DNA of 64,000 nt from NCBI RefSeq assembly GCF_003332275.1, contig NZ_QOVA01000002.1, forward strand, positions 1-64,000, written 5' to 3'. Shown here piece by piece: positions 1 to 64,000 of this stretch. The stretch comes from Edaphovirga cremea. GTDB taxonomy: Bacteria; Pseudomonadota; Gammaproteobacteria; Enterobacterales; Enterobacteriaceae. The translations under genes were made by a program, and so were the position numbers. Each line of letters begins with the position of its first letter. Within the stretch, counting starts at the first letter, position 1. Below the pieces are notes generated by a model that was not told where the DNA came from, did not search any database, and worked only from the letters and a program-made list of their open reading frames with translations.

Positions 1-4
1 AATT

Positions 5-124
5 TGCCTGGCGGCAGTAGCGCGGTGGTCCCACCTGACCCCATGCCGAACTCAGAAGTGAAACGCCGTAGCGCCGATGGTAGTGTGGGGTCTCCCCATG
101 CGAGAGTAGGGAACTGCCAGGCAT
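5..124 (+). rRNA. rrf: 5S ribosomal RNA
   Basis: The 120-nt sequence matches the E. coli 5S rRNA almost base for base, from TGCCTGGCGG to CTGCCAGGCAT, including the paired 5' and 3' ends of helix I. It is the last gene of an rRNA operon whose 16S and 23S genes lie outside the left edge. A double terminator follows it. Confidence 0.98.
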
Positions 125-129
125 CAAAC

Positions 130-171
130 AAATAACAAAGCCCTGTACGCAAGTACGGGGCTTTGTTATTT
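130..171 (+). terminator. rRNA operon terminator T1
   Basis: The sequence shows a long stem, AAATAACAAAGCCC paired with GGGGCTTTGTTATTT, around a short loop. It starts six bases after the 5S gene. Its position and the sequence that follows it correspond to T1 of E. coli rrnB. Confidence 0.85.
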
Positions 172-283
172 GCTGCAACCCGGTAATTGCCTTTTCGGGC
201 AGAGAGTAGGACAAATCCGTCGGGAACGGATTTGAGCAGCGCATGGCGCTGACCCGAAGGGCGCAGGGCAGGAGCCCGGCGTA

Positions 284-304
284 AACTGCCAGGCATCAAA
301 CAAA
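284..304 (+). repeat. Repeat of the 5S 3' tail between T1 and T2
   Basis: The sequence AACTGCCAGGCATCAAACAA occurs at 112-132 (end of 5S plus flank) and again here. The T1-T2 spacer of E. coli rrnB has the same echo of the 5S tail, so this is an old feature of the locus and probably a relic of a tandem 5S gene. Confidence 0.8.
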
Positions 305-343
305 GTAAAGAACCTCAGTCGAAAGACTGGGGTTTTTTACTTT
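303..343 (+). terminator. rRNA operon terminator T2
   Basis: A hairpin with a GAAA loop closes on AAAGTAAA...TTTACTTT. The inner stem is CAGTC/GACTG and a T-rich run lies on the 3' side. It is the second terminator after the 5S gene, in the T2 position of an rrnB-type double terminator. Confidence 0.8.
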
Positions 344-345
344 AG

Positions 346-537
346 TGCTACACGGGTTTCACTACTTTGGGATATTTGAGCAGAAGTCAGTAGAAGAAGC
401 TTATGCATGCAGTGTGGACGTCGCAGAATGCTGATGCTCGTTTAGTGACATGCATTTGGCCGGAACTGGGGCATGTATTTTATAAAGAGCAACAGGATAT
501 GGTATTTCTCTGGCTGGATCACTGGTTGAAGCCATAA
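346..537 (+). pseudogene. Decayed gene fragment, possibly the C-terminus of an alpha/beta hydrolase
   Basis: A 44-codon open frame runs from ATG 403 to TAA 537 and contains the stretch WPELGHVFYKEQ. In a neighbouring frame, codons from about 346 to 395 read like coding sequence (FHYFGIFEQKSVEEAY) and run into the same region, as if one gene had suffered a frameshift. A GH dipeptide followed by a hydrophobic final helix resembles the catalytic-histidine end of alpha/beta hydrolases, but this is a weak family guess. No convincing ribosome binding site is seen. A hairpin with a T-run follows on the same strand, which fits a former gene end. It could also be a meaningless open frame. Confidence 0.3.
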
Positions 538-542
538 ATGAG

Positions 543-566
543 AAAGGCTCCCGAAGGAGCCTTTTT
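543..566 (+). terminator. Intrinsic terminator between the fragment and actP
   Basis: AAAGGCTCC and GGAGCCTTTTT pair around a short loop. The T-run is stronger on the plus strand, facing the fragment that ends at 537. The hairpin could also end actP transcripts coming the other way, since actP stops at 580. Confidence 0.7.
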
Positions 567-579
567 ACAGAGTAGGCAT

Positions 580-2235
580 TTAATGCTGTGAGCTTTGGGA
601 GATCCCAACGCCAGTTTGTGAACGAACGAATTGTGAAAAGAAACGCAGTCTTTCCTGTTGTCCAACCAATGAATTGTCGGTGATTGAAAAGAACCATGTT
701 CCTACGAAAGCCACAATCATTGAGAAGAGCGCGGGGTACTCATACGGATATATTGGTTTAGCGTGACCCAATATTTGTACCCAGATAGTAGGTCCGAGAA
801 TCATCAGCACGACAGCCGTTATCAGTCCTAACCAACCACCAACCATGGCACCGCGGGTAGTCAGTTTTGCCCAATACATAGAAAGAATAATGATTGGGAA
901 ATTACAGCTGGCTGCGATAGAGAATGCCAGACCCACCATGAAGGCGATATTCTGCTTCTCAAAAAGAATCCCCAATCCGATGGCGACAATACCGAGGATT
1001 ATTACGGTGATTTTGGAAACCCGTAGTTCATCCCTTTCTGTCGCTTTACCATCTTTCATGACGCTGGCATAAAGGTCATGAGAAACAGCAGAAGCACCTG
1101 CAAGGGTCAGACCGGCAACGACGGCAAGAATAGTAGCGAAAGCAACGGCGGAGATAAAACCAAGGAAGAAACTACCGCCGACAGCATTGGACAAATGTAC
1201 TGCGGCCATATTGTTACCACCCAGCAATGCTCCAGATGCATCCTTAAATGCCGGATTTGCACTGACTAACAGGATCGCACCAAAACCGATGATAAAGGTC
1301 AGGATATAAAAGTAACCGATAAAACCTGTTGCGTAGAAAACGCTTTTACGAGCTTCTTTTGCATCATTGACAGTAAAGAAGCGCATCAGAATATGCGGCA
1401 ATCCGGCGGTACCGAACATCAGCGCCAATCCCAATGAGAGTGCTGATATAGGATCGGACACCAACCCTCCAGGGCTCATGATTGCAATCCCTTTCGAATG
1501 AACTTTTATCGCTTCAGTGAATAACGTATTGAAATTGAAATTCACCGATTTCATAACCATCAATGCCATAAAACTTGCGCCGGCAAGTAATAACACGGCT
1601 TTGATGATCTGTACCCAAGTTGTGGCTAACATCCCACCGAAGAGTACATAAAGCACCATAAGGATCCCGACCAGGATTACGGCAATATGGTAATTGAGCC
1701 CAAACAGTAACTGGATGAGTTTACCGGCACCGACCATTTGTGCGATCAAATAGAGAGCAACGACGACCAGAGAACCACAGGCGGATAATGTACGGATAGG
1801 TTTCTGCTTTAATCTATATGAGGCAACATCTGCGAAAGTATATTTACCCAGATTTCGCAGACGTTCGGCAATCAGGAATAGAATGATTGGCCAACCTATC
1901 AAGAAACCAATGGAGTAAATCAAACCGTCATAACCTGAGGTATAAACCAGTGCAGAAATACCCAGGAAGGATGCCGCAGACATAAAGTCACCTGCGATCG
2001 CCAGACCGTTTTGGAAACCCGTTATCCTACCACCAGCAGTATAGTAATCCTGCCTTGAGCGGGTACGCTTGGACGCCCAATAAGTAATATAGAGTGTCGC
2101 ACCCACAAACAGGATAAACATGATTATTGCCTCTATATTCAACGGTTGACGCTGAACATCCCCGCCTATGGCAGCAGCCATAGTCAATGAGGGAAAGGCA
2201 AACAATGCCAGTAGTATTAATCTCTGGTTCCTCAT
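580..2235 (-). CDS. actP: Cation/acetate symporter ActP
   Basis: The 551-residue protein is a sodium:solute symporter family permease that imports acetate and related short monocarboxylates across the inner membrane. It starts with a cleavable-looking signal sequence (about residues 1-21, ending TMAAA), as E. coli ActP does, followed by about 13 hydrophobic segments. The family-typical stretch with [14 protein letters not shown] lies near residue 83. Its start codon overlaps the end of yjcH by four bases (ATGA), so the two are translationally coupled in the acs-yjcH-actP operon. Length and order match E. coli. The function is secure by family and operon context. Confidence 0.96.
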
Positions 2236-2543
2236 TTATTCACCTCACGGACAATCTCATTAGTAAGACGATCAAATTCTCCGTTCGCGCGAAAGACATA
2301 AATACCCGTCAACACAAAAGAGATCACAATAAGGCCAACACCAACGGGTATTCCCCGGGTAATACTTGAACCCACAGAAATAGGTGTACCCAGCCATTGA
2401 GGATAAAAGGCAATCAGCAGAATAAAGCTAACGTATAAAGCCAGAGTGATCAGAGAAAGCAGCCAAGCAAAGCGCCCTCGCTTTTGCACCAATTCCCTGA
2501 AACGCGGATCTTTGTCAATCCTTTGATAAATATCGTCATTCAT
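2232..2543 (-). CDS. yjcH: DUF485 inner membrane protein YjcH
   Basis: This 103-residue protein has two hydrophobic segments (about residues 25-50 and 60-87) and belongs to the DUF485 family. It always sits between acs and actP in enterobacteria and is thought to support the ActP permease, but its biochemical role is not established. The start ATG at 2543 is preceded by an AGGAGA-type ribosome binding site. It overlaps actP by four bases. Confidence 0.93.
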
Positions 2544-2597
2544 CGAAGAGTCTCCTGTGAGGCATTGATTGATAGCGCCGCGCTCAGGCGGCGTAAA

Positions 2598-4556
2598 TTA
2601 TGACGTTACTTTCATTGATTGTTTTTCTTCCAACAACTTCTCAACGACGCCTGGATCGGCAAGAGTCGAGGTATCTCCAAGATTCGAGGTATCGCCAGCA
2701 GCAATTTTGCGTAGAATTCGACGCATAATTTTTCCTGAGCGAGTTTTGGGCAGAGAATCTGTCCAGTGCAGAATATCCGGTGTTGCTATTGATCCTATTT
2801 CTTTCCGTACCCAGTTACGTACTTCGGTATAAAGTTCAGGTGAGGGTTCTTCACCATGGTTGAGCGTGATATAAGCGTAAATCGCCTGTCCTTTAATATT
2901 ATGTGGGATCCCAACTACGGCAGCTTCTGCGATTTTTGGATGTGAAACGAGAGCTGATTCAATTTCTGCTGTACCCAGGCGATGGCCAGATATATTTAGC
3001 ACGTCATCGACACGGCCAGTTATCCAGTAGTAGCCATCTTCATCACGTCGTGCACCATCTCCGCTGAAATACATGCCTTTAAACGTTGAGAAGTAAGTTT
3101 GTTCAAAGCGGTCATGATCGCCAAATAGTGTACGTGCCTGACCTGGCCAGGAATCGGTAATAACCAGATTTCCCTCGCTTACACCTTCCTGCGGCTCGCC
3201 CAGATTGTCGACCAAAGCCGGTTGTACACCAAAGAATGGGCGCGTGGCGGAACCGGCCTTCAGCGCAGTGGCTCCGGGCAGCGGCGTGATCATGAACCCA
3301 CCCGTCTCTGTCTGCCACCAGGTATCAACGATTGGGCACTTACCGTTGCCAATCACGTTGTAATACCACTCCCATGCTTCCGGATTAATTGGCTCGCCGA
3401 CAGAACCCATAATGCGCAATGATTCACGCGAGGTCCCTTCAATGGCTTTGTTACCTTCGGCCATCAGGGCGCGAATCGCCGTAGGTGCAGTATAAAGAAT
3501 GTTCACTTTATGCTTATCAACTACTTGAGCGAGACGATTGGCCGCCGGATAATTTGGCACCCCTTCAAACATTAGCGTAATTGCGCCACACGCCAGCGGA
3601 CCATAAAGCAAGTAACTATGCCCCGTAACCCAGCCAACATCGGCAGTACACCAATAGATATCACCGGGATGGTAATCAAACACATACTTGAATGTCATAG
3701 CGACATATACCAGGTAACCGCCCGTGGTATGTAACACCCCTTTGGGTTTGCCAGTTGAGCCTGAGGTATAAAGAATAAAGAGGGGATCTTCGGCATTCAT
3801 CTCTTCTGCTGGGCATTCCGCTGACTCACCTTCAATCAGATCATGCCACCATAGGTCGCGGCCTTCCTGCCAGAAACCTTCTTTACCCGTGCGTTTGAAT
3901 ACCACGACATTGGTGATGCTTTTAACGTTGGGATTGTTAAGTGCTTCGTCGACGTTTTTCTTTAATGGGATGGTGCGGCCAGCCCTCAGGCCTTCATCAG
4001 CAGTAATCACCAATTTTGCGTTGCAGTCGACGATACGTCCGGCGACGGCTTCGGGTGAAAATCCGCCAAAGATAACCGAATGTATGGCACCAATGCGTGC
4101 GCACGCCAACATAGCGACGGCTGCCTCTGGCACCATTGGCATATAAATCGCAACGACGTCCCCTTTCTTCACGCCCAACTTCTTCAGGACATTGGAAAAC
4201 TGGCAGACGTCGTGATGGAGTTCTCTATAGGTAACGTTCTTACTCTGCTGGGGATCATCGCCTTCCCAAATGATGGCAACCTGATCGCCACGCTCTGCCA
4301 GATGCCGATCGAGACAGTTGGCTGCGAGGTTCAGCGTGCCGTCTTCAAACCAGCGAATACTGATATTTCCTGGTTCAAAAGACGTGTTTTTAACCTTGGT
4401 GAAGGGCTTGATCCAGTCAACAATTTTTCCGTGTTCTGACCAAAATGTCTCAGGATCTTGTACTGACTGTTGGTAGTAGTGCTGGTACTGTTCAGGGTTA
4501 ATCAGGGCATGCTCTGCAATGTTTGCAGGAATAGAGTGTTTATGTACTTGGCTCAT
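2598..4556 (-). CDS. acs: Acetyl-CoA synthetase
   Basis: Acs makes acetyl-CoA from acetate, ATP and CoA through an acetyl-AMP intermediate, the high-affinity route for scavenging acetate. The start chosen ([14 protein letters not shown] at 4556) has a strong AAGGAGAG site and gives 652 residues, the E. coli length; an in-frame upstream start at 4595 is less likely. The ANL-family core motif [12 protein letters not shown] is present near residue 265. The C-terminal [11 protein letters not shown] carries the catalytic lysine that protein acetylation inactivates in the family. It is the first gene of the acs-yjcH-actP operon. In E. coli the operon is CRP-activated, but no perfect CRP palindrome was found upstream here. 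Confidence 0.98.
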
Positions 4557-5411
4557 GTGTGCTCTCCTTGAAGTTGTTAATAATATGTCAACCAAAGGTT
4601 AATAGTAGTCTGCACTGATTCTTTGTTTCTTTTTTGGGCGGCAGATCACGCAACAGCGATGAGGGTATGTTTATTTCACATAAATTAACCACTTCTGCGC
4701 ACACGTTGAGCATGGCAAAGTGCTTGAGTTATGCAAATGAGCATCTTGAACAGAAAAATCAGCATAAAGATGGGAAAGGTGTTTTTGGGAAAATTTTAAG
4801 GAAAGAATTCTTGAGAGTGAATTACGGCATGTAGTAAATGGTCATAAATAGGGATAATTTGATTGTTCTATAACGTTCTTAATGAATCAGATTTAGCTAA
4901 TAATAATTTCCAATTATTGACTGATATTCTATATTAATTTCAATTCGCGTTCTTATTGTTCCAATTATCTCTCTCCGACGAATAATACGTTGCCACGAGA
5001 AAGGTTGTAAAATTTCGGCTGACAACAAAACATTTGAATAACATAAAATATACATTTTATTCATGCCCCATCGTTCAATTATTATGCAAAAGAGTCACTT
5101 TTTTTTCTGGTCTTCTATTCCTATATGAGATATTCAACGGAACACATAAAAATAATTATTTTTTAATAACATTAACTTATGGCAACTATAGTTATGCATA
5201 AATTTTGTATATGCCCGGATTGGATGAAAAGTCAGCAGAAAAGAAGGCTTGCAGAGAAGCGGTTTGAAATGATACTGATAAAATTAGCGTGCGACTGACG
5301 GGAAGTTGCAACGTGCATCTTATTAACTATAGCCCGTATGTAATGATTAAGTATTCTCTTAACAGCATCGTTCAGGTTCTGTGAAAGATTATCTTGAGGA
5401 CTTTTTTCGCT
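4557..5411. other. Non-coding gap between divergent acs and gltP
   Basis: About 850 AT-rich bases separate the divergent acs and gltP starts. I see no convincing gene: the longest open frame (4634-4834) has no ribosome binding site and no recognisable protein. A CRP-like half site, TTTCACATAA, lies near 4674-4683 but lacks its partner half. E. coli has the nrf nitrite reductase operon in this position, and no trace of it is visible here. Confidence 0.6.
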
Positions 5412-6728
5412 ATGAAAAGTATAAAGATCAGCCTCGCATGGCAAATTCTTATTGCGCTATTTCTAGGTATTATTGTTGGTGCCATTTTACATAACCAAGC
5501 TGAATCAAGAGAGTGGCTGGTTGGTAACATTCTTAGTCCGGCTGGGGATATCTTTATCCGGTTGATTAAGATGATTGTTGTGCCCATCGTGATTTCGACA
5601 CTGATTGTCGGTATTGCTGGGGTAGGGGATGCGAAGAAGTTAGGCCGCATTGGATTGAAAACCATTATCTATTTTGAAGTGGTCACTACGGTTGCGATTG
5701 TAGTGGGAATAACATTGGCTAATGTTTTTCAACCCGGAACCGGGATCGACATGTCGACACTTTCGGCTGTTGATATCTCTCAGTATGAAAAAACGACAGA
5801 AATAGTACAAAGTGGTACGCATAGCCTGGTCGGAACGATTCTGTCGTTGATTCCGGCAAACGTGTTTGCTTCGATGGCCAGGGGCGACATGCTGCCGATT
5901 ATCTTCTTCTCGGTGCTGTTTGGGTTGGGTTTGTCATCTCTTCCCAAAGAAACCAAAGAGCCATTGCTCAAAGTCTTCAAAGCTGTTTCTGAAAGTATGT
6001 TTAAGGTCACGCATATGATTATGCGTTATGCCCCTATCGGGGTGTTTGGACTGATTTCAGTAACCGTGGCGAATTTCGGTTTTGCTTCGTTGATACCTCT
6101 CGCCAAACTGGTTGTGCTGGTGTACGCAGCAATTCTCTTTTTTGCTCTGATTGTACTCGGCATTATTGCGCGTATGTGCCAACTGAGGATCTGGACACTC
6201 ATTCGTATCCTGAAAGACGAGTTGATTCTTGCCTATTCTACAGCCAGCTCAGAAACCGTATTGCCCCGAATTATTGAGAAAATGGAGGCGTATGGTGCTC
6301 CTAAGGCGATCACGAGTTTTGTGGTACCGACAGGTTATTCATTCAATTTAGATGGTTCGACGCTTTATCAGAGCATCGCAGCGATATTCATTGCTCAACT
6401 TTATGGCATTGATTTATCTCTGGGACAGGAAATTATCCTGGTTCTGACGCTGATGGTGACATCGAAAGGTATTGCTGGTGTGCCGGGAGTCTCTTTTGTC
6501 GTCCTGCTGGCCACGCTGGGAAGTGTGGGCATACCTTTGGAAGGACTGGCATTCATTGCGGGTGTCGACCGGATATTGGATATGGCCCGTACAGCCTTGA
6601 ATGTGGTGGGGAATGCCCTTGCTGTACTGGTCATTGCCAAATGGGAAGGTCAGTTTGATGTTGAAAAAGCGCGGGCCTATGAGGTTGAGTTTCTCGCCAG
6701 TTCCCCTGTTAGCGCTGAACAATCTTAA
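5412..6728 (+). CDS. gltP: Proton/glutamate-aspartate symporter GltP
   Basis: The 438-residue protein belongs to the dicarboxylate/amino acid:cation symporter family and imports glutamate and aspartate across the inner membrane. The start at ATG 5412 (MKSIKISLAW) gives the E. coli GltP length; an in-frame TTG at 5394 is possible but has no advantage. Multiple membrane segments are visible. The family hallmarks are the serine-rich YSTASSETVLPRI (re-entrant loop) and the FVVPTGYSFNLDGST stretch that includes the NLDG substrate-site motif. It is transcribed alone, with a hairpin after its stop codon. Confidence 0.95.
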   Translation: MKSIKISLAWQILIALFLGIIVGAILHNQAESREWLVGNILSPAGDIFIRLIKMIVVPIVISTLIVGIAGVGDAKKLGRIGLKTIIYFEVVTTVAIVVGITLANVFQPGTGIDMSTLSAVDISQYEKTTEIVQSGTHSLVGTILSLIPANVFASMARGDMLPIIFFSVLFGLGLSSLPKETKEPLLKVFKAVSESMFKVTHMIMRYAPIGVFGLISVTVANFGFASLIPLAKLVVLVYAAILFFALIVLGIIARMCQLRIWTLIRILKDELILAYSTASSETVLPRIIEKMEAYGAPKAITSFVVPTGYSFNLDGSTLYQSIAAIFIAQLYGIDLSLGQEIILVLTLMVTSKGIAGVPGVSFVVLLATLGSVGIPLEGLAFIAGVDRILDMARTALNVVGNALAVLVIAKWEGQFDVEKARAYEVEFLASSPVSAEQS

Positions 6729-6747
6729 TAACGACAGATGAGTTTAG

Positions 6748-6776
6748 GGGGTATCGTACTATTGAGTACGGTACCC
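6748..6776 (+). terminator. Hairpin after gltP
   Basis: A 12-bp near-perfect inverted repeat, GGGTATCGTACT / AGTACGGTACCC with an ATTG loop, lies 20 bases after the gltP stop. The T-run after it is short, so termination efficiency is uncertain. Confidence 0.5.
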
Positions 6777-6869
6777 TCTTGCTAGAGATAGCCAGAAAGT
6801 CTCCCATCATTGCTGTTCCCCTGCCGAAAAGATTAAACTTCCCCTGACTTCCTAATCTGGAGTAAATCT

Positions 6870-7592
6870 GTGGGCACTCCTTTCATTGAAAATTTCGAAT
6901 GGATCTCGATTCCCGTCGCGGGCACAAAAAGCGAGATCTACCCAGGGCTGATTGCCCGAAGCCGATTTAATGTGAAAACCTATCATCCAGAGTTATTTGC
7001 GCGATTCGATATTGTTTTACCGGCATCTCTGAATAGAGCAGTACCGAAAAGACAGGCGGAGTTCCTGGCTGGCAGATATCTTGCCGAACAGGTTCTAACG
7101 GAGTTGGGGCTGGAGAAGTTTGAACTTCAGTCTGGGGAAGATCGCGCGCCACAGTGGCCAGAAAGAATTCGCGGTTCTATCAGTCATAATGAAAACACGG
7201 CACTTTGTGCTGCGCATAGCGGTCTCTCGTCCTCGAGTGGGGTCGGTGTGGATATTGAAACATACCTTTCGCAAGAGCGCGCTGAAGCCTTATGGGGCAT
7301 GATTATCAATGAGCAGGAGAAAAGTCTCCTCACCGCCAGTTCGGGTTCTTTTGCCCATCAATTAACGGTGGCATTCTCGGCCAAAGAGAGTCTTTTTAAA
7401 GCCCTGTATCCTCAGGCTCGACGCTACTTTGATTTTCTGGATGCAGAGTTGGTACGGATCGATCCATCAGCCGGTTATTTCGAACTGGTGCTACTCAAGG
7501 ATTTACACGTGGACTACCTGCATGGACGCGTATTTCAGGGAACCTATCTGGCAGGTGAGCATGATGTGATCACCTTTATTACCTGCGAATAG
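6870..7592 (+). CDS. 4'-phosphopantetheinyl transferase (EntD/Sfp superfamily)
   Basis: The 240-residue enzyme should transfer phosphopantetheine from CoA to the carrier domains of non-ribosomal peptide, polyketide or fatty-acid type synthases. The order of motifs is EntD-like: the N-terminal RQAEFLAGRYLAE, then RGSISHNENTALCAA, the Mg-binding GVGVDIE and the FSAKESLFKALYP helix with the conserved WxxKE-type lysine and glutamate. It starts with GTG at 6870 behind CTGGAG. It is longer than EntD (about 206-209 residues) because of an extended N-terminus. No synthase gene lies in the window, so its carrier-protein partners are encoded elsewhere. A pentapeptide-repeat gene follows 31 bases downstream and is probably co-transcribed. 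Confidence 0.88.
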   Translation: MGTPFIENFEWISIPVAGTKSEIYPGLIARSRFNVKTYHPELFARFDIVLPASLNRAVPKRQAEFLAGRYLAEQVLTELGLEKFELQSGEDRAPQWPERIRGSISHNENTALCAAHSGLSSSSGVGVDIETYLSQERAEALWGMIINEQEKSLLTASSGSFAHQLTVAFSAKESLFKALYPQARRYFDFLDAELVRIDPSAGYFELVLLKDLHVDYLHGRVFQGTYLAGEHDVITFITCE

Positions 7593-7623
7593 ATAAATCT
7601 TGGCTGTAGAGAGGGGAAAAGGT

Positions 7624-8223
7624 ATGCCAATGACTCATTTTGAACAACGTGATTATGCCAATCAACATTTTCATGAATTAACAATGCCTTCACTTGTGCT
7701 CAGCAAGATTGAATTTTATGGCTGCAGTTTCGACCATTGTGACTTCAGCCTATCAAAGTGGCAAGAATGCAAGTTTGACCAATGCGAGTTTATCGATTGT
7801 GATCTCAGTGGAATAAACCTAAAGGGCAGTCGTCTTAATGGCGTGGTCTTCATTGGCTGCAAATTGATTGAAGTAGATTGGACTCTGGTGAAATGGCCAC
7901 AAATAGCGATTAGCGATCCACTTAATTTTCAACAATGTATCTTACACGACAGTACTTTCTTTGGATTGAGTATGTCTGGAATGGTGATGAGTCGTTGTAA
8001 GGTGCACGATGTCGATTTCAGCGAGGCGGATCTCACGTCGGCAGATTTCGGTTATAGCGATCTATCGGATGCGTTATTCCGTAATACCACGCTGGTGGAG
8101 GCTAATTTCGTCGGTGCTGAATATTATCGTATTGATATATTTAATAACGATATTCGCCGTGCCAAGTTCGAACTGCCTGAGGCCATGAGTCTGTTGAACA
8201 GTTTGGACATTGAATTGCAGTAG
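7624..8223 (+). CDS. Pentapeptide-repeat protein, Qnr/McbG-like
   Basis: The 199-residue protein is built largely of five-residue repeats with F, L or W at the centre and C/A/S/D at position i-2 (CSFDH CDFSL SKWQE CKFDQ CEFID CDLSG). These should form a right-handed quadrilateral beta-helix. A break near residues 95-112 interrupts the helix, and the C-terminal FELPEAMSLLNSLDIE resembles the ends of Qnr and McbG proteins. Members of that branch mimic DNA and protect gyrase from quinolones or peptide toxins, but sequence alone does not prove that role here. ATG 7624 is chosen because AGAGGGG lies about nine bases upstream; ATG 7630 is the alternative. It follows the phosphopantetheinyl transferase gene. 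Confidence 0.8.
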   Translation: MPMTHFEQRDYANQHFHELTMPSLVLSKIEFYGCSFDHCDFSLSKWQECKFDQCEFIDCDLSGINLKGSRLNGVVFIGCKLIEVDWTLVKWPQIAISDPLNFQQCILHDSTFFGLSMSGMVMSRCKVHDVDFSEADLTSADFGYSDLSDALFRNTTLVEANFVGAEYYRIDIFNNDIRRAKFELPEAMSLLNSLDIELQ

Positions 8224-8428
8224 GCGGATCGTGCCCTGAGTTGCGTGCTGTCAGACGATGATCCGGGTGATGAAAAGTAAAAAATCTGCTAATCGGTTAT
8301 GCCGTAAATCCTTAACAAAATTCACCATATGGTAAGAGTCCGTCTACACTTGGCATAGTGCTTTGCTCGCTATTGATCCTCTGGTATTGATGAAAAATCT
8401 CTGATGCAGGAACGTATTAGGAGCTGAA

Positions 8429-10870
8429 ATGAATACAGAATTAACGAGTAACAAGATGCTCAGTGTCGATGAAATAAAGAAAAATGTCATCAGTAAACTA
8501 AAGTACAGTTTATGTCTGGAGGTTGAAGCCGCAACGAATGCCGACATTTTCAATGCATTGGCACTCACGATAAGGGATTATCAGCTTGATGGGTTCTTCA
8601 ATACGCGGAAATTACAGAAAAAAGAAAAATCCAAGCGCCTCTATTATTTATCCATGGAATTCTTGCTCGGTCAGTCTCTGCGTAATAACCTCACAAATAT
8701 CGGATTGCTGGAATACGCCAGGCAAGCGGTCAGCGAACTGGGGTTTGATTTTGAAAAGATTACAGCAGAAGAGCCAGATGCGGCTTTGGGCAATGGTGGT
8801 TTAGGTCGCCTGGCAGCTTGTTTTATAGATTCCATGGCTACGCTGGATATCGCTGCCTCGGGGCACGGCATCAAATATGAATATGGTTTATTTAAACAAG
8901 CTATACAGCACAATAAGCAAGTTGAACAACCCGATGATTGGCACTCCACACATTCCCCATGGTTGATTGAGCATCACTCGCAATTAATATTAATCCCCAT
9001 TGGTGGCAATATAGAAGAGAATGAGGACAATGAAGCGAATTACAATCCTATGTGGATGGATTGGAAAGTCATTGTTGGTATACCTCACGATTATCTGGTG
9101 ACTGGCTACGGAGGGAAAACGGTAAATACACTGAGGTTATACAGCGCGGGTGCTTCTGATTCTTTTGATGTACATATCTTTAATCGTGGTGATTATCTTC
9201 GCGCGGTCAGTCAAAAAATAGCCTCGGAGAATATCTCGAAAATACTTTATCCAGCGGATGAGATCCAATCGGGTAAAGAACTACGTTTGACGCAAGAGTA
9301 TTTTCTTGTTGCCTGTACATTGCGCGATATTTTTAATGATTATGCACAACTCTCCTCAGACATTACGGCACTGCCTGAATTCGTTGCCATCCAGCTTAAC
9401 GACACCCATCCCGCGTTGGCGATCGTTGAAATGATGCGCATTCTGGTGGATGAGCATCGTCTGGATTGGCCCGCGGCGTGGGACATTACGCAAAAAACCT
9501 GTGCGTTCACCAACCACACATTAATGCCTGAAGCGCTGGAAACCTGGCCCGTGGCTTTATTTGAAAAGCTATTGCCGCGCCACCTGCAAATTATCTACGA
9601 AATCAATCATCGCTTTCTTTCTGAAGTTGCTAGGAAATGGCCCGATAAACCCCATCTGCTGGCTTCATTGTCATTGTTTGAAGAAGGGGCAGAGAAAAAA
9701 GTTCGTATGGCTAACCTCGCAATCGTTGGTAGTCATAAGGTCAATGGAGTTGCCAGGTTGCACTCGGAACTGATTAAACAAACGCTTGTTCCTGACTTTT
9801 ATTTTATTACGCCTGAAAAATTCACCAATCAGACCAACGGCGTCACGCCCCGCCGATGGCTCCAGCAAGCAAACCCCAGCCTGGCCCAGTTTTTGACCCA
9901 CCAGTTAGGCAATGGCTGGGTCACCGATCTCGACAAGTTGCAGCGGCTGCAAAAATTGGCAAAGGACAGCAGCGTCGTGGAGGAAATCCAGGCCGTTAAG
10001 CTCAGTAACAAGCAGGCACTTTGCCGTCATATTGCATTCCAACAAGGGATTCAGCTTGATCCATTGGCTATGTTTGACTGCCAGGTGAAGCGCATCCATG
10101 AGTACAAACGACAATTGCTGAATATTCTGCATGTCATACATCTGTATTTAGAGATTGTGGAGTCAGGTCATAACCAAACGCCCAAAGTGCATTTATTTGC
10201 AGGTAAGGCCGCACCGGGCTACGCCATGGCAAAGTTGATCATTCAACTTATTAACGAAGTGGCACAAAAGGTCAACAGCGATCCGCGGGCAAAGGGGCAG
10301 CTCAGCGTTCTGTTTCTTGAGGATTATAAAGTCTCACTGGCCGAGCATATTATTCCCGCCACCGATCTTTCTGAGCAAATATCTACCGCCGGTACAGAGG
10401 CTTCCGGTACCAGTAATATGAAATTTGCCATGAATGGCGCCCTGACCATTGGAACCCTGGACGGCGCGAATATTGAGATTCGCGATGCCGTCGGAGAAGA
10501 AAATTTTTACCTGTTTGGCGCCGATGCAGATGAAATCAATACCTATCGGCATAACGGTGCGCATAACCGGGTATATCAAAACCACAACCCAGCGATTAAC
10601 GCTGCGGTCGACGCGTTGATATCTGGCCGATTTAATCCGGACACCTCTGTTTTCAGACCTATATATCACATGCTCACCGAAGCCGATCACTATTGTCATT
10701 TACTGGATTTTGACAGTTATCGTATTGCCCAGAACCAGGCACAGGCTGACTTTTCTCAGCAACTGGAATGGCATCGACGAGCGCTGTTGAACATTTCCAG
10801 CATGGGCAGTTTCTCCAGCGATCGCACGATCAAAGGTTACGCCACGGAAATTTGGGGGATACGTTCTTGA
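8429..10870 (+). CDS. glgP: Glycogen/maltodextrin phosphorylase
   Basis: The 813-residue enzyme is a family GT35 phosphorylase that releases glucose-1-phosphate from alpha-1,4-glucans in the cytoplasm. The PLP-lysine motif TSNMKFAMNG is present (Lys near 665), as are the LGNGGLGRLAACF and NDTHPALAI stretches. Length fits GlgP (815) and MalP (797) equally well, and I cannot separate the two by eye. It is not in a glg or mal operon. Instead it is followed 38 bases later by a response regulator/phosphatase gene and two anti-sigma-type genes on the same strand. A good AGGAG site precedes ATG 8429. The 205-bp gap upstream holds its promoter but no recognisable site. Confidence 0.93.
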   Translation: MNTELTSNKMLSVDEIKKNVISKLKYSLCLEVEAATNADIFNALALTIRDYQLDGFFNTRKLQKKEKSKRLYYLSMEFLLGQSLRNNLTNIGLLEYARQAVSELGFDFEKITAEEPDAALGNGGLGRLAACFIDSMATLDIAASGHGIKYEYGLFKQAIQHNKQVEQPDDWHSTHSPWLIEHHSQLILIPIGGNIEENEDNEANYNPMWMDWKVIVGIPHDYLVTGYGGKTVNTLRLYSAGASDSFDVHIFNRGDYLRAVSQKIASENISKILYPADEIQSGKELRLTQEYFLVACTLRDIFNDYAQLSSDITALPEFVAIQLNDTHPALAIVEMMRILVDEHRLDWPAAWDITQKTCAFTNHTLMPEALETWPVALFEKLLPRHLQIIYEINHRFLSEVARKWPDKPHLLASLSLFEEGAEKKVRMANLAIVGSHKVNGVARLHSELIKQTLVPDFYFITPEKFTNQTNGVTPRRWLQQANPSLAQFLTHQLGNGWVTDLDKLQRLQKLAKDSSVVEEIQAVKLSNKQALCRHIAFQQGIQLDPLAMFDCQVKRIHEYKRQLLNILHVIHLYLEIVESGHNQTPKVHLFAGKAAPGYAMAKLIIQLINEVAQKVNSDPRAKGQLSVLFLEDYKVSLAEHIIPATDLSEQISTAGTEASGTSNMKFAMNGALTIGTLDGANIEIRDAVGEENFYLFGADADEINTYRHNGAHNRVYQNHNPAINAAVDALISGRFNPDTSVFRPIYHMLTEADHYCHLLDFDSYRIAQNQAQADFSQQLEWHRRALLNISSMGSFSSDRTIKGYATEIWGIRS

Positions 10871-10908
10871 TATAACCCCTCGTTTCTTCCTGAGGCAAAG
10901 GATCTCTT

Positions 10909-12180
10909 ATGGAACAGTTTATCCATAGTCATCCATCCGAGGCGATGGAGGTGACGGTACTGATTGTAGATGACTCAAAAAGCTATCGGTATTTGATGGC
11001 AACGTCGTTGACGAAATGGGGATTCAAGGTCTGCGAGGCGGAAGATGGAGAGCATGCGTTGCGCCAGTTGGAACAACAACCCGTGCATATCGTGATCAGC
11101 GACTGGGAAATGCCGGTGATGAACGGCGTTGACTTGTGTCGGGCTATCCGCAGCCGCGACTTTGGTCATTATATCTATGTCATCCTGGTGACGGCACGGC
11201 AATCTCTTGAGGATATGCTGACGGGCATGGATGCCGGGGCCGACGATTTTTTATCCAAGCCGGTTAATCAGAGTCAACTTCGCGCGCGATTGCACGCCGC
11301 CGAGCGCGTACTGTTGCTTGAGAATACGTTGGCAGCACGCAACGAAAAAATTTCCTATGCTTATCGGCAAATCGAATCCGATTTGCAGGCTGCAGCAAAA
11401 CTGCAGCATAGCGTTCTGCCAGCCCATAACCTGGTTCTGGAAGGGTTTGAGGCCGATTGGATGTTTCTTCCCTCGGCGTATGTTTCCGGGGACCTACTGA
11501 ATTACTTCTCGCTGGACGAACGGCATATCGCATTTTTCAGTGTTGATGTAGCAGGCCATGGCGTCAGTGCAGCTATGCTTTCTTTGGCCGTCGCGCGGGA
11601 GTTTATGACTGGCCGTATTAGCAACCAGTTGTTGGTGAGCCAAAATGCAGCAGGAGAATGCTTTCCGGTCGCACCCCATCAGGTGGTGAGGGAACTGAAT
11701 CAGCGGTTTTGCATGGATAATGACGAGGTCTTCAGCTATTACACGCTGATTTATGGTGTGATAAATACGACTAATGGTCAGGGGATTCTCTGTCAGGCTG
11801 GGCATCCGACGCCTTTTATTATTCGCGCCGCAGGTGAGCTATGTACTGTCGGACTTGGGGGAATGCCTGTAGGGCTATTTTCTGACGCAGAGTACGAAGA
11901 CTGTCATTTCTCCCTCGACATCGGTGACCGTCTCTATCTGTACAGTGACGGGATTATTGAGTGCGAAAATGACCAGCAGGAACTTTACGGTGAACAACGA
12001 TTACAGCAATTGTTAGGCGAGTATCGGATATTACCTAAAAGTCAGGTATTTGATCGTGTGGAGAATGCGCTGAATATCTGGCGCAGTCGTGAACCCGAAA
12101 ACCGGCAGGAACAGGATATAAAAACCACCCGTTCTTTTAACGATGATATATCCCTGATGGCGATTGAACGTATGAACTAA
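10909..12180 (+). CDS. Response regulator with PP2C-type (RsbU/SpoIIE) phosphatase output
   Basis: The 423-residue cytoplasmic protein has a receiver domain (about 15-130) with acidic pair Asp21/Asp22, phospho-acceptor Asp65 in SDWEMPVMNG, Thr95 and Lys117. A helical linker (about 135-170, ending LQAAAKLQHSVLP) follows, then a PPM/PP2C phosphatase domain of the SpoIIE/RsbU type. The metal-binding aspartates are all seen: VSGDLL (195), VDVAGHG (213), YSDGI and NDDIS near the end. By family logic, phosphorylation of the receiver controls dephosphorylation of a STAS anti-sigma antagonist, and such a gene is next. It lies 38 bases after glgP. The likely upstream kinase is the hybrid kinase at 13109-15805, but this pairing is inferred. 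Confidence 0.9.
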   Translation: MEQFIHSHPSEAMEVTVLIVDDSKSYRYLMATSLTKWGFKVCEAEDGEHALRQLEQQPVHIVISDWEMPVMNGVDLCRAIRSRDFGHYIYVILVTARQSLEDMLTGMDAGADDFLSKPVNQSQLRARLHAAERVLLLENTLAARNEKISYAYRQIESDLQAAAKLQHSVLPAHNLVLEGFEADWMFLPSAYVSGDLLNYFSLDERHIAFFSVDVAGHGVSAAMLSLAVAREFMTGRISNQLLVSQNAAGECFPVAPHQVVRELNQRFCMDNDEVFSYYTLIYGVINTTNGQGILCQAGHPTPFIIRAAGELCTVGLGGMPVGLFSDAEYEDCHFSLDIGDRLYLYSDGIIECENDQQELYGEQRLQQLLGEYRILPKSQVFDRVENALNIWRSREPENRQEQDIKTTRSFNDDISLMAIERMN

Positions 12181-12275
12181 TTGAACTTCTGAACTAGTTG
12201 AATGAATAGGCAAATCGCCTGCTGCTACAGGTGCGAAAGGCATATCAACCGCAAGATTACGCTTAAGGAGTTATA

Positions 12276-12620
12276 ATGAACTTTGATATTCAGTCTGAAA
12301 ATGGGATCGAAATTATTGTTCCGCTGGTACGTCGCCTCGATGCTTCGGTAGCAGGTGTGTTTAAGCAGGAGATACTGTCTTTTATTCAGCAAGGAAAAAA
12401 CGATATCCTGCTGGATTTTAGCCACGTCGACTTTATTGACAGCAGTTGTCTTGGCGCCCTGGTGTCAATACTCAAAACCATCAATGGTAATGGCGATAGC
12501 GAACTGGCGCTTTGCTCACTGAACAGCAATATTCAGCATATGTTCAAGCTGACGCGGATGGACAGAATCTTTACTATTGGTAACGATCGTGCGTCAACGC
12601 TGCAAGTAATGACTCGTTGA
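12276..12620 (+). CDS. STAS-domain anti-anti-sigma factor (RsbV/SpoIIAA-like)
   Basis: This 114-residue single-domain protein has the STAS fold pattern and the signature DFSHVDFIDSSCLGALVSI. Ser56 (in DSSCLG) is the expected site of phosphorylation by an RsbW-type kinase and of dephosphorylation by a PP2C enzyme. Both partners are encoded on either side of it. AAGGAG precedes the ATG. The 95-bp gap from the regulator gene could hold an internal promoter but shows nothing clear. Function by family: when unphosphorylated, it binds and sequesters the kinase. Confidence 0.9.
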   Translation: MNFDIQSENGIEIIVPLVRRLDASVAGVFKQEILSFIQQGKNDILLDFSHVDFIDSSCLGALVSILKTINGNGDSELALCSLNSNIQHMFKLTRMDRIFTIGNDRASTLQVMTR

Positions 12621-12650
12621 AACAAGCTACGATCCATGGGGGGAGGGCGT

Positions 12651-13103
12651 ATGACAAGTGTCAGCACCACACTATGTTTACCGGCATCGCTGGACAGTCT
12701 GGCGGCACTGAGCAATGCGCTCTATGACTTTGTTGCTCCCTTTGCGCTTGATCCCTCTCTGGTTTATCAGGTAGATCTGGCTTCATGTGAAGCATTTACC
12801 AATATCGTCAAACATGCGGTGAAATATGATGAAAATCAGGAGATTATTGTAACTCTTGGCCATGACGGTTGCCATCTGACGTTAACGTTGTCTGATGCGG
12901 GGGTCGCGATCCCAGACAAGATCCTGCGTCAATGGCCGCGCTCATCGAATCTTTTGCCCGACCCACTTCTCCAATCCACCTGGCCAGAAGGTGGAATGGG
13001 GCTGATATTGATTCAGTCCATGATGGACGACATCAATTATAAAACGGAAGATGGGTATAACATTCTTAGATTAACCAAACATTTACCCAATAAAGGTCCA
13101 TAA
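12651..13103 (+). CDS. RsbW-like anti-sigma factor / serine kinase (GHKL ATPase)
   Basis: The 150-residue protein is a stand-alone HATPase_c domain of the RsbW/SpoIIAB type. The N-box is CEAFTNIVKHAV (Glu47, Asn51), the G1 box is SDAGVAIPD (Asp82, Gly84) and the G2 box is EGGMGL (114-118). It should phosphorylate the STAS protein encoded 30 bases upstream and hold a target protein (sigma factor, FlgM-like factor or another effector) when the STAS protein is phosphorylated. ATG 12651 has a GGGGGAGG site; an in-frame ATG at 12636 lies inside that site and is unlikely. The stop codon is five bases from the stop of the convergent kinase gene. Confidence 0.88.
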   Translation: MTSVSTTLCLPASLDSLAALSNALYDFVAPFALDPSLVYQVDLASCEAFTNIVKHAVKYDENQEIIVTLGHDGCHLTLTLSDAGVAIPDKILRQWPRSSNLLPDPLLQSTWPEGGMGLILIQSMMDDINYKTEDGYNILRLTKHLPNKGP

Positions 13104-13108
13104 ACCTT

Positions 13109-15805
13109 TCACTCGGCTTCTTTTACCGTGACGAGCGAGGCCCGTAACTGTTCACACAGTTCATCCAGGCCGATGTTTTGCGCCATAATTCCAGGCAGAT
13201 TGCTTGCCGTGGCAGCCTGTTCTATCTGGCTCAATCTGTATTCCAGCGGTGTACAAACAAAGTGGAGGCATTCACCTTTTAGCTGATGGGCGCTACGCCG
13301 GATAGCTTCAAAGTCCTGTTTTTCTATGGCGGCGTGCAGTAATGCCAAGAGAGAAGGCAACTCATCGATAAATATCATCGCCAGTTGGTTAAATAACGTT
13401 TTATCGTTGTCCAACTGCGCCAAGGCTTGGGTGTAGTCGAAAAGCGGGAGCTCTGGTATTTCCAGGCTGATGTTCCGTACTCGCTGAATTTCAATGGCCA
13501 GATTTTCCAGTAAAATGGGTTTACTGATATAACCGTCAAATCCGTGGGCCAAACACATTTCCTTATCGCCTTTCATGGCGTGTGCGGTCATGGCAATGAT
13601 GGGTTGGTGTCGCCCTTGTCGCTCTTTTTCATTGGCACGAATATGCTGTACGGCCTCAATCCCATCCATTTCAGGCATCTGCAGATCCATCAGAACCACG
13701 TCATAATGGCCTTGCTCCAATTTCTGTAGCGCCAGTTTGCCATTGCCCACGACCTCTGAAGTATGGCCCAGCTTGCGGATGAAGTTGATCGCCAATTGTT
13801 GATTGATGAGATTATCTTCGGCAACCAGAATGTGAGAACGGCTGCCCACTTCCGGCACCGACTCCGTTATTACTGGCAGGGGTTTGTTGGTCTCTTCCAA
13901 TATCAGAGTGCGTATGATGGCCTCTTGCAGTTCGGCGGCATCAATCGGTTTGGTCAGGAAACTCGATACACCGACTTTTTTCAGTACGGCGGTGTCAATC
14001 CGATTGCCCATGGAACTGAGCATGATCAATTTGCATTGGCGCAGGCTGGGCGTGGACATAATCTCCAGCGCTAACGCCATGCCATCCATCTCCGGCATTT
14101 GTGAATCCAGCAGAATCAAGGGAAAGCGCTGACCCGTACCCAGTAACTCCAATGCCGCCCGGCCAGAGTTTACTGTGCGAGGCTTGAACCCCATATTGCG
14201 CAACATATCAAACAGCAGTCGCAGGTTGGTTTCGTTGTCATCCACCGCCAAAATGTCCAGGCCTTTCAGTGCTGCAGGCAATGCGGTTATCGGGCGTAAA
14301 GAGCTCAGATCAGAACCAGTGCTGAGTGGCAGGGAAAAGTAAAAGCAACTCCCGTGCCCCGGTCGGCTGGATACTTGCAATTTCCCCCCCATCATCCCCA
14401 CCAGCCGGGCAGAGATAGTCAGCCCCAAGCCAGTCCCACCATACTTGCGCGTGGTCGAACTGTCCGCCTGACTGAAGGACTCGAAGATGATCGCCTGTTT
14501 ATCCTCAGCAATACCGATGCCGGTATCGGTAATACTGAACGTCAGCATGCCGGGTGGTGAAAGCGAGGGGACGATGCGAAGCACCACTTCGCCTTCATGC
14601 GTGAATTTAAGCGCATTGCCAATCAGATTGGTGAGGATCTGCCGCAAACGAAGCGCATCTGTGTGGAGCGTCAATGGGACATCTGGATCGATATCCACAA
14701 TCAACTCAGGCCCCTTTTCTGAGAATTTGGACATCAGGGGCCGGGTGATTTCATGAATCAAGGTCCGCAGAGTGAAGTCCTCTGGCTCCAGGGCGATTTT
14801 CCCCGCCTCAATTTTTGAAAAATCCAGGATATCATCAATGATCTTCAGCAACGCCCGTGCGGAGGAATACACCATATTAATGTAGTCGCGTTGTTCACTG
14901 CTCAGGTTGGTCTCCAGACACAACTGGGTCATCCCCAGAATACCGTTCATCGGCGTCCGTATTTCATGGCTCATATTGGCGAGGAATTCACTCTTGGCCT
15001 TATTGGCCGCATGGGCAAGCTCGACGGACTGCTGGGATGAGACTTCGGCCTCTTTGCGCTCAGTGATATCCTGCAAAGTACCGATTGCCCGCTGTACCTC
15101 GCCTTGTATGCCAAGACTGATGATTTGCCCCTGAATCAACGCCCAGCGGTAGTCGCCGCCACGGTGTTTGACGCGAACTTCACAGTCAAACATGGGCAAA
15201 ACCGCGCTGTTGGCCTGATGAAGGCAATGCAGCACCTGCGGTAAATCATCGGGATGAACCACCTGTTGCCAAAGGGCTGAGGTAAATACATTACTCTCGC
15301 GACCCACGCCGAGTAGCAGTAACAGCGCATCGTTAACCTGTAAGCGATCCTGGGCACATTCCCAATCCCACACGCCAATATGAGACGTTTCTGCCGCCAA
15401 AATGAAATCGTTATGCAGCATCTGCCAGGAGTTGGCGATCCTGGCATAATGGGTGATATCGGTATGCAGGCTGACAATACCGCCATCAGGTATACGGTGA
15501 TGTTGCAGATAAAGAGTGCGCTCTGGCAGGTTACACACTTCATGATAGCTCTCTAGCCGATAGTTATTGAGCGTTGCTTCAGCCAGTTGTGACTTATTTT
15601 GCAGGTGTGGAGAGGTAGGGTTGGAGTTGATAACGGAATCGATGACGTCCTTCAATGAAATACCTTGCTGAAGATGCCCTTTTATTCCGGGGTAGTATTC
15701 TTCCACCTTACTATTCCAGTAGCACAACCGCTCTTCCTGGTCATACACCATCAGTGCAGTCTGGGTGGAATCCAATGCGGATAACAAAAGGTTATTTTTC
15801 ATCAT
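13109..15805 (-). CDS. Hybrid sensor histidine kinase (PAS-PAS-HisKA-HATPase-REC-REC-HPt)
   Basis: The 898-residue kinase has no membrane segment, so it senses an internal signal or receives one from a partner protein. Domains in order: PAS (about 10-120), PAS/PAC (135-250), HisKA with His280 in [13 protein letters not shown], HATPase_c (380-495, with DTGIGI and GGTGLGL), receiver 1 (Asp567), receiver 2 (Asp707) and HPt with His840 in RSAHQLKGE. All phosphorelay residues are intact. The start ATG at 15805 has GGGAGGT, which sits against the stop codon of the upstream globin-like gene nine bases away, so the two are almost certainly co-translated. The final HPt could pass phosphate to the convergent response regulator/PP2C protein; this is inferred from context. 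Confidence 0.92.
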
Positions 15806-15814
15806 GACCTCCCT

Positions 15815-16246
15815 TTAATTGGCATCATGATGCAGTTCTGCCTGGCGCCGCATGAATTCCAGCCCGGGAGCCATAAAAATCGCCCACGCCGTGAGTATCT
15901 CCTCATCACACAAAGGATCCAGATCGCGTACGGTTTGCAACACCGCCCGGCGCCAGTAGGCAAAAACGGAAGCAGGTAGATTGAGGCCTTGCTCATTTTG
16001 TTCCCTGGCGACATGTTCAAGGTAGTCGGAGGCGATGTAGGTGGTAGCGACAGACAGCATGTAGAAAAATGATTTATAGATTATTTTCTGCCGTTCCTCA
16101 TGCATTTGAGGGCTCGGCAGGTCATTAAGCTCCAGAGTGCTTTCGATAAACAGCGAATAGAAATGGGAGAAGAACGTTTCCCCTTGATCCGCCGCAGTAA
16201 TGCGGTCATAGCTGTTATTGAACAACACTTCATAATTTGTGCTCAT
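15815..16246 (-). CDS. Globin-fold protein, probably heme-free sensor partner of the hybrid kinase
   Basis: The 143-residue protein has the helix pattern of bacterial single-domain globins: FFSHFYSLF in helix B, RQKIIYKSFFYML in E, then YLEHVAREQNEQGLNLP and a final W/F-rich helical half (AYWRRAVLQTVRDLDP, LTAWAIFMAPGLEFM). Aligned from memory with such globins, the proximal F8 histidine falls on Gln83 (REQNEQG). The nearest histidine, His78, is over one turn away. Loss of the heme ligand recalls the heme-free globin domain of RsbR in the Bacillus stressosome. AAGGAAAA precedes ATG 16246. It is the first gene of a two-gene operon with the kinase. The family assignment is by pattern, not by search. 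A remnant of a second copy lies at 21696-21763. Confidence 0.65.
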   Translation of the reverse strand: MSTNYEVLFNNSYDRITAADQGETFFSHFYSLFIESTLELNDLPSPQMHEERQKIIYKSFFYMLSVATTYIASDYLEHVAREQNEQGLNLPASVFAYWRRAVLQTVRDLDPLCDEEILTAWAIFMAPGLEFMRRQAELHHDAN

Positions 16247-16507
16247 ATCATTTTCCTTCAGCCTTTGGGGTATTTTCTAGGCAGGCAATGATTTGGCCAA
16301 TTAAAGATATGCTTCCTCCGTGCGAACAGCAGCGCAAGATCAGTACGATAGGTGCCATCATCGGCCGGTCTATTCAAAGGATAGATGCGGACGAGCCGAA
16401 TTGGCAAGATGAGCAGAATAATGGTTCGACAGTCAGAGATGGGCAGAAAGCCATCATGCCCAGACCTCCGGCTATACGGAGGTCCAGACGTTCATAACCA
16501 ATTACGC
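16247..16507. other. Gap between the globin-like gene and the diaminopropionate block
   Basis: The 261 bases hold the promoter region of the globin-kinase operon on the right-hand side of that gene. A hairpin, GACCTCCG / CGGAGGTC at 16463-16484, lies about 25 bases beyond the amidohydrolase stop and could be its weak terminator, though it has no T-run. An open frame on the plus strand here has no ribosome site and no recognisable protein. Confidence 0.5.
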
Positions 16508-17671
16508 CTATTCTGGTAACCGAATACGCACTATTTCAGTAAAGAATTCTGCGCCAACCATTAATATTTCATCATTAAAGTCATATAACGAATTATGCAA
16601 GGGTATATAACCTGCGCCATCTTCCTCAACGCCATTACCGATAAATACAAAGCATCCTGGTACTTTTTGTAAGAAAGTCCCAAAATCTTCTGATGCCATC
16701 ATTGCTGGCACATTACGGTCAACATTATCTTTACCGACTATATTTTGTGCAGCCTCAAGAGCGACATCAACGCATTCGGCCCAATTAACCGTTGGCGCAA
16801 ATTCATGAGTATATTCGAATTCACATTCAGCATTGTTCATTGCGCAAATATGTTCACAAATAGAACGCATGCGTTCTTCAATGAGCTTTTGTGCTTCAGG
16901 ATCGTAGCTACGAGTGTCCCCTTTGATTTCAACGTGTGTTGGAATAGCATTTCGTACACCATCGGCATGTAACTCGGTACAGGAGATAACAATGGGTATA
17001 CTAGGATCAATATTACGGGAAACAATAGTTTGTAAGCACAAAATTATTTCTGCCGCAATCACCAACGGATCTTTTCCCATATGCGGACGAGAGGCATGCG
17101 TACCGAATCCTTTGATGCGAATAACAAAATTATCTTCACTTCCCATAATGCCACCAACGCGAGTGGCAATAGTTCCCTTTTTAATACCAGGCATATTGTG
17201 CATGCCATAGATTTCTTTAATATTAAATCGCTCAATGACTCCATCAGCAATCATTGCTTTGGCTCCCCATCCAGGCTCTTCTGAAGGTTGGAATACAAAA
17301 CAAACCGTGCCATTAAAGTTTTTTCTTTCTGCCAGGAGCTTAGCGGCACCCAGTAAAACGGAGGTATGGCCGTCATGACCACAAGCGTGCATTCTATTGG
17401 GTGTTTTTGATGCATAAGATAAATTACTGGTTTCGGTTAATTGGATACAATCCATATCTGCACGAAGACCGATAACATCAGCACCATCACCACATTTTAA
17501 TATTCCTACCACGCCTGTTTTACCAATATTGCGATGAACTTCCAGGCCCATTGCAGTTAATTTGTCAGCAACAAAATCAGCTGTTCCCGTTTCTTCAAAT
17601 GCACTTTCTGGATTTTCGTGTAGATGATGTCGCCATTCTATCATTTGCTTTTTTAATTGCTCTTGGCTCAT
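16508..17671 (-). CDS. M20-family amidohydrolase / N-acyl amino acid deacylase
   Basis: The 387-residue protein is a di-metal M20D-type hydrolase, the group of hippurate hydrolases and aminoacylases, which cleave an N-acyl amino acid into acid and amino acid. The metal-binding MHACGHDGH (Cys97, His99) and the catalytic FQPSEEPGWGAKAM (Glu131/132) are seen, followed by a lid/dimerisation domain. The start at 17671 (MSQEQLKK) has AAGGAT; the longer open frame begins with an unrelated hydrophobic stretch. It is the last gene of the ridA-dapal-agcS-amidohydrolase operon. That context suggests it removes an acyl group from a diaminopropionate derivative, but the substrate is inferred. Confidence 0.88.
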   Translation of the reverse strand: MSQEQLKKQMIEWRHHLHENPESAFEETGTADFVADKLTAMGLEVHRNIGKTGVVGILKCGDGADVIGLRADMDCIQLTETSNLSYASKTPNRMHACGHDGHTSVLLGAAKLLAERKNFNGTVCFVFQPSEEPGWGAKAMIADGVIERFNIKEIYGMHNMPGIKKGTIATRVGGIMGSEDNFVIRIKGFGTHASRPHMGKDPLVIAAEIILCLQTIVSRNIDPSIPIVISCTELHADGVRNAIPTHVEIKGDTRSYDPEAQKLIEERMRSICEHICAMNNAECEFEYTHEFAPTVNWAECVDVALEAAQNIVGKDNVDRNVPAMMASEDFGTFLQKVPGCFVFIGNGVEEDGAGYIPLHNSLYDFNDEILMVGAEFFTEIVRIRLPE

Positions 17672-17814
17672 TTTATCTATCCTTCTTAACGAGTTGCGAT
17701 TTTTTAAGAATAACATTAAGTAAAATATTAGCACCGTTGACTAAAATTTCAGGTGTCTGATCGAATTAAAATAAGGTAATCATTAAACGTGTTGATTGGC
17801 TTTATATGTTTTAA

Positions 17815-19221
17815 TCATGACAACTCCTTGATCTGTTTACTCATCACACGAGTTTTGACATCAGTCTCGTAATCCCATTTTGGATCTTTAATGCCACTCT
17901 TTTTTTGCTGCACATAATCACGAAGTGCGAAAATGACGTATTTTGAAAGAAGCAGTAGGGCAGGCACGTTAAAGATAATCAACATAGCAGCAGCAAAATC
18001 GACAAGTTCCCAAATTGTTGCGACGGGGATCATTCCGCAAATAATCACAAGTGAGCAACAAAGCAGACGATAAAGCTGGGTAATAACCTTATTGTCGATA
18101 ATCCACCGAAGATTAACTTCACCATAATAGATATCTGCAATGATTGATTTAAAGCCAAAAAGCACCATTGCAATGAAAACAACATGTTTTCCCCAATCGC
18201 CTACACCAAGATTAAACGCAAATTGAGTCAGTTCAACCCCAGTTTTTCCGCTACTTAAAGAACCCGTAAGAAGAATGGTAAATGCTGTACAACTACAGAC
18301 AATTATTGTGGTAAAGAAGGTGCCAAACATGGCGGTAAAGCCTTGTGTTACTGGATGGTTCACAATTGCGGTCGCATGCATACTCGGTGTCGTCCCGTTA
18401 CCGGCATCATTAGAAAACAGTCCGCGGGCAACGCCATATCGAAAAGCCATATAAATTGTATATCCGGCGGCACCCCCAGCCGCTGAATCGAAATTGAAGG
18501 CTTGTTTTATAATTAATGCTAATATCTCAGGCAGTTTTTCGACATTAGTTGATATGATGAATAGCGATAAACAAATATAACCCACTGATAAAAAAGGAAC
18601 GAAAAATGAAGCAAAATCACTAATGCGTTTAACACCGCCAAAAATAATAACAGAAACCAAGGCGACGAGAACAAAACCTATCAGTGAGGGATGAACATCA
18701 ATTACCCCTTTTGTGGCTAATATTACTGAGTTACCTTGAACCATGGCGTAAAAAAAGCCCATGCCGATAATCATGCTGATTGAAAATGCAATGGCTAACG
18801 GTTTGCAATTTAAGCCCCGAGATATGTAATATGCCGGGCCTCCACGATATGTTCCATCGCCATTACTTTCACGGAATAAAATAGCGAGTATCGCTTCACT
18901 GAAACTGATCCCCATCCCTAAAATAGCCGTCATCCACATCCAAAAAATGGCACCTGGCCCACCGGAAGCCAACGCTGTTGCTACACCCACTAAACTTCCT
19001 GTTCCGACCTGGCTACTTAATGCCGCACACAGGGCGCCAAAACCCGATACGCCTTTTTTATCTACTGATTTTTTATTGTTGGTTAATGCATTGAATAATT
19101 GAGGAAAATAACGAATTTGAGGAAACGAAAGGCGGAAAGCAAAAAAAATGCCAGTGCCCAGCAGCAAACCGGCAACGAGCCATCCCCAAAAGATATTATT
19201 AATTGTTTGTAAGAATTCCAT
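17815..19221 (-). CDS. AGCS-family sodium:amino acid symporter
   Basis: The 468-residue permease belongs to the alanine or glycine:cation symporter family (AlsT/DagA type), with about 11 membrane segments. The family stretches GTGSLVGVATALASGGPGA and RGLFSNDAGNGTTPS are present. The start at ATG 19221 (MEFLQTINNIFWGW) follows AAGAGG; upstream in-frame starts add a polar tail and are unlikely. Placed between diaminopropionate ammonia-lyase and an amidohydrolase, it probably imports the substrate of this pathway, a non-protein amino acid or its acyl form. The exact substrate cannot be read from sequence. Confidence 0.9.
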   Translation of the reverse strand: MEFLQTINNIFWGWLVAGLLLGTGIFFAFRLSFPQIRYFPQLFNALTNNKKSVDKKGVSGFGALCAALSSQVGTGSLVGVATALASGGPGAIFWMWMTAILGMGISFSEAILAILFRESNGDGTYRGGPAYYISRGLNCKPLAIAFSISMIIGMGFFYAMVQGNSVILATKGVIDVHPSLIGFVLVALVSVIIFGGVKRISDFASFFVPFLSVGYICLSLFIISTNVEKLPEILALIIKQAFNFDSAAGGAAGYTIYMAFRYGVARGLFSNDAGNGTTPSMHATAIVNHPVTQGFTAMFGTFFTTIIVCSCTAFTILLTGSLSSGKTGVELTQFAFNLGVGDWGKHVVFIAMVLFGFKSIIADIYYGEVNLRWIIDNKVITQLYRLLCCSLVIICGMIPVATIWELVDFAAAMLIIFNVPALLLLSKYVIFALRDYVQQKKSGIKDPKWDYETDVKTRVMSKQIKELS

Positions 19222-19337
19222 GGTGTACCTCTTATTGTCATTTGACAGCATTGCAAACTACAGACTGGATTTTCTAAAGCCGGTTGAAATTGCTTAAGAA
19301 AACCATACAGTCACAGCTCTTTTACTGTTTCTAAAAA

Positions 19338-20540
19338 TTATTCACTCCTACCCAACCAGACAATTTCTTCATAGATGTCCGGTGAAGTGTCGCCCTCGGT
19401 ACTAATAAGTAATATGTGTGATTTGTTATTCAGGTTAAGTTTTTTGCAAAGCGTTTGGTGTTCTGGTTGAGTCATTAATTCATACACTAAGCCAAGGCCA
19501 ATCGCGCCGGATTCACCAGAAATAAAAGGTTCATCTGTCTCTGGGCGAGGAGCCGCGGCAATACGCATTCCGTTTGCGGCAAGCTGGTCATCTGCTGAAA
19601 TAAAGATATCCGTATAATCACGCAGAACAGGCCAACTGATGGTATTGGGTTCACCGCAGGCTAAACCTGCCATGATGGTGTTCATCGGGCCGTCAACGCT
19701 GTGTGGTTCACCATCGTTTGCAACGGCAGATTGGTAAAGACAGTTTGCTTTATGGGGTTCAACAACAATCATGGTTGGGATGTTATCGCTCATTAACTCA
19801 ACGAAATACCCCATAATGGCACCGGCAAATGAGCCAACTCCAGCCTGTAACACAATATGTGTTGGCAGTTGTTTTAGCTGTTCAACAGACTCCAGCGCTA
19901 GTGTTATATAGCCTTGCATAATCCATGTTGGGATATCTTCGTAGCCATCCCAAGCGGTATCTTGTAATAAGACCCAGCCATTTTGCTCAGCCATTTTATT
20001 TGCGAGGCGGACGGTATCGTCATAATTCAGGTCAGTGATGGTGCATTGCGCGCCGTGATTGCGGATATTCTGCGCACGGATTTCAGATGAGCCTTTTGGC
20101 ATGAAAACTATAGCTTTTATGCCTAGCTGCTCGGTTGCCCAGGCTACGCCACGACCATGGTTGCCATCAGTAGCGGTAACAAAAGTAATATCGCCGATTT
20201 GTGCTTTTATTTCTGCCGAGGAGAGTTCAGCAAAGCTTAATGAGTTAATGTCGCGATTTAATTTTCTGGCTAAATATTTACCAATGGCAAACGAACCACC
20301 TAACCCTTTGAAGGCATTTAATCCAAAACGTTTGGATTCATCTTTTACACTAATTGAAGCCACGCTCAATTTTTGGCTTAAATAGTTAAGTTCTCTTAAC
20401 TGCGTTGGCTGATAATTATTAAATTTGCTGTGAAATGATTTAACTTCATTGCCAACATTTTGATTTAAAAAGGACAAATCAGTCCCTTGCTTATAGTCTT
20501 TTTTCCGTAAATTGAAATGATATAAGATCTTGCTAAGCAT
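19338..20540 (-). CDS. Diaminopropionate ammonia-lyase (PLP-dependent)
   Basis: The 400-residue enzyme matches the YgeX/DpaL family, which splits 2,3-diaminopropionate into pyruvate and two ammonia via an aminoacrylate intermediate. The fold-type II PLP site RFGLNAFKGLGGS carries Lys78. The glycine-rich phosphate loop (VLQAGVGSFAGA) and the TDGNHGRGVAWAT stretch are also present. Length fits E. coli YgeX (398). It is preceded by ridA (28-base gap) and followed by the symporter, all on the minus strand. Because aminoacrylate is toxic, the RidA neighbour makes sense. The codons look AT-richer than in flanking genes. The gene may be called dpaL. Confidence 0.93.
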   Translation of the reverse strand: MLSKILYHFNLRKKDYKQGTDLSFLNQNVGNEVKSFHSKFNNYQPTQLRELNYLSQKLSVASISVKDESKRFGLNAFKGLGGSFAIGKYLARKLNRDINSLSFAELSSAEIKAQIGDITFVTATDGNHGRGVAWATEQLGIKAIVFMPKGSSEIRAQNIRNHGAQCTITDLNYDDTVRLANKMAEQNGWVLLQDTAWDGYEDIPTWIMQGYITLALESVEQLKQLPTHIVLQAGVGSFAGAIMGYFVELMSDNIPTMIVVEPHKANCLYQSAVANDGEPHSVDGPMNTIMAGLACGEPNTISWPVLRDYTDIFISADDQLAANGMRIAAAPRPETDEPFISGESGAIGLGLVYELMTQPEHQTLCKKLNLNNKSHILLISTEGDTSPDIYEEIVWLGRSE

Positions 20541-20568
20541 GAAAGTCCCTTATTATTTATAATGATAG

Positions 20569-20955
20569 TTAGTTCTTGATATAAGCAATGGCTTCAACTT
20601 CAACTAATGCATCTTTAGGTAATCTGGCGACTTCAACACAGGAACGTGCTGGAGCAAGTTCACTGCCAAACACGTCGGTATACACCGCATTAAAGGCAGC
20701 AAAGTCGTTAATATCAGCTAAAAAGCAGGTTGTTTTTACTACAGAATCGATTGATGCTCCGCACTCTTCTAAAATTGCTTTTAAATTGGCTAATGAGGCG
20801 CGAGCCTGCTCAGTAATTTTTCCTTCAACAATAGTCATACTGTGAGGATCTAACGGTAATTGGCCTGAGGTAAACACCAACTTATCTAACGATATCGCCT
20901 GAGAATATGGTCCGATCGCTACAGGTGCGTTGTTTGTATTGATTTGTTTTTTCAT
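20569..20955 (-). CDS. RidA-family enamine/imine deaminase
   Basis: The 128-residue protein belongs to the YjgF/YER057c/UK114 family. RidA members hydrolyse 2-aminoacrylate and related enamines to keto acids. The active-site arginine in PARSCVEVARLPKDA and the C-terminal VEVEAIAY are present. The second ATG (20955) is preferred because the AGGA element lies six bases ahead of it and directly touches the first ATG (20961). The length then equals E. coli RidA. It is the first gene of the diaminopropionate operon and is divergent from the Lrp-type regulator. It is probably a pathway-specific paralogue of the housekeeping ridA. Confidence 0.93.
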   Translation of the reverse strand: MKKQINTNNAPVAIGPYSQAISLDKLVFTSGQLPLDPHSMTIVEGKITEQARASLANLKAILEECGASIDSVVKTTCFLADINDFAAFNAVYTDVFGSELAPARSCVEVARLPKDALVEVEAIAYIKN

Positions 20956-21023
20956 ATCCATTCCTACTTATTTCTTTCATGAATCGATAATAGTCATTGT
21001 TAACGCCTAAAATTCGCTAATTT

Positions 21024-21079
21024 TTGCGCGATAAACGCAACAAAAGTGCTAATATGAGAAAATAATGCAACAACGTTGC
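21024..21079. promoter_or_regulatory. Two palindromes between ridA and the Lrp-type regulator, likely operator
   Basis: TTGCG-N7-CGCAA lies at 21024-21040 and GCAAC-N3-GTTGC at 21067-21079. Their centres are about 41 bp apart, close to four helical turns. They share the half-site TTGC/GCAA and fill the 154-bp gap between the divergent genes. Lrp/AsnC regulators bind such spaced imperfect palindromes, so this is a good candidate for control of both promoters. No experimental support is available. Confidence 0.6.
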
Positions 21080-21109
21080 GTCTGGTGAAGATGCTAAGGA
21101 TTGGTTGGT

Positions 21110-21571
21110 ATGAAACTGGATGTGTTTGATAAAAAAATTTTAACGCTATTACAGAAAGATAGCCGCATATCTCAACGTGAATTATCATCTGAAATTAGCC
21201 TGTCGGCCTCAGCTATCAATCGTCGTATCGCTGCTATGGAAAGAGAAGGGATTATAAAAAACAACGTGACAGTTGTTGACGCTCATAAGGTAGGCCGCCC
21301 AATCACCATCATTTCTGAAGTCAGTTTGATTAATGAACGCTTGGATTTATTAGAAAAACTTAAAAAGCGCTTTATTCAATGCCCACAGGTGCAGCATGTT
21401 TATTATGTTACGGGGGATTTTGATTTCTTACTTATCTTTAATGTTCGTAATATGGAAGAATATGAAGGATTAACGCGGGAACTCTTTTTTACGTCGGAGA
21501 ATATTAAAAATTTCCGAACAATTGTCTCAATGCAGAACGCGAAGCAGGAGCTTACCGTCGTGCTTGACTGA
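21110..21571 (+). CDS. Lrp/AsnC-family transcriptional regulator
   Basis: The 153-residue protein has the typical N-terminal winged helix-turn-helix (about 1-60: LDVFDKKILTLLQKDSRISQRELSSEI...INRRIAAMEREGII) and a C-terminal RAM/AsnC ligand domain (65-145) with the VYYVTGDFDFLLIF stretch. ATG 21110 is chosen; an in-frame TTG at 21101 is less likely. It is divergent from the ridA-dapal-agcS-amidohydrolase operon and therefore probably a local activator or repressor that responds to the substrate amino acid. Confidence 0.92.
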   Translation: MKLDVFDKKILTLLQKDSRISQRELSSEISLSASAINRRIAAMEREGIIKNNVTVVDAHKVGRPITIISEVSLINERLDLLEKLKKRFIQCPQVQHVYYVTGDFDFLLIFNVRNMEEYEGLTRELFFTSENIKNFRTIVSMQNAKQELTVVLD

Positions 21572-21695
21572 ATATCATCATTCTGCCCATTCTCGCTCTG
21601 GTCATCTCACCTCAGTGAGGAAATACGTTAATGCGCGATAGGTTGTATTCCATCATCATGATTGTTACCACGGGTCTGGTCGGTTTTTCTTTGTG

Positions 21696-21763
21696 TTGTT
21701 CCCGGGCGATATGCTCAAGATAGTCGGAGGCGACGTAGGTGGTGGCAACTGACAGCATGTAGA
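21696..21763 (-). pseudogene. Remnant of a second globin-like gene
   Basis: 68 bases align without gaps to 15998-16065 of the intact globin-like gene, with 8 mismatches by my count (about 88% identity). Translated, they give YMLSVATTYVASDYLEHIAREQ, against residues 62-83 of the intact protein. Six of the eight differences are silent and two are Ile/Val swaps, so this copy diverged under protein-level selection before being broken. Similarity stops abruptly on both sides. The Gln at the proximal heme position is shared. Confidence 0.85.
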
Positions 21764-21835
21764 TTTGCGGGCGGAGATGTTCACTTTGAATAAGATGAAA
21801 TGCAGGTAAAACAAAATCTTATTGAGCTATAAAGC

Positions 21836-21860
21836 AAAAACCCTCGCCTAGGCGAGGGTT
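21836..21860 (-). terminator. Terminator of tRNA-Phe
   Basis: CCCTCGCC-TA-GGCGAGGG forms a strong hairpin, extended by AA/TT pairs. On the minus strand it is followed by TTTTTGC. It lies just beyond the 3' end of the tRNA gene. Confidence 0.85.
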
Positions 21861-21868
21861 CGAAATGA

Positions 21869-21944
21869 TGGTGCCCGGACTCGGAATCGAACCAAGGACA
21901 CGGGGATTTTCAATCCCCTGCTCTACCGACTGAGCTATCCGGGC
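21869..21944 (-). tRNA. pheU: tRNA-Phe (GAA)
   Basis: The 76-nt cloverleaf on the minus strand runs from GCCCGGATAGCTCAG to GAGTCCGGGCACCA, with anticodon GAA at 21909-21911 and an encoded CCA. It is next to yjdC-dsbD-cutA, as pheU is in E. coli. tRNA-Phe genes are common integration sites, and foreign-looking DNA lies directly beside its 3' end here. Confidence 0.97.
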
Positions 21945-22081
21945 AACGGGGCGCATTAAACCGTATTGGCTGACGAACGTCAACGGCTTTATGCTGGAAA
22001 CTCCCCTAAAACTGTCTGACTGCTGACTTTTCAGGCAAAACCTGTCGTAGTGCTGTCATTTTACTGAACTGATGGGGGAAT

Positions 22082-22657
22082 TTACCCCAGCGCGCCATTC
22101 TTACGACACTGTGAAACTTGCAGAATGTCTTCGGCCAGTCTGCGGGCAACCGCCACATCATGTAATTGTCGTTTTACCAACAACTTACTCAGGCAACCTT
22201 CCTGAATGAGTTCCATTTGTTCCGCGACCATGCCCGCATCATCGGCATCCAATTCTTGCAGCAATTCCAGCGTATATTGCAGTGACGCCTGCTTCTGCTG
22301 TTCTGCCAATTGATGAATAGGATGTGACGTATCAGGAAAAAAACTGCATGCAGCAATAAACAAACACCCCGGATAGCGTAATTGTTTAACCTGATCCTCA
22401 AGCACCTCATAACGAGCCAACAGCTTCTGTTGAGGTGAGAGGGTTTCATCGAGAATTAGCTGGCGTCGCCAGGTATCAATTTGCTGACCGTGATGGCGTA
22501 GGCAATCATAAAGCAAAGCTTCGCGATCGGGCCAAAATCGGCGTAAATCGTTGACTGATTTATCGGTATGTTCAGCGACCATTTCCAGAGTTGTGGTTGC
22601 CAATCCGCGCTGTTCTAAAATATTCAGTGCATGATCCAGCACTTGTTCACGTTGCAC
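22082..22657 (-). CDS. yjdC: TetR/AcrR-family regulator YjdC
   Basis: The 191-residue protein has an N-terminal TetR helix-turn-helix ([25 protein letters not shown], about 6-50) and an all-helical ligand-binding domain. Its length and its position between tRNA-Phe and dsbD match E. coli YjdC, a regulator whose targets are not well defined. It is 43 bases downstream of dsbD on the same strand, so it may be read from the cutA-dsbD transcript. The codon use looks normal for the core genome. Confidence 0.88.
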
Positions 22658-22700
22658 GTTTGCTTCCTCTCATTTATCTGACTCTGACAAATAGTGTCGT

Positions 22701-24437
22701 TTACGGCTGCATTTTCTGCAAATGTTGCTGAAACTCAGAGGCATCCATAAATCCGGTGACTCGTGAGTGTGGCATTTCTTTTGCGTTATCGCCAAAGAAA
22801 AGGATCGTAGGTAATCCCAGCACCTGTAAATGTTTCAGCAATTCGGCATGCTGTGGCGTATTGGCTGTGACATCGGCCTGTAACAGCACTGTGTCGGAAA
22901 GCGCAGTTTGAACGGCTTTATCGCTGAACGTGTACTTCTCAAATTCTTTACAGGCGACACACCAGTCGGCATAGAGATCGAGCATCACGCGTTTCCCCTT
23001 TGCCTGACGTAGTGCATCGTTAAGTTGGTCAAGGTTTTCAATTCGCTGAAAACCAAGTGAATGCTGCGATGAAGACTGCTGAGGGAGAGCAGAACCAAAA
23101 GCCCAGTCCTGCAAAGGTCTGGCAGCCACAAGCAGCGCGGCCAATAACAGTAACTGTAATACCCGGACGCTGCCCCGTGAGCTCCTCAGGCTGAGAATGA
23201 ATGCCCAGCCAAAGAAACCAATACCTAACGCACTCCACAGCCGTAGTCCCCAGATATCACCTACTATCCGTTCAAGCAAAAACACGGGCAGCGCCAAAAT
23301 GATAAATCCGAAGGCTTCTTTAACGTATGTCATCCACGGACCGCTTCGCGGCAGTAAGCGGTTACCAAAGAGAGTAACCAAAACGAGCGGTATCCCCATG
23401 CCTAATGCGTACAGATAAAGCGTTCCGCCGCCCGCCCACATGTTTCCACTTTGGGCGATGTACAACAGAATGGCGCTCAATGGCGCGGTTGTGCAGGGTG
23501 AACATATCAAGCCAGCCAATGCGCCCATAATGAACACACCAAACAGTGAGCCGCCCTGTTGTTTATTACTCCACAAAGCCAAACGTGTCTGTAAGGAGGA
23601 GGGGAGCTGCAAGCTATACATGCCAAACATAGACATAGCGAGGGCAACAAAAAGTACTGACAATCCAATCAGGACATAAGGGTGTTGTAATGCTGCTTGA
23701 AACTGCAAACCGGCGGCAGCCACGACCAAGCCCATCAATGTATACGTCAGCGCCATACCTTGCACATAGACGACGGAGAGCAAAAGTATACGACGACTGC
23801 TGTGCGGTTTTTCCTTGCCCAGAATAATACCTGAGATCAGCGGGTACATGGGTAATACACAGGGCGTGAAGGCGATACCAATACCGATTAATAGCGCCCA
23901 CAGGGGAGAAAATGGCATTCCTGCGGGTTTGCTTTCTTGAGCAGAGCTCTGTTCCGCGGATACTGGGCTGGTCGTCTCAGGAGAGCTCTGTTCTGTAACC
24001 AAGGCGGTGAGAGGAATCACCCGCGTTTCAGGAGGGTAACAAAAACCAGCTTCAGCGCATCCCTGATACGTGACGGTGATGCTTGACTGAGAATCTGCCT
24101 GAATAAGGGGAACAGTAATACTGAGCTGTTGCTTGTAAATCTCTACTTCGCCAAAAAATTCATCTTTATGCGACAACCCTTGAGGAAGCTGAATCTTTCC
24201 AATACTGGCCTGGTTGGGCGTGATGTGGAGTTGTTGACGGTAGAGATAATACCCAGGACGAATTTGCCAATCGAGTTTAAGTGCAGAACCCTGTTGGCGG
24301 AAATCAAAGCTGAATGCCTGATCCGCTGTCACAAATTGTGTTTGTGTACCTTGATTGAACAAGGATGCCTGAGCTCCCTGAGAGAACAGCAGGGTACCGA
24401 GAACTAACAGGATTATTTTAACGAAGCGGTGATCCAT
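22701..24437 (-). CDS. dsbD: Thiol:disulfide interchange protein DsbD
   Basis: DsbD carries electrons from cytoplasmic thioredoxin across the inner membrane to DsbC, DsbG and CcmG in the periplasm. The 578-residue protein has a signal peptide (1-24, ending GAQAS) and an alpha domain with the cysteine pair in [13 protein letters not shown]. An eight-segment membrane domain follows, with cysteines in [11 protein letters not shown] and [10 protein letters not shown]. The C-terminal thioredoxin-like gamma domain has WCVAC. All six redox cysteines are intact. Its start overlaps the end of cutA by 25 bases, which implies translational coupling. Confidence 0.97.
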
Positions 24438-24736
24438 GAGAGGTATTCTTTATCTCCTGCCCTTACCGGTAAAACCAGGAGTTCCGGGGTCTCGTAAGGG
24501 TGATGTTGTTTTAAACAAGTCAGCAGTGCTTCTTGATGGTGGCTGTCACTTTTAAACAGCATTTGCACTTCATACTCTTGCTGAAGTTTACCTTCCCAAT
24601 AGTAGAGAGAGGTAGCACCGGGCAGAAAAGTTGCACAGGCAGCCAGTTTTTCCCCTAAAACGACTGCTGCCAAATCTTGTGCGCTGTCTTCATCTGGGGC
24701 AGTGCAGAGCACTACGATTGCATCCGTGTCGGGCAT
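24413..24736 (-). CDS. cutA: Divalent cation tolerance protein CutA
   Basis: This small trimeric PII-like cytoplasmic protein has 107 residues from ATG 24736 ([16 protein letters not shown]), with GAGGT in front; an in-frame TTG at 24751 would give 112. The family stretches [23 protein letters not shown] and [14 protein letters not shown] are seen. It is linked to copper tolerance in E. coli, but its molecular role is unclear. It is the first gene of the cutA-dsbD pair. Confidence 0.94.
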
Positions 24737-24851
24737 GTAAACCTCGGTCAATGTGCAAAAATACTCCAGTAGAGGGCACTATAACGCGAAGGCGGCGGGT
24801 TCAGAAGAAGTGATCGTCAGTTTGGCGGGCTTTATGGCAGGAGGACAGAGA

Positions 24852-24873
24852 ACAGGGGGATTTCTCCCCCTGG
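24852..24873 (-). terminator. Hairpin after dcuA
   Basis: CAGGGGGA-TTTC-TCCCCCTG lies nine bases past the dcuA stop. The T-run on the minus strand is weak, so read-through into cutA-dsbD is possible. Confidence 0.55.
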
Positions 24874-24881
24874 TAATTGTG

Positions 24882-26183
24882 TTAAAGAATGATACTGCCC
24901 AACAGAAAACCGAATATGACTGCGAAGACCACACCCATTGTGCCGGGGATAAAGAACGGATGGTTGAAGACAAAACGACCAATGCGGGTTGTGCCCGTGT
25001 CATCCATTTGTACAGCTGCAACCAGGGTTGGGTAGGTTGGCAGGATGAACAGACCAGAAACGGCAGCAAAAGAGGCGACAGCCGTCAATGGGGTGACATT
25101 CAGTGCCAGCGCCATAGGCATCAACGCTTTAGCCGTTGCTGCTTGTGAATAAAGGAGCGCAGAGCAGAAGAAGAAAATCACTGCCAACAACCATGGATGG
25201 CTTTGAATCACCGTACCTGCAGTCTCTTTGATCCAGTCAATATTTGCCTGAACAAAAGTATCACCCAACCAGGCTACACCAAGGATACAGATACAGGCGC
25301 TCATACCCGCTTTGAACGTACTGGAGTTGAGGACTGCATCGGTTTCAATGGTACACATCAGGGTAATCAAGGTCGCCACGCTAAGCATGATGATCAGGAT
25401 TGCGCTGGTGGTATTCATGATTGGAGTAGCAACCAGTCCAACGCTCGGACTGTTGATGATGGCATAACACACAACGCTCAGAACCCCGAGCAGGAACAAC
25501 AACACTGACAGTTTTGCACGTGGCTTGATGTTGACGATGGTATCGCCACGCAATGTGACAAGGCCTTCTTCAAGACGCTTCAGATAAACGGGATCGTCTG
25601 AAAGCTTGGAGTTGAACAGCCAGCTTACCAGCAGGGACATCAGAATAATTGCGCAGAAGGTTGATGGGATAACGACCATCAACAGGTGCAGATAGCTCAC
25701 ACCCTGACCTTCCATGACTGATGACATATAAACTACCGCAGCGGAAATAGGTGAGGCGGTAATAGCGATTTGCGCAGAAACGACAGCCGTCGAGAGCGGA
25801 CGGCAAGGTTTTATTCCTTGTTCTTTGGCAACCTCGGCAATAACAGGAAGCGCGGAGAGGGAGATATTCCCGGTACCAGCAAAAATGGTCAGGAAATATG
25901 TCACAATTGGCGCAAGGATGGTGATGTGTTTGGGATTCTTCCTCAGCAGTTTTTCAGTCTGCTGTACCAGATAATCCATACCGCCAGCGACCTGCATGGC
26001 AGAGATGGCGGCAATAACAGCCATGATGATTGAAATAACATCAAAAGGAATATTCCCTGGCTTGACGCCGATCGCGGCGAGAACCAATACACCCAGTCCC
26101 CCGGCGAAACCGATGCCAATACTGCCCAGGCGTGCACCCAGGAATATCGCCAGTAATACAATGATTAATTCTATTAATATCAT
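24882..26183 (-). CDS. dcuA: Anaerobic C4-dicarboxylate transporter DcuA
   Basis: The 433-residue inner membrane protein exchanges aspartate or fumarate for succinate. It has the E. coli DcuA length and about 10-12 hydrophobic segments, and starts MILIELIIVLLAIFLGARLG. It lies downstream of aspA on the same strand. The two supply fumarate from aspartate for the fumarate reductase encoded at 34.9-38.2 kb in this window. Confidence 0.96.
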   Translation of the reverse strand: MILIELIIVLLAIFLGARLGSIGIGFAGGLGVLVLAAIGVKPGNIPFDVISIIMAVIAAISAMQVAGGMDYLVQQTEKLLRKNPKHITILAPIVTYFLTIFAGTGNISLSALPVIAEVAKEQGIKPCRPLSTAVVSAQIAITASPISAAVVYMSSVMEGQGVSYLHLLMVVIPSTFCAIILMSLLVSWLFNSKLSDDPVYLKRLEEGLVTLRGDTIVNIKPRAKLSVLLFLLGVLSVVCYAIINSPSVGLVATPIMNTTSAILIIMLSVATLITLMCTIETDAVLNSSTFKAGMSACICILGVAWLGDTFVQANIDWIKETAGTVIQSHPWLLAVIFFFCSALLYSQAATAKALMPMALALNVTPLTAVASFAAVSGLFILPTYPTLVAAVQMDDTGTTRIGRFVFNHPFFIPGTMGVVFAVIFGFLLGSIIL

Positions 26184-26262
26184 GATCTAACCCCGCTCGA
26201 CATAGTAATTATCCTTAAAAAAATAAAGCCCATATGTTAATTTTTTGTTTTTTGTATGTATA

Positions 26263-26297
26263 AAAAAAGCACGTTATCTTGGGGATTAACGTGCTTT
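26263..26297 (-). terminator. aspA terminator in the aspA-dcuA gap
   Basis: AAAGCACGTTA and TAACGTGCTTT pair around a 13-base loop. On the minus strand the stem ends in TTTTTTTAT, a classical intrinsic terminator. It lies 26 bases after the aspA stop, so dcuA depends on read-through or its own promoter. Confidence 0.85.
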
Positions 26298-26322
26298 CCA
26301 GTGCTATAAAAGAGCTACTCTA

Positions 26323-27759
26323 TTATTGTTCACTTTCATCCGTGTAACGCTTTGCCTTGTAAGCAGGATGCATCAGGTTTTGAACTGAGAATATGTCGTC
26401 TAGCTCAGCTTCTGTCAGTAAACCGCGTTCAAGAACGACTTCACGTACACTCTTGCCGGTTTCTGCGCATATCTTACCGACAATGTCCCCATTATGATGC
26501 CCGATAAATGGATTTAGATACGTGACTATACCGATAGAATTGAATACATAGAACTCACAGACTTCTTTATTTGCTGTGATGCCGTTAATGCATTTTTCCA
26601 GCAGATTGTAACAGGCGTTGGTGAGAGTATGAATAGACTCAAACATGGCCTGACCAATGACAGGTTCCATCACGTTGAGCTGCAATTGCCCTGCTTCAGC
26701 CGCCATCGTCACGCACATGTCATTGCCGATCACTTTAAAGCAAACCTGGTTTACTACTTCAGGGATAACCGGGTTAACTTTGGCTGGCATGATAGAAGAA
26801 CCTGCCTGCAATTCTGGCAGATTTATCTCATTCAGACCGGCACGCGGCCCAGAAGAGAGAAGGCGTAAGTCATTACAAATCTTGGACATCTTCACAGCGA
26901 GGCGTTTCAGGGCGCTATGCACCATGACATAGGCACCACAGTCTGACGTCGCTTCGATGAGATCCTCAGCCGGAACACAGGGCAGATTACTGACTTCAGC
27001 CAGATACTGAACGGCCAGCACCTGATATCCATCCGGTGTATTCAGTCGGGTACCAATTGCCGTCGCACCCAGGTTAACTTCCAGCAGTAACTCGGCATTA
27101 CGAAGCAGGTTTCTGGTCTCTTCCCTCAAGAGCACATTAAATGCGTGGAATTCCTGACCGAGGGTCATTGGAACTGCATCTTGCAATTGGGTACGACCCA
27201 TTTTCAGGACAGTTTCAAACTCCTTGGCCTTGCGTTCAAAGCCATCACCCAGTTCACTGATAGCATCAATCAGCTTCAGGATGGATGCGTAAACGGCGAT
27301 ACGGAAACCGCTCGGATAGGCATCATTGGTGGACTGACATTTATTCAGGTGATCGTTAGGGTTAAGGAATTGATATTCACCTTTCTGATGTCCCATCAAT
27401 TCAAGGCCGATATTCGCCAATACCTCGTTGGTGTTCATGTTTAGGGACGTTCCTGCGCCGCCTTGAAAGACGTCAATCGGGAACTGATCCATACATTTTC
27501 CATTGTCGAGTACTTCATCGCAGGCTTTGATGATGATATCAGCAATGGCACGGGGAATGGTTTGAAGTTCTTTGTTAGCTAATGCGGCCGCCTTCTTCAC
27601 CATGACCATGCCACGGACAAATTCCGGAACATCACTGATTTTAGTGTTGCTGATGTAAAAGTTTTCAATCGCACGCAGAGTGTGAATACCATAATAGGCA
27701 TCTGCAGGGACTTCACGAGTTCCGAGCAGGTCTTCCTCGATACGAATAGTATTTGACAT
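26323..27759 (-). CDS. aspA: Aspartate ammonia-lyase
   Basis: The 478-residue cytoplasmic enzyme of the fumarase/aspartase superfamily converts L-aspartate to fumarate and ammonia. The superfamily signature [12 protein letters not shown] with the catalytic serine loop is present, as is the family's substrate-binding SSNDAYP-type sequence, here [13 protein letters not shown]. Length equals E. coli AspA. A perfect CRP-type palindrome lies about 185 bases upstream, in line with catabolite control of aspA in E. coli. Confidence 0.97.
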
Positions 27760-27941
27760 TAGAACCTTCTTTTTTAGTGCCGTAATGAAATTTTGGTTGG
27801 AAAAATCATGTTGCCAATCACAATAATTGCAAACGTATCAACCATCGTCCTTGTTGCTTTCCCGATCATATGCTGCTTTCATCTAAATGCACGTCCCCAG
27901 ATCACTATATGTAACGACAGGGATGAATTGGATTTGATATC

Positions 27942-27957
27942 TGTGATTCCTTTCACA
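27942..27957. promoter_or_regulatory. CRP-binding site upstream of aspA
   Basis: TGTGATTCCTTTCACA is a perfect TGTGA-N6-TCACA palindrome in the 364-bp gap between divergent aspA and fxsA. aspA is CRP-activated in E. coli. The site could serve either gene; aspA is the likelier target. Confidence 0.75.
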
Positions 27958-28123
27958 ATTCACCGTCGTGCAGAATAAAACCCTCGCTTCTGGTTGAAAA
28001 TGCCGAATGCTGCCCCAATTTGTTTGTAGTCGGTCTTGATGCCCCAGGCATTCTGACCCCTTAATTTTACATCACGGTGAAAAAACGTCGTCGAACCGGG
28101 ATGTCTGCTAAAAGGAGTGAGCG

Positions 28124-28609
28124 GTGCGCTGGTTACCGTTACTGTTAATATTTCTATTGGCTTACATTGAAATATCTTTGTTTATCAAGGTCGCGGCTGT
28201 TTTTGGCGTGGCGATTACGTTGCTGCTGGTAGTTTTTACCTCGTGCATCGGTGTGTCATTGGTGCGTAATCAGGGAGTGAAAACATTCCTTCAGATGCAG
28301 CAGAAAATGGCCAGTGGGGAAAGCCCGGCAGCCGAAATGGTGAAAAGTGTTTCGCTGGTACTGGCTGGTTTCCTACTGTTGATTCCCGGCTTCTTTACCG
28401 ATTTCCTGGGATTGCTGCTGTTGCTGCCACCGGTGCAAAAACGCCTGACGCTGAAGTTGATGCCGCACCTGAACATTTACCGACCCGGCGGCGGGGCGGC
28501 GAATGGCAACACGTTTGAAGGTGAATACCAGCGTAAAGACGAACAGCATGACCGGCTGGATAGGCCCGACCGCGACGATAATTCTTTTAAAGACGACAAG
28601 TGGCGGTAA
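28124..28609 (+). CDS. fxsA: Inner membrane protein FxsA
   Basis: The 161-residue protein has about three N-terminal hydrophobic segments and a polar C-terminal tail rich in Asp, Arg and Lys (QRKDEQHDRLDRPDRDD). FxsA relieves exclusion of phage T7 by the F plasmid when overproduced in E. coli; its normal role is unknown. It starts with GTG at 28124 behind AAAGGAG. It lies upstream of groESL; yjeH, which separates them in E. coli, is absent. Confidence 0.9.
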   Translation: MRWLPLLLIFLLAYIEISLFIKVAAVFGVAITLLLVVFTSCIGVSLVRNQGVKTFLQMQQKMASGESPAAEMVKSVSLVLAGFLLLIPGFFTDFLGLLLLLPPVQKRLTLKLMPHLNIYRPGGGAANGNTFEGEYQRKDEQHDRLDRPDRDDNSFKDDKWR

Positions 28610-28728
28610 TACTGCACCACCACAGGAGGGGGTTCAAAACCTCTCCGACGTGGCATATCTCCTGCTTACGGGGACTTACCACGAGTATTTGGGAAGCAAA
28701 TAAAAAACAAATTTTTTTCATTTGCTCC

Positions 28729-29132
<404 letters not shown>

Positions 29133-29157
29133 TTCCGCGCGCAATTATCTGAACTGA

Positions 29158-30828
<1,671 letters not shown>

Positions 30829-30854
30829 TCATCCCCCACACTGTCTTTGTGTGT

Positions 30855-30887
30855 AAAAACCCCCGGCTTAACAGGCTGGGGGTTTTT
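30855..30887 (+). terminator. groESL terminator
   Basis: AAAAACCCCC and GGGGGTTTTT pair around GGCTTAACAGGCT, 27 bases after groEL. It is a strong intrinsic terminator. Confidence 0.93.
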
Positions 30888-31087
30888 ATTTGTATGCCAC
30901 TTAATGTCGTTGCCGATGTATATTAATTACCGTTGGGCGGGTTTGGTTGTAAACTGAATACTGTCGATGTGCAATTATCTGCGGGTCACTTGGCTTAATA
31001 AAAGGCAAACGTGGCAACGGATGCCTAAGAGAATACCCGGCTTTCTGATAAGCTTTGCGTGATTCTCAACATCAAATGGGGAAAGAG

Positions 31088-31432
31088 ATGCGGATTAATG
31101 TGTTACTGGGACTTTCAGCCGCGTTGTTGCTGGCGGGTTGCAGCACAACTCAGCAGTTGGATACCTCTGGCCAACAGGTCAAATTTACAGACGCTCAGCC
31201 GGGCAGCGAGTGCCGTTTGCTTGGTGAAGTGACGGGTGCACAAAGCAACTGGTTCTCTGGTACCGGCGGTGATGGCAGCTCAATGCGTGGTGCTGCCAAC
31301 GATCTGCGTAATAAAGCCGCCGCAATGGGCGGAAACGTTATTTATGGTGCAACCAGCCCGACCGAAAACTTCTGGTCGAGCTTTATTCCAGCAGACAGCA
31401 AAATGATTGGGCAAGTCTACAAGTGTCCATAG
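31088..31432 (+). CDS. yjeI: DUF4156 lipoprotein YjeI
   Basis: The 114-residue predicted lipoprotein has an N-terminal signal with lipobox LLAGC (Cys near 18). ATG 31088 is chosen because GGGGAAAGAG lies in front; upstream in-frame starts add an unlikely tail before the signal. The mature part contains the DUF4156-type pattern GSECRLLGEVTG...NDLRNKAAAMGGNVI. The position after groEL matches E. coli yjeI. The function is unknown. Confidence 0.87.
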   Translation: MRINVLLGLSAALLLAGCSTTQQLDTSGQQVKFTDAQPGSECRLLGEVTGAQSNWFSGTGGDGSSMRGAANDLRNKAAAMGGNVIYGATSPTENFWSSFIPADSKMIGQVYKCP

Positions 31433-31456
31433 CGACAGCCAGATCATGAATATAAA

Positions 31457-31487
31457 AAGAGGGACGCCAATTATCAGCGTCCCTCTT
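31457..31487. terminator. Bidirectional terminator between yjeI and epmB
   Basis: AAGAGGGACGC and GCGTCCCTCTT pair around a nine-base loop between the convergent yjeI and epmB stops. A/T-rich runs flank both sides. Confidence 0.8.
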
Positions 31488-31502
31488 GGTTTTACGAGTT
31501 AT

Positions 31503-32531
31503 TCATTGTTGTCTAAGTCGTAAATCCAGCGGGGTCTTACTTGCCTCACCACCGATTTCCCTGGCCAGTTTTGGCACAAGATATCCGGAAACTTTAGACA
31601 ATAACGCTTTTATCAAGGCCCGCGCTTCATCATCATCGACCATGAAGTGGGCTGCCCCCTGTACTTTATCCAGAACATGAAGGTAGTACGGCAATATACC
31701 GGTATCAAACAGGGCATTACTGAGTGCAGCCAAGACATCAGCATCGTCATTGATGCCACGCAGCAGAACGCTCTGATTAAGCAGAGTAACGCCCGCCGCG
31801 CGAAGTTTTGCCATACTCTTGCATAATGACACATCAATCTCATTGGGATGGTTGATGTGTGTTACCAGCAATATTTGCAGTCGGCTATCAGAGAATCTCT
31901 GGCAGAGTTCAGGCGTGATCCTCGCAGGGATCACGACCGGTAAGCGACTGTGGATCCTTAAACGTTTGATGTGCGGAATCAGTTCGATCTGGCCGATCAA
32001 CCAGTCGATCTCGTGATCTTTCGCCATGAGCGGATCACCGCCGGAGAAAATGATCTCGTCCAGTTCAGGATGCTGTGCGATGTAATCCAGAGCGAGCCGC
32101 CAGTTGGTTTTATTACCTTGGTTTTCCTGATAAGGGAAATGGCGACGGAAGCAATACCGGCAATTCACCGCACAACCGCCTTTAACCAGCAGCAGGGCCC
32201 GATTGCGGTACTTATGCAGCAATCCGGGCACGATACTCTGTTGTTCATCAAGCGGGTCAGTCGTGAAGCCCGGTGCCGCGATAAACTCCTCCCGTACCGT
32301 TAATACCTGTAGCAATAGTGGGTCATTGGCATCACCGGGCTTCATGCGTGCGGCAAAAGCACGAGGCACACGCAGCGGGAAAAGTCGGCGCGCATCACGG
32401 CCTTCAGGCAGTACAGGATGTTGATTCAGTGACAGAAGATGCAGTAATTCATCTGGGTCGGTAATAACATCACCCAGTTGATACAACCAATCTTCTCTAA
32501 ATGGGGTGTTTAGGGTTACAATGCTTGCCAT
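31503..32531 (-). CDS. epmB: EF-P lysine 2,3-aminomutase EpmB
   Basis: The 342-residue radical SAM enzyme converts (S)-alpha-lysine to (R)-beta-lysine for attachment to elongation factor P. The iron-sulfur motif CAVNCRYCFRRHFPY (CxxxCxxC) is present, followed by the IIFSGGDPLM stretch of the lysine aminomutase family. It is divergent from efp with only 36 bases between start codons. epmA lies 6 kb to the right, so the full modification pathway is local. Confidence 0.96.
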   Translation of the reverse strand: MASIVTLNTPFREDWLYQLGDVITDPDELLHLLSLNQHPVLPEGRDARRLFPLRVPRAFAARMKPGDANDPLLLQVLTVREEFIAAPGFTTDPLDEQQSIVPGLLHKYRNRALLLVKGGCAVNCRYCFRRHFPYQENQGNKTNWRLALDYIAQHPELDEIIFSGGDPLMAKDHEIDWLIGQIELIPHIKRLRIHSRLPVVIPARITPELCQRFSDSRLQILLVTHINHPNEIDVSLCKSMAKLRAAGVTLLNQSVLLRGINDDADVLAALSNALFDTGILPYYLHVLDKVQGAAHFMVDDDEARALIKALLSKVSGYLVPKLAREIGGEASKTPLDLRLRQQ

Positions 32532-32567
32532 TTTTTGGCTAATACCAGTTTAAATTAGAGGGCCATC

Positions 32568-33134
32568 ATGGCGACTTATTCTAGCAACGATTTCCGTCCC
32601 GGTCTTAAAATCATGTTCGAGGGCGAGCCTTATGCAATCGAATCCAGTGAGTTTGTAAAACCGGGCAAAGGCCAGGCTTTCGCACGCGTGAAGATGCGTC
32701 GTCTGTTGACCGGTTCCCGTGTAGAGAAAACCTTTAAATCTACTGACGCTTGCGAAGGTGCAGATGTTGTAGATACCAATATGAACTACCTCTACAACGA
32801 CGGTGAGTTCTACCATTTTATGCATCCTGAGACTTTCGAACAGCATCAGGTTGAAGAAAAAACCGTTTCTGACGCGACAAAATGGCTGCAGGATAATGCG
32901 GAATGTATCATCACTTTGTGGAATGGCCGTCCTATCGCTGTTCAGCCGCCGAACTTCATCGAAGCGGAAGTCACTGATACCGATCCAGGCCTGAAAGGTG
33001 ATACTGCCGGTACCGGCGGTAAGCCTGCTACCCTGAGCACCGGTGCCGTTGTCAAAGTTCCATTGTTCGTGCAGATTGGCGAAGTTGTCCGCGTTGATAC
33101 GCGTTCAGGTGAATACGTTTCCCGCGTAAAATAA
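32568..33134 (+). CDS. efp: Elongation factor P
   Basis: The 188-residue three-domain factor binds stalled ribosomes at polyproline stretches and stimulates peptide bond formation. Lys34 in [10 protein letters not shown] is the residue beta-lysylated by EpmA, and it is present. The KOW-like N-terminal domain and two OB domains have normal length. Codons are strongly biased. It is divergent from epmB. Confidence 0.98.
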
Positions 33135-33214
33135 TCACCCGGCAGGAGCCGCTGTCACTACCCTGTCGCCAGCGGTTTCTCTGTGCTTTTTCTGGATTAT
33201 CTCCCGAGTTTACA

Positions 33215-33346
33215 ATGTTGAAAAAGGCGATCCTGATCGTTGTTTCCATGTTGATGCTGCTTTCGCTGAGTGGTTGTAATACTGCTCGCGGCTTTGGTGA
33301 AGACATTCAGCATTTGGGTGGGGTGATTTCTCGCGGTGCCAGCTGA
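33215..33346 (+). CDS. ecnA: Entericidin A
   Basis: This 43-residue small lipoprotein has the signal MLKKAILIVVSMLMLLSLSG with the lipobox cysteine at residue 21 and mature part CNTARGFGEDIQHLGG. EcnA is regarded as the antidote lipoprotein to EcnB in E. coli. It lies 80 bases after efp and 140 bases before ecnB, and the two share the CNT-RG-GED core. The upstream ribosome site is weak (CCCGAG). Confidence 0.88.
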   Translation: MLKKAILIVVSMLMLLSLSGCNTARGFGEDIQHLGGVISRGAS

Positions 33347-33486
33347 TTTCATTCGGCTTGACGAAAGCATAATTATTCTCCTACCGTTAAATAGTCCGAA
33401 AAAGCATCGACAGATAAATGTTTCCGGTAATCTTTACTAGACTAAGAAGGCACCACTTCTATTTTCTCAGAAAGAAGGAAATTCTT

Positions 33487-33618
33487 ATGTTGAAGAAAAG
33501 TATTATTGCTCTCTTTTCGCTGATGATTCTGTCCTCATTGACCGCTTGTAATACTACTCGCGGCGTTGGGGAAGACGTTTCGGCGGGTGGCAAGGCCATT
33601 CAGCGCAGCGCTCAATAA
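33487..33618 (+). CDS. ecnB: Entericidin B
   Basis: This 43-residue lipoprotein has signal [20 protein letters not shown], the lipobox cysteine at residue 21 and mature [20 protein letters not shown]. In E. coli EcnB is a bacteriolytic lipoprotein expressed in stationary phase under high osmolarity. ATG 33487 follows GAAGGAA; a longer in-frame start at 33418 has no support. It is tandem with ecnA. Confidence 0.92.
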
Positions 33619-33754
33619 AATCATCCTTTCAGGACGATAGGCTGTTTGGTGATGAAACTTTTGCCGTCTATAGTTAATACTATTATGTAGTTAATGCTAT
33701 TCTCAGGTACGGGCACGTAAACCTCTGTGACCGTACCCTTATCACTGCTTTATT

Positions 33755-33805
33755 GCTGCACGGGACGACCAGTGCACGCTTCCAGAATCCGGGGACGACC
33801 CCATC
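33755..33805 (+). ncRNA. Guanidine-II (mini-ykkC) riboswitch upstream of gdx
   Basis: Two small hairpins in a row each present an ACGA loop closed by G/C pairs. The first is GCACGGGACGACCAGTGC at 33758-33775 and the second is GGGGACGACCCC at 33791-33802. A 15-base linker separates them, and the second ends about 20 bases before the gdx start. This is the mini-ykkC architecture, which binds guanidinium and frees the ribosome site of small multidrug-resistance exporters. Seen directly: two ACGR loops and their position. Confidence 0.9.
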
Positions 33806-33823
33806 GAATGGACTCTATTTATT

Positions 33824-34141
33824 ATGTCTTGGATAATTTTGCTGGTTGCGGGATTGCTTGAAGTAGTCTGGGCTATTGGCCTGAAATATACCCATGGTTT
33901 TACCCGATTAACCCCTTCACTCATAACCATTGCTGCGATGGTTGTCAGTATGGTTCTGCTGGCCCATGCCATGAAAACCTTACCCGCGGGTACCGCCTAT
34001 GCCGTTTGGACAGGTATTGGAGCGGTAGGGGCGGCGGTGATGGGGATGATTCTGCTTGGTGAGTCCACTAATATCTGGCGTATCATGAGTCTGGGCTTAA
34101 TTGTGGCGGGTATCATTGGCCTTAAATTTTCCAGTCACTAA
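33824..34141 (+). CDS. gdx: Guanidinium exporter Gdx (SugE)
   Basis: The 105-residue, four-helix SMR-family proton antiporter starts [25 protein letters not shown]. Glu13 and the GLKYT signature mark the guanidinium-exporting (Gdx/SugE) branch rather than the EmrE branch. A guanidine-II riboswitch in its leader supports that substrate. It is located between ecnB and blc, as in E. coli. Confidence 0.96.
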
Positions 34142-34159
34142 ATCCCCCGTTGGAGATTT

Positions 34160-34192
34160 ACGCCGCTAATGCACCATCACAGTTAGCGGCGT
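34160..34192. terminator. Bidirectional terminator between gdx and blc
   Basis: ACGCCGCTAA and TTAGCGGCGT pair perfectly in the 55-bp gap between the convergent gdx and blc stop codons. A short T/A-rich stretch follows. Confidence 0.7.
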
Positions 34193-34196
34193 TATC

Positions 34197-34721
34197 TTAT
34201 GACTGGTTTACCCAAATAAGCTTGTCGGTATCAAATCCATATTTTCTTGCCGTCTCCAGCAATTTTTCACGAGTGCCTTCGTCCAGGGTTGGCGTGCGGG
34301 ATAAAATCCACAAATAGTCTTTATTCGGACCACACACCAGGGCATAGCGATATTCTTTATCTAATTCAATGACGTTATAGCCGCCATAGAAAGGGCCGAA
34401 GAAAGAGACTTTTAACGACGCCTGAGCCGGAGAGCCAATAAAGTATCCTTTACCTTCACTCTGTTCCCACTCCTGTTTCTTAACGTTGAAGCCACGGTTA
34501 ATCACCCGTATTCCGCCATCGTCCCTTGTGCTGTAATTCGCCGTTACGTGATCCAGTCCGCGCTCGAAACGGTGATCCAGCCGGGCAATTTCATACCAAA
34601 TGCCCAGATAACGTTTTACTTCGAAGTTGTTCACCACTTCAACGTCAGGTGGTGGCTTAACACTACAGGCTACGGAAAGCAGGGCTGTCATCATGACACA
34701 CAATCTTGACCAGATACGCAT
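34197..34721 (-). CDS. blc: Outer membrane lipoprotein Blc (bacterial lipocalin)
   Basis: The 174-residue lipocalin binds lysophospholipids and fatty acids and is expected on the periplasmic face of the outer membrane. The signal ends in lipobox LSVAC (Cys19). The lipocalin motif NFEVKRYLGIWYEIARLDHRFE is present near residue 32. In E. coli it lies beside ampC and the frd operon; here frd is next but ampC is absent. Confidence 0.95.
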   Translation of the reverse strand: MRIWSRLCVMMTALLSVACSVKPPPDVEVVNNFEVKRYLGIWYEIARLDHRFERGLDHVTANYSTRDDGGIRVINRGFNVKKQEWEQSEGKGYFIGSPAQASLKVSFFGPFYGGYNVIELDKEYRYALVCGPNKDYLWILSRTPTLDEGTREKLLETARKYGFDTDKLIWVNQS

Positions 34722-34828
34722 AGAGGCTCCTTGATATACGACATGGTCTAAGTGTAGGTAAAAAAGGCAAAAAAGGAGAAGGCGTACACGAGAAAACAGA
34801 TGTTTCAGAGAGCAAAAGAGAGGAGAAC

Positions 34829-34857
34829 TAAAAAAGGCCCCTGAATACAGGAGCCCT
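34829..34857 (-). terminator. frd operon terminator
   Basis: On the minus strand GGCTCCTG-TATT-CAGGGGCC is followed by TTTTTTAG, about 40 bases after the frdD stop. In E. coli the equivalent hairpin is the frd terminator, which also acts as the ampC attenuator; here no ampC follows. Confidence 0.87.
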
Positions 34858-34894
34858 TATGTGTAGATAAAACTTATGAATAAAAGCGCAGGGA

Positions 34895-35251
34895 TTAAAG
34901 CGTAATAATCCCGATAGCGCCCACAATGCTTAAAATCGCGGCCAGACCATAGAAGACCCACTTCCCGGCGGGAATGTGAATTTTCAGATCATGCATTGCA
35001 TGATGCATGCGGTGTAAGCCACACCACAACGGCAGAATGACCATCAGCAGCAAGAAAACGCGGCCAATGAAGCTTTGGCAGAAAGCTAAAACGCGTTCAT
35101 AGCTCAATGCATCACCAGGGAATGCGCCGAGTGGCAATAGAATACCTATCAGCAAGATAATTGCTGGTGCAACAATAGCGGTCCACATACCGCCCGCGCC
35201 GAAAAGTCCCCAGAAAATAGGTTCATCAGAGCGCTTTGGAGTCGGATTCAT
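34895..35251 (-). CDS. frdD: Fumarate reductase membrane anchor subunit D
   Basis: The 118-residue protein has three membrane helices. With FrdC it anchors the FrdAB dimer and forms the menaquinol sites. The [16 protein letters not shown] stretch is family-typical. It is the last gene of frdABCD, 16 bases after frdC, and length matches E. coli (119). Confidence 0.96.
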
Positions 35252-35267
35252 GATGTTCTCCTATTTA

Positions 35268-35660
35268 TTAGAGTAAGGCGACGGCCAGAATGATAAGGGT
35301 GGCGGCAATAGCAACCACCCACAAGGTGGTGATAATGGGGCCGGGTCCCATCTTTTCATCTTTCACGATGACGATGGTGGCCTTTGGCGCCAACTCAAAC
35401 CAGGTTTTGGTATGAAGTACCGCTGCTGCCAGGGCTATCACGTTGATGAGCAGGACTAACGGGTTTTGCAGGAAGCTAACGAAGCTGTCCCAGCCAGCAG
35501 GCCCCGCTTTCAACGAAAAAATACCGTGAATCAGCACAATACTGAACCACACCGCGGGAACGGCGGTGCCTTCACGAAGCATATAAAAACGATAGAAACC
35601 GAGTTTTTGCCACCAACTGGGTGCCATTTCCCTGACATAGGGTTTACGTTTGGTTGTCAT
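35268..35660 (-). CDS. frdC: Fumarate reductase membrane anchor subunit C
   Basis: The 130-residue anchor protein has three membrane helices and starts [32 protein letters not shown]. The conserved Glu in the MLREGT loop is the residue implicated in quinol oxidation in E. coli (Glu29). It lies 16 bases downstream of frdB in the frd operon. Confidence 0.96.
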
Positions 35661-35676
35661 ATTTTTCTGCCCTCCC

Positions 35677-36411
35677 TTATTGCGGCTTCAGCATCGCGAT
35701 CATGAAATCCTTCGAGCTTTCGACTTTGCCCTGTTGGATTGCTGCGGCTGGATCGACATGCTTCGGACACACTTCAGAGCAGTAGCCAACGAACGTACAG
35801 CTCCAAACCCCATTTGGTCCATTGAGCTGCGGCATGCGCTCTTTTTTACCATGGTCACGGTTATCGAGATTGTAGCGATGCGCCAGGGTAATTGCTGCCG
35901 GGCCGATGAACTCTGGATTCAGGCCAAACTGCGGGCATGCGGCATAACACAATCCGCAGTTGATGCAGCCCGAGAACTGATGGTATTTGGCCATCTGCGC
36001 TGGGGTTTGCACGTTCGGCCCTTGCTCAGGTTTGCGGTTGTTCCCGATGATATAAGGCTTAATTGCTTCGAGGCTCTCGATGAAATGGGTCATATCGACC
36101 ACCAGATCGCGCTCGATCGGGAAATTGCCCAGCGCTTCAACACGCAAGCCTTCGGTGTATTCCCGCAAGAAAGTCTTACAGGCCAGCTTTGGCACCTTGT
36201 TAACCATCATGCCGCAAGAACCACAAATCGCCATACGGCATGACCAGCGATAAGACAGGTCAGGAGCCAGATTGTCTTTGATGTAACCCAGCGCATCCAG
36301 CAATGAGGTCTGCTCATCGTAGGGCACATCAAACATCTCTAAATGAGGTTCGCTATCACTTTCAGGGTTATAGCGCATGACCTCCATTTTGAGGGTTTTC
36401 ATCTCAGCCAT
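35677..36411 (-). CDS. frdB: Fumarate reductase iron-sulfur subunit
   Basis: The 244-residue subunit carries the [2Fe-2S], [4Fe-4S] and [3Fe-4S] clusters between quinol and the FAD of FrdA. Cluster motifs: [14 protein letters not shown] with a later Cys, [14 protein letters not shown] and [11 protein letters not shown]. The start at 36411 ([11 protein letters not shown]) gives the E. coli length and overlaps the end of frdA by eight bases; a longer in-frame start at 36456 would lie inside frdA. Confidence 0.97.
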
Positions 36412-38200
36412 TGGCTTGCTCCTTATCCTTTTTATCTTGTGCTTCAGCCTCGCCACCGTACATACGTTTGGCCGGCGGTAGGGTAGTGATCTTCACATCG
36501 CCGTATTCAAGACGCGGTGCACCGTCAGGATTATGGAAGGCCAGGGTATGCTTGAGGAAATTGACGTCATCACGCTCCGTACAACCCTCATCCAAACGCT
36601 GGTGGGCTCCGCGTGATTCCCTGCGGTTGAAGGCAGAATGCGCCATACATTCGGCAACATCCAGGCCATGCCCCAGTTCGATGGTATAGAGCAGATCGGT
36701 ATTGAATACGCTTGAGGTATCCGTGATTTTTACGCGTTTGAAGCGGTCTTTCAGTTCCGCCAGTTTATCCATGGTTTTCTGCATCAATTCTGGGGTGCGG
36801 TAGATACCACAGCCTTCTTCCATGGAAAGCCCCATCTCATCACGAATGTCAGACCATTTCTCAGTGCCTTTCTGGTTCATCAGGGTGTGCAACTGATTTT
36901 CTATATCATTGGCCTGTGCATCCAGCAGTGCGGAGTTCACCGAGACGGCTTCAACGGCGCGAGCTGCCGCCTGTTCACCGGCTACGCGGCCAAATACCAC
37001 CAGCTCTGCCAGTGAGTTTGAACCGAGGCGGTTGGCACCATGCAGCCCCACGGAGGAACACTCGCCCACGGCGAACAATCCTTTAATATGGGTTTCGCAT
37101 TGCTGATTGGTTTCAATGCCGCCCATGGTGTAGTGCGCAGTGGGGCGTACAGGGATCGGTTCTTTCACCGGGTCAACGCCGACATAGGCTTTGGCCAGTT
37201 CACAGATAAACGGCAGACGCTCAAGCAGTTTTTTCTCGCCGAGGTGGCGCAAGTCAAGGTAAACCACGTCACCACGCGGAGTGGGGATCGTGCGCCCGGC
37301 CTGCCATTCATGCCAGAAAGCCTGGGACACTTTGTCTCGCGGACCCAGTTCCATATATTTGTTTTTCGGCTCACCCAGTGGGGTTTCTGGCCCCATGCCG
37401 TAATCCTGCAGATAACGGTAGCCATCTTTGTTGACCATGATTCCGCCTTCACCGCGGCAACCTTCGGTCATGAGTATGCCTGAACCCGGCAGACCGGTCG
37501 GGTGATACTGGACAAACTCCATATCACGCAGGGCAACACCGTGTCGGAACGCCATTCCCATACCATCGCCGGTCACAATCCCGCCGTTGGTATTATAGCG
37601 ATAAACACGTCCGGCACCGCCGGTCGCCATGACGACGGCATTGGCGCGAATCTGAACGCGGGTGCCTTCCATCATATTTATCGCGACCAATCCGCGTACC
37701 TGACCGTCATCCACCAGGATATCCAGAACAAAATGCTCATCAAAGCGTTGGATCTGTGGATATTTCAGTGATGTCTGAAACAGGGTGTGCAGCATGTGGA
37801 AGCCGGTTTTGTCAGCGGCGAACCAGGTACGTTCAATTTTCATCCCGCCAAAACGGCGGACGTTGACTGAACCATCAGGCCTACGGCTCCATGGGCAACC
37901 CCATTGCTCAAGAAGTGTCATCTCTGTTGGGCAGTTATGGACAAAATGATCGACAACATCCTGCTCACACAACCAGTCGCCACCGGCAACGGTATCGTGA
38001 AAATGATATTCGAAGGAATCGTGATCCTGAGTTACTGCGGCTGATCCCCCTTCTGCGGCCACCGTGTGGCTGCGCATCGGGTATACTTTCGAGATCAACG
38101 CTATTTTTAATTGAGGGTTGGCTTCCGCTGCGGCTATCGCTGCACGTAAACCAGCCCCACCTGCCCCTATAATGGCAAGATCGGCGTTAAAGGTTTGCAC
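36404..38200 (-). CDS. frdA: Fumarate reductase flavoprotein subunit
   Basis: The 598-residue catalytic subunit reduces fumarate to succinate in anaerobic respiration. An N-terminal Rossmann motif ([15 protein letters not shown]) is followed by His45 in [11 protein letters not shown], the site of covalent FAD attachment. The active-site stretch [15 protein letters not shown] is also present. It is the first gene of frdABCD, with aspA and dcuA in the same window supplying fumarate. A weak FNR-like sequence lies upstream. Confidence 0.98.
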
Positions 38201-38332
38201 TGCGTTCCTCCAATATTTTTATAAGCTAAAAAATTGTCTTGTATCGGCAAGTTGGAATTAAAACCTGCAAGTAATGTCTTGTATGACTAAAGCGAGTGGC
38301 AAGACAGAAAAATTCATACACTTTATATGGAT

Positions 38333-38346
38333 TTGATTATAGCCAA
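38333..38346. promoter_or_regulatory. Possible FNR site upstream of frdA
   Basis: TTGATTATAGCCAA has a perfect left half of the FNR consensus (TTGAT-N4-ATCAA) and three of five matches on the right. It lies in the 374-bp gap between divergent frdA and epmA. frd is FNR-activated in E. coli, so a site is expected here, but this match is imperfect. The rest of the gap shows nothing else clear. Confidence 0.35.
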
Positions 38347-38574
38347 AGGGACGAGACTGAAACTTGATGTGGTCGATAGTTTTGTGACGAAATGAATAAG
38401 TAAGCAGTATTAATCAATTGGTTGGGTGAATATTAACCTACTGATTTAAATGTGACTTTTAGCATTTTTCTATGAAAATTACTAAGGCGAATTCCGTACC
38501 TTAATGCACAGATTTGTTTGCTGGCGATGATACGGGTAGACTGCATCCCCTGTTTGACTTCGGAGTGATCGATC

Positions 38575-39552
38575 ATGAGCGAAACGGCAAGCTGGCAACC
38601 AAGTGCGCCCATCGCCAATTTGTTGAAACGCGCCGCGATAATGGCTGAGATACGGCGTTTTTTTGCCGATCGCGGCGTATTAGAGGTGGAAACGCCAGCA
38701 ATGAGCCAGGCGACGGTAACAGACATCAACCTGTTCCCTTTCCAGACGCGTTTTGTAGGGCCGGGAGCTGCTGACGGCCTGACGTTATACATGATGACCA
38801 GTCCGGAATATCATATGAAACGTCTGTTGGCCGCAGGCAGTGGACCGATTTACCAACTCGGTCGCAGTTTCCGCAATGAAGAAGCCGGGCGGCACCATAA
38901 TCCTGAATTTACCATGCTCGAATGGTATCGCCCCCATTACGACATGTACCGGCTGATGAATGAAGTGGATGACTTGCTTCAGCAGATTCTTGATTGTGAA
39001 AATGCGGAAACGCTCTCCTATCAGCAGGCATTCTTGCGCCATCTGGAGGTCGATCCGCTTACTGCCGATAAGACGCAATTGCGCGAGGCGGCGAAAAAAA
39101 TCGATCTGGAAGAGTTGGCGGCTAAAGAAGAAGACCGCGATACTTTGCTGCAAATGCTGTTTGTCTTCGGTGTTGAGCCACACATCGGGCGCGATAAGCC
39201 GGCCTTCGTTTACCATTTCCCGGCGACACAGGCATCATTGGCCGAGATCAGCACTGAAGACCATCGGGTAGCCGAACGTTTTGAGGTCTATTACAAGGGT
39301 ATCGAACTGGCGAATGGTTTCCATGAACTAACGGATGCCGATGAGCAGTTACAACGCTTTGAGCAGGATAACCGCAAGCGTGCTGCCCGGGGTTTGCCAC
39401 AGCAACCGATCGATCAGAATCTACTGGCAGCGCTGAAGCACGGCATGCCTGATTGCGCGGGCGTTGCTTTGGGTGTGGATCGCGTGGTTATGCTGGCACT
39501 GGGTGCAAGCAGCATCAGCGAAGTGATGGCTTTTCCTGTCGATCGTGCCTGA
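38575..39552 (+). CDS. epmA: EF-P lysyl-transferase EpmA
   Basis: The 325-residue enzyme is a class II lysyl-tRNA synthetase core without the anticodon-binding domain. It activates (R)-beta-lysine and attaches it to Lys34 of EF-P. Class II motifs are seen: [20 protein letters not shown] (motif 2) and [15 protein letters not shown] (motif 3). The length matches E. coli EpmA. It is divergent from frdA, with efp and epmB about 6 kb to the left. Confidence 0.97.
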
Positions 39553-39559
39553 TCATTAT

Positions 39560-39590
39560 GGGGCGACGTTCTGCCGCCCCGGCTCATTTT
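39560..39590. terminator. Terminator between convergent epmA and mscM
   Basis: GGGGCG and CGCCCC pair around a nine-base loop eight bases after the epmA stop, followed by GGCTCATTTTCC. It could stop transcripts from both sides. Confidence 0.5.
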
Positions 39591-39607
39591 CCTTACTGCG
39601 CCTGTAC

Positions 39608-42600
39608 TCAGAGATCGCCTGGCGATCGCGGTACGCGACTGACTGAACTCATCGTTGTTGAACCATTTTGCGAGCGACGCAATGTTTCCATTCGCACCTG
39701 GAAAGGTGGGAATGGCAGGGTGATGCCGTGCTCGCGGAAACCGGCCAGAATCAGCTGATGAATCTCATGGCGCAGCGGCATACGGTGCGCCATTTCTGCA
39801 GCGTGCATCCTCAATTCAAAGATCTGAATACCTTGCTGCAAATCGACCAGATAGACCTCGGGTTCCGGGGTCTCCAGTACCAGTGAACAGCGTCTGGCGG
39901 CACTCATCAGAATACCCACCACTTCATCACTGTTGGCCTCGGCGGGGGCAGGGACGGTTAATACCACACGCGTCACGGAATCCGATAGCGACCAGTTGAT
40001 GAACTGCTCGGTGATGAATGCTTTGTTTGGAACGATGATCTCTTTGCGATCCCAGTCAGCAATGGTGGTAGCGCGGGTATTGATTTTGGTCACACTACCC
40101 GTGAGATTACGGATGGTAACGGTATCGCCAATACGGATCGGTTTCTCAAACAAAATAATCAGGCCAGAGATAAAGTTGGCGAAGATCTCCTGTAAGCCGA
40201 AGCCAAGACCGACACCGAGTGCAGCAACCAGCCACTGAAGTTTTACCCACTCAATCCCAAGCAGGGAAAAGCCGGTCAGCCCGCCAAAAAACATCAGCAC
40301 ATACTTGGTAATGGCCAGCATCGCATAGCCCGTACCGGGCGTAAGATCGAGGTGTTGCAGCAGAGCCAGCTCAAGTAATGCCGGAAGGTTACGCACCAAC
40401 TGAGTGGTGATAATCAACACCAGTATGGCGATCAATACCGCCCCCAGGGTGATCGGTTGAATGACCTCAATACCCTGAACGGTGGATGAGACATTCCACA
40501 GATGGATATTTTCCAAAAAACCAAAGGCTGAATGGATTTCAGACCACAGGAAAATGACCGATACCAAGGCGATCAGCGTGAGAATGGAACGTACCAGACG
40601 CAACGACTGGGCACTGATCACGTCCAGATCCACCACCGGCTCATCAATCTCAATGGTGCCTTCCCCACTGCCCGCATGGGCGGGATCTTCTTCACCTTTC
40701 GCCCGCTGCGCCAGCATATCTGCCCGCCGTTGTTTGGCGCGGTCAAACGCGATTTTGCGACGCTGAATCAGCATCCACCGGCGAATAATATGGTAAACGA
40801 CCAGCAGCAGGAACCAGATGGCGACTGAGGTTTCAAGCCGTGCCAACAAAGCCTGGGAGGTCGTGAGATAACCGACCATGGAAGCCAGCCCGGCAATCAT
40901 CGGTGCGCTAAGGAGTAACCACCACAGCGTGCTGTTGAATCTATTTTCACCCGACCCTTTTTTATCGAGATAGAGTGGAATACCGGCACGTTTGAGGCTG
41001 TGCGTAACCACGCTTAACGCGATACACAGCAAGATGAAACATAGGCGACCCAGCGTATTGGAAAACTCGCGATCGTTCAGATTATCAAAGGTAATCAGCG
41101 CCATAATCAGGGGAACGATCAACCAGATCGACATACTGTAGTAACGCATCGCGCGGGATACGCGACTTTGCGGCCAGCCAAAATGGGTAATAAACAACCC
41201 TTTGGGGTGCGCAAAATAGGCGCTGATCATGAATCCCCAAAGAATCGGCAATGTTGCGGTCACACCGTCGCCTATCGCCACGGCAACGGGATAAGGCCAG
41301 GAGTGTTGCAAGCCATAACCCAGCGCCGCCCAAAGCACGGGAAGCGGCAACGCCACAAGGATTGACCAGAAAACGGTGCGCAGCGTCAAAGCAAAGTGAT
41401 CCTGCGTCACTTTACCCACTTTACTGCTGGCACGTTCGAGGAAAGAGTAATAGTGGCGTCGCGAACTGATACTGATGATAACCAGAATGACGGCCCCGAA
41501 AATCGGGATCAGCGTTTCCTTGCTGGTTACCATCATCATGAAGGCCCCGCTTAACTGGGCAAGGGTATCCAGTGACAGTAACCGTTTCAGGTCATGGGCC
41601 ACCTGCAACGGATAGGAGAGCTCAATCGGACTGACATCCGCTACCCAGAAAAGATAACGGTGTGTCGCGTCCCGAATTTCTGTTAACGCATCCACCAATT
41701 GGCTGTTGGCAACTTTGAGTTTGGTCAGTTCAAGAATCTGGGTATCACAGCCGGAAAGCAGCGAATTTAGCAGATCGCGTTGGGTGCGAAGCTGTGCGTC
41801 GAGAATCCGCCGCTGGCCTTCGGTCAATGGCGTTCCGTCATCTTGCTTGCCCTGCCGGTATTGTTGCTGCTTGTCGAGCATGTCTTCAAAATGCAGGCGC
41901 TGAGCCCGCAGTTGCGCCATGTCGTTGTCCAGTTGTTGCGGTTTGGGCATTTCTGGCAGTCGGGCTACCTGGGCCCGCAATGTTTCACCCAGCGCATTGG
42001 AGGATCCCAGCCATTGCGCCTGTTCGCGGATGGTGCTCAGGGCCTGACGAACCTGCAACGTTTGTGCTGCGGCTTGACGCTGCTGGGACGAAATTAAATC
42101 CATGCGCTGCGCTTGCTGGTTCAGCGCCAGTGAAAGTTCGCGGTTATTTTGCAGTTGCTTGCTGATGACATGCGGTAAATCGCCACCTTGTTCAGCCAGC
42201 AATTCTGTACGCTCCAGCGCCTGTTCTGCTTCACGCTGACGCTGACCATTGAGAATATTTCGCAGCGACTGAAGCTGTACATCAAGGCGATCGTGCCGCT
42301 TTCTGTACAGTTCCGAACGCATACGTGACAGCTCCTGTCGATTATTGACCGAGAGCTGTGCCAGTTCCAGTTCATCCACTTTCGCTTTACGCGCTGCGGC
42401 TTCAGCCTGTAGCGCATAGAGTTGCGCCTGAGCCAGTGGTGAACTGATAGACCCTGCTGACTGTATGCGCTGATTCACCTCGCTGAGCAAACGGCGCGCT
42501 TCGGATTGCTGCTGGGGAATCTGGCTGAGTGAGTCGCTGATTTCGCGTGAGCGATCCTGCTCCTGCTGAAGCTGGCGGGCCTGTTCAAGCAGTTGGCTGC

Positions 42601-42946
42601 TTACCTGCAAGACTTGCTGTTCAAGGTCGGAGGTAGGCTGGGACTCGTTAACCGGCAAGGGTTTATCCAACTCGCTGGCGAGTTGCTGACGCAGGGTTTG
42701 CGTCAGTTTAGGAAAATCATCAATAACTTTCTGGAATTCCGCCGCACGTTCAGTGGAATCCTTGGCTTCGGTCAGCCAGTTCAGCGCCCCTTGCAGTGAC
42801 TCAACAATTTCAGCCTGATTGGCCTGATTTTTGTTGGACTCCACTTGCTTTAGCTCCTGTTCAAGCTGAGCTCTGTCAGGCTGGGCAAGCGCGCTGAGCG
42901 GCAACGCCAATAAGAAGCTAAGCAGGAAGGCGGTTATCACACGCAC
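39608..42946 (-). CDS. mscM: Miniconductance mechanosensitive channel MscM (YjeP)
   Basis: The 1112-residue MscS-superfamily channel opens under hypo-osmotic stress. It has a signal peptide (1-21, ending LSALA) and a long periplasmic, coiled-coil rich domain (about 22-480: many QQLLEQARQLQQEQDRS-type heptads). A membrane domain with about 11 helices follows, then the MscS pore helix and beta domain (IGVGLGFGLQEIFANFISG type, near 890-950). E. coli YjeP has 1107 residues. It is 38 bases downstream of psd and co-transcribed with it. Confidence 0.95.
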   Translation of the reverse strand: MRVITAFLLSFLLALPLSALAQPDRAQLEQELKQVESNKNQANQAEIVESLQGALNWLTEAKDSTERAAEFQKVIDDFPKLTQTLRQQLASELDKPLPVNESQPTSDLEQQVLQVSSQLLEQARQLQQEQDRSREISDSLSQIPQQQSEARRLLSEVNQRIQSAGSISSPLAQAQLYALQAEAAARKAKVDELELAQLSVNNRQELSRMRSELYRKRHDRLDVQLQSLRNILNGQRQREAEQALERTELLAEQGGDLPHVISKQLQNNRELSLALNQQAQRMDLISSQQRQAAAQTLQVRQALSTIREQAQWLGSSNALGETLRAQVARLPEMPKPQQLDNDMAQLRAQRLHFEDMLDKQQQYRQGKQDDGTPLTEGQRRILDAQLRTQRDLLNSLLSGCDTQILELTKLKVANSQLVDALTEIRDATHRYLFWVADVSPIELSYPLQVAHDLKRLLSLDTLAQLSGAFMMMVTSKETLIPIFGAVILVIISISSRRHYYSFLERASSKVGKVTQDHFALTLRTVFWSILVALPLPVLWAALGYGLQHSWPYPVAVAIGDGVTATLPILWGFMISAYFAHPKGLFITHFGWPQSRVSRAMRYYSMSIWLIVPLIMALITFDNLNDREFSNTLGRLCFILLCIALSVVTHSLKRAGIPLYLDKKGSGENRFNSTLWWLLLSAPMIAGLASMVGYLTTSQALLARLETSVAIWFLLLVVYHIIRRWMLIQRRKIAFDRAKQRRADMLAQRAKGEEDPAHAGSGEGTIEIDEPVVDLDVISAQSLRLVRSILTLIALVSVIFLWSEIHSAFGFLENIHLWNVSSTVQGIEVIQPITLGAVLIAILVLIITTQLVRNLPALLELALLQHLDLTPGTGYAMLAITKYVLMFFGGLTGFSLLGIEWVKLQWLVAALGVGLGFGLQEIFANFISGLIILFEKPIRIGDTVTIRNLTGSVTKINTRATTIADWDRKEIIVPNKAFITEQFINWSLSDSVTRVVLTVPAPAEANSDEVVGILMSAARRCSLVLETPEPEVYLVDLQQGIQIFELRMHAAEMAHRMPLRHEIHQLILAGFREHGITLPFPPFQVRMETLRRSQNGSTTMSSVSRVPRSPGDL

Positions 42947-42984
42947 GGGGCATTTCCTTTCATCAAGCCAGGCAATAAATTGGT

Positions 42985-43866
42985 TTATTGGGTCGGAACC
43001 CGATCCAATATTTCAGCAAACGGCGCGCCCATACGGGTGACGCTGCGGCTAACCAGTTGAGGCATCAAACTTATTTTTCCGGCTGGGAACAAATTGATTA
43101 CCGTGGAACCGAGTTTAAAGCGACCCATCTCCTGGCCTTTGACCAGTGTGATCGCCCCTTCGTTCCCTGCAGTAGGGTAGGTCCAGCGCTGCACAATACC
43201 TGGGCGCGGTGGGGTTATCGTTCCCGACCAGACGGTTTCGATGCTGCCAACGATGGTGGCTCCAACCAGAATCTGTGCCATTGGACCGAAAGAGGTATCA
43301 AAGACGCAAATCACCCGCTCATTACGGGCAAAAAGATTTGGCACATTGGCTGCGGTTAATGGATTTACCGAGAAAAGATCGCCAGGCACATAGATCATCT
43401 CACGCAGCGTGCCGTCGCATGGCATATGCACGCGGTGATAATCACGCGGGGCCAGATAGGTAGTGGCGAAAATACCGTGGTTAAATTCTGCGGCCAGCAG
43501 GTAATTACCGGCTAACAAGGCTTCCAGCGTGAACTCATGACCTTTTGCCTGAAATAATTTCCCATCGACAATGGCACCGAGTTGGCTCACTGCACCATCG
43601 GCTGGCAGAGCAATCTGATGCAGTTCGCTGACTACCGGACGGGCATCACTGCGCAGAGGGCGGACAAAAAATTCGTTGAATGTACGGTATGAGGAAAATT
43701 GTGGTTCCTGCGCTTCCTGCATATCCACTTTGTAGTGGCGTGCAAATAATTTAATGACCAACTGGGTCAACCAACCGGCCTGTTTGTCTGCACCCCAGCC
43801 AGCAAGGCGGGTGAGTCCCTGTTTAGGGAGGAGGTACTGTAGTTTTATTTTAATGCTGTCCAGCAC
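42985..43866 (-). CDS. psd: Phosphatidylserine decarboxylase proenzyme
   Basis: The 293-residue inner membrane-associated enzyme makes phosphatidylethanolamine from phosphatidylserine. Self-cleavage at the LGST motif (in [13 protein letters not shown]) produces the pyruvoyl group on the serine, and the motif is intact. The protein is shorter than E. coli Psd (322) because it ends soon after the alpha-chain core; nothing essential appears missing. It is the first gene of psd-mscM. Confidence 0.96.
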
Positions 43867-44022
43867 GGGAACCTCTCGTTTGAATTGATCCTTCCAGGCA
43901 TACGTCTTACCTGAAATGCTTACTTGGAATGCTTGCGTAGAATAAATAAAAAGGGGGCGAATTGTAGCGATGGTTCACCCCCCATTCAACGTTAGTTCAC
44001 TGACCACCGCCGATTCAGCAGA

Positions 44023-44051
44023 AACGGCCGTTACAGGATAACGGCCGTTTT
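44023..44051. terminator. Strong hairpin between rsgA and psd
   Basis: AACGGCCGTTA and TAACGGCCGTT pair around a five-base loop. The longer T-run (TTTTTT) is on the plus strand, while on the minus strand, the direction of rsgA, only TTTC follows. It probably ends rsgA transcription and may also act on antisense transcripts. Confidence 0.65.
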
Positions 44052-44084
44052 TTGGGCAGGGCAGTGAAGAACCAAAATCAACCA

Positions 44085-45128
44085 TCACTGATCGTTGAAT
44101 GTCTTCCGGTTTTTCATTTCAGACATACTTTCGAGGATGCGATGGTAATTGTCGTATCGCTCTTCGGCAATGTCGCCGCGATCAACGGCATCACGAATGG
44201 CGCAACCAGGATCGCTGCCGTGTTTGCAGTCACGGAACTTGCAACTGCCCAGATATTCGCGGAACTCCTTGAAGCCCAGCGTGACCTGCTCGGCATCCAG
44301 ATGCCACAGGCCAAACTCGCGAACGCCCGGCGAATCAATCACATCACCGCCGTGTTGAAAGTGATAAAGGCGAGACGCCGTGGTGGTATGTTGCCCCAGT
44401 CCTGAGTTATCCGACACCGTATTTACCAGAATTTGCTTTTCTTCCGGTGGCAGCAGGGCATTCAGCAGGCTGGATTTACCCACGCCGGACTGACCGGCGA
44501 AGATGCTAATCCGGTCGGTCAGCGCTTCCTCAAAGGCTTTCATGCCTTCGCCGGTCTGGCTGGAGACTTGCAGCACGCGATAACCAATATGACGGTAAAT
44601 ATCCATCGCCTTATCAACGAAGCGTCGACCTTCGTCATCCAGCAGGTCAATTTTATTGAGAACAATCAACGGTTCCACTTCAACCGTTTCACAGGCCACC
44701 AGATAACGGTCAATGATATTCAGGGAAAGTTCCGGTAAAATAGCGGAAACGATGGCGATCTGATCGATATTGGCGGCGATGGGTTTCACCCCATCATAAA
44801 AATCAGGGCGAGTCAGAACGGAAGTGCGTTCATGTACCGCTTCAACAATACCCTTCAGGCTGGCATTCTCTTCTTTGCCAGCACGCCAGACAACGCGGTC
44901 GCCAGTAACCAGCGATCGAATCGTGCGGCGTATGTTACAGCGGTGCTGACTACCGTCTGCGGCTTCCACATCGGCATGCATACCAAAGCGGCTGATGACG
45001 ATCCCCTCTTGCGGATCGCCATGCAGCGAGTCATCCAACTCTTTTCTGTTGTCTGTTTTTGTCAGACGACGCTGATGGTTTGCGGAAACACGACGTTGTT
45101 GCCCTTTTGACAGTTTGTTCTTACTCAC
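44085..45128 (-). CDS. rsgA: Ribosome small subunit-dependent GTPase A
   Basis: The 347-residue circularly permuted GTPase acts in late 30S subunit maturation. An OB domain comes first (about 35-105). The G motifs follow in permuted order: NKIDLL (G4), [12 protein letters not shown] (G1), DSPG (G3). The C-terminal zinc-binding [16 protein letters not shown] completes it. It is divergent from orn. Length is close to E. coli RsgA (350). Confidence 0.97.
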
Positions 45129-45315
45129 TGCGCCTCACTTAATTCGGCTTTTATCGCTCGGTGCGAGCAAAACGACTATGATACACGCTATTTTATACTA
45201 ATTAACCGTTCCTGAGTGGACTGTTAGTTACACTCCCCGTTAACAAACCGGTAAACAGCGTCAAGAGCAAGGTCACCGCTCTGTTCACTGCGCCGGTCGG
45301 CAAGCAGGAAATATT

Positions 45316-45861
45316 ATGGCTGGCGACGAAAATAACCTGATTTGGATAGACCTGGAGATGACAGGTCTGGATCCTGAGTGCGATCGCATTATTGAGATAG
45401 CGACTCTGGTGACGGATGCTAATCTGAATATTCTGGCTGAAGGTCCGGTGATGGCAGTGCATCAATCTGCTGAGCAACTGGCTTTGATGGATGAGTGGAA
45501 CACGCGCACGCACGGTGAGAGTGGATTGGTTGCGCGGGTAAAAACCAGCCCGTATAACGATTTTCTGGCGGCGCACGAAACCATTGAGTTCCTGAAACAC
45601 TGGGTACCTGCAGGTAAATCACCGATTTGCGGTAACAGCGTCGGGCAGGATCGTCGTTTTCTGTTTAAATACATGCCGGAACTGGAAGCCTATTTCCACT
45701 ATCGCTATCTGGATGTGAGTACGCTGAAAGAATTGGCTCGTCGCTGGAAACCGGAAATTCTCGCTGGTTTCAAGAAACAGAATACGCATCAGGCGCTGGA
45801 TGACATCCGTGAGTCGGTCGCTGAATTGGCCTATTATCGCGAGCATTTCATTCAGTTGTAG
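45316..45861 (+). CDS. orn: Oligoribonuclease
   Basis: The 181-residue DEDDh-family 3'-5' exonuclease degrades di- and short oligoribonucleotides, including pGpG from c-di-GMP breakdown. The catalytic acids are visible in [22 protein letters not shown] and the [10 protein letters not shown] motif with the catalytic His. Length equals E. coli Orn. It is upstream of the tRNA-Gly cluster. Confidence 0.98.
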
Positions 45862-45996
45862 ACGTTTTTTGCTGGCCCCAGTCGGCCTGGGCACCAGCAT
45901 GTTCAGAGAGTTGATGCTTAATTCGCCGAGTTGTTCTTTTTATCGGCACCTATCATCAACACTTAAATAAAAAGCGCTTTTTTTGCTTTCAGGGGC

Positions 45997-46024
45997 TTGC
46001 GGCAGAAAGGATTTCTCGTATAAT
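45997..46024 (+). promoter_or_regulatory. Promoter of the tRNA-Gly operon
   Basis: TTGCGG at 45997-46002 and a perfect TATAAT at 46019-46024, 16 bases apart, are followed by a GC-rich discriminator (GCGCACCCCG). That combination is typical of stringently controlled stable-RNA promoters. The first tRNA-Gly starts 41 bases after the -10 box. Confidence 0.85.
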
Positions 46025-46065
46025 GCGCACCCCGTACCGATACGAATTTTGTACTGGTGCGCAGG

Positions 46066-46141
<76 letters not shown>

Positions 46142-46194
46142 AGATTCAAACGTCGCTTTTAGCGGCTCAATGAAAAATAGAAGTACCATGCGAC

Positions 46195-46270
<76 letters not shown>

Positions 46271-46316
46271 AAATTCAAATGCTGTATTTACAGCAGGGTG
46301 CACCAAGCATCTCAAT

Positions 46317-46392
<76 letters not shown>

Positions 46393-46692
46393 ATTTTCAT
46401 ACTCATCCAGATTCCTCTTCTCTCCCTGAAGAGATTGTTCATATTGTGTCTTTCCTACATGCTGTAGTACTTTCTTGAACAGACTTATCCACAGGTTTCG
46501 TTGTTTAATTGACCTGTATACTTTTTGCGCTATTCCTATTGTTAAAAAATAACGTGCTGATTTTGTTATTAATATTTTTATATTAAAACGTTATGACGAT
46601 CACTTGCTCTTTTTGTTGCAGTTGATAGACAAAGCATTTTTATTTTTATGCACAGACGGGGGATAAAAAGTGTAACGGGGATAACTCGTTTT
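46393..46692. promoter_or_regulatory. datA: datA-like DnaA-titration locus between tRNA-Gly and queG
   Basis: In E. coli the datA locus, which stimulates hydrolysis of DnaA-ATP after initiation, lies between glyVXY and queG. The same gap here carries TTATCCACA at 46485-46493, a perfect DnaA box, and TTATGCACA at 46646-46654, which fits TTWTNCACA. Both point the same way and lie about 160 bases apart. A very AT-rich stretch (about 46540-46605) between them could hold an IHF site, but I found no clear consensus match. TTATCCCCG on the minus strand near 46677 is a weaker box. No gene is visible in these 300 bases. Confidence 0.7.
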
Positions 46693-47832
46693 TCAGGCGT
46701 CTCTCGACAATCCTTTTTCAACAGCTCGAATCAGCCGTTTCTTCTGTGAAGACATCACTTCCACCCCATTCTCACTGCGTCTTGCCCACTGCTGATCGAT
46801 AGCCCATTGAATATGTTCATCCAACATGGGGTGCTCACCGATACGTTGCTGCAGGGCGAGAATAATCTCCGCCTGATAAGGCGCATTACCCAACGCGACC
46901 GAAATATTCCGCAACCAACGCAAATGACCAATACGACGAATCGCCGACCCCTCAGTGATGCGCAGGAATTTCTCTTCATTCCAAGAAAACAGATCCAGCA
47001 GTTGTGGTGCATGAAGTGCTGCACGCGGGCTGAAATCTTCTTCATCGGTTAATTGTGAAAATCTGTTCCACGGGCAAATGAGCTGGCAATCATCACACCC
47101 GTAGATGCGATTCCCCATCAGCGGCCTGAACTCTTCGGGAATAGCGCCTTCAAGTTCAATGGTCAGATAGGAAATACAGCGTCGCGCATCTACAGTATAA
47201 GGGGCAACAATGGCACCCGTTGGGCAGGTTGTTATGCAAGCAACACATCGCCCACACTGTTCCTGCTGGGGCGCATCTACCGGTAAAGGAATATCGATGA
47301 GCAACTCCCCAAGAAAAAACCAGGAACCTGCGTCTCGATTAAGAATTAGTGAGTGCTTGCCAACCCAGCCGATGCCCGCTTTAGCTGCAAGTGAACGTTC
47401 CATGATGGGGGCGGAATCGACAAAAGGGCGGAAATTCAGTTCACCACAATACGCCTGAATTTTATCGCCGAGTTTTTTCAGCCGTTGGCGCAGGAGTTTG
47501 TGGTAGTCGCGGCCCAGCGCATAGCGGCTGACATAACCCAATTGGGGATTATTCAGCGTGCTGGCGAACGCGGCTTTGGCGGGGAGGTAATTCATTCTTA
47601 CGCTGATGACCCGCAATGTGCCGGGCAAGAGTTCATGGGGGCGGGCGCGCAGCATCCCGTGGCGCGCCATCCATTCCATCTCGCCATGGTACTGCTTATC
47701 AAGCCACGCCTGGAGTTTTGGTTCCTCCGTGGAGAGATCGGTATCACAGATCCCTACGTGCTGGAAACCTAGCGATTGCCCCCATTGCTTGATATGTTGG
47801 GCTAATTGATTGAGATCGAGGGGGAGTGTCAT
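46693..47832 (-). CDS. queG: Epoxyqueuosine reductase QueG
   Basis: The 379-residue cobalamin- and Fe-S-dependent enzyme makes the last step of queuosine synthesis on tRNA. Two ferredoxin-like clusters are seen: CGRCVACITTCPTGAI and CDDCQLICPWN, the second with its fourth cysteine from the first set as in the family. A HEAT-like C-terminus follows. The start codon overlaps that of the divergent nnr (shared CATG). Confidence 0.96.
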   Translation of the reverse strand: MTLPLDLNQLAQHIKQWGQSLGFQHVGICDTDLSTEEPKLQAWLDKQYHGEMEWMARHGMLRARPHELLPGTLRVISVRMNYLPAKAAFASTLNNPQLGYVSRYALGRDYHKLLRQRLKKLGDKIQAYCGELNFRPFVDSAPIMERSLAAKAGIGWVGKHSLILNRDAGSWFFLGELLIDIPLPVDAPQQEQCGRCVACITTCPTGAIVAPYTVDARRCISYLTIELEGAIPEEFRPLMGNRIYGCDDCQLICPWNRFSQLTDEEDFSPRAALHAPQLLDLFSWNEEKFLRITEGSAIRRIGHLRWLRNISVALGNAPYQAEIILALQQRIGEHPMLDEHIQWAIDQQWARRSENGVEVMSSQKKRLIRAVEKGLSRDA

Positions 47833-49342
47833 GACAAACCAACGTAAGAAACTAAACAGAGTAAGTTTACCACACTCTGTCTTTTCTGCGGACTGGGTAC
47901 GGCAGGCTGAACGCTCGGCAGCTCAACAAGCCGGTCTCTCACTGTATGAATTGATGGAGCGCGCGGGGCATGCGGCCTTTGAACTGGCCCGTACCACCTG
48001 GCCCGATACCCGCCACTGGCTGATTCTTTGCGGCCATGGCAATAACGGCGGTGACGGTTATGTGGTGGCTCGACTAGCTGCCGCCGCTGGCCTGCAGGTA
48101 ACGCTGCTTGCTGTGGAAGGAGAGAGGCCGTTGCCTGACGAAGCCCAAATGGCGCGGCAAGCCTGGCTGGCAAGCGGGGGACAGATTGCAGCATCTGGCA
48201 GTGCCTGGCCTGAGAATGTTGATCTGATCGTGGACGCGTTGCTGGGTATCGGTTTAGCCTCCGCACCCCGGACACCTTACGATGCACTTATCGAGGCCAT
48301 AAACCGTCATCGCGCCCCGGTAATTGCGCTGGATATTCCTTCTGGTTTGGATGCGCAGGCAGGTACGACGCCGGGTGTGGCAGTGAAAGCGGAAGTGACG
48401 CTTTGCTTCGTGGCGCTGAAACCGGGACTGCTTACTGGGCAGGCGCGTGATTGTGTCGGGGAACTTCATCATTCATCTTTGGGTCTGAATGACTGGCTGC
48501 ATAAACAAACCCCTCTGCTGGAGCGGCTTGATGCGTCTCAATTGAGTGAATGGCTGAAACCGAGACGCCCCTGCTCGCATAAAGGTGAACATGGGCGATT
48601 GCTGGTGGTGGGGGGCGATCATGGCTACGCAGGCGCAATCAGAATGGCGGCAGAAGCCGCATTGCGCAGTGGTGCAGGAATGGTGCGAGTACTTACTCAC
48701 AAACAGAATATTTCCGCGTTACTGACAGCCAGACCTGAATTAATGGTGCAGGAGCTGACGGATTCTTCGCTGGCGCAAGGGGAATCCTGGGCGGATGTCG
48801 TCGTTATCGGGCCGGGACTGGGGCAAGGTGAATGGGGTAAAAATGCCCTCGGGCAGCTTGCACACAGCGATAAACCCGCTTTATGGGACGCAGACGCGCT
48901 AAACATGCTGGCAATCAATCAGCAGAAGCGTCAGAATCGCGTCCTGACGCCGCATCCCGGTGAGGCATCGCGTCTGTTAAACTGTTCCGTGGCAGACATT
49001 GAGAGTAACCGCTTACTTTCAGCCCGGAAGCTGGTGCAGCGCTACGGCGGCACGGTGGTGCTTAAAGGGGCAGGTACGGTTATCGCCAGCGAAGAGGGCG
49101 AATTGAGCATTGCTGACGTAGGCAATACGGGTATGGCCTCGGGTGGAATGGGCGATGTGCTGTCAGGAATCATTGGCGCGTTGTTGGCGCAAAAATTTAC
49201 GTTATACCCTGCCGCCTGTATCGGCTGCGTTGTACACGGCGCTGCGGCGGATATCGTCGCTGACGAACAGGGAACCCGCGGATTACTGGCAACAGATCTG
49301 CTGCCAGTAATCACAAGATGTGTCAATCCAGAGTTGCAATAA
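47831..49342 (+). CDS. nnr: Bifunctional NAD(P)H-hydrate repair enzyme Nnr
   Basis: The 503-residue protein has an N-terminal epimerase domain (about 10-215, Yje[27 protein letters not shown]) and a C-terminal ATP/ADP-dependent dehydratase domain (220-500: [45 protein letters not shown]). Together they repair damaged NADHX and NADPHX. ATG 47831 with GGGGGAG upstream is chosen; an in-frame start at 47810 is possible. The gene begins the nnr-tsaE-amiB-mutL-miaA-hfq-hflXKC series. Confidence 0.96.
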
Positions 49343-49355
49343 CAGATATAAAAGC

Positions 49356-49817
49356 ATGAATGAACTTGTTTTATCTCTGCCAGATGAGGCAGCAACCGTT
49401 GAACTGGGCGCCAAACTCGCCCGCGTATGCGATCGTTCCACCGTTATCTATCTCTTGGGGGAGTTGGGTGCCGGGAAAACGACCTTCAGCCGCGGATTTC
49501 TGCAGGCGCTGGGTCATCAAGGGAACGTTAAAAGTCCGACGTATACGCTGGTCGAGCCTTATATGCTGACGCCATTGGCTGTCTATCACTTTGATCTTTA
49601 TCGTCTGGCCGATCCGGAAGAATTGGAGTTCATGGGAATTCGCGATTATTTTCAGCAAGATGCAGTCTGTCTGGTTGAGTGGCCGCAGCAGGGCGAAGGA
49701 TTTCTCCCGCAGCCGGATATTGAATTGCATCTGGCGTACGTTTCTGAGGGGCGACAGGCAAGATTGAACGCGCTTTCTGAGTATGGCATGCAACTTTTAC
49801 ATCGTGTAGCCACGTAA
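49356..49817 (+). CDS. tsaE: tRNA threonylcarbamoyladenosine biosynthesis ATPase TsaE
   Basis: The 153-residue P-loop ATPase works with TsaB and TsaD in making t6A37 of tRNA. The Walker A motif [14 protein letters not shown] is near residue 30, followed by [10 protein letters not shown] and the FDLYRL stretch. The start at ATG 49356 ([11 protein letters not shown]) gives the E. coli length and follows nnr by 13 bases; an upstream GTG at 49320 overlaps nnr and is unlikely. Confidence 0.96.
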
Positions 49818-49833
49818 CAAGGATAATCACGCG

Positions 49834-51639
49834 ATGATGAAACATTTCTCCATCAGCAGATGGCAAAAGATAAAAAATGTCGCGGCGGGGATGGTTTCCG
49901 TGCTGGCACTCATTGCCGGACTGATCGTGACTGGACAGGCTGTCGCCGCCAATCTTAAAGATATTCAGGTCACCAACGGTGCGACGAAATCGACAGTAAA
50001 TCTCAGTTTTGACGGCGCGCCAGTCTACGCATTTTTCCCGTTGCACAACCCTGAACGGGTTGTGATAGATATCCGCCAGACCGGGGTTATTTCCGGACTT
50101 CCCCTTGACTTCAATGGCCAAAATCTGCTGCGTCGCATCCGCTCCAGTACAGCGCAAGATGCGCAAAGCATCCGTTTGGTTCTGGAGTTGACACAGGGTG
50201 CGAAAACCCGCGCGACAACGCAGAAAAATGGCAGTCTATCGACGGTAGTGTTTACCCTGAGTTCGAATACGGTAGCCAAACAGGCTGCACCTGCCACCAA
50301 AGCCACCACGCCTGCGCGCCGCACTGCGGCAGCCAGTTCCAGTGTGAGCAATCCTTTCAATAACGATAAAACGACGGCTGTGACCAGTACGGTTACCAGC
50401 AATGTAGCAAGCAGTGCTAATAGCACCCTGCGTACCAGTGCGTCATCATCATCGGGCGATCGTATCGTTGTGGCGATCGACGCCGGTCACGGTGGACAGG
50501 ATCCCGGTGCCATCGGGCAGGACGGCCTGAAAGAGAAAAATGTCACGATCGCCATTGCGCGCAAGCTGCAAGACAAAATGAATAGCGATCCCATGTTCAA
50601 GCCCGTTTTAACCCGGACTGGAGACTATTTCATTTCTGTTATGGGCCGGTCAGATGTTGCCCGTAAACAGGGCGCGAACGTGCTGGTGTCCATTCATGCG
50701 GATGCCGCGCCAAACCGCAGTGCCAATGGCGCATCGGTTTGGGTTCTGTCAAACCGTCGTGCCAACAGCGAAATGGGTAACTGGCTGGAGCAGCATGAGA
50801 AACAGTCCGAATTACTGGGTGGCGCGGGTGATCTGCTGGCTAACAGTTCGGCGGATAAATATCTCAGCCAGGCTGTTCTCGATTTGCAGTTCGGTCACTC
50901 CCAACGGGTTGGATATGATGTGGCGGTGAAGGTGCTGCGTGAAATGCAACGCGTCGGATCACTGCACAAGCGTCGGCCTGAGCATGCCAGTCTGGGCGTA
51001 TTACGCTCGCCAGATATCCCCTCGTTGCTGGTGGAAACCGGCTTCATCAGTAACAGTACGGAGGAGCGACTGCTCGGCAGCAACGCATATCAGGATAAAA
51101 TTGCGACGTCCATTTACAATGGGCTGCGCAGTTATTTCCTGACGCATCCGTTACAATCCGACCCAAAGGTCGAAAACCGTCCGCTTATGGCATCAACGGT
51201 GGTTGATTCCAGCTCATTGTCTGGCGGCCTCTCGCAACCGGGACCTATCATGAATACGTCCTCCACTGCGCGCTCATCAGCCAGCGGCAAGGCGACAGTC
51301 CATACGGGGACAGTTCATACAGTGAAGGGTGCGGAAACATTATCAGGCATCGCCCAGCAGTATGGCACCACGATGACGGCCATCCGCGATCTGAATAAAC
51401 TGAAAAAAGACGGCGTATGGGTGGGACAGCGGTTGAAAATACCGGCATCCGGCACAACTGTATCAACAGCGGTAGCATCAACGGCAGTGAAAAAACCGAT
51501 CAGGCATACTGTTAAACGTGGGGATACATTATCGGCTATCGCCGCGAACTACGGTGTCAGTATGAGTGAGATCAGACGCATCAATAAATTAAAGTCGGAT
51601 AACGTCCCGCTCGGCCAGACGCTAACCATTACGCAGTAA
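49834..51639 (+). CDS. amiB: N-acetylmuramoyl-L-alanine amidase AmiB with two LysM domains
   Basis: The 601-residue periplasmic amidase cleaves septal peptidoglycan and is activated by EnvC at division. It has a signal sequence (to about 38, ending AVAAN), an AMIN domain (40-135), a Ser/Thr/Ala-rich linker (150-205) and an Amidase_3 zinc domain (210-430). Zinc ligands lie in [13 protein letters not shown], the Glu of KEKN and [10 protein letters not shown], and the catalytic Glu in VETGFISN. Two LysM repeats follow at about 490-535 and 555-600 ([34 protein letters not shown]). E. coli AmiB has 445 residues and a single LysM, so this one is longer. Confidence 0.96.
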
Positions 51640-51658
51640 CCGGTATACAGGAGTCGCC

Positions 51659-53599
51659 ATGCCCATTCAGGTGTTACCGCCACAGTTAGCGAATCAGATC
51701 GCCGCTGGTGAAGTGGTCGAAAGACCGGCTTCAGTAGTGAAAGAACTGGTGGAAAATAGCCTGGATGCCGGAGCCACGCGGATCGATATTGATATCGACC
51801 GAGGTGGCGCAAAACTGATTCGCATCCGCGACAATGGCTGCGGTATCGGTAAAAATGAGCTGGCGCTCGCTCTGGCCCGCCATGCGACCAGCAAGATCAG
51901 TACGCTGGACGATCTCGAGGCCATTGTTAGCCTGGGGTTTCGTGGCGAAGCACTGGCGAGTATCAGCTCTGTATCTCGCCTGACCCTGACATCCCGCACC
52001 GCCGAACAACCAGAGGCCTGGCAGGCGTATGCTGAAGGGCGCGATATGGCCGTCACCGTCAAACCTGCCGCCCACCCCGTTGGCACAACGCTTGAAGTGC
52101 TCGATCTGTTTTACAACACGCCTGCACGCCGCAAATTCATGCGTACCGAAAAAACCGAGTTTGGTCATATCGACGAAGTCGTGCGGCGCATTGCATTGGC
52201 GCGTTTTGATGTGGCGATTAATCTCAGCCATAACGGCAAATTAATGCGTCAGTACCGTGCTGCCGGTGATCCGTCGCAGCATGAGCGCCGTTTGGGATCA
52301 ATCTGTGGACCTGCGTTCCTACAGCATGCATTGGCCGTTTCCTGGCAACATGGGGATTTAACGATCCGGGGTTGGGTTGCCGATCCTGCCGGGTCGCGTG
52401 CGCTGGCCGAAATGCAGTATTGCTACGTTAACAGTCGGATGATGAAAGATCGTCTCATCAATCATGCGATCCGTCAGGCATATCAGGATCAACTGAAAGA
52501 CGAGCAACTGCCCGCTTACGTGCTCTATCTGGAGATCGACCCGCATCAGGTCGATGTCAATGTCCATCCCGCCAAGCATGAAGTCCGCTTCCATGAAGCC
52601 CGTCTGGTGCATGACTTTATTTATCAGGCGGTAATGACTGTTTTGCAGCAGGCCGGATCGCCTGCACTGCCGCTGGTGGATGAGGCGACAGGCGAAATTC
52701 AGGAACCGGCACCGCGCTGGCAGCCTGAAAATCGGCAGGCCGCGGGCGGCAATCAGTTTTCCCAGCCTTCTGGGGCATCGCGTGAAACTGGGCGCGGTGA
52801 TGCCCATGACAAAGCACGTGACAACATCAGTGCCTCCGCAGCAGCGGGTCAACGTCGCCAGGCGCGTGAGCCCTTTCCTGGTGGCCGTGGTCCGGCAGAT
52901 TCGCCAGCCTATACCCGGCCACAGGGTGAGTTGTATCGGAAACTGTTACAACCCGCCGTGGTTGAAGAACGGATGGTCAGCCCGGCGAAAGAAGAATCAG
53001 CGCCGTCCGCCAAACCTGTGCGCTCCGATGCGCTAAAAGGGCACAGCCACAGTTTTGGGCGTGTTCTGACCGTTTATCCACCCAGCTATGCACTGCTCGA
53101 ACGTGAGGATCAGATTTGTCTGCTGTCACTGCCCGTGGCGGAACGCTGGTTGAAACAGAGCCAACTTATTCCCCCAGCAGAGGGTTTACGCCCACAACCA
53201 TTGCTGATCCCGGTAAAACTGACACTGGAAAAATCTGAAACTGCCGCACTGGCACGTCATCAGTCCCTATTGGGAAGCTTAGGGATTACACTGGTGACCG
53301 AGCAGGGCCGAACCACCCTGAGTGCGGTACCTTTACCATTACGCCAACAAAATTTACAAAAACTGATACCGGAACTGTTAGGCTATCTGAGCTTGCATCA
53401 GACAATTCAGGTGGAAAGTGTGGCAACATGGTTGGCACGGCATCTGGGCAGCGAGCATCAAATATGGAACAGTTCGCAGGCCATACAATTATTGACCGAT
53501 GTTGAGCGGCTTTGCCCGCATCTGGTGAGTTCACCGCCATCGGGCTTGCTGCAACCTATTGAGTTACATGCTGCTATTGCAGCTTTGAATGATGACTGA
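51659..53599 (+). CDS. mutL: DNA mismatch repair protein MutL
   Basis: The 646-residue GHKL ATPase links MutS mismatch recognition to MutH and UvrD. The N-terminal ATPase motifs are clear: [35 protein letters not shown] and [11 protein letters not shown] long, poorly conserved linker (about 335-450) precedes the C-terminal dimerisation domain. The DQHA-E endonuclease motif is missing, as expected in species with MutH. It overlaps miaA by 11 bases. Confidence 0.98.
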
Positions 53600-54533
53600 G
53601 ACAACAGACAAGACCGCACCCGCGGCGATTTTTATCATGGGGCCAACAGCCTCTGGGAAAACGGCCCTTGCAATGGCACTTCGCCAGCGTTTGCCCGTGG
53701 AACTGATAAGCGTTGACTCTGCGCTGATTTATCGGGGTATGGATATCGGCACCGCCAAGCCGACATTTGCTGAATTATCCCAGGCTCCCCACCGTTTAAT
53801 TGATATCCGTGATCCTTCAGATGCCTATTCCGCCGCTGACTTTCGTGCAGATGCACTAAAAGAGATGGCCGCGATCACGGCGCAAGGAAAAATTCCGCTG
53901 CTTGTTGGCGGTACGATGTTATATTTCAAAGCGTTACTGGAAGGTTTATCACCTCTTCCCTCGGCCGATGCCGCTGTGCGTGAGCGCATAGAGCAGCAGG
54001 CTGCCGAGCAGGGTTGGGAGGCGTTACATCAGCAGTTACGTGACATAGATCCAGTTTCGGCAGCACGTATTCATCCGAATGATCCCCAGAGACTCTCCAG
54101 AGCACTGGAAGTTTTTTTTATTTCGGGTAAAACTTTATCGGAACTGACTAAAATTTCGGGCGAAACGTTGCCTTATCAGGTTCATCAGTTTGCGATAGCA
54201 CCTCAAAATCGTGAGTTGTTGCATCAACGCATCGAGTTACGGTTTCACCAGATGCTGGCGGCTGGCTTTGAGGCTGAAGTTCAGGCGCTGTTAAAACGTG
54301 GTGATTTACATACGGATTTGCCTTCCATTCGCTGCGTGGGTTATCGCCAGATGTGGTCATATCTCACTGGTGAGATAAGTTACGATGAAATGGTTTATCG
54401 TGGTATTTGCGCGACACGTCAGTTGGCCAAGCGCCAAATGACCTGGTTACGTGGCTGGAGCTCGGTGAATTGGCTCGACACCGAAAAGCCGGGAGAGGCT
54501 TTGGACACTGTAATTCAGGTTGTTAGTGCATAG
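53589..54533 (+). CDS. miaA: tRNA dimethylallyltransferase MiaA
   Basis: The 314-residue enzyme adds a dimethylallyl group to A37 of tRNAs that read UNN codons. The P-loop [11 protein letters not shown] is near residue 20, followed by the [16 protein letters not shown] stretch and the [16 protein letters not shown] substrate motif. It starts within the end of mutL (ATGATGACTGA), so the two are coupled. ATG 53592 is an equal alternative start. hfq follows. Confidence 0.97.
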
Positions 54534-54647
54534 GTTGAGTGATTGTGTACAATTGATGAGTACTCATCGCGCATTTTTTTTAAGTAGTTTATTTTAGAGC
54601 CGTCAGGTTCTTAGTTACAAACAACAAGCAAATAAGGAAAAGATAGA

Positions 54648-54959
54648 ATGGCTAAGGGGCAATCTTTGCAAGATCCGTTCCTGAACGCATTGCGTCGCGA
54701 ACGTGTTCCGGTTTCTATTTATTTGGTGAATGGTATTAAGCTGCAAGGCCAGATTGAGTCTTTTGATCAGTTTGTCATTTTGTTGAAAAACACGGTCAGC
54801 CAGATGGTGTATAAACACGCTATCTCTACCGTTGTGCCTTCACGCCCGGTGTCGCATCATAGTAATAATCCGAGCGCTGGCACCACCAGTAATTATCATC
54901 ATGGTAGTACACCGTCTGCGCAGCAACAGCCGCAGCAGGATAGCGATGACGCTGAATAA
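54648..54959 (+). CDS. hfq: RNA chaperone Hfq
   Basis: The 103-residue hexameric Sm-like protein pairs small RNAs with mRNAs. The Sm1 ([19 protein letters not shown]) and Sm2 ([12 protein letters not shown]) motifs are intact, as are the proximal-face KH and distal-face residues. The C-terminal tail is His/Ser/Gln-rich and ends DSDDAE, as in enterobacteria. AAGGAAAAG precedes the ATG. The 114-bp gap after miaA probably holds an hfq promoter. Confidence 0.99.
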
Positions 54960-55057
54960 AGCGCATTGCCAGTCAACCATGACGGGGTTCATAAGTAGAG
55001 AAACTCTGCTTATGCCCCCCGAACTAGCGGTATTGATCCGTTTGAGAGGTTGCACGC

Positions 55058-56338
55058 TTGTTTGACCGTTATGAAGCCGGTGAGCAGGCCGTACTGGTTC
55101 ATATCTATTTCTCGCGCGACAAAGATACAGAAGACCTCAGTGAATTTGAATCGCTGGTCTCTTCTGCGGGCGTGGACGCTTTGCAAGTGGTAACTGGTAG
55201 CCGCAAAGCCCCGCATCCCAAATACTTTGTTGGTGAAGGAAAGGCCGAAGAAATTGCAGATGCTGTTAAATCCAGTGGCGCATCTGTTGTCCTGTTTGAT
55301 CATGCGCTTTCGCCTGCCCAAGAGAGAAATCTTGAAGCATTGTGCGAGTGCCGCGTTATCGATCGCACCGGGTTGATTCTCGACATCTTTGCCCAGCGTG
55401 CCCGTACCCATGAAGGTAAGCTGCAAGTCGAGTTGGCTCAGCTACGTCATTTAGCCACACGATTGGTTCGTGGCTGGACGCACCTTGAACGCCAGGGTGG
55501 CGGGATTGGCTTGCGTGGGCCGGGTGAAACCCAGCTTGAAACTGACCGCCGTTTGTTACGCGATCGCATCAGTTTGATTCTTTCCCGTCTCGAGCGCGTG
55601 TCGAAACAACGTGAGCAAGGCCGTCGTTCCCGTACTAAAGCGGACATTCCCACTGTTTCACTGGTAGGGTATACCAACGCCGGTAAATCCAGCCTGTTTA
55701 ACCGAATGACGTCGGCGGAAGTTTATGCTGCCGATCAGCTATTTGCCACACTGGATCCTACGTTACGCCGCATCAATGTGCCTGACGTGGGGGATACGGT
55801 TCTGGCGGATACAGTAGGCTTTATTCGTCATCTGCCGCACGACCTGGTGGCCGCATTCAAAGCGACCCTCCAGGAGACGCGACAGGCTGCTTTGCTATTG
55901 CATGTGATTGATGCTGCCGATTTACGTGTCGAGGAGAATATTGACGCGGTGAACACGGTGTTGGCAGAGATCGAAGCCGATGAAATACCTACACTATTAG
56001 TAATGAACAAAATTGATATGCTGGACGATTTTGTTCCACGTATTGATCGCAACGATGAGAATTTACCGGTCAGGGTGTGGGTGTCAGCCGTCACTGGTGA
56101 AGGGATCCCGTTGCTGTTACAGGCGTTGACGGAGCGTCTTTCCGGTGAGATTGCGCAGTATGAATTGCGCCTGCCACCGCAGGCTGGCCGTCTTCGCAGC
56201 CGTTTTTACCAGCTTCAGGCGATTGAAAAAGAGTGGATTGAAGAGGATGGAAGTGTGGGTCTGGTGGTGCGAATGCCCATCGTTGACTGGCGTCGCCTCT
56301 GCAAACAAGAACCGGAACTGATCGACTTTATCGTTTGA
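55058..56338 (+). CDS. hflX: Ribosome-associated GTPase HflX
   Basis: The 426-residue GTPase splits and rescues stalled ribosomes after heat stress. The HflX N-terminal domain contains the glycine-rich [21 protein letters not shown] segment. The G domain has [12 protein letters not shown] (G1), [10 protein letters not shown] (G3) and NKIDML (G4). It starts with TTG at 55058 ([17 protein letters not shown]), the rare start also used in E. coli, behind GAGAGGT. It is co-oriented with hfq and hflKC. Confidence 0.97.
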
Positions 56339-56396
56339 TCAGAGCCTGTTAGATTTAGCCTGAAGAACACCAATCATAGAAGAATGGAGCTAAAAC

Positions 56397-57659
56397 ATGG
56401 CGTGGAATCAGCCCGGTAATAACGGACAGGACCGCGACCCGTGGGGGAGCAGCAATAATAATGGCGGCGACTCTGGCGGTAATAATAAAGGTGGCCGTAA
56501 TCCTGGGCCACCGGATCTGGACGACATTTTCCGCAAACTCAGTAAAAAACTGAGTAGTTTCGGCGGGAAAGGCTCAGGCAGCGGGAACGGTAACATCCCA
56601 GGACCTCAACGTAGTTTCAGCGGCCGGATCGTCGGTATTGCTGCTGTTGCTGTCGTGGTGATCTGGGCAGCCAGCGGTTTCTATACCATCAAAGAAGCAG
56701 AGCGGGGCGTGGTACTGCGTTTCGGTCAGTTTAGTCACCTGGTTCAACCGGGTCTGAACTGGAAACCTACCTTCATTGATGCAGTGATTCCGGTTAACGT
56801 CGAATCAGTGCGCGAACTTGCTGCTTCAGGCGTAATGCTGACCTCTGACGAGAACGTGGTACGCGTTGAGATGAACGTGCAGTACCGCGTGACCGATCCA
56901 AGGGCGTATCTGTTCAGTGTGACCAATGCCGACGATAGTTTGAGTCAGGCTACCGATAGCGCCTTGCGTGGTGTCATTGGTAAATACACGATGGACAAGA
57001 TCCTGACCGAAGGTCGTACGATCGTCCGTAGTGATACGCAGCGTGTACTTGAAGAGACGATCCGTCCTTATAACATGGGGATCACTCTTCTGGACGTCAA
57101 CTTCCAGGCCGCACGTCCGCCTGAAGAAGTGAAAGCCGCATTTGATGATGCGATTGCCGCACGTGAAAACGAACAGCAATACATCCGTGAAGCCGAAGCC
57201 TATTCGAACGAGGTTCAACCTCGGGCAAATGGTCAGGCGCAGCGTCTGCTTGAAAACGCCAGAGCGTACCGTTCACGTACCGTTCTGGAAGCAGAGGGTG
57301 AAGTAGCGCGTTTTGCCAAGTTGTTGCCGGAATACAAAGCCGCCCCGGAAATTACCCGCGAGCGTTTGTATATCGAAACAATGGAAAAAGTCCTGAGCCA
57401 TACCCGTAAGGTGTTGGTGAATGACAAGGGCAATAGTCTGATGGTGTTGCCGCTGGAGCAGATGTTCCGTGGCGCAAAAGCGGGTGATGCAGTAAATGAC
57501 GATTCGGACAGTCTGATTCGCCTGAATTCTGCCAACTCCGCTGCGGCTGCGGCCAATAGCGCGACGCCAGGCAGTGCCAGCAATACACGTGGGACTATTA
57601 TGGACCAGCGCCGTGCCAACGCACAGCGTGACGATAACGTTCGCGTAGGGAGAGAATAA
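56397..57659 (+). CDS. hflK: FtsH regulator HflK
   Basis: The 420-residue SPFH/prohibitin-family protein forms large membrane cages with HflC around FtsH and modulates proteolysis. A Gly/Asn-rich N-terminal tail (about 1-75) is followed by one membrane helix (78-98, GIAAVAVVVIWAASGFYT) and then the periplasmic SPFH domain and coiled coil. The C-terminus is Ala/Ser-rich. It is three bases upstream of hflC. Confidence 0.97.
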   Translation: MAWNQPGNNGQDRDPWGSSNNNGGDSGGNNKGGRNPGPPDLDDIFRKLSKKLSSFGGKGSGSGNGNIPGPQRSFSGRIVGIAAVAVVVIWAASGFYTIKEAERGVVLRFGQFSHLVQPGLNWKPTFIDAVIPVNVESVRELAASGVMLTSDENVVRVEMNVQYRVTDPRAYLFSVTNADDSLSQATDSALRGVIGKYTMDKILTEGRTIVRSDTQRVLEETIRPYNMGITLLDVNFQAARPPEEVKAAFDDAIAARENEQQYIREAEAYSNEVQPRANGQAQRLLENARAYRSRTVLEAEGEVARFAKLLPEYKAAPEITRERLYIETMEKVLSHTRKVLVNDKGNSLMVLPLEQMFRGAKAGDAVNDDSDSLIRLNSANSAAAAANSATPGSASNTRGTIMDQRRANAQRDDNVRVGRE

Positions 57660-57662
57660 CCA

Positions 57663-58661
57663 ATGCGTAAGTCTTTTTTACTTATCGTCGTTGTCGTGCT
57701 GGTGGCGCTTTATGCTTCACTGTTTGTGGTTCAGGAAGGTGAGCGCGGTATCGTGCTGCGCTTTGGTAAAGTCCTGCGCGACAGCGAAAACAAGCCTGTG
57801 GTTTTCGAACCGGGCCTGCACTTCAAAATCCCATTTATCGAGTCGGTAAAAACGCTTGATGCCCGTATTCAAACGATGGATAACCAGGCCGATCGCTTTG
57901 TAACCAAAGAGAAGAAAGACCTGATTATCGATTCATACCTGAAATGGCGTATCAGTGACTTTAGCCGTTACTATCTGGCGACGGGCGGGGGTGATGTTTC
58001 CCAGGCCGAAGTGCTGTTGAAACGTAAATTGAGTGACCGTCTGCGTTCCGAAATTGGTCGTCTTGATCTGCGGGATATCGTTACTGACTCCCGTGGTCGC
58101 CTGATGTCTGATGTGCGGGATGCGCTGAACAACGGTTCTGAAGATGACGAAGCAGCCACCACGGAAGCCGATGATGCGATTGCCTCTGTTGCGAAGCGCG
58201 TTGAGCGTGAAACCAGCGGTGAACAGTTGCAGGTCAATCCAAACAGTATGGCGGCTTTGGGTATTGAAGTTGTCGACGTGCGAATCAAGCAGATTAACCT
58301 GCCAGCCGAAGTTTCTGATGCAATCTACCAACGTATGCGTGCAGAGCGTGAAGCTGTAGCTCGTCGCCACCGTTCGCAAGGTCAGGAAGAAGCTGAGAAA
58401 TTGCGTGCAACGGCTGACTATGAAGTGACCCGTACCCTGGCAGAAGCTGAGCGTCAGGCGCGTATCACCCGTGGTGAAGGCGATGCTGCCGCTGCCCGTC
58501 TGTTTGCTACGGCATTCAGCGAGGATCCGGATTTCTACGCATTTCTCCGTAGCCTGCGTGCTTATGAAGTCAGCTTCAAGAACACGCAGGATGTGATGGT
58601 ACTTAGCCCGGACAGTGATTTCTTCCGCTTTATGAAATCACCGGAAAGAAGCCGTCCATAA
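57663..58661 (+). CDS. hflC: FtsH regulator HflC
   Basis: The 332-residue partner of HflK has an N-terminal membrane helix (4-23) and an SPFH domain (VQEGERGIVLRFGKVL onward). A long charged helix follows (AEREAVARRHRSQGQEEAEKL, about 225-290). It ends the hfl operon at a strong terminator. Length matches E. coli HflC (334). Confidence 0.97.
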   Translation: MRKSFLLIVVVVLVALYASLFVVQEGERGIVLRFGKVLRDSENKPVVFEPGLHFKIPFIESVKTLDARIQTMDNQADRFVTKEKKDLIIDSYLKWRISDFSRYYLATGGGDVSQAEVLLKRKLSDRLRSEIGRLDLRDIVTDSRGRLMSDVRDALNNGSEDDEAATTEADDAIASVAKRVERETSGEQLQVNPNSMAALGIEVVDVRIKQINLPAEVSDAIYQRMRAEREAVARRHRSQGQEEAEKLRATADYEVTRTLAEAERQARITRGEGDAAAARLFATAFSEDPDFYAFLRSLRAYEVSFKNTQDVMVLSPDSDFFRFMKSPERSRP

Positions 58662-58679
58662 GCAGTCTGCTTTCTCTTT

Positions 58680-58704
58680 AAGGCCCGTTCGCGGGCCTTT
58701 TCTT
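58680..58704 (+). terminator. hflKC terminator
   Basis: AAGGCCCG-TTCG-CGGGCCTT, an eight-pair stem with a stable TTCG tetraloop, is followed by TTCTTTTT. It lies 18 bases after hflC. Confidence 0.93.
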
Positions 58705-58744
58705 TTTCTCAAAGTATTCTCAGAGTGTTATCAGGGGTATAGAA

Positions 58745-58945
58745 ATGAATTCGACCATCTGGCTGGCATTGGGATTGGTGCTGGTATTGGAAGGGCTGGG
58801 ACCGATGCTTTTTCCACAGGCCTGGCGAAAAATGATCCATGCGATGACGCAATTGCCCGATACGGTATTACGACGTTTTGGTGGGGGATTAGTGGTTGCG
58901 GGCTGTGTGATCTACTACATGTTGCGTGTCAGAAACGGTGGATAA
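58745..58945 (+). CDS. yjeT: DUF2065 inner membrane protein YjeT
   Basis: The 66-residue protein has two hydrophobic segments (about 3-20 and 43-60) separated by a short polar loop with PQAWRKM. It belongs to the DUF2065 family and always lies between hflC and purA in enterobacteria. The function is unknown. GGGGTA lies upstream of the ATG. Confidence 0.9.
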   Translation: MNSTIWLALGLVLVLEGLGPMLFPQAWRKMIHAMTQLPDTVLRRFGGGLVVAGCVIYYMLRVRNGG

Positions 58946-59007
58946 AAAAATAACCGTACGCGTTGCGGGAATGATAGACACAGATCTGATTTTCGTCGAA
59001 AAAAAGT

Positions 59008-59023
59008 GCGCAATCGTATGCTA
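59008..59023. promoter_or_regulatory. Possible PurR box upstream of purA
   Basis: GCGCAATCGTATGCTA matches 11 of 16 positions of the PurR consensus (ACGCAAACGTTTGCGT), including the central CG. purA is repressed by PurR in E. coli. The TATGCT inside it could also be part of the purA -10 box. The match is moderate. Confidence 0.4.
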
Positions 59024-59055
59024 AAAGTACTGAAACCCTGATAATGAGATGGTAG

Positions 59056-60387
<1,332 letters not shown>

Positions 60388-60420
60388 TTGAGATAGCTTG
60401 TTAGCAGTATCCCTTCTGAT

Positions 60421-60452
60421 AACCGGGCTGAACAGGCCCGGTTTGTTATTTT
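60421..60452 (+). terminator. purA terminator
   Basis: AACCGGGC and GCCCGGTT pair around TGAACAG, followed by TGTTATTTTT, 33 bases after the purA stop. Confidence 0.88.
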
Positions 60453-60616
60453 TGCCTGTCCGTGGTTGTTCCTCTGCTATTGACTCCCCCAGCGTAAATG
60501 ATTAGCCGCAACTTTGTGGCTGGTTTATCATTCAAAGAGTAATCTCAGTTATAGTAATAGAAGCGCTGTCATATCAGACGCCTAAATACAGGGTAAATTA
60601 ATACCCAGAGGTATGT

Positions 60617-61042
60617 GTGCAGTTAACAAGTTTTACTGATTATGGATTGAGAGCACTGATCTACATGGCGTCATTGCCAGACGATCAGATGACGAATATT
60701 TCTCAGGTCACCGAAGTCTATGGTGTCTCACGAAACCATATGGTCAAAATAATCAATCAATTGAGTCGCGTCGGCTTCGTCACCGCTGTACGGGGTAAAA
60801 ATGGGGGTATCCGCCTCGGAAAACCGGCGGATCAGATCCGTATCGGTGATGTAGTCCGCCAACTGGAACCCCTGGCCCTGGTCAACTGCTCAATTGAATT
60901 CTGCCATATCACGCCAGCCTGCCGTTTGAAGCAAGTGCTGCATACGGCTGTTCAGAATTTCCTCAAAGAGCTCGATCAGTACACCCTTGCTGATATGGTG
61001 AAAGAAAATTCGCCACTCTATAAATTATTGCTTGTTGAATGA
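60617..61042 (+). CDS. nsrR: Nitric oxide-sensing repressor NsrR
   Basis: The 141-residue Rrf2-family winged-helix repressor binds an iron-sulfur cluster that reacts with nitric oxide. The cluster cysteines Cys91, Cys96 and Cys102 (in [16 protein letters not shown]) are all present, as is the helix-turn-helix ([21 protein letters not shown]). It starts with GTG at 60617 behind CAGAGG. It is directly upstream of rnr, as in E. coli. Confidence 0.97.
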
Positions 61043-61086
61043 AGTCTATTGAACAGCAACCTGCTGATGACGACGGAGGAACCGCA

Positions 61087-63687
61087 ATGTCACAAGATCC
61101 CTTTCTGGAACGAGAAGCAGAAAAATACGAATCCCCTATCCCGAGCCGCGAATTTATTCTTGCTCATTTGGCGAAACGCGAAACACCCGCCAGCCGCGAA
61201 GAGCTGGCCAATGAATTAGAACTTTCTGGTGAAGAAGCGTTGGAAGCCTTGCGTCGCCGTTTGCGCGCCATGGAACGTGATGGACAACTGGTCTTTACCC
61301 GCCGCCAATGTTACGCCTTACCGGAACGTCTGGATTTGCTGCGCGGAACGGTCATTGGCCACCGCGACGGCTATGGTTTTATGCGTGTGGAAGGTAAGAA
61401 AGAAGACATCTATCTGTCTGCTGAACAGATGAAAATGGCTATTCATGGCGACGTTGTGCTCGCGCAACCGATCGGTGAAGATCGTAAAGGTCGCCGCGAA
61501 GCGCGCATTGTTCGCGTGCTGGTGCCGAAAACCAGCCAGATTGTTGGCCGCTATTTTACCGATGCCGGTACCGGTTTTGTGGTACCAGACGACAGCCGTT
61601 TGAGTTTCGATATCCTCATCCCACCGGATGCCGTGAGCGGCGCACGCATGGGCTATATGGTGGTTGTCGAATTGACCCAACGCCCAACCCGCCGCACTAA
61701 AGCCGTGGGTCAAATAGTTGAAATCCTCGGCGATAAAATGGGTACCAGCATGGCTGTCGACATCGCCTTGCGTACGCATGAAATTCCTCATACCTGGCCG
61801 CCACAAGTGGAAAAACAGGTTGAGTCCCTGAGCGAACAAGTGCCTGAAGAGGCCAAAAAAGGCCGCGTTGATTTACGTGATCTGCCTTTGGTGACGATCG
61901 ACGGTGAAGATGCCCGTGACTTCGATGATGCGGTTTACTGCGAGAAGAAACGCGGTGGTGGTTGGCGTCTCTGGGTTGCCATTGCTGACGTCAGTTATTA
62001 TGTGCGCCCGCGTACTGCGCTTGATGACGAAGCGCGCAGCCGGGGCAACTCGGTTTACTTCCCGTCACAGGTAGTACCGATGCTGCCGGAAGTGCTCTCC
62101 AACGGATTGTGTTCGCTTAACCCGCAAGTTGATCGCCTGTGCATGGTGTGTGAGATGACTATCTCCGCACAGGGGCGTCTGTCGACGTCCAAATTCTACG
62201 AAGCAGTGATGAGTTCGCACGCCCGTCTGACCTACACCAAGGTCTGGCATATTATTGAAGGCAATGAGGAACTGCGCGAGCAGTATCATCCGCTGGTCAA
62301 ACACCTCCAGGAATTGCACGTGATGTACAAGGCCCTGGATCAGGCGCGTAAAGAGCGTGGCGGTATCGGTTTCGAGACCGAAGAAGCCAAATTTATCTTC
62401 AATGCCGAGCGCCGTATTGAACGTGTTGAACCGACCGTACGTAATGACGCCCACAAACTGATCGAAGAGTGTATGATCATGGCGAACGTCGCCGCCGCAC
62501 GCTTCGTTGAAAAGAATAACGAACCTGCATTGTTCCGCGTGCACGATCGCCCGAGTGACGATCACATTTCTGCGCTGAAGAGCGTTCTGAACGAGCTGGG
62601 CCTGGTTCTTGGCGGGGGTATGAAGCCGGAGCCAAAAGACTATGCGCAGTTGATGGATGAAGTGGCTGAGCGTCCCGATCATGAGATGCTGCAAACGATG
62701 CTGCTGCGCTCAATGAAACAGGCGATTTACGACCCGGAAAACCGTGGCCACTTTGGTCTGGCGCTGGCATCTTATGGGCACTTTACTTCACCGATTCGCC
62801 GCTATCCCGATTTGGCGATGCACCGGGCGATCAAATACCAGTTAGCGAAAGAGCACGGTAACGTGAAAGATCGCTGGACGCCAACCGGCGGCTGGCATAG
62901 CGATTACGAAGACATGCTGCAACTCGGTGAGCACTGCTCAATGACCGAACGCCGCGCTGACGAAGCGACGCGTAACGTTGCTGACTGGCTCAAGTGCGAC
63001 TTCATGCAGGATCACGTGGGTGAAGTCTTCAGTGGTATTATCGCCAGCGTCACGGGATTTGGCTTCTTTGTGCGCCTGAGCGACCTGTTCATCGACGGGC
63101 TGGTTCACGTCTCCACGCTGGATAACGACTATTATCGCTTTGACAGTATTGGTCAGCGCCTGATTGGCGAATCCTCAGGCCAGGTTTATCGCCTGGGGGA
63201 TACCGTTGAAATTCGCGTTGAAGCAGTCCATCTCGATGAGCGGAAAATCGATTTCGCGTTGGTTTCCAGTACCCGGAAATCTCGCGGTGAAGGTAAAACT
63301 GCCCGCGACAATGGTAAGAAAGAGGGCTCCCGTGGCCGCACCATGCGGAGCGACGCGCCTTCGCGCGGCAAGGCACCACGCCGCAGTGGCAAGAAGCCAG
63401 CCAATTTTGAGCCGGACAGTGCGTTCCGTAAAGAAGGCGACAAATCTGGTGCAGCCGGGAAAGATCAACCTTCATCGCGCAGTAAACCACCGCGTCGCGG
63501 GGGCAAAAAACCGGCCAGCGCAACTGAACCCGCTTTTGCTGCGCGCAAGAAAGAGGGCGATAAACCCGCGACGGTGAGCAAGGATCAGAAAGCGAAGAAA
63601 GCGAAAAACGTGTCGGAAAAAACCAAGAAAATTGCCGCTGCGACCAAAGCCAAACGTGCCAAGAAAAATACCAAAACAGAAGGTTAA
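61087..63687 (+). CDS. rnr: Ribonuclease R
   Basis: The 866-residue RNB-family 3'-5' exoribonuclease degrades structured RNA and acts in trans-translation and cold shock. The start at ATG 61087 ([15 protein letters not shown]) follows GGAGG; an in-frame start at 61039 overlaps the end of nsrR. Domains: winged helix (20-85), two cold-shock domains (85-240), RNB with [14 protein letters not shown] aspartates near 280-290, S1 (about 640-725) and a Lys/Arg-rich tail from about 735. The tail is longer than in E. coli RNase R (813 residues) and contains a partial tandem repeat of about 33 residues. Confidence 0.97.
63368..63588 (+). repeat. Imperfect tandem duplication in the RNase R tail
   Basis: Two tail segments, about 63368-63468 and 63484-63588, encode similar modules: [15 protein letters not shown]...[13 protein letters not shown] and [15 protein letters not shown]...[13 protein letters not shown]. 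The repeat keeps the reading frame and lengthens the basic tail by about 35 residues. Confidence 0.75.
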
Positions 63688-63701
63688 CGACAGATCCGTC
63701 C

Positions 63702-63796
63702 TTTATTTCCGGGCGACAAAAACTATTTCCGGGCGACAATAACATCGCCCACCTTTTTTCACCTACTGACGGGTTATGGAAACCCGTCAGTAGGTT
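63702..63796 (+). terminator. Hairpin cluster between rnr and rlmB
   Basis: A tandem repeat of TATTTCCGGGCGACA begins at about 63703 and 63724. The second copy enters a hairpin, GGGCGA / TCGCCC at 63731-63750, followed by ACCTTTTTTC, a likely terminator of nsrR-rnr. Directly after it, ACCTACTGACGGGTT and AACCCGTCAGTAGGT (63761-63795) form a perfect 15-bp stem. Confidence 0.75.
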
Positions 63797-63823
63797 TAAC
63801 AGTCAGAAAATTGAAAGAGCATC

Positions 63824-64000
63824 ATGAGCGAAATTATTTACGGTATCCATGCAGTTAAAGCCCTGCTGGAGCGCGATCCCCAGCGTTTCCTCGAAGTTTT
63901 CATCCTGAAAGGCAGGGACGATCGTCGCCTGCAACCGGTGGTGGAAGAGCTGGAAGCGATTGGTATTGTGATTCAGGTGGCTAACCGCCAGTGGCTGGAT
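63824..64000 (+). CDS. rlmB: 23S rRNA 2'-O-ribose G2251 methyltransferase RlmB (partial, runs off the edge)
   Basis: Only the first 59 codons are in the window (MSEIIYGIHAVKALLERD and on). They match the N-terminal SpoU-family substrate-binding domain of RlmB, which methylates G2251 of 23S rRNA. The position after nsrR-rnr is the same as in E. coli. The catalytic SPOUT domain lies outside the window. Confidence 0.93.
   Translation, partial: MSEIIYGIHAVKALLERDPQRFLEVFILKGRDDRRLQPVVEELEAIGIVIQVANRQWLD

Follow-up and report, generated by a model that had tools for sequence, protein, structure and literature searches.

A stand-alone globin lacking the proximal histidine, encoded beside a hybrid kinase in a probable HsbR-like partner switch of Edaphovirga cremea

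What does a small globin-fold protein without the usual heme ligands do when its gene lies directly before that of a soluble hybrid histidine kinase? Edaphovirga cremea has such a gene pair next to the genes of a partner switch, in the 64,000-nucleotide stretch of DNA analysed here (the window; Table 1). To our knowledge, heme-free globins are found mainly inside larger sensors such as RsbR. The open-access papers searched for heme-less globins with a kinase or a partner switch included none on this system. The answer we favour, with somewhat better than even confidence, is that the kinase belongs to an HsbR-like partner switch and is tuned by the stand-alone heme-free globin.

Table 1. Features of the locus, with positions in the window (residue numbers where stated)
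Feature	Position	Strand	Basis
Alpha-glucan phosphorylase, third paralogue in the Edaphovirga cremea genome	8429..10870	+	ORF list, paralogue comparison
Response regulator (Asp65) with SpoIIE/PP2C phosphatase (RR-PP2C)	10909..12180	+	Pfam, motifs, PDB alignment
STAS anti-sigma-factor antagonist	12276..12620	+	TIGR00377 above cut-off
RsbW/SpoIIAB-like GHKL serine kinase / anti-sigma factor	12636..13103	+	PF13581 1.1e-23
Hybrid histidine kinase, soluble, 898 aa	13109..15805	-	Pfam, hydropathy, residue check
Kinase domains	residues: PAS_7 11-122, PAS_3 155-243, HisKA 270-335 (His280), HATPase 383-495
Kinase domains, C-terminal part	residues: REC1 (Asp567), REC2 659-771 (Asp707), HPt 808-889 (His840)
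HPt domain of kinase, predicted phospho-acceptor His840	13139..13384	-	Pfam Hpt 9.8e-10
Globin-fold protein, 143 aa	15815..16246	-	ORF list, fold prediction, profile
Globin CD1 position, Pro44	16115-16117
Globin E7 position, Arg52	16091-16093
Globin F8 position, Gln83, codon CAA	15998-16000
Globin-gene remnant, 68 bases, 88% identity to globin gene	21696..21763	-
tRNA-Phe beside globin remnant	21869-21944

The globin fold and its heme pocket

Both structure prediction and profile comparison assign the 143-aa protein to the globin fold, as an earlier note on this DNA had proposed. It matches no Pfam family and has neither an H-NOX nor a NosP domain. The same note had read Gln83 as standing in the place of the proximal histidine, and this was borne out: in the profile, Gln83 aligns with the proximal His column of PA3967 (PDB 1tu9), and Pro44 and Arg52 are found where heme-binding globins of the PA3967 type have Phe at CD1 and Gln or His at E7. 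The loss of the F8 His is clade-wide and no one-off. The outgroup rows of the globin tree, from which rows shorter than 135 aa as well as P0046, P0048, P0076 and P0079 were left out, carry His at F8 (47/47), Phe at CD1 (44/47) and Gln (45/47) or His (2/47) at E7. F8 His is likewise present at all 30 unlinked genome loci, some of which possibly repeat tree rows. The window's own group of 18 rows has Gln at F8 in 17, Pro at CD1 in 14 and Gln or Arg at E7 (15 and 3, respectively).

Across the clade, F8 drifts over seven residues (Q, S, G, R, N, C and H) and E7 also takes many, while other sites (R99, P111, T119, A122, A126, L129, E130, R133, R134, Q135 and E137) have newly become invariant. This comparison sets an effective 14.6 sequences in the clade against 33.0, and part of the new conservation is due to the younger age of the clade. 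The window globin is predicted to be heme-free, a reading that is well supported. It might instead still bind heme, weakly or by a non-standard ligand, and sense gas, redox state or heme itself. The globin fold is after all retained, another globin is known in which the sites are swapped and Lys and His serve as ligands (PMC4476040), and CD1 Phe is kept in 36/36 members of the group formed by the Enterobacter-type proteins, Chimaeribacter and P0024. F8 His is present in three of the 67 clade members (P0014, P0024 and L014), some of which may thus still bind heme. We nevertheless consider heme sensing by the window protein quite unlikely, given the drift of F8 and E7 beside invariant sites and the loss of all three of CD1, E7 and F8. 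No conserved substitute for the F8 His was found among its own histidines (28, 49, 78, 139 and 140), and position 28 is Ala in the Enterobacter-type members. The predicted structure is also less certain around the pocket, with pLDDT values of 72-78 (blocks 41-50 and 61-90) against 92-95 in the His-bearing P0054, a contrast that is only suggestive because the alignments differ.

His and non-His forms are closely related, some within one genus (Chimaeribacter coloradensis, L014, has F8 His, C. californicus and C. arupi have Gln), so that the change can be followed stepwise in natural proteins. Marine relatives such as Simiduia litorea (P0104) also bear the His. Such a family would allow the conversion of a heme protein into a different kind of switch to be studied.

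A globin that has abandoned heme could also be a mere vestige drifting to loss. A second globin copy, reduced to 68 bases near tRNA-Phe, fits this idea, as do an assembly in which globin and kinase are both broken (L032) and two sequences, P0046 and P0048, that look frame-shifted. The gene is under purifying selection, however, with dN/dS values of 0.086 against L005, 0.090 against L006, 0.107 against L008 and 0.139 against L010 (dS is saturated against L007). Against L005 and L006, adjacent genes gave values on both sides of the globin's 0.09 or so (STAS and RR-PP2C each 0.06-0.08, histidine kinase 0.12, RsbW 0.18-0.23). The newly invariant sites, too, speak against decay, and many frames of L032 are broken across the whole locus, which may reflect poor sequence. 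We regard a vestigial globin as very improbable. As to the remnant itself, DNA matches to the window in ten relatives include the module and the remnant and lack the genes on the remnant's globin side; the tRNAs near it differ, and no clear insertion story emerged.

Pairing of the globin with the hybrid kinase

The globin gene ends nine bases ahead of the kinase gene, a small sensor-like gene directly before a hybrid kinase, and the close link with a soluble hybrid kinase claimed for this locus recurs in relatives. In 27 of 28 loci the globin has a kinase of the window type nearby, and in the 28th pieces of one. Measured from the globin stop, the nearest possible kinase start falls between -11 and +10 bases in 22/23 loci; the two overlap in 13/23 and are at most 10 bases apart in 9 more. 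This measure picks whichever possible start within 60 bases is closest to the globin stop and is thereby biased towards short distances. The pairing of globin and kinase through tight gene coupling is nonetheless well supported, and it offers a defined candidate partner, the hybrid kinase, for measuring an effect of the globin.

Adjacency in the enterobacteria could still reflect co-expression alone, the true partner of the globin being the RR-PP2C/STAS/RsbW arm or the exopolysaccharide machinery. In Burkholderia the globin has kept its F8 His and lies outside the kinase operon, with the kinase on the other strand; it directly follows RsbW in two loci (L028 and L030) and DUF3131 genes in two others (L029 and L031), which means that it may first have had a partner other than the kinase. 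Where enterobacterial loci carry exopolysaccharide genes, the third DUF3131 gene stands immediately before that of the globin. Against this stand the close spacing and frequent overlap of globin stop and kinase start, and the loci in which the two genes stay together when other parts are missing. In the window, L005, L006, L007 and L010 they are paired with no exopolysaccharide genes beside them, and L091/G631 keeps both with no RR-PP2C, STAS or RsbW in the stretch compared; at E 1e-20, its genome gave no RR-PP2C match. A partner other than the kinase is therefore unlikely in our judgement, and the kinase remains the preferred one. Co-occurrence of globin (19/295) and PP2C (36/295) across the order was left out of the evidence because paralogues are mixed in these counts.

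The kinase-core tree gave no clear orthology between enterobacterial and Burkholderia kinases, which it does not resolve as one clade; the four Burkholderia kinases score 298-299 bits in the kinase core, and six other kinases of the window genome at most 215. The window kinase also has a sub-threshold match to the NCBIfam model near_NosP, and NosP-kinase operons also encode a stand-alone small sensor before the kinase. The one long frame examined as a possible natural fusion, of globin with kinase or otherwise (G054, 920 aa), proved to be an antisense frame over another long gene that runs into a small globin. The two PAS domains of the kinase may be its real sensor.

The partner-switch arm and its published counterparts

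The earlier note had linked the pair to a PP2C/STAS/RsbW module, and the signature residues of this module are indeed intact. The RR-PP2C protein combines a receiver with the phosphatase motifs SGD (193), DVAGHG (213), SDG (346) and FNDD (410), and aligns with PDB 3es2/3eq2, a 'probable two-component response regulator' (E 1.5e-25). Its Asp motifs are conserved as in HsbR/HsbA-type systems. The predicted phospho-serine of the STAS protein lies in Asp55-Ser56-Ser57, by alignment with SpoIIAA-type antagonists and TM1442, and the cognate GHKL kinase matches RsbW (PDB 6m36, E 3.1e-7). RR-PP2C is found near the globin in 25/28 loci and in none of the 30 unlinked ones, whose compared stretches likewise gave no STAS or RsbW match (0/30). 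At these unlinked loci, as in PA3967, His stands where the window globin has Gln83. Within its own genome, the window STAS protein matches itself alone.

A cascade from kinase through HPt and RR/PP2C to STAS had been put forward as new, yet HptB-HsbR-HsbA of Pseudomonas aeruginosa is already such a cascade (PMC6482189, PMC5085249). The Pseudomonas order (HK, HPt, RR with PP2C, STAS) resembles that predicted for the window. Related RR-controlled STAS switches are HptB-HsbR-HsbA(-HsbD) of Pseudomonas, CrsR-CrsA of Shewanella and SypE-SypA of Vibrio fischeri, with a diguanylate cyclase, a sigma factor or a polysaccharide as outputs (PMC6482189, PMC5085249, PMC12369376). HsbR differs in joining PP2C and kinase domains in one protein, which the window encodes as two separate genes; the window system also has its HPt inside the kinase and adds the globin.

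For the globin, the comparison with stressosomes holds in part. RsbR of Bacillus likewise places a globin fold that lacks the heme ligands ahead of a STAS-based partner switch, but there the globin is fused to a STAS domain at its C-terminal side, and RsbS and RsbT are the partners (PMC4976288). The window globin is separate and stands beside a two-component kinase; with no globin-STAS fusion in its 143 aa and STAS as a gene of its own, stressosome membership was rejected. RsbR-type globins have heme-binding cousins in Vibrio, and the in vivo signals of the heme-free ones are described as unknown (PMC4976288). The globin-coupled kinases AfGcHK and NmpU are alike in that a globin controls a kinase, and differ in having a fused protoglobin domain, with heme bound in AfGcHK (PMC6211767). 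A comparable gene arrangement is HnoX-HahK of V. fischeri, in which a stand-alone small sensor gene immediately precedes a kinase controlling polysaccharide and biofilm; there HnoX-HahK, SypF and SypE, acting on SypA, control the syp polysaccharide (PMC12369376). HnoX, however, binds NO and belongs to another family, whereas the window protein is a globin without heme ligands.

On the favoured reading, the soluble hybrid kinase would have the globin as its regulatory subunit, co-produced with it and probably binding it. The likeliest contact is between the PAS region of the kinase and the G/H-helix face of the globin, which has newly become invariant. The predicted phosphorelay would run from kinase His280 through REC and HPt His840 to Asp65 of RR-PP2C. 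The phosphorylated regulator would switch on the PP2C phosphatase, which would dephosphorylate STAS, and the RsbW-like ATPase would phosphorylate STAS as in HsbR-HsbA. Sensing of a gas at heme iron has probably been given up; candidate cues are a lipid occupying the vacated pocket, redox state and the partner protein as such.

Surrounding genes and candidate outputs

In relatives, cellulose-synthase-like exopolysaccharide genes accompany the locus (22/28 loci), as do GGDEF/EAL genes in some. Because these genes surround the module in relatives, it likely served in its ancestral form to control exopolysaccharide and c-di-GMP. The window locus holds only the signalling genes and the third glycogen-phosphorylase paralogue, whose gene lies 38 bases before that of RR-PP2C in the same orientation and is thus probably transcribed with it. 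In the window genome (G000), the cellulose-synthase-like protein matched two longer frames, of 703 and 882 aa, at 34%. DUF3131 gave no match in it, but the family was likewise undetected in 14/14 control genomes, so the window genome may still have it. E. coli genomes gave no DNA match. A linked diguanylate cyclase was rejected for the window genome, where the GAF-PAS-GGDEF protein of L005 gave partial, domain-level matches only. GGDEF/EAL domain matches of 80-187 bits at the unlinked loci L075, L076, L078, L084 and L096 were taken as common domains rather than as counterparts of the linked genes.

The nearest candidate output in the window genome would be the phosphorylase paralogue or a sigma factor to which the RsbW-like protein binds. 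More speculatively, and with less confidence than doubt, we propose that the stand-alone pseudo-globin represents a new class of kinase-controlling subunit. A heme globin would have been recruited to an exopolysaccharide-control locus with its ligands intact (the Burkholderia type), after which the enterobacterial pocket was abandoned and the G/H-helix face fixed as an interface, giving a heme-free allosteric switch. Here the cascade would have outlived its exopolysaccharide and c-di-GMP genes and perhaps been re-wired to the phosphorylase paralogue.

Judged by its published gene list, the 'block 3b' accessory locus of K. pneumoniae is of the same type, while the window locus differs from it in having no exopolysaccharide genes. 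The main text of the 'block 3b' publication does not contain the word 'globin' and reports no tested function for the locus. The globin may be an overlooked component of a widespread accessory exopolysaccharide locus of which 'block 3b' is one example.

Gene arrangement of the locus

In Edaphovirga cremea (genome of 5.19 Mb; the window comes from contig C12), the globin and hybrid kinase genes converge from the minus strand on a plus-strand set for a phosphorylase, a response regulator with a SpoIIE/PP2C phosphatase (RR-PP2C), a STAS protein and an RsbW-like ATPase. The earlier note had described this convergence on a PP2C/STAS/RsbW module and a membrane-free kinase nine bases from the globin, and coordinates, strands and hydropathy bear out both; no sensor-side membrane helix was found in the kinase by hydropathy. 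Pfam assigns the kinase two PAS domains, HisKA, HATPase, two receivers and an HPt domain. The predicted signalling residues are all there (kinase His280, Asp567, Asp707 and His840; RR-PP2C Asp65), and the PP2C Asp motifs and the Asp-Ser-Ser of the STAS protein are likewise kept.

Features of the window
Feature	Position	Strand	Remark
Alpha-glucan phosphorylase	8429-10870	+	ends 38 bases before RR-PP2C
RR-PP2C	10909-12180	+	
STAS protein	12276-12620	+	
RsbW-like ATPase	12636-13103	+	
Hybrid kinase	13109-15805	-	
Globin-fold protein, 143 aa	15815-16246	-	nine bases upstream of hybrid kinase
Globin gene remnant, 68 bases	21696-21763	-	88% identity to globin gene
tRNA-Phe	21869-21944		
Frame with tandem GNSSVGRARPCQGRGREFESRFPLQ-like peptide repeat	46023-46478		looks like a tRNA gene array read as protein

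The remnant lies near tRNA-Phe, ≈5.4 kb from the intact gene, and matches globin residues 58-91 at the protein level; it may be the trace left by an earlier or second copy of the accessory module.

The gene content in relatives was taken from a tblastn table of 28 loci, with a Pfam check on proteins of L005, L008, L013 and L017. By globin comparison, the nearest named relatives are Serratia oryzae (L005) and Serratia sp. Ag1 (L006). The fullest gene set occurs in Serratia marcescens MSU97 and S. nevei (L008 and L009), with an exopolysaccharide part (OpgC, a cellulose-synthase-like glycosyltransferase and three DUF3131 proteins) besides globin, kinase, GH2 glycosidase, GAF-GGDEF-EAL, GAF-PAS-GGDEF, RsbW, STAS and RR-PP2C. 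The glycosyltransferase is present in 22/28 loci, that of L017 matching cellulose synthase (PDB 7lby, E 6.6e-28), and GGDEF and EAL genes are present in 4/28. L005 and L006 have no exopolysaccharide genes but still carry the phosphorylase along with the GGDEF and EAL genes. Globin, kinase, RsbW, STAS, RR-PP2C and phosphorylase are all that remains in the window and in L007 and L010; in these last two the flank where exopolysaccharide genes would be expected to start is short, at 2.0 and 2.6 kb.

Globin and kinase are surrounded by the exopolysaccharide set (BcsA-like glycosyltransferase, DUF3131 proteins, GH2) in 22 loci (L008, L009, L011-L027, L029, L031, L032), all with OpgC except L023, whose stretch begins within the glycosyltransferase. 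In L023 (10516-15173) GlgX and TreY come after GH2, a further tie of the locus to alpha-glucan metabolism. In L029 an alpha-amylase-family gene follows the kinase. A 299-aa protein adjoining OpgC and RR-PP2C in L017 (1393-2292) had no Pfam match and has relatives in 17/28 loci.

Heme pocket and constraint on the globin

The globin tree holds 114 sequences (rows <135 aa were left out, as were four that were broken or short), is midpoint-rooted and contains long branches, as flagged by the tool. Pocket positions were placed by alignment, with CD1, E7 and F8 labels that presumably follow the usual globin numbering. The 47 distant rows, which include Burkholderia, Marinobacter, Motilimonas and Simiduia, have His at F8 without exception; 44 of them carry Phe at CD1 and 45 carry Gln at E7. 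In the enterobacterial clade (67 rows, support 100/100, one Vibrio row inside) F8 is Q in 51, S in 6, G in 4, H in 3 and R, C or N in one each. The Gln83 that the earlier note saw in place of the F8 His is real, and the case is stronger than was visible from the window alone; the loss spans the clade (His in 3/67 vs 47/47 in the outgroup). Unlinked globins also have F8 His in 30/30 genome loci, some of which may duplicate tree rows.

One His row (P0024) branches first in the clade (98/95 for the remaining rows), another (P0014) sits within the Serratia group, and that of Chimaeribacter coloradensis (L014) adjoins two Chimaeribacter species with Gln. Given this pattern and branching and an outgroup that is all His, F8 His was most likely ancestral to the clade and then lost, with the site now drifting; the two inner His rows may be survivors or reversions. 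Of the 18 rows in the window's own tree group, 14 carry Pro at CD1 and 17 carry Gln at F8. As the window globin has changed pocket residues (Pro44 at CD1, Arg52 at E7, Gln83 at F8), and no conserved substitute His was found elsewhere in the alignment or the window protein, loss of heme is strongly predicted.

Judged from its sequence, the globin is kept despite the loss of its pocket. Its dN/dS is 0.086 against L005 and 0.090 against L006, both falling between the extremes of the adjacent signalling genes (0.06 and 0.23). Several sites show little or no variation across the enterobacterial clade, yet are variable or of different residue in the heme-type outgroup, although this owes partly to the younger clade (effective 14.6 vs 33.0 sequences). 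They lie in the late E helix (F61, M63, V66), the G helix (R99, L103), the GH corner (P111) and chiefly the H helix (T119, A122, A126, L129, E130, R133, R134, Q135, E137). F8, E7 and partly CD1 drift in the same sequences. The simplest reading is that the newly fixed face would serve a protein partner. The pLDDT of the pocket blocks is 72-78 in the window globin vs 92-95 in the His-bearing structural control P0054, which is suggestive only, as the two alignments differ.

The kinase as probable partner

In 27 of the 28 loci surveyed, all from named genomes, the globin has a kinase of the window type nearby; in the remaining one (L032), whose sequence has many broken frames, the kinase is in pieces. 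The possible kinase start nearest the globin stop falls at -11 to +10 bases in 22/23 enterobacterial and Vibrio loci, with overlap in 13; the other locus, L007, dropped out through the length filter of this measure. RR-PP2C occurs in 25/28 loci, STAS in at least 20 and RsbW in at least 10 (one match, L012, is doubtful at 18.6 bits), the latter two being under-counted because many stretches stop just past RR-PP2C. In one further genome (G631, locus L091) the pair stands with exopolysaccharide genes and GH2; RR-PP2C, STAS and RsbW were not found in the stretch examined, nor was RR-PP2C in the genome at E 1e-20. Since the pair persists without either neighbour set, exopolysaccharide or RR-PP2C/STAS/RsbW, the gene neighbourhoods make the kinase most likely the globin's partner.

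The Burkholderia gene order counts against this partnership, because there the globin follows RsbW (L028, L030) or DUF3131 genes (L029, L031) and the kinase is on the opposite strand. Each of the two such kinases examined (L028, L029) carries two membrane helices and a CHASE domain, where enterobacteria have the soluble form. Because the Burkholderia globin retains F8 His at these loci, a heme-bearing globin would have been recruited to the locus first, then paired with the soluble kinase, and then lost heme; this order is suggested, and the kinase-core tree gives no clear branching.

Distant His-type globins lack linkage to the module: RR-PP2C, STAS and RsbW were found in 0/30 of their loci (E 1e-3, stretch examined). 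One of these loci, L071, does hold a hybrid kinase of lower similarity (176-196 bits); this HPt-containing kinase lies 1.3 kb from the F8-His globin, with two small genes between (6461-10244), possibly an independent pairing. In L076 (9847-11843) an EAL-domain match (187 bits) begins 0.2 kb from an F8-His globin, pointing to a possible globin/c-di-GMP link.

Known systems and candidate output

Among the reported systems is also RsfSR-SigF of Mycobacterium smegmatis. The earlier note took the cascade for a new signalling combination, but HK-HPt-RR/PP2C-STAS wiring is already in print for HsbR-HsbA of Pseudomonas (PMC6482189, PMC5085249). Other papers describe heme-free globins upstream of partner switches (RsbR; PMC4976288), a stand-alone sensor in an operon with a polysaccharide-controlling kinase (HnoX-HahK; PMC12369376) and fused globin kinases (NmpU; PMC6211767). 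Accessory 'block 3b' of K. pneumoniae is the same locus type by gene list, with no globin mentioned in the main text of its source (PMC12974863). We found no report in the open-access literature of a stand-alone globin that lacks heme and is paired with a kinase, and what is new here is such a globin as the likely partner of a kinase. It has relatives with the His, both in its family and in this type of locus, and the reading is directly testable.

By analogy with HsbR-HsbA, the phosphorylated response regulator would turn on PP2C, which would dephosphorylate the STAS protein, while the RsbW-like ATPase would phosphorylate it. The Pseudomonas STAS protein binds FlgM when unphosphorylated and the diguanylate cyclase HsbD when phosphorylated (PMC6482189, PMC5085249). 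The GGDEF gene next to RsbW in the fuller loci would suit the HsbD role; in the E. cremea genome the GGDEF protein gave domain-level matches only. The only linked enzyme seen in that genome is the phosphorylase, which may be a candidate for the output of the switch. It is the third paralogue there (47% and 45% to the other two), reaches the curated cut-off of neither the GlgP nor the MalP model, and also adjoins RR-PP2C in L005, L006, L007 and L010.
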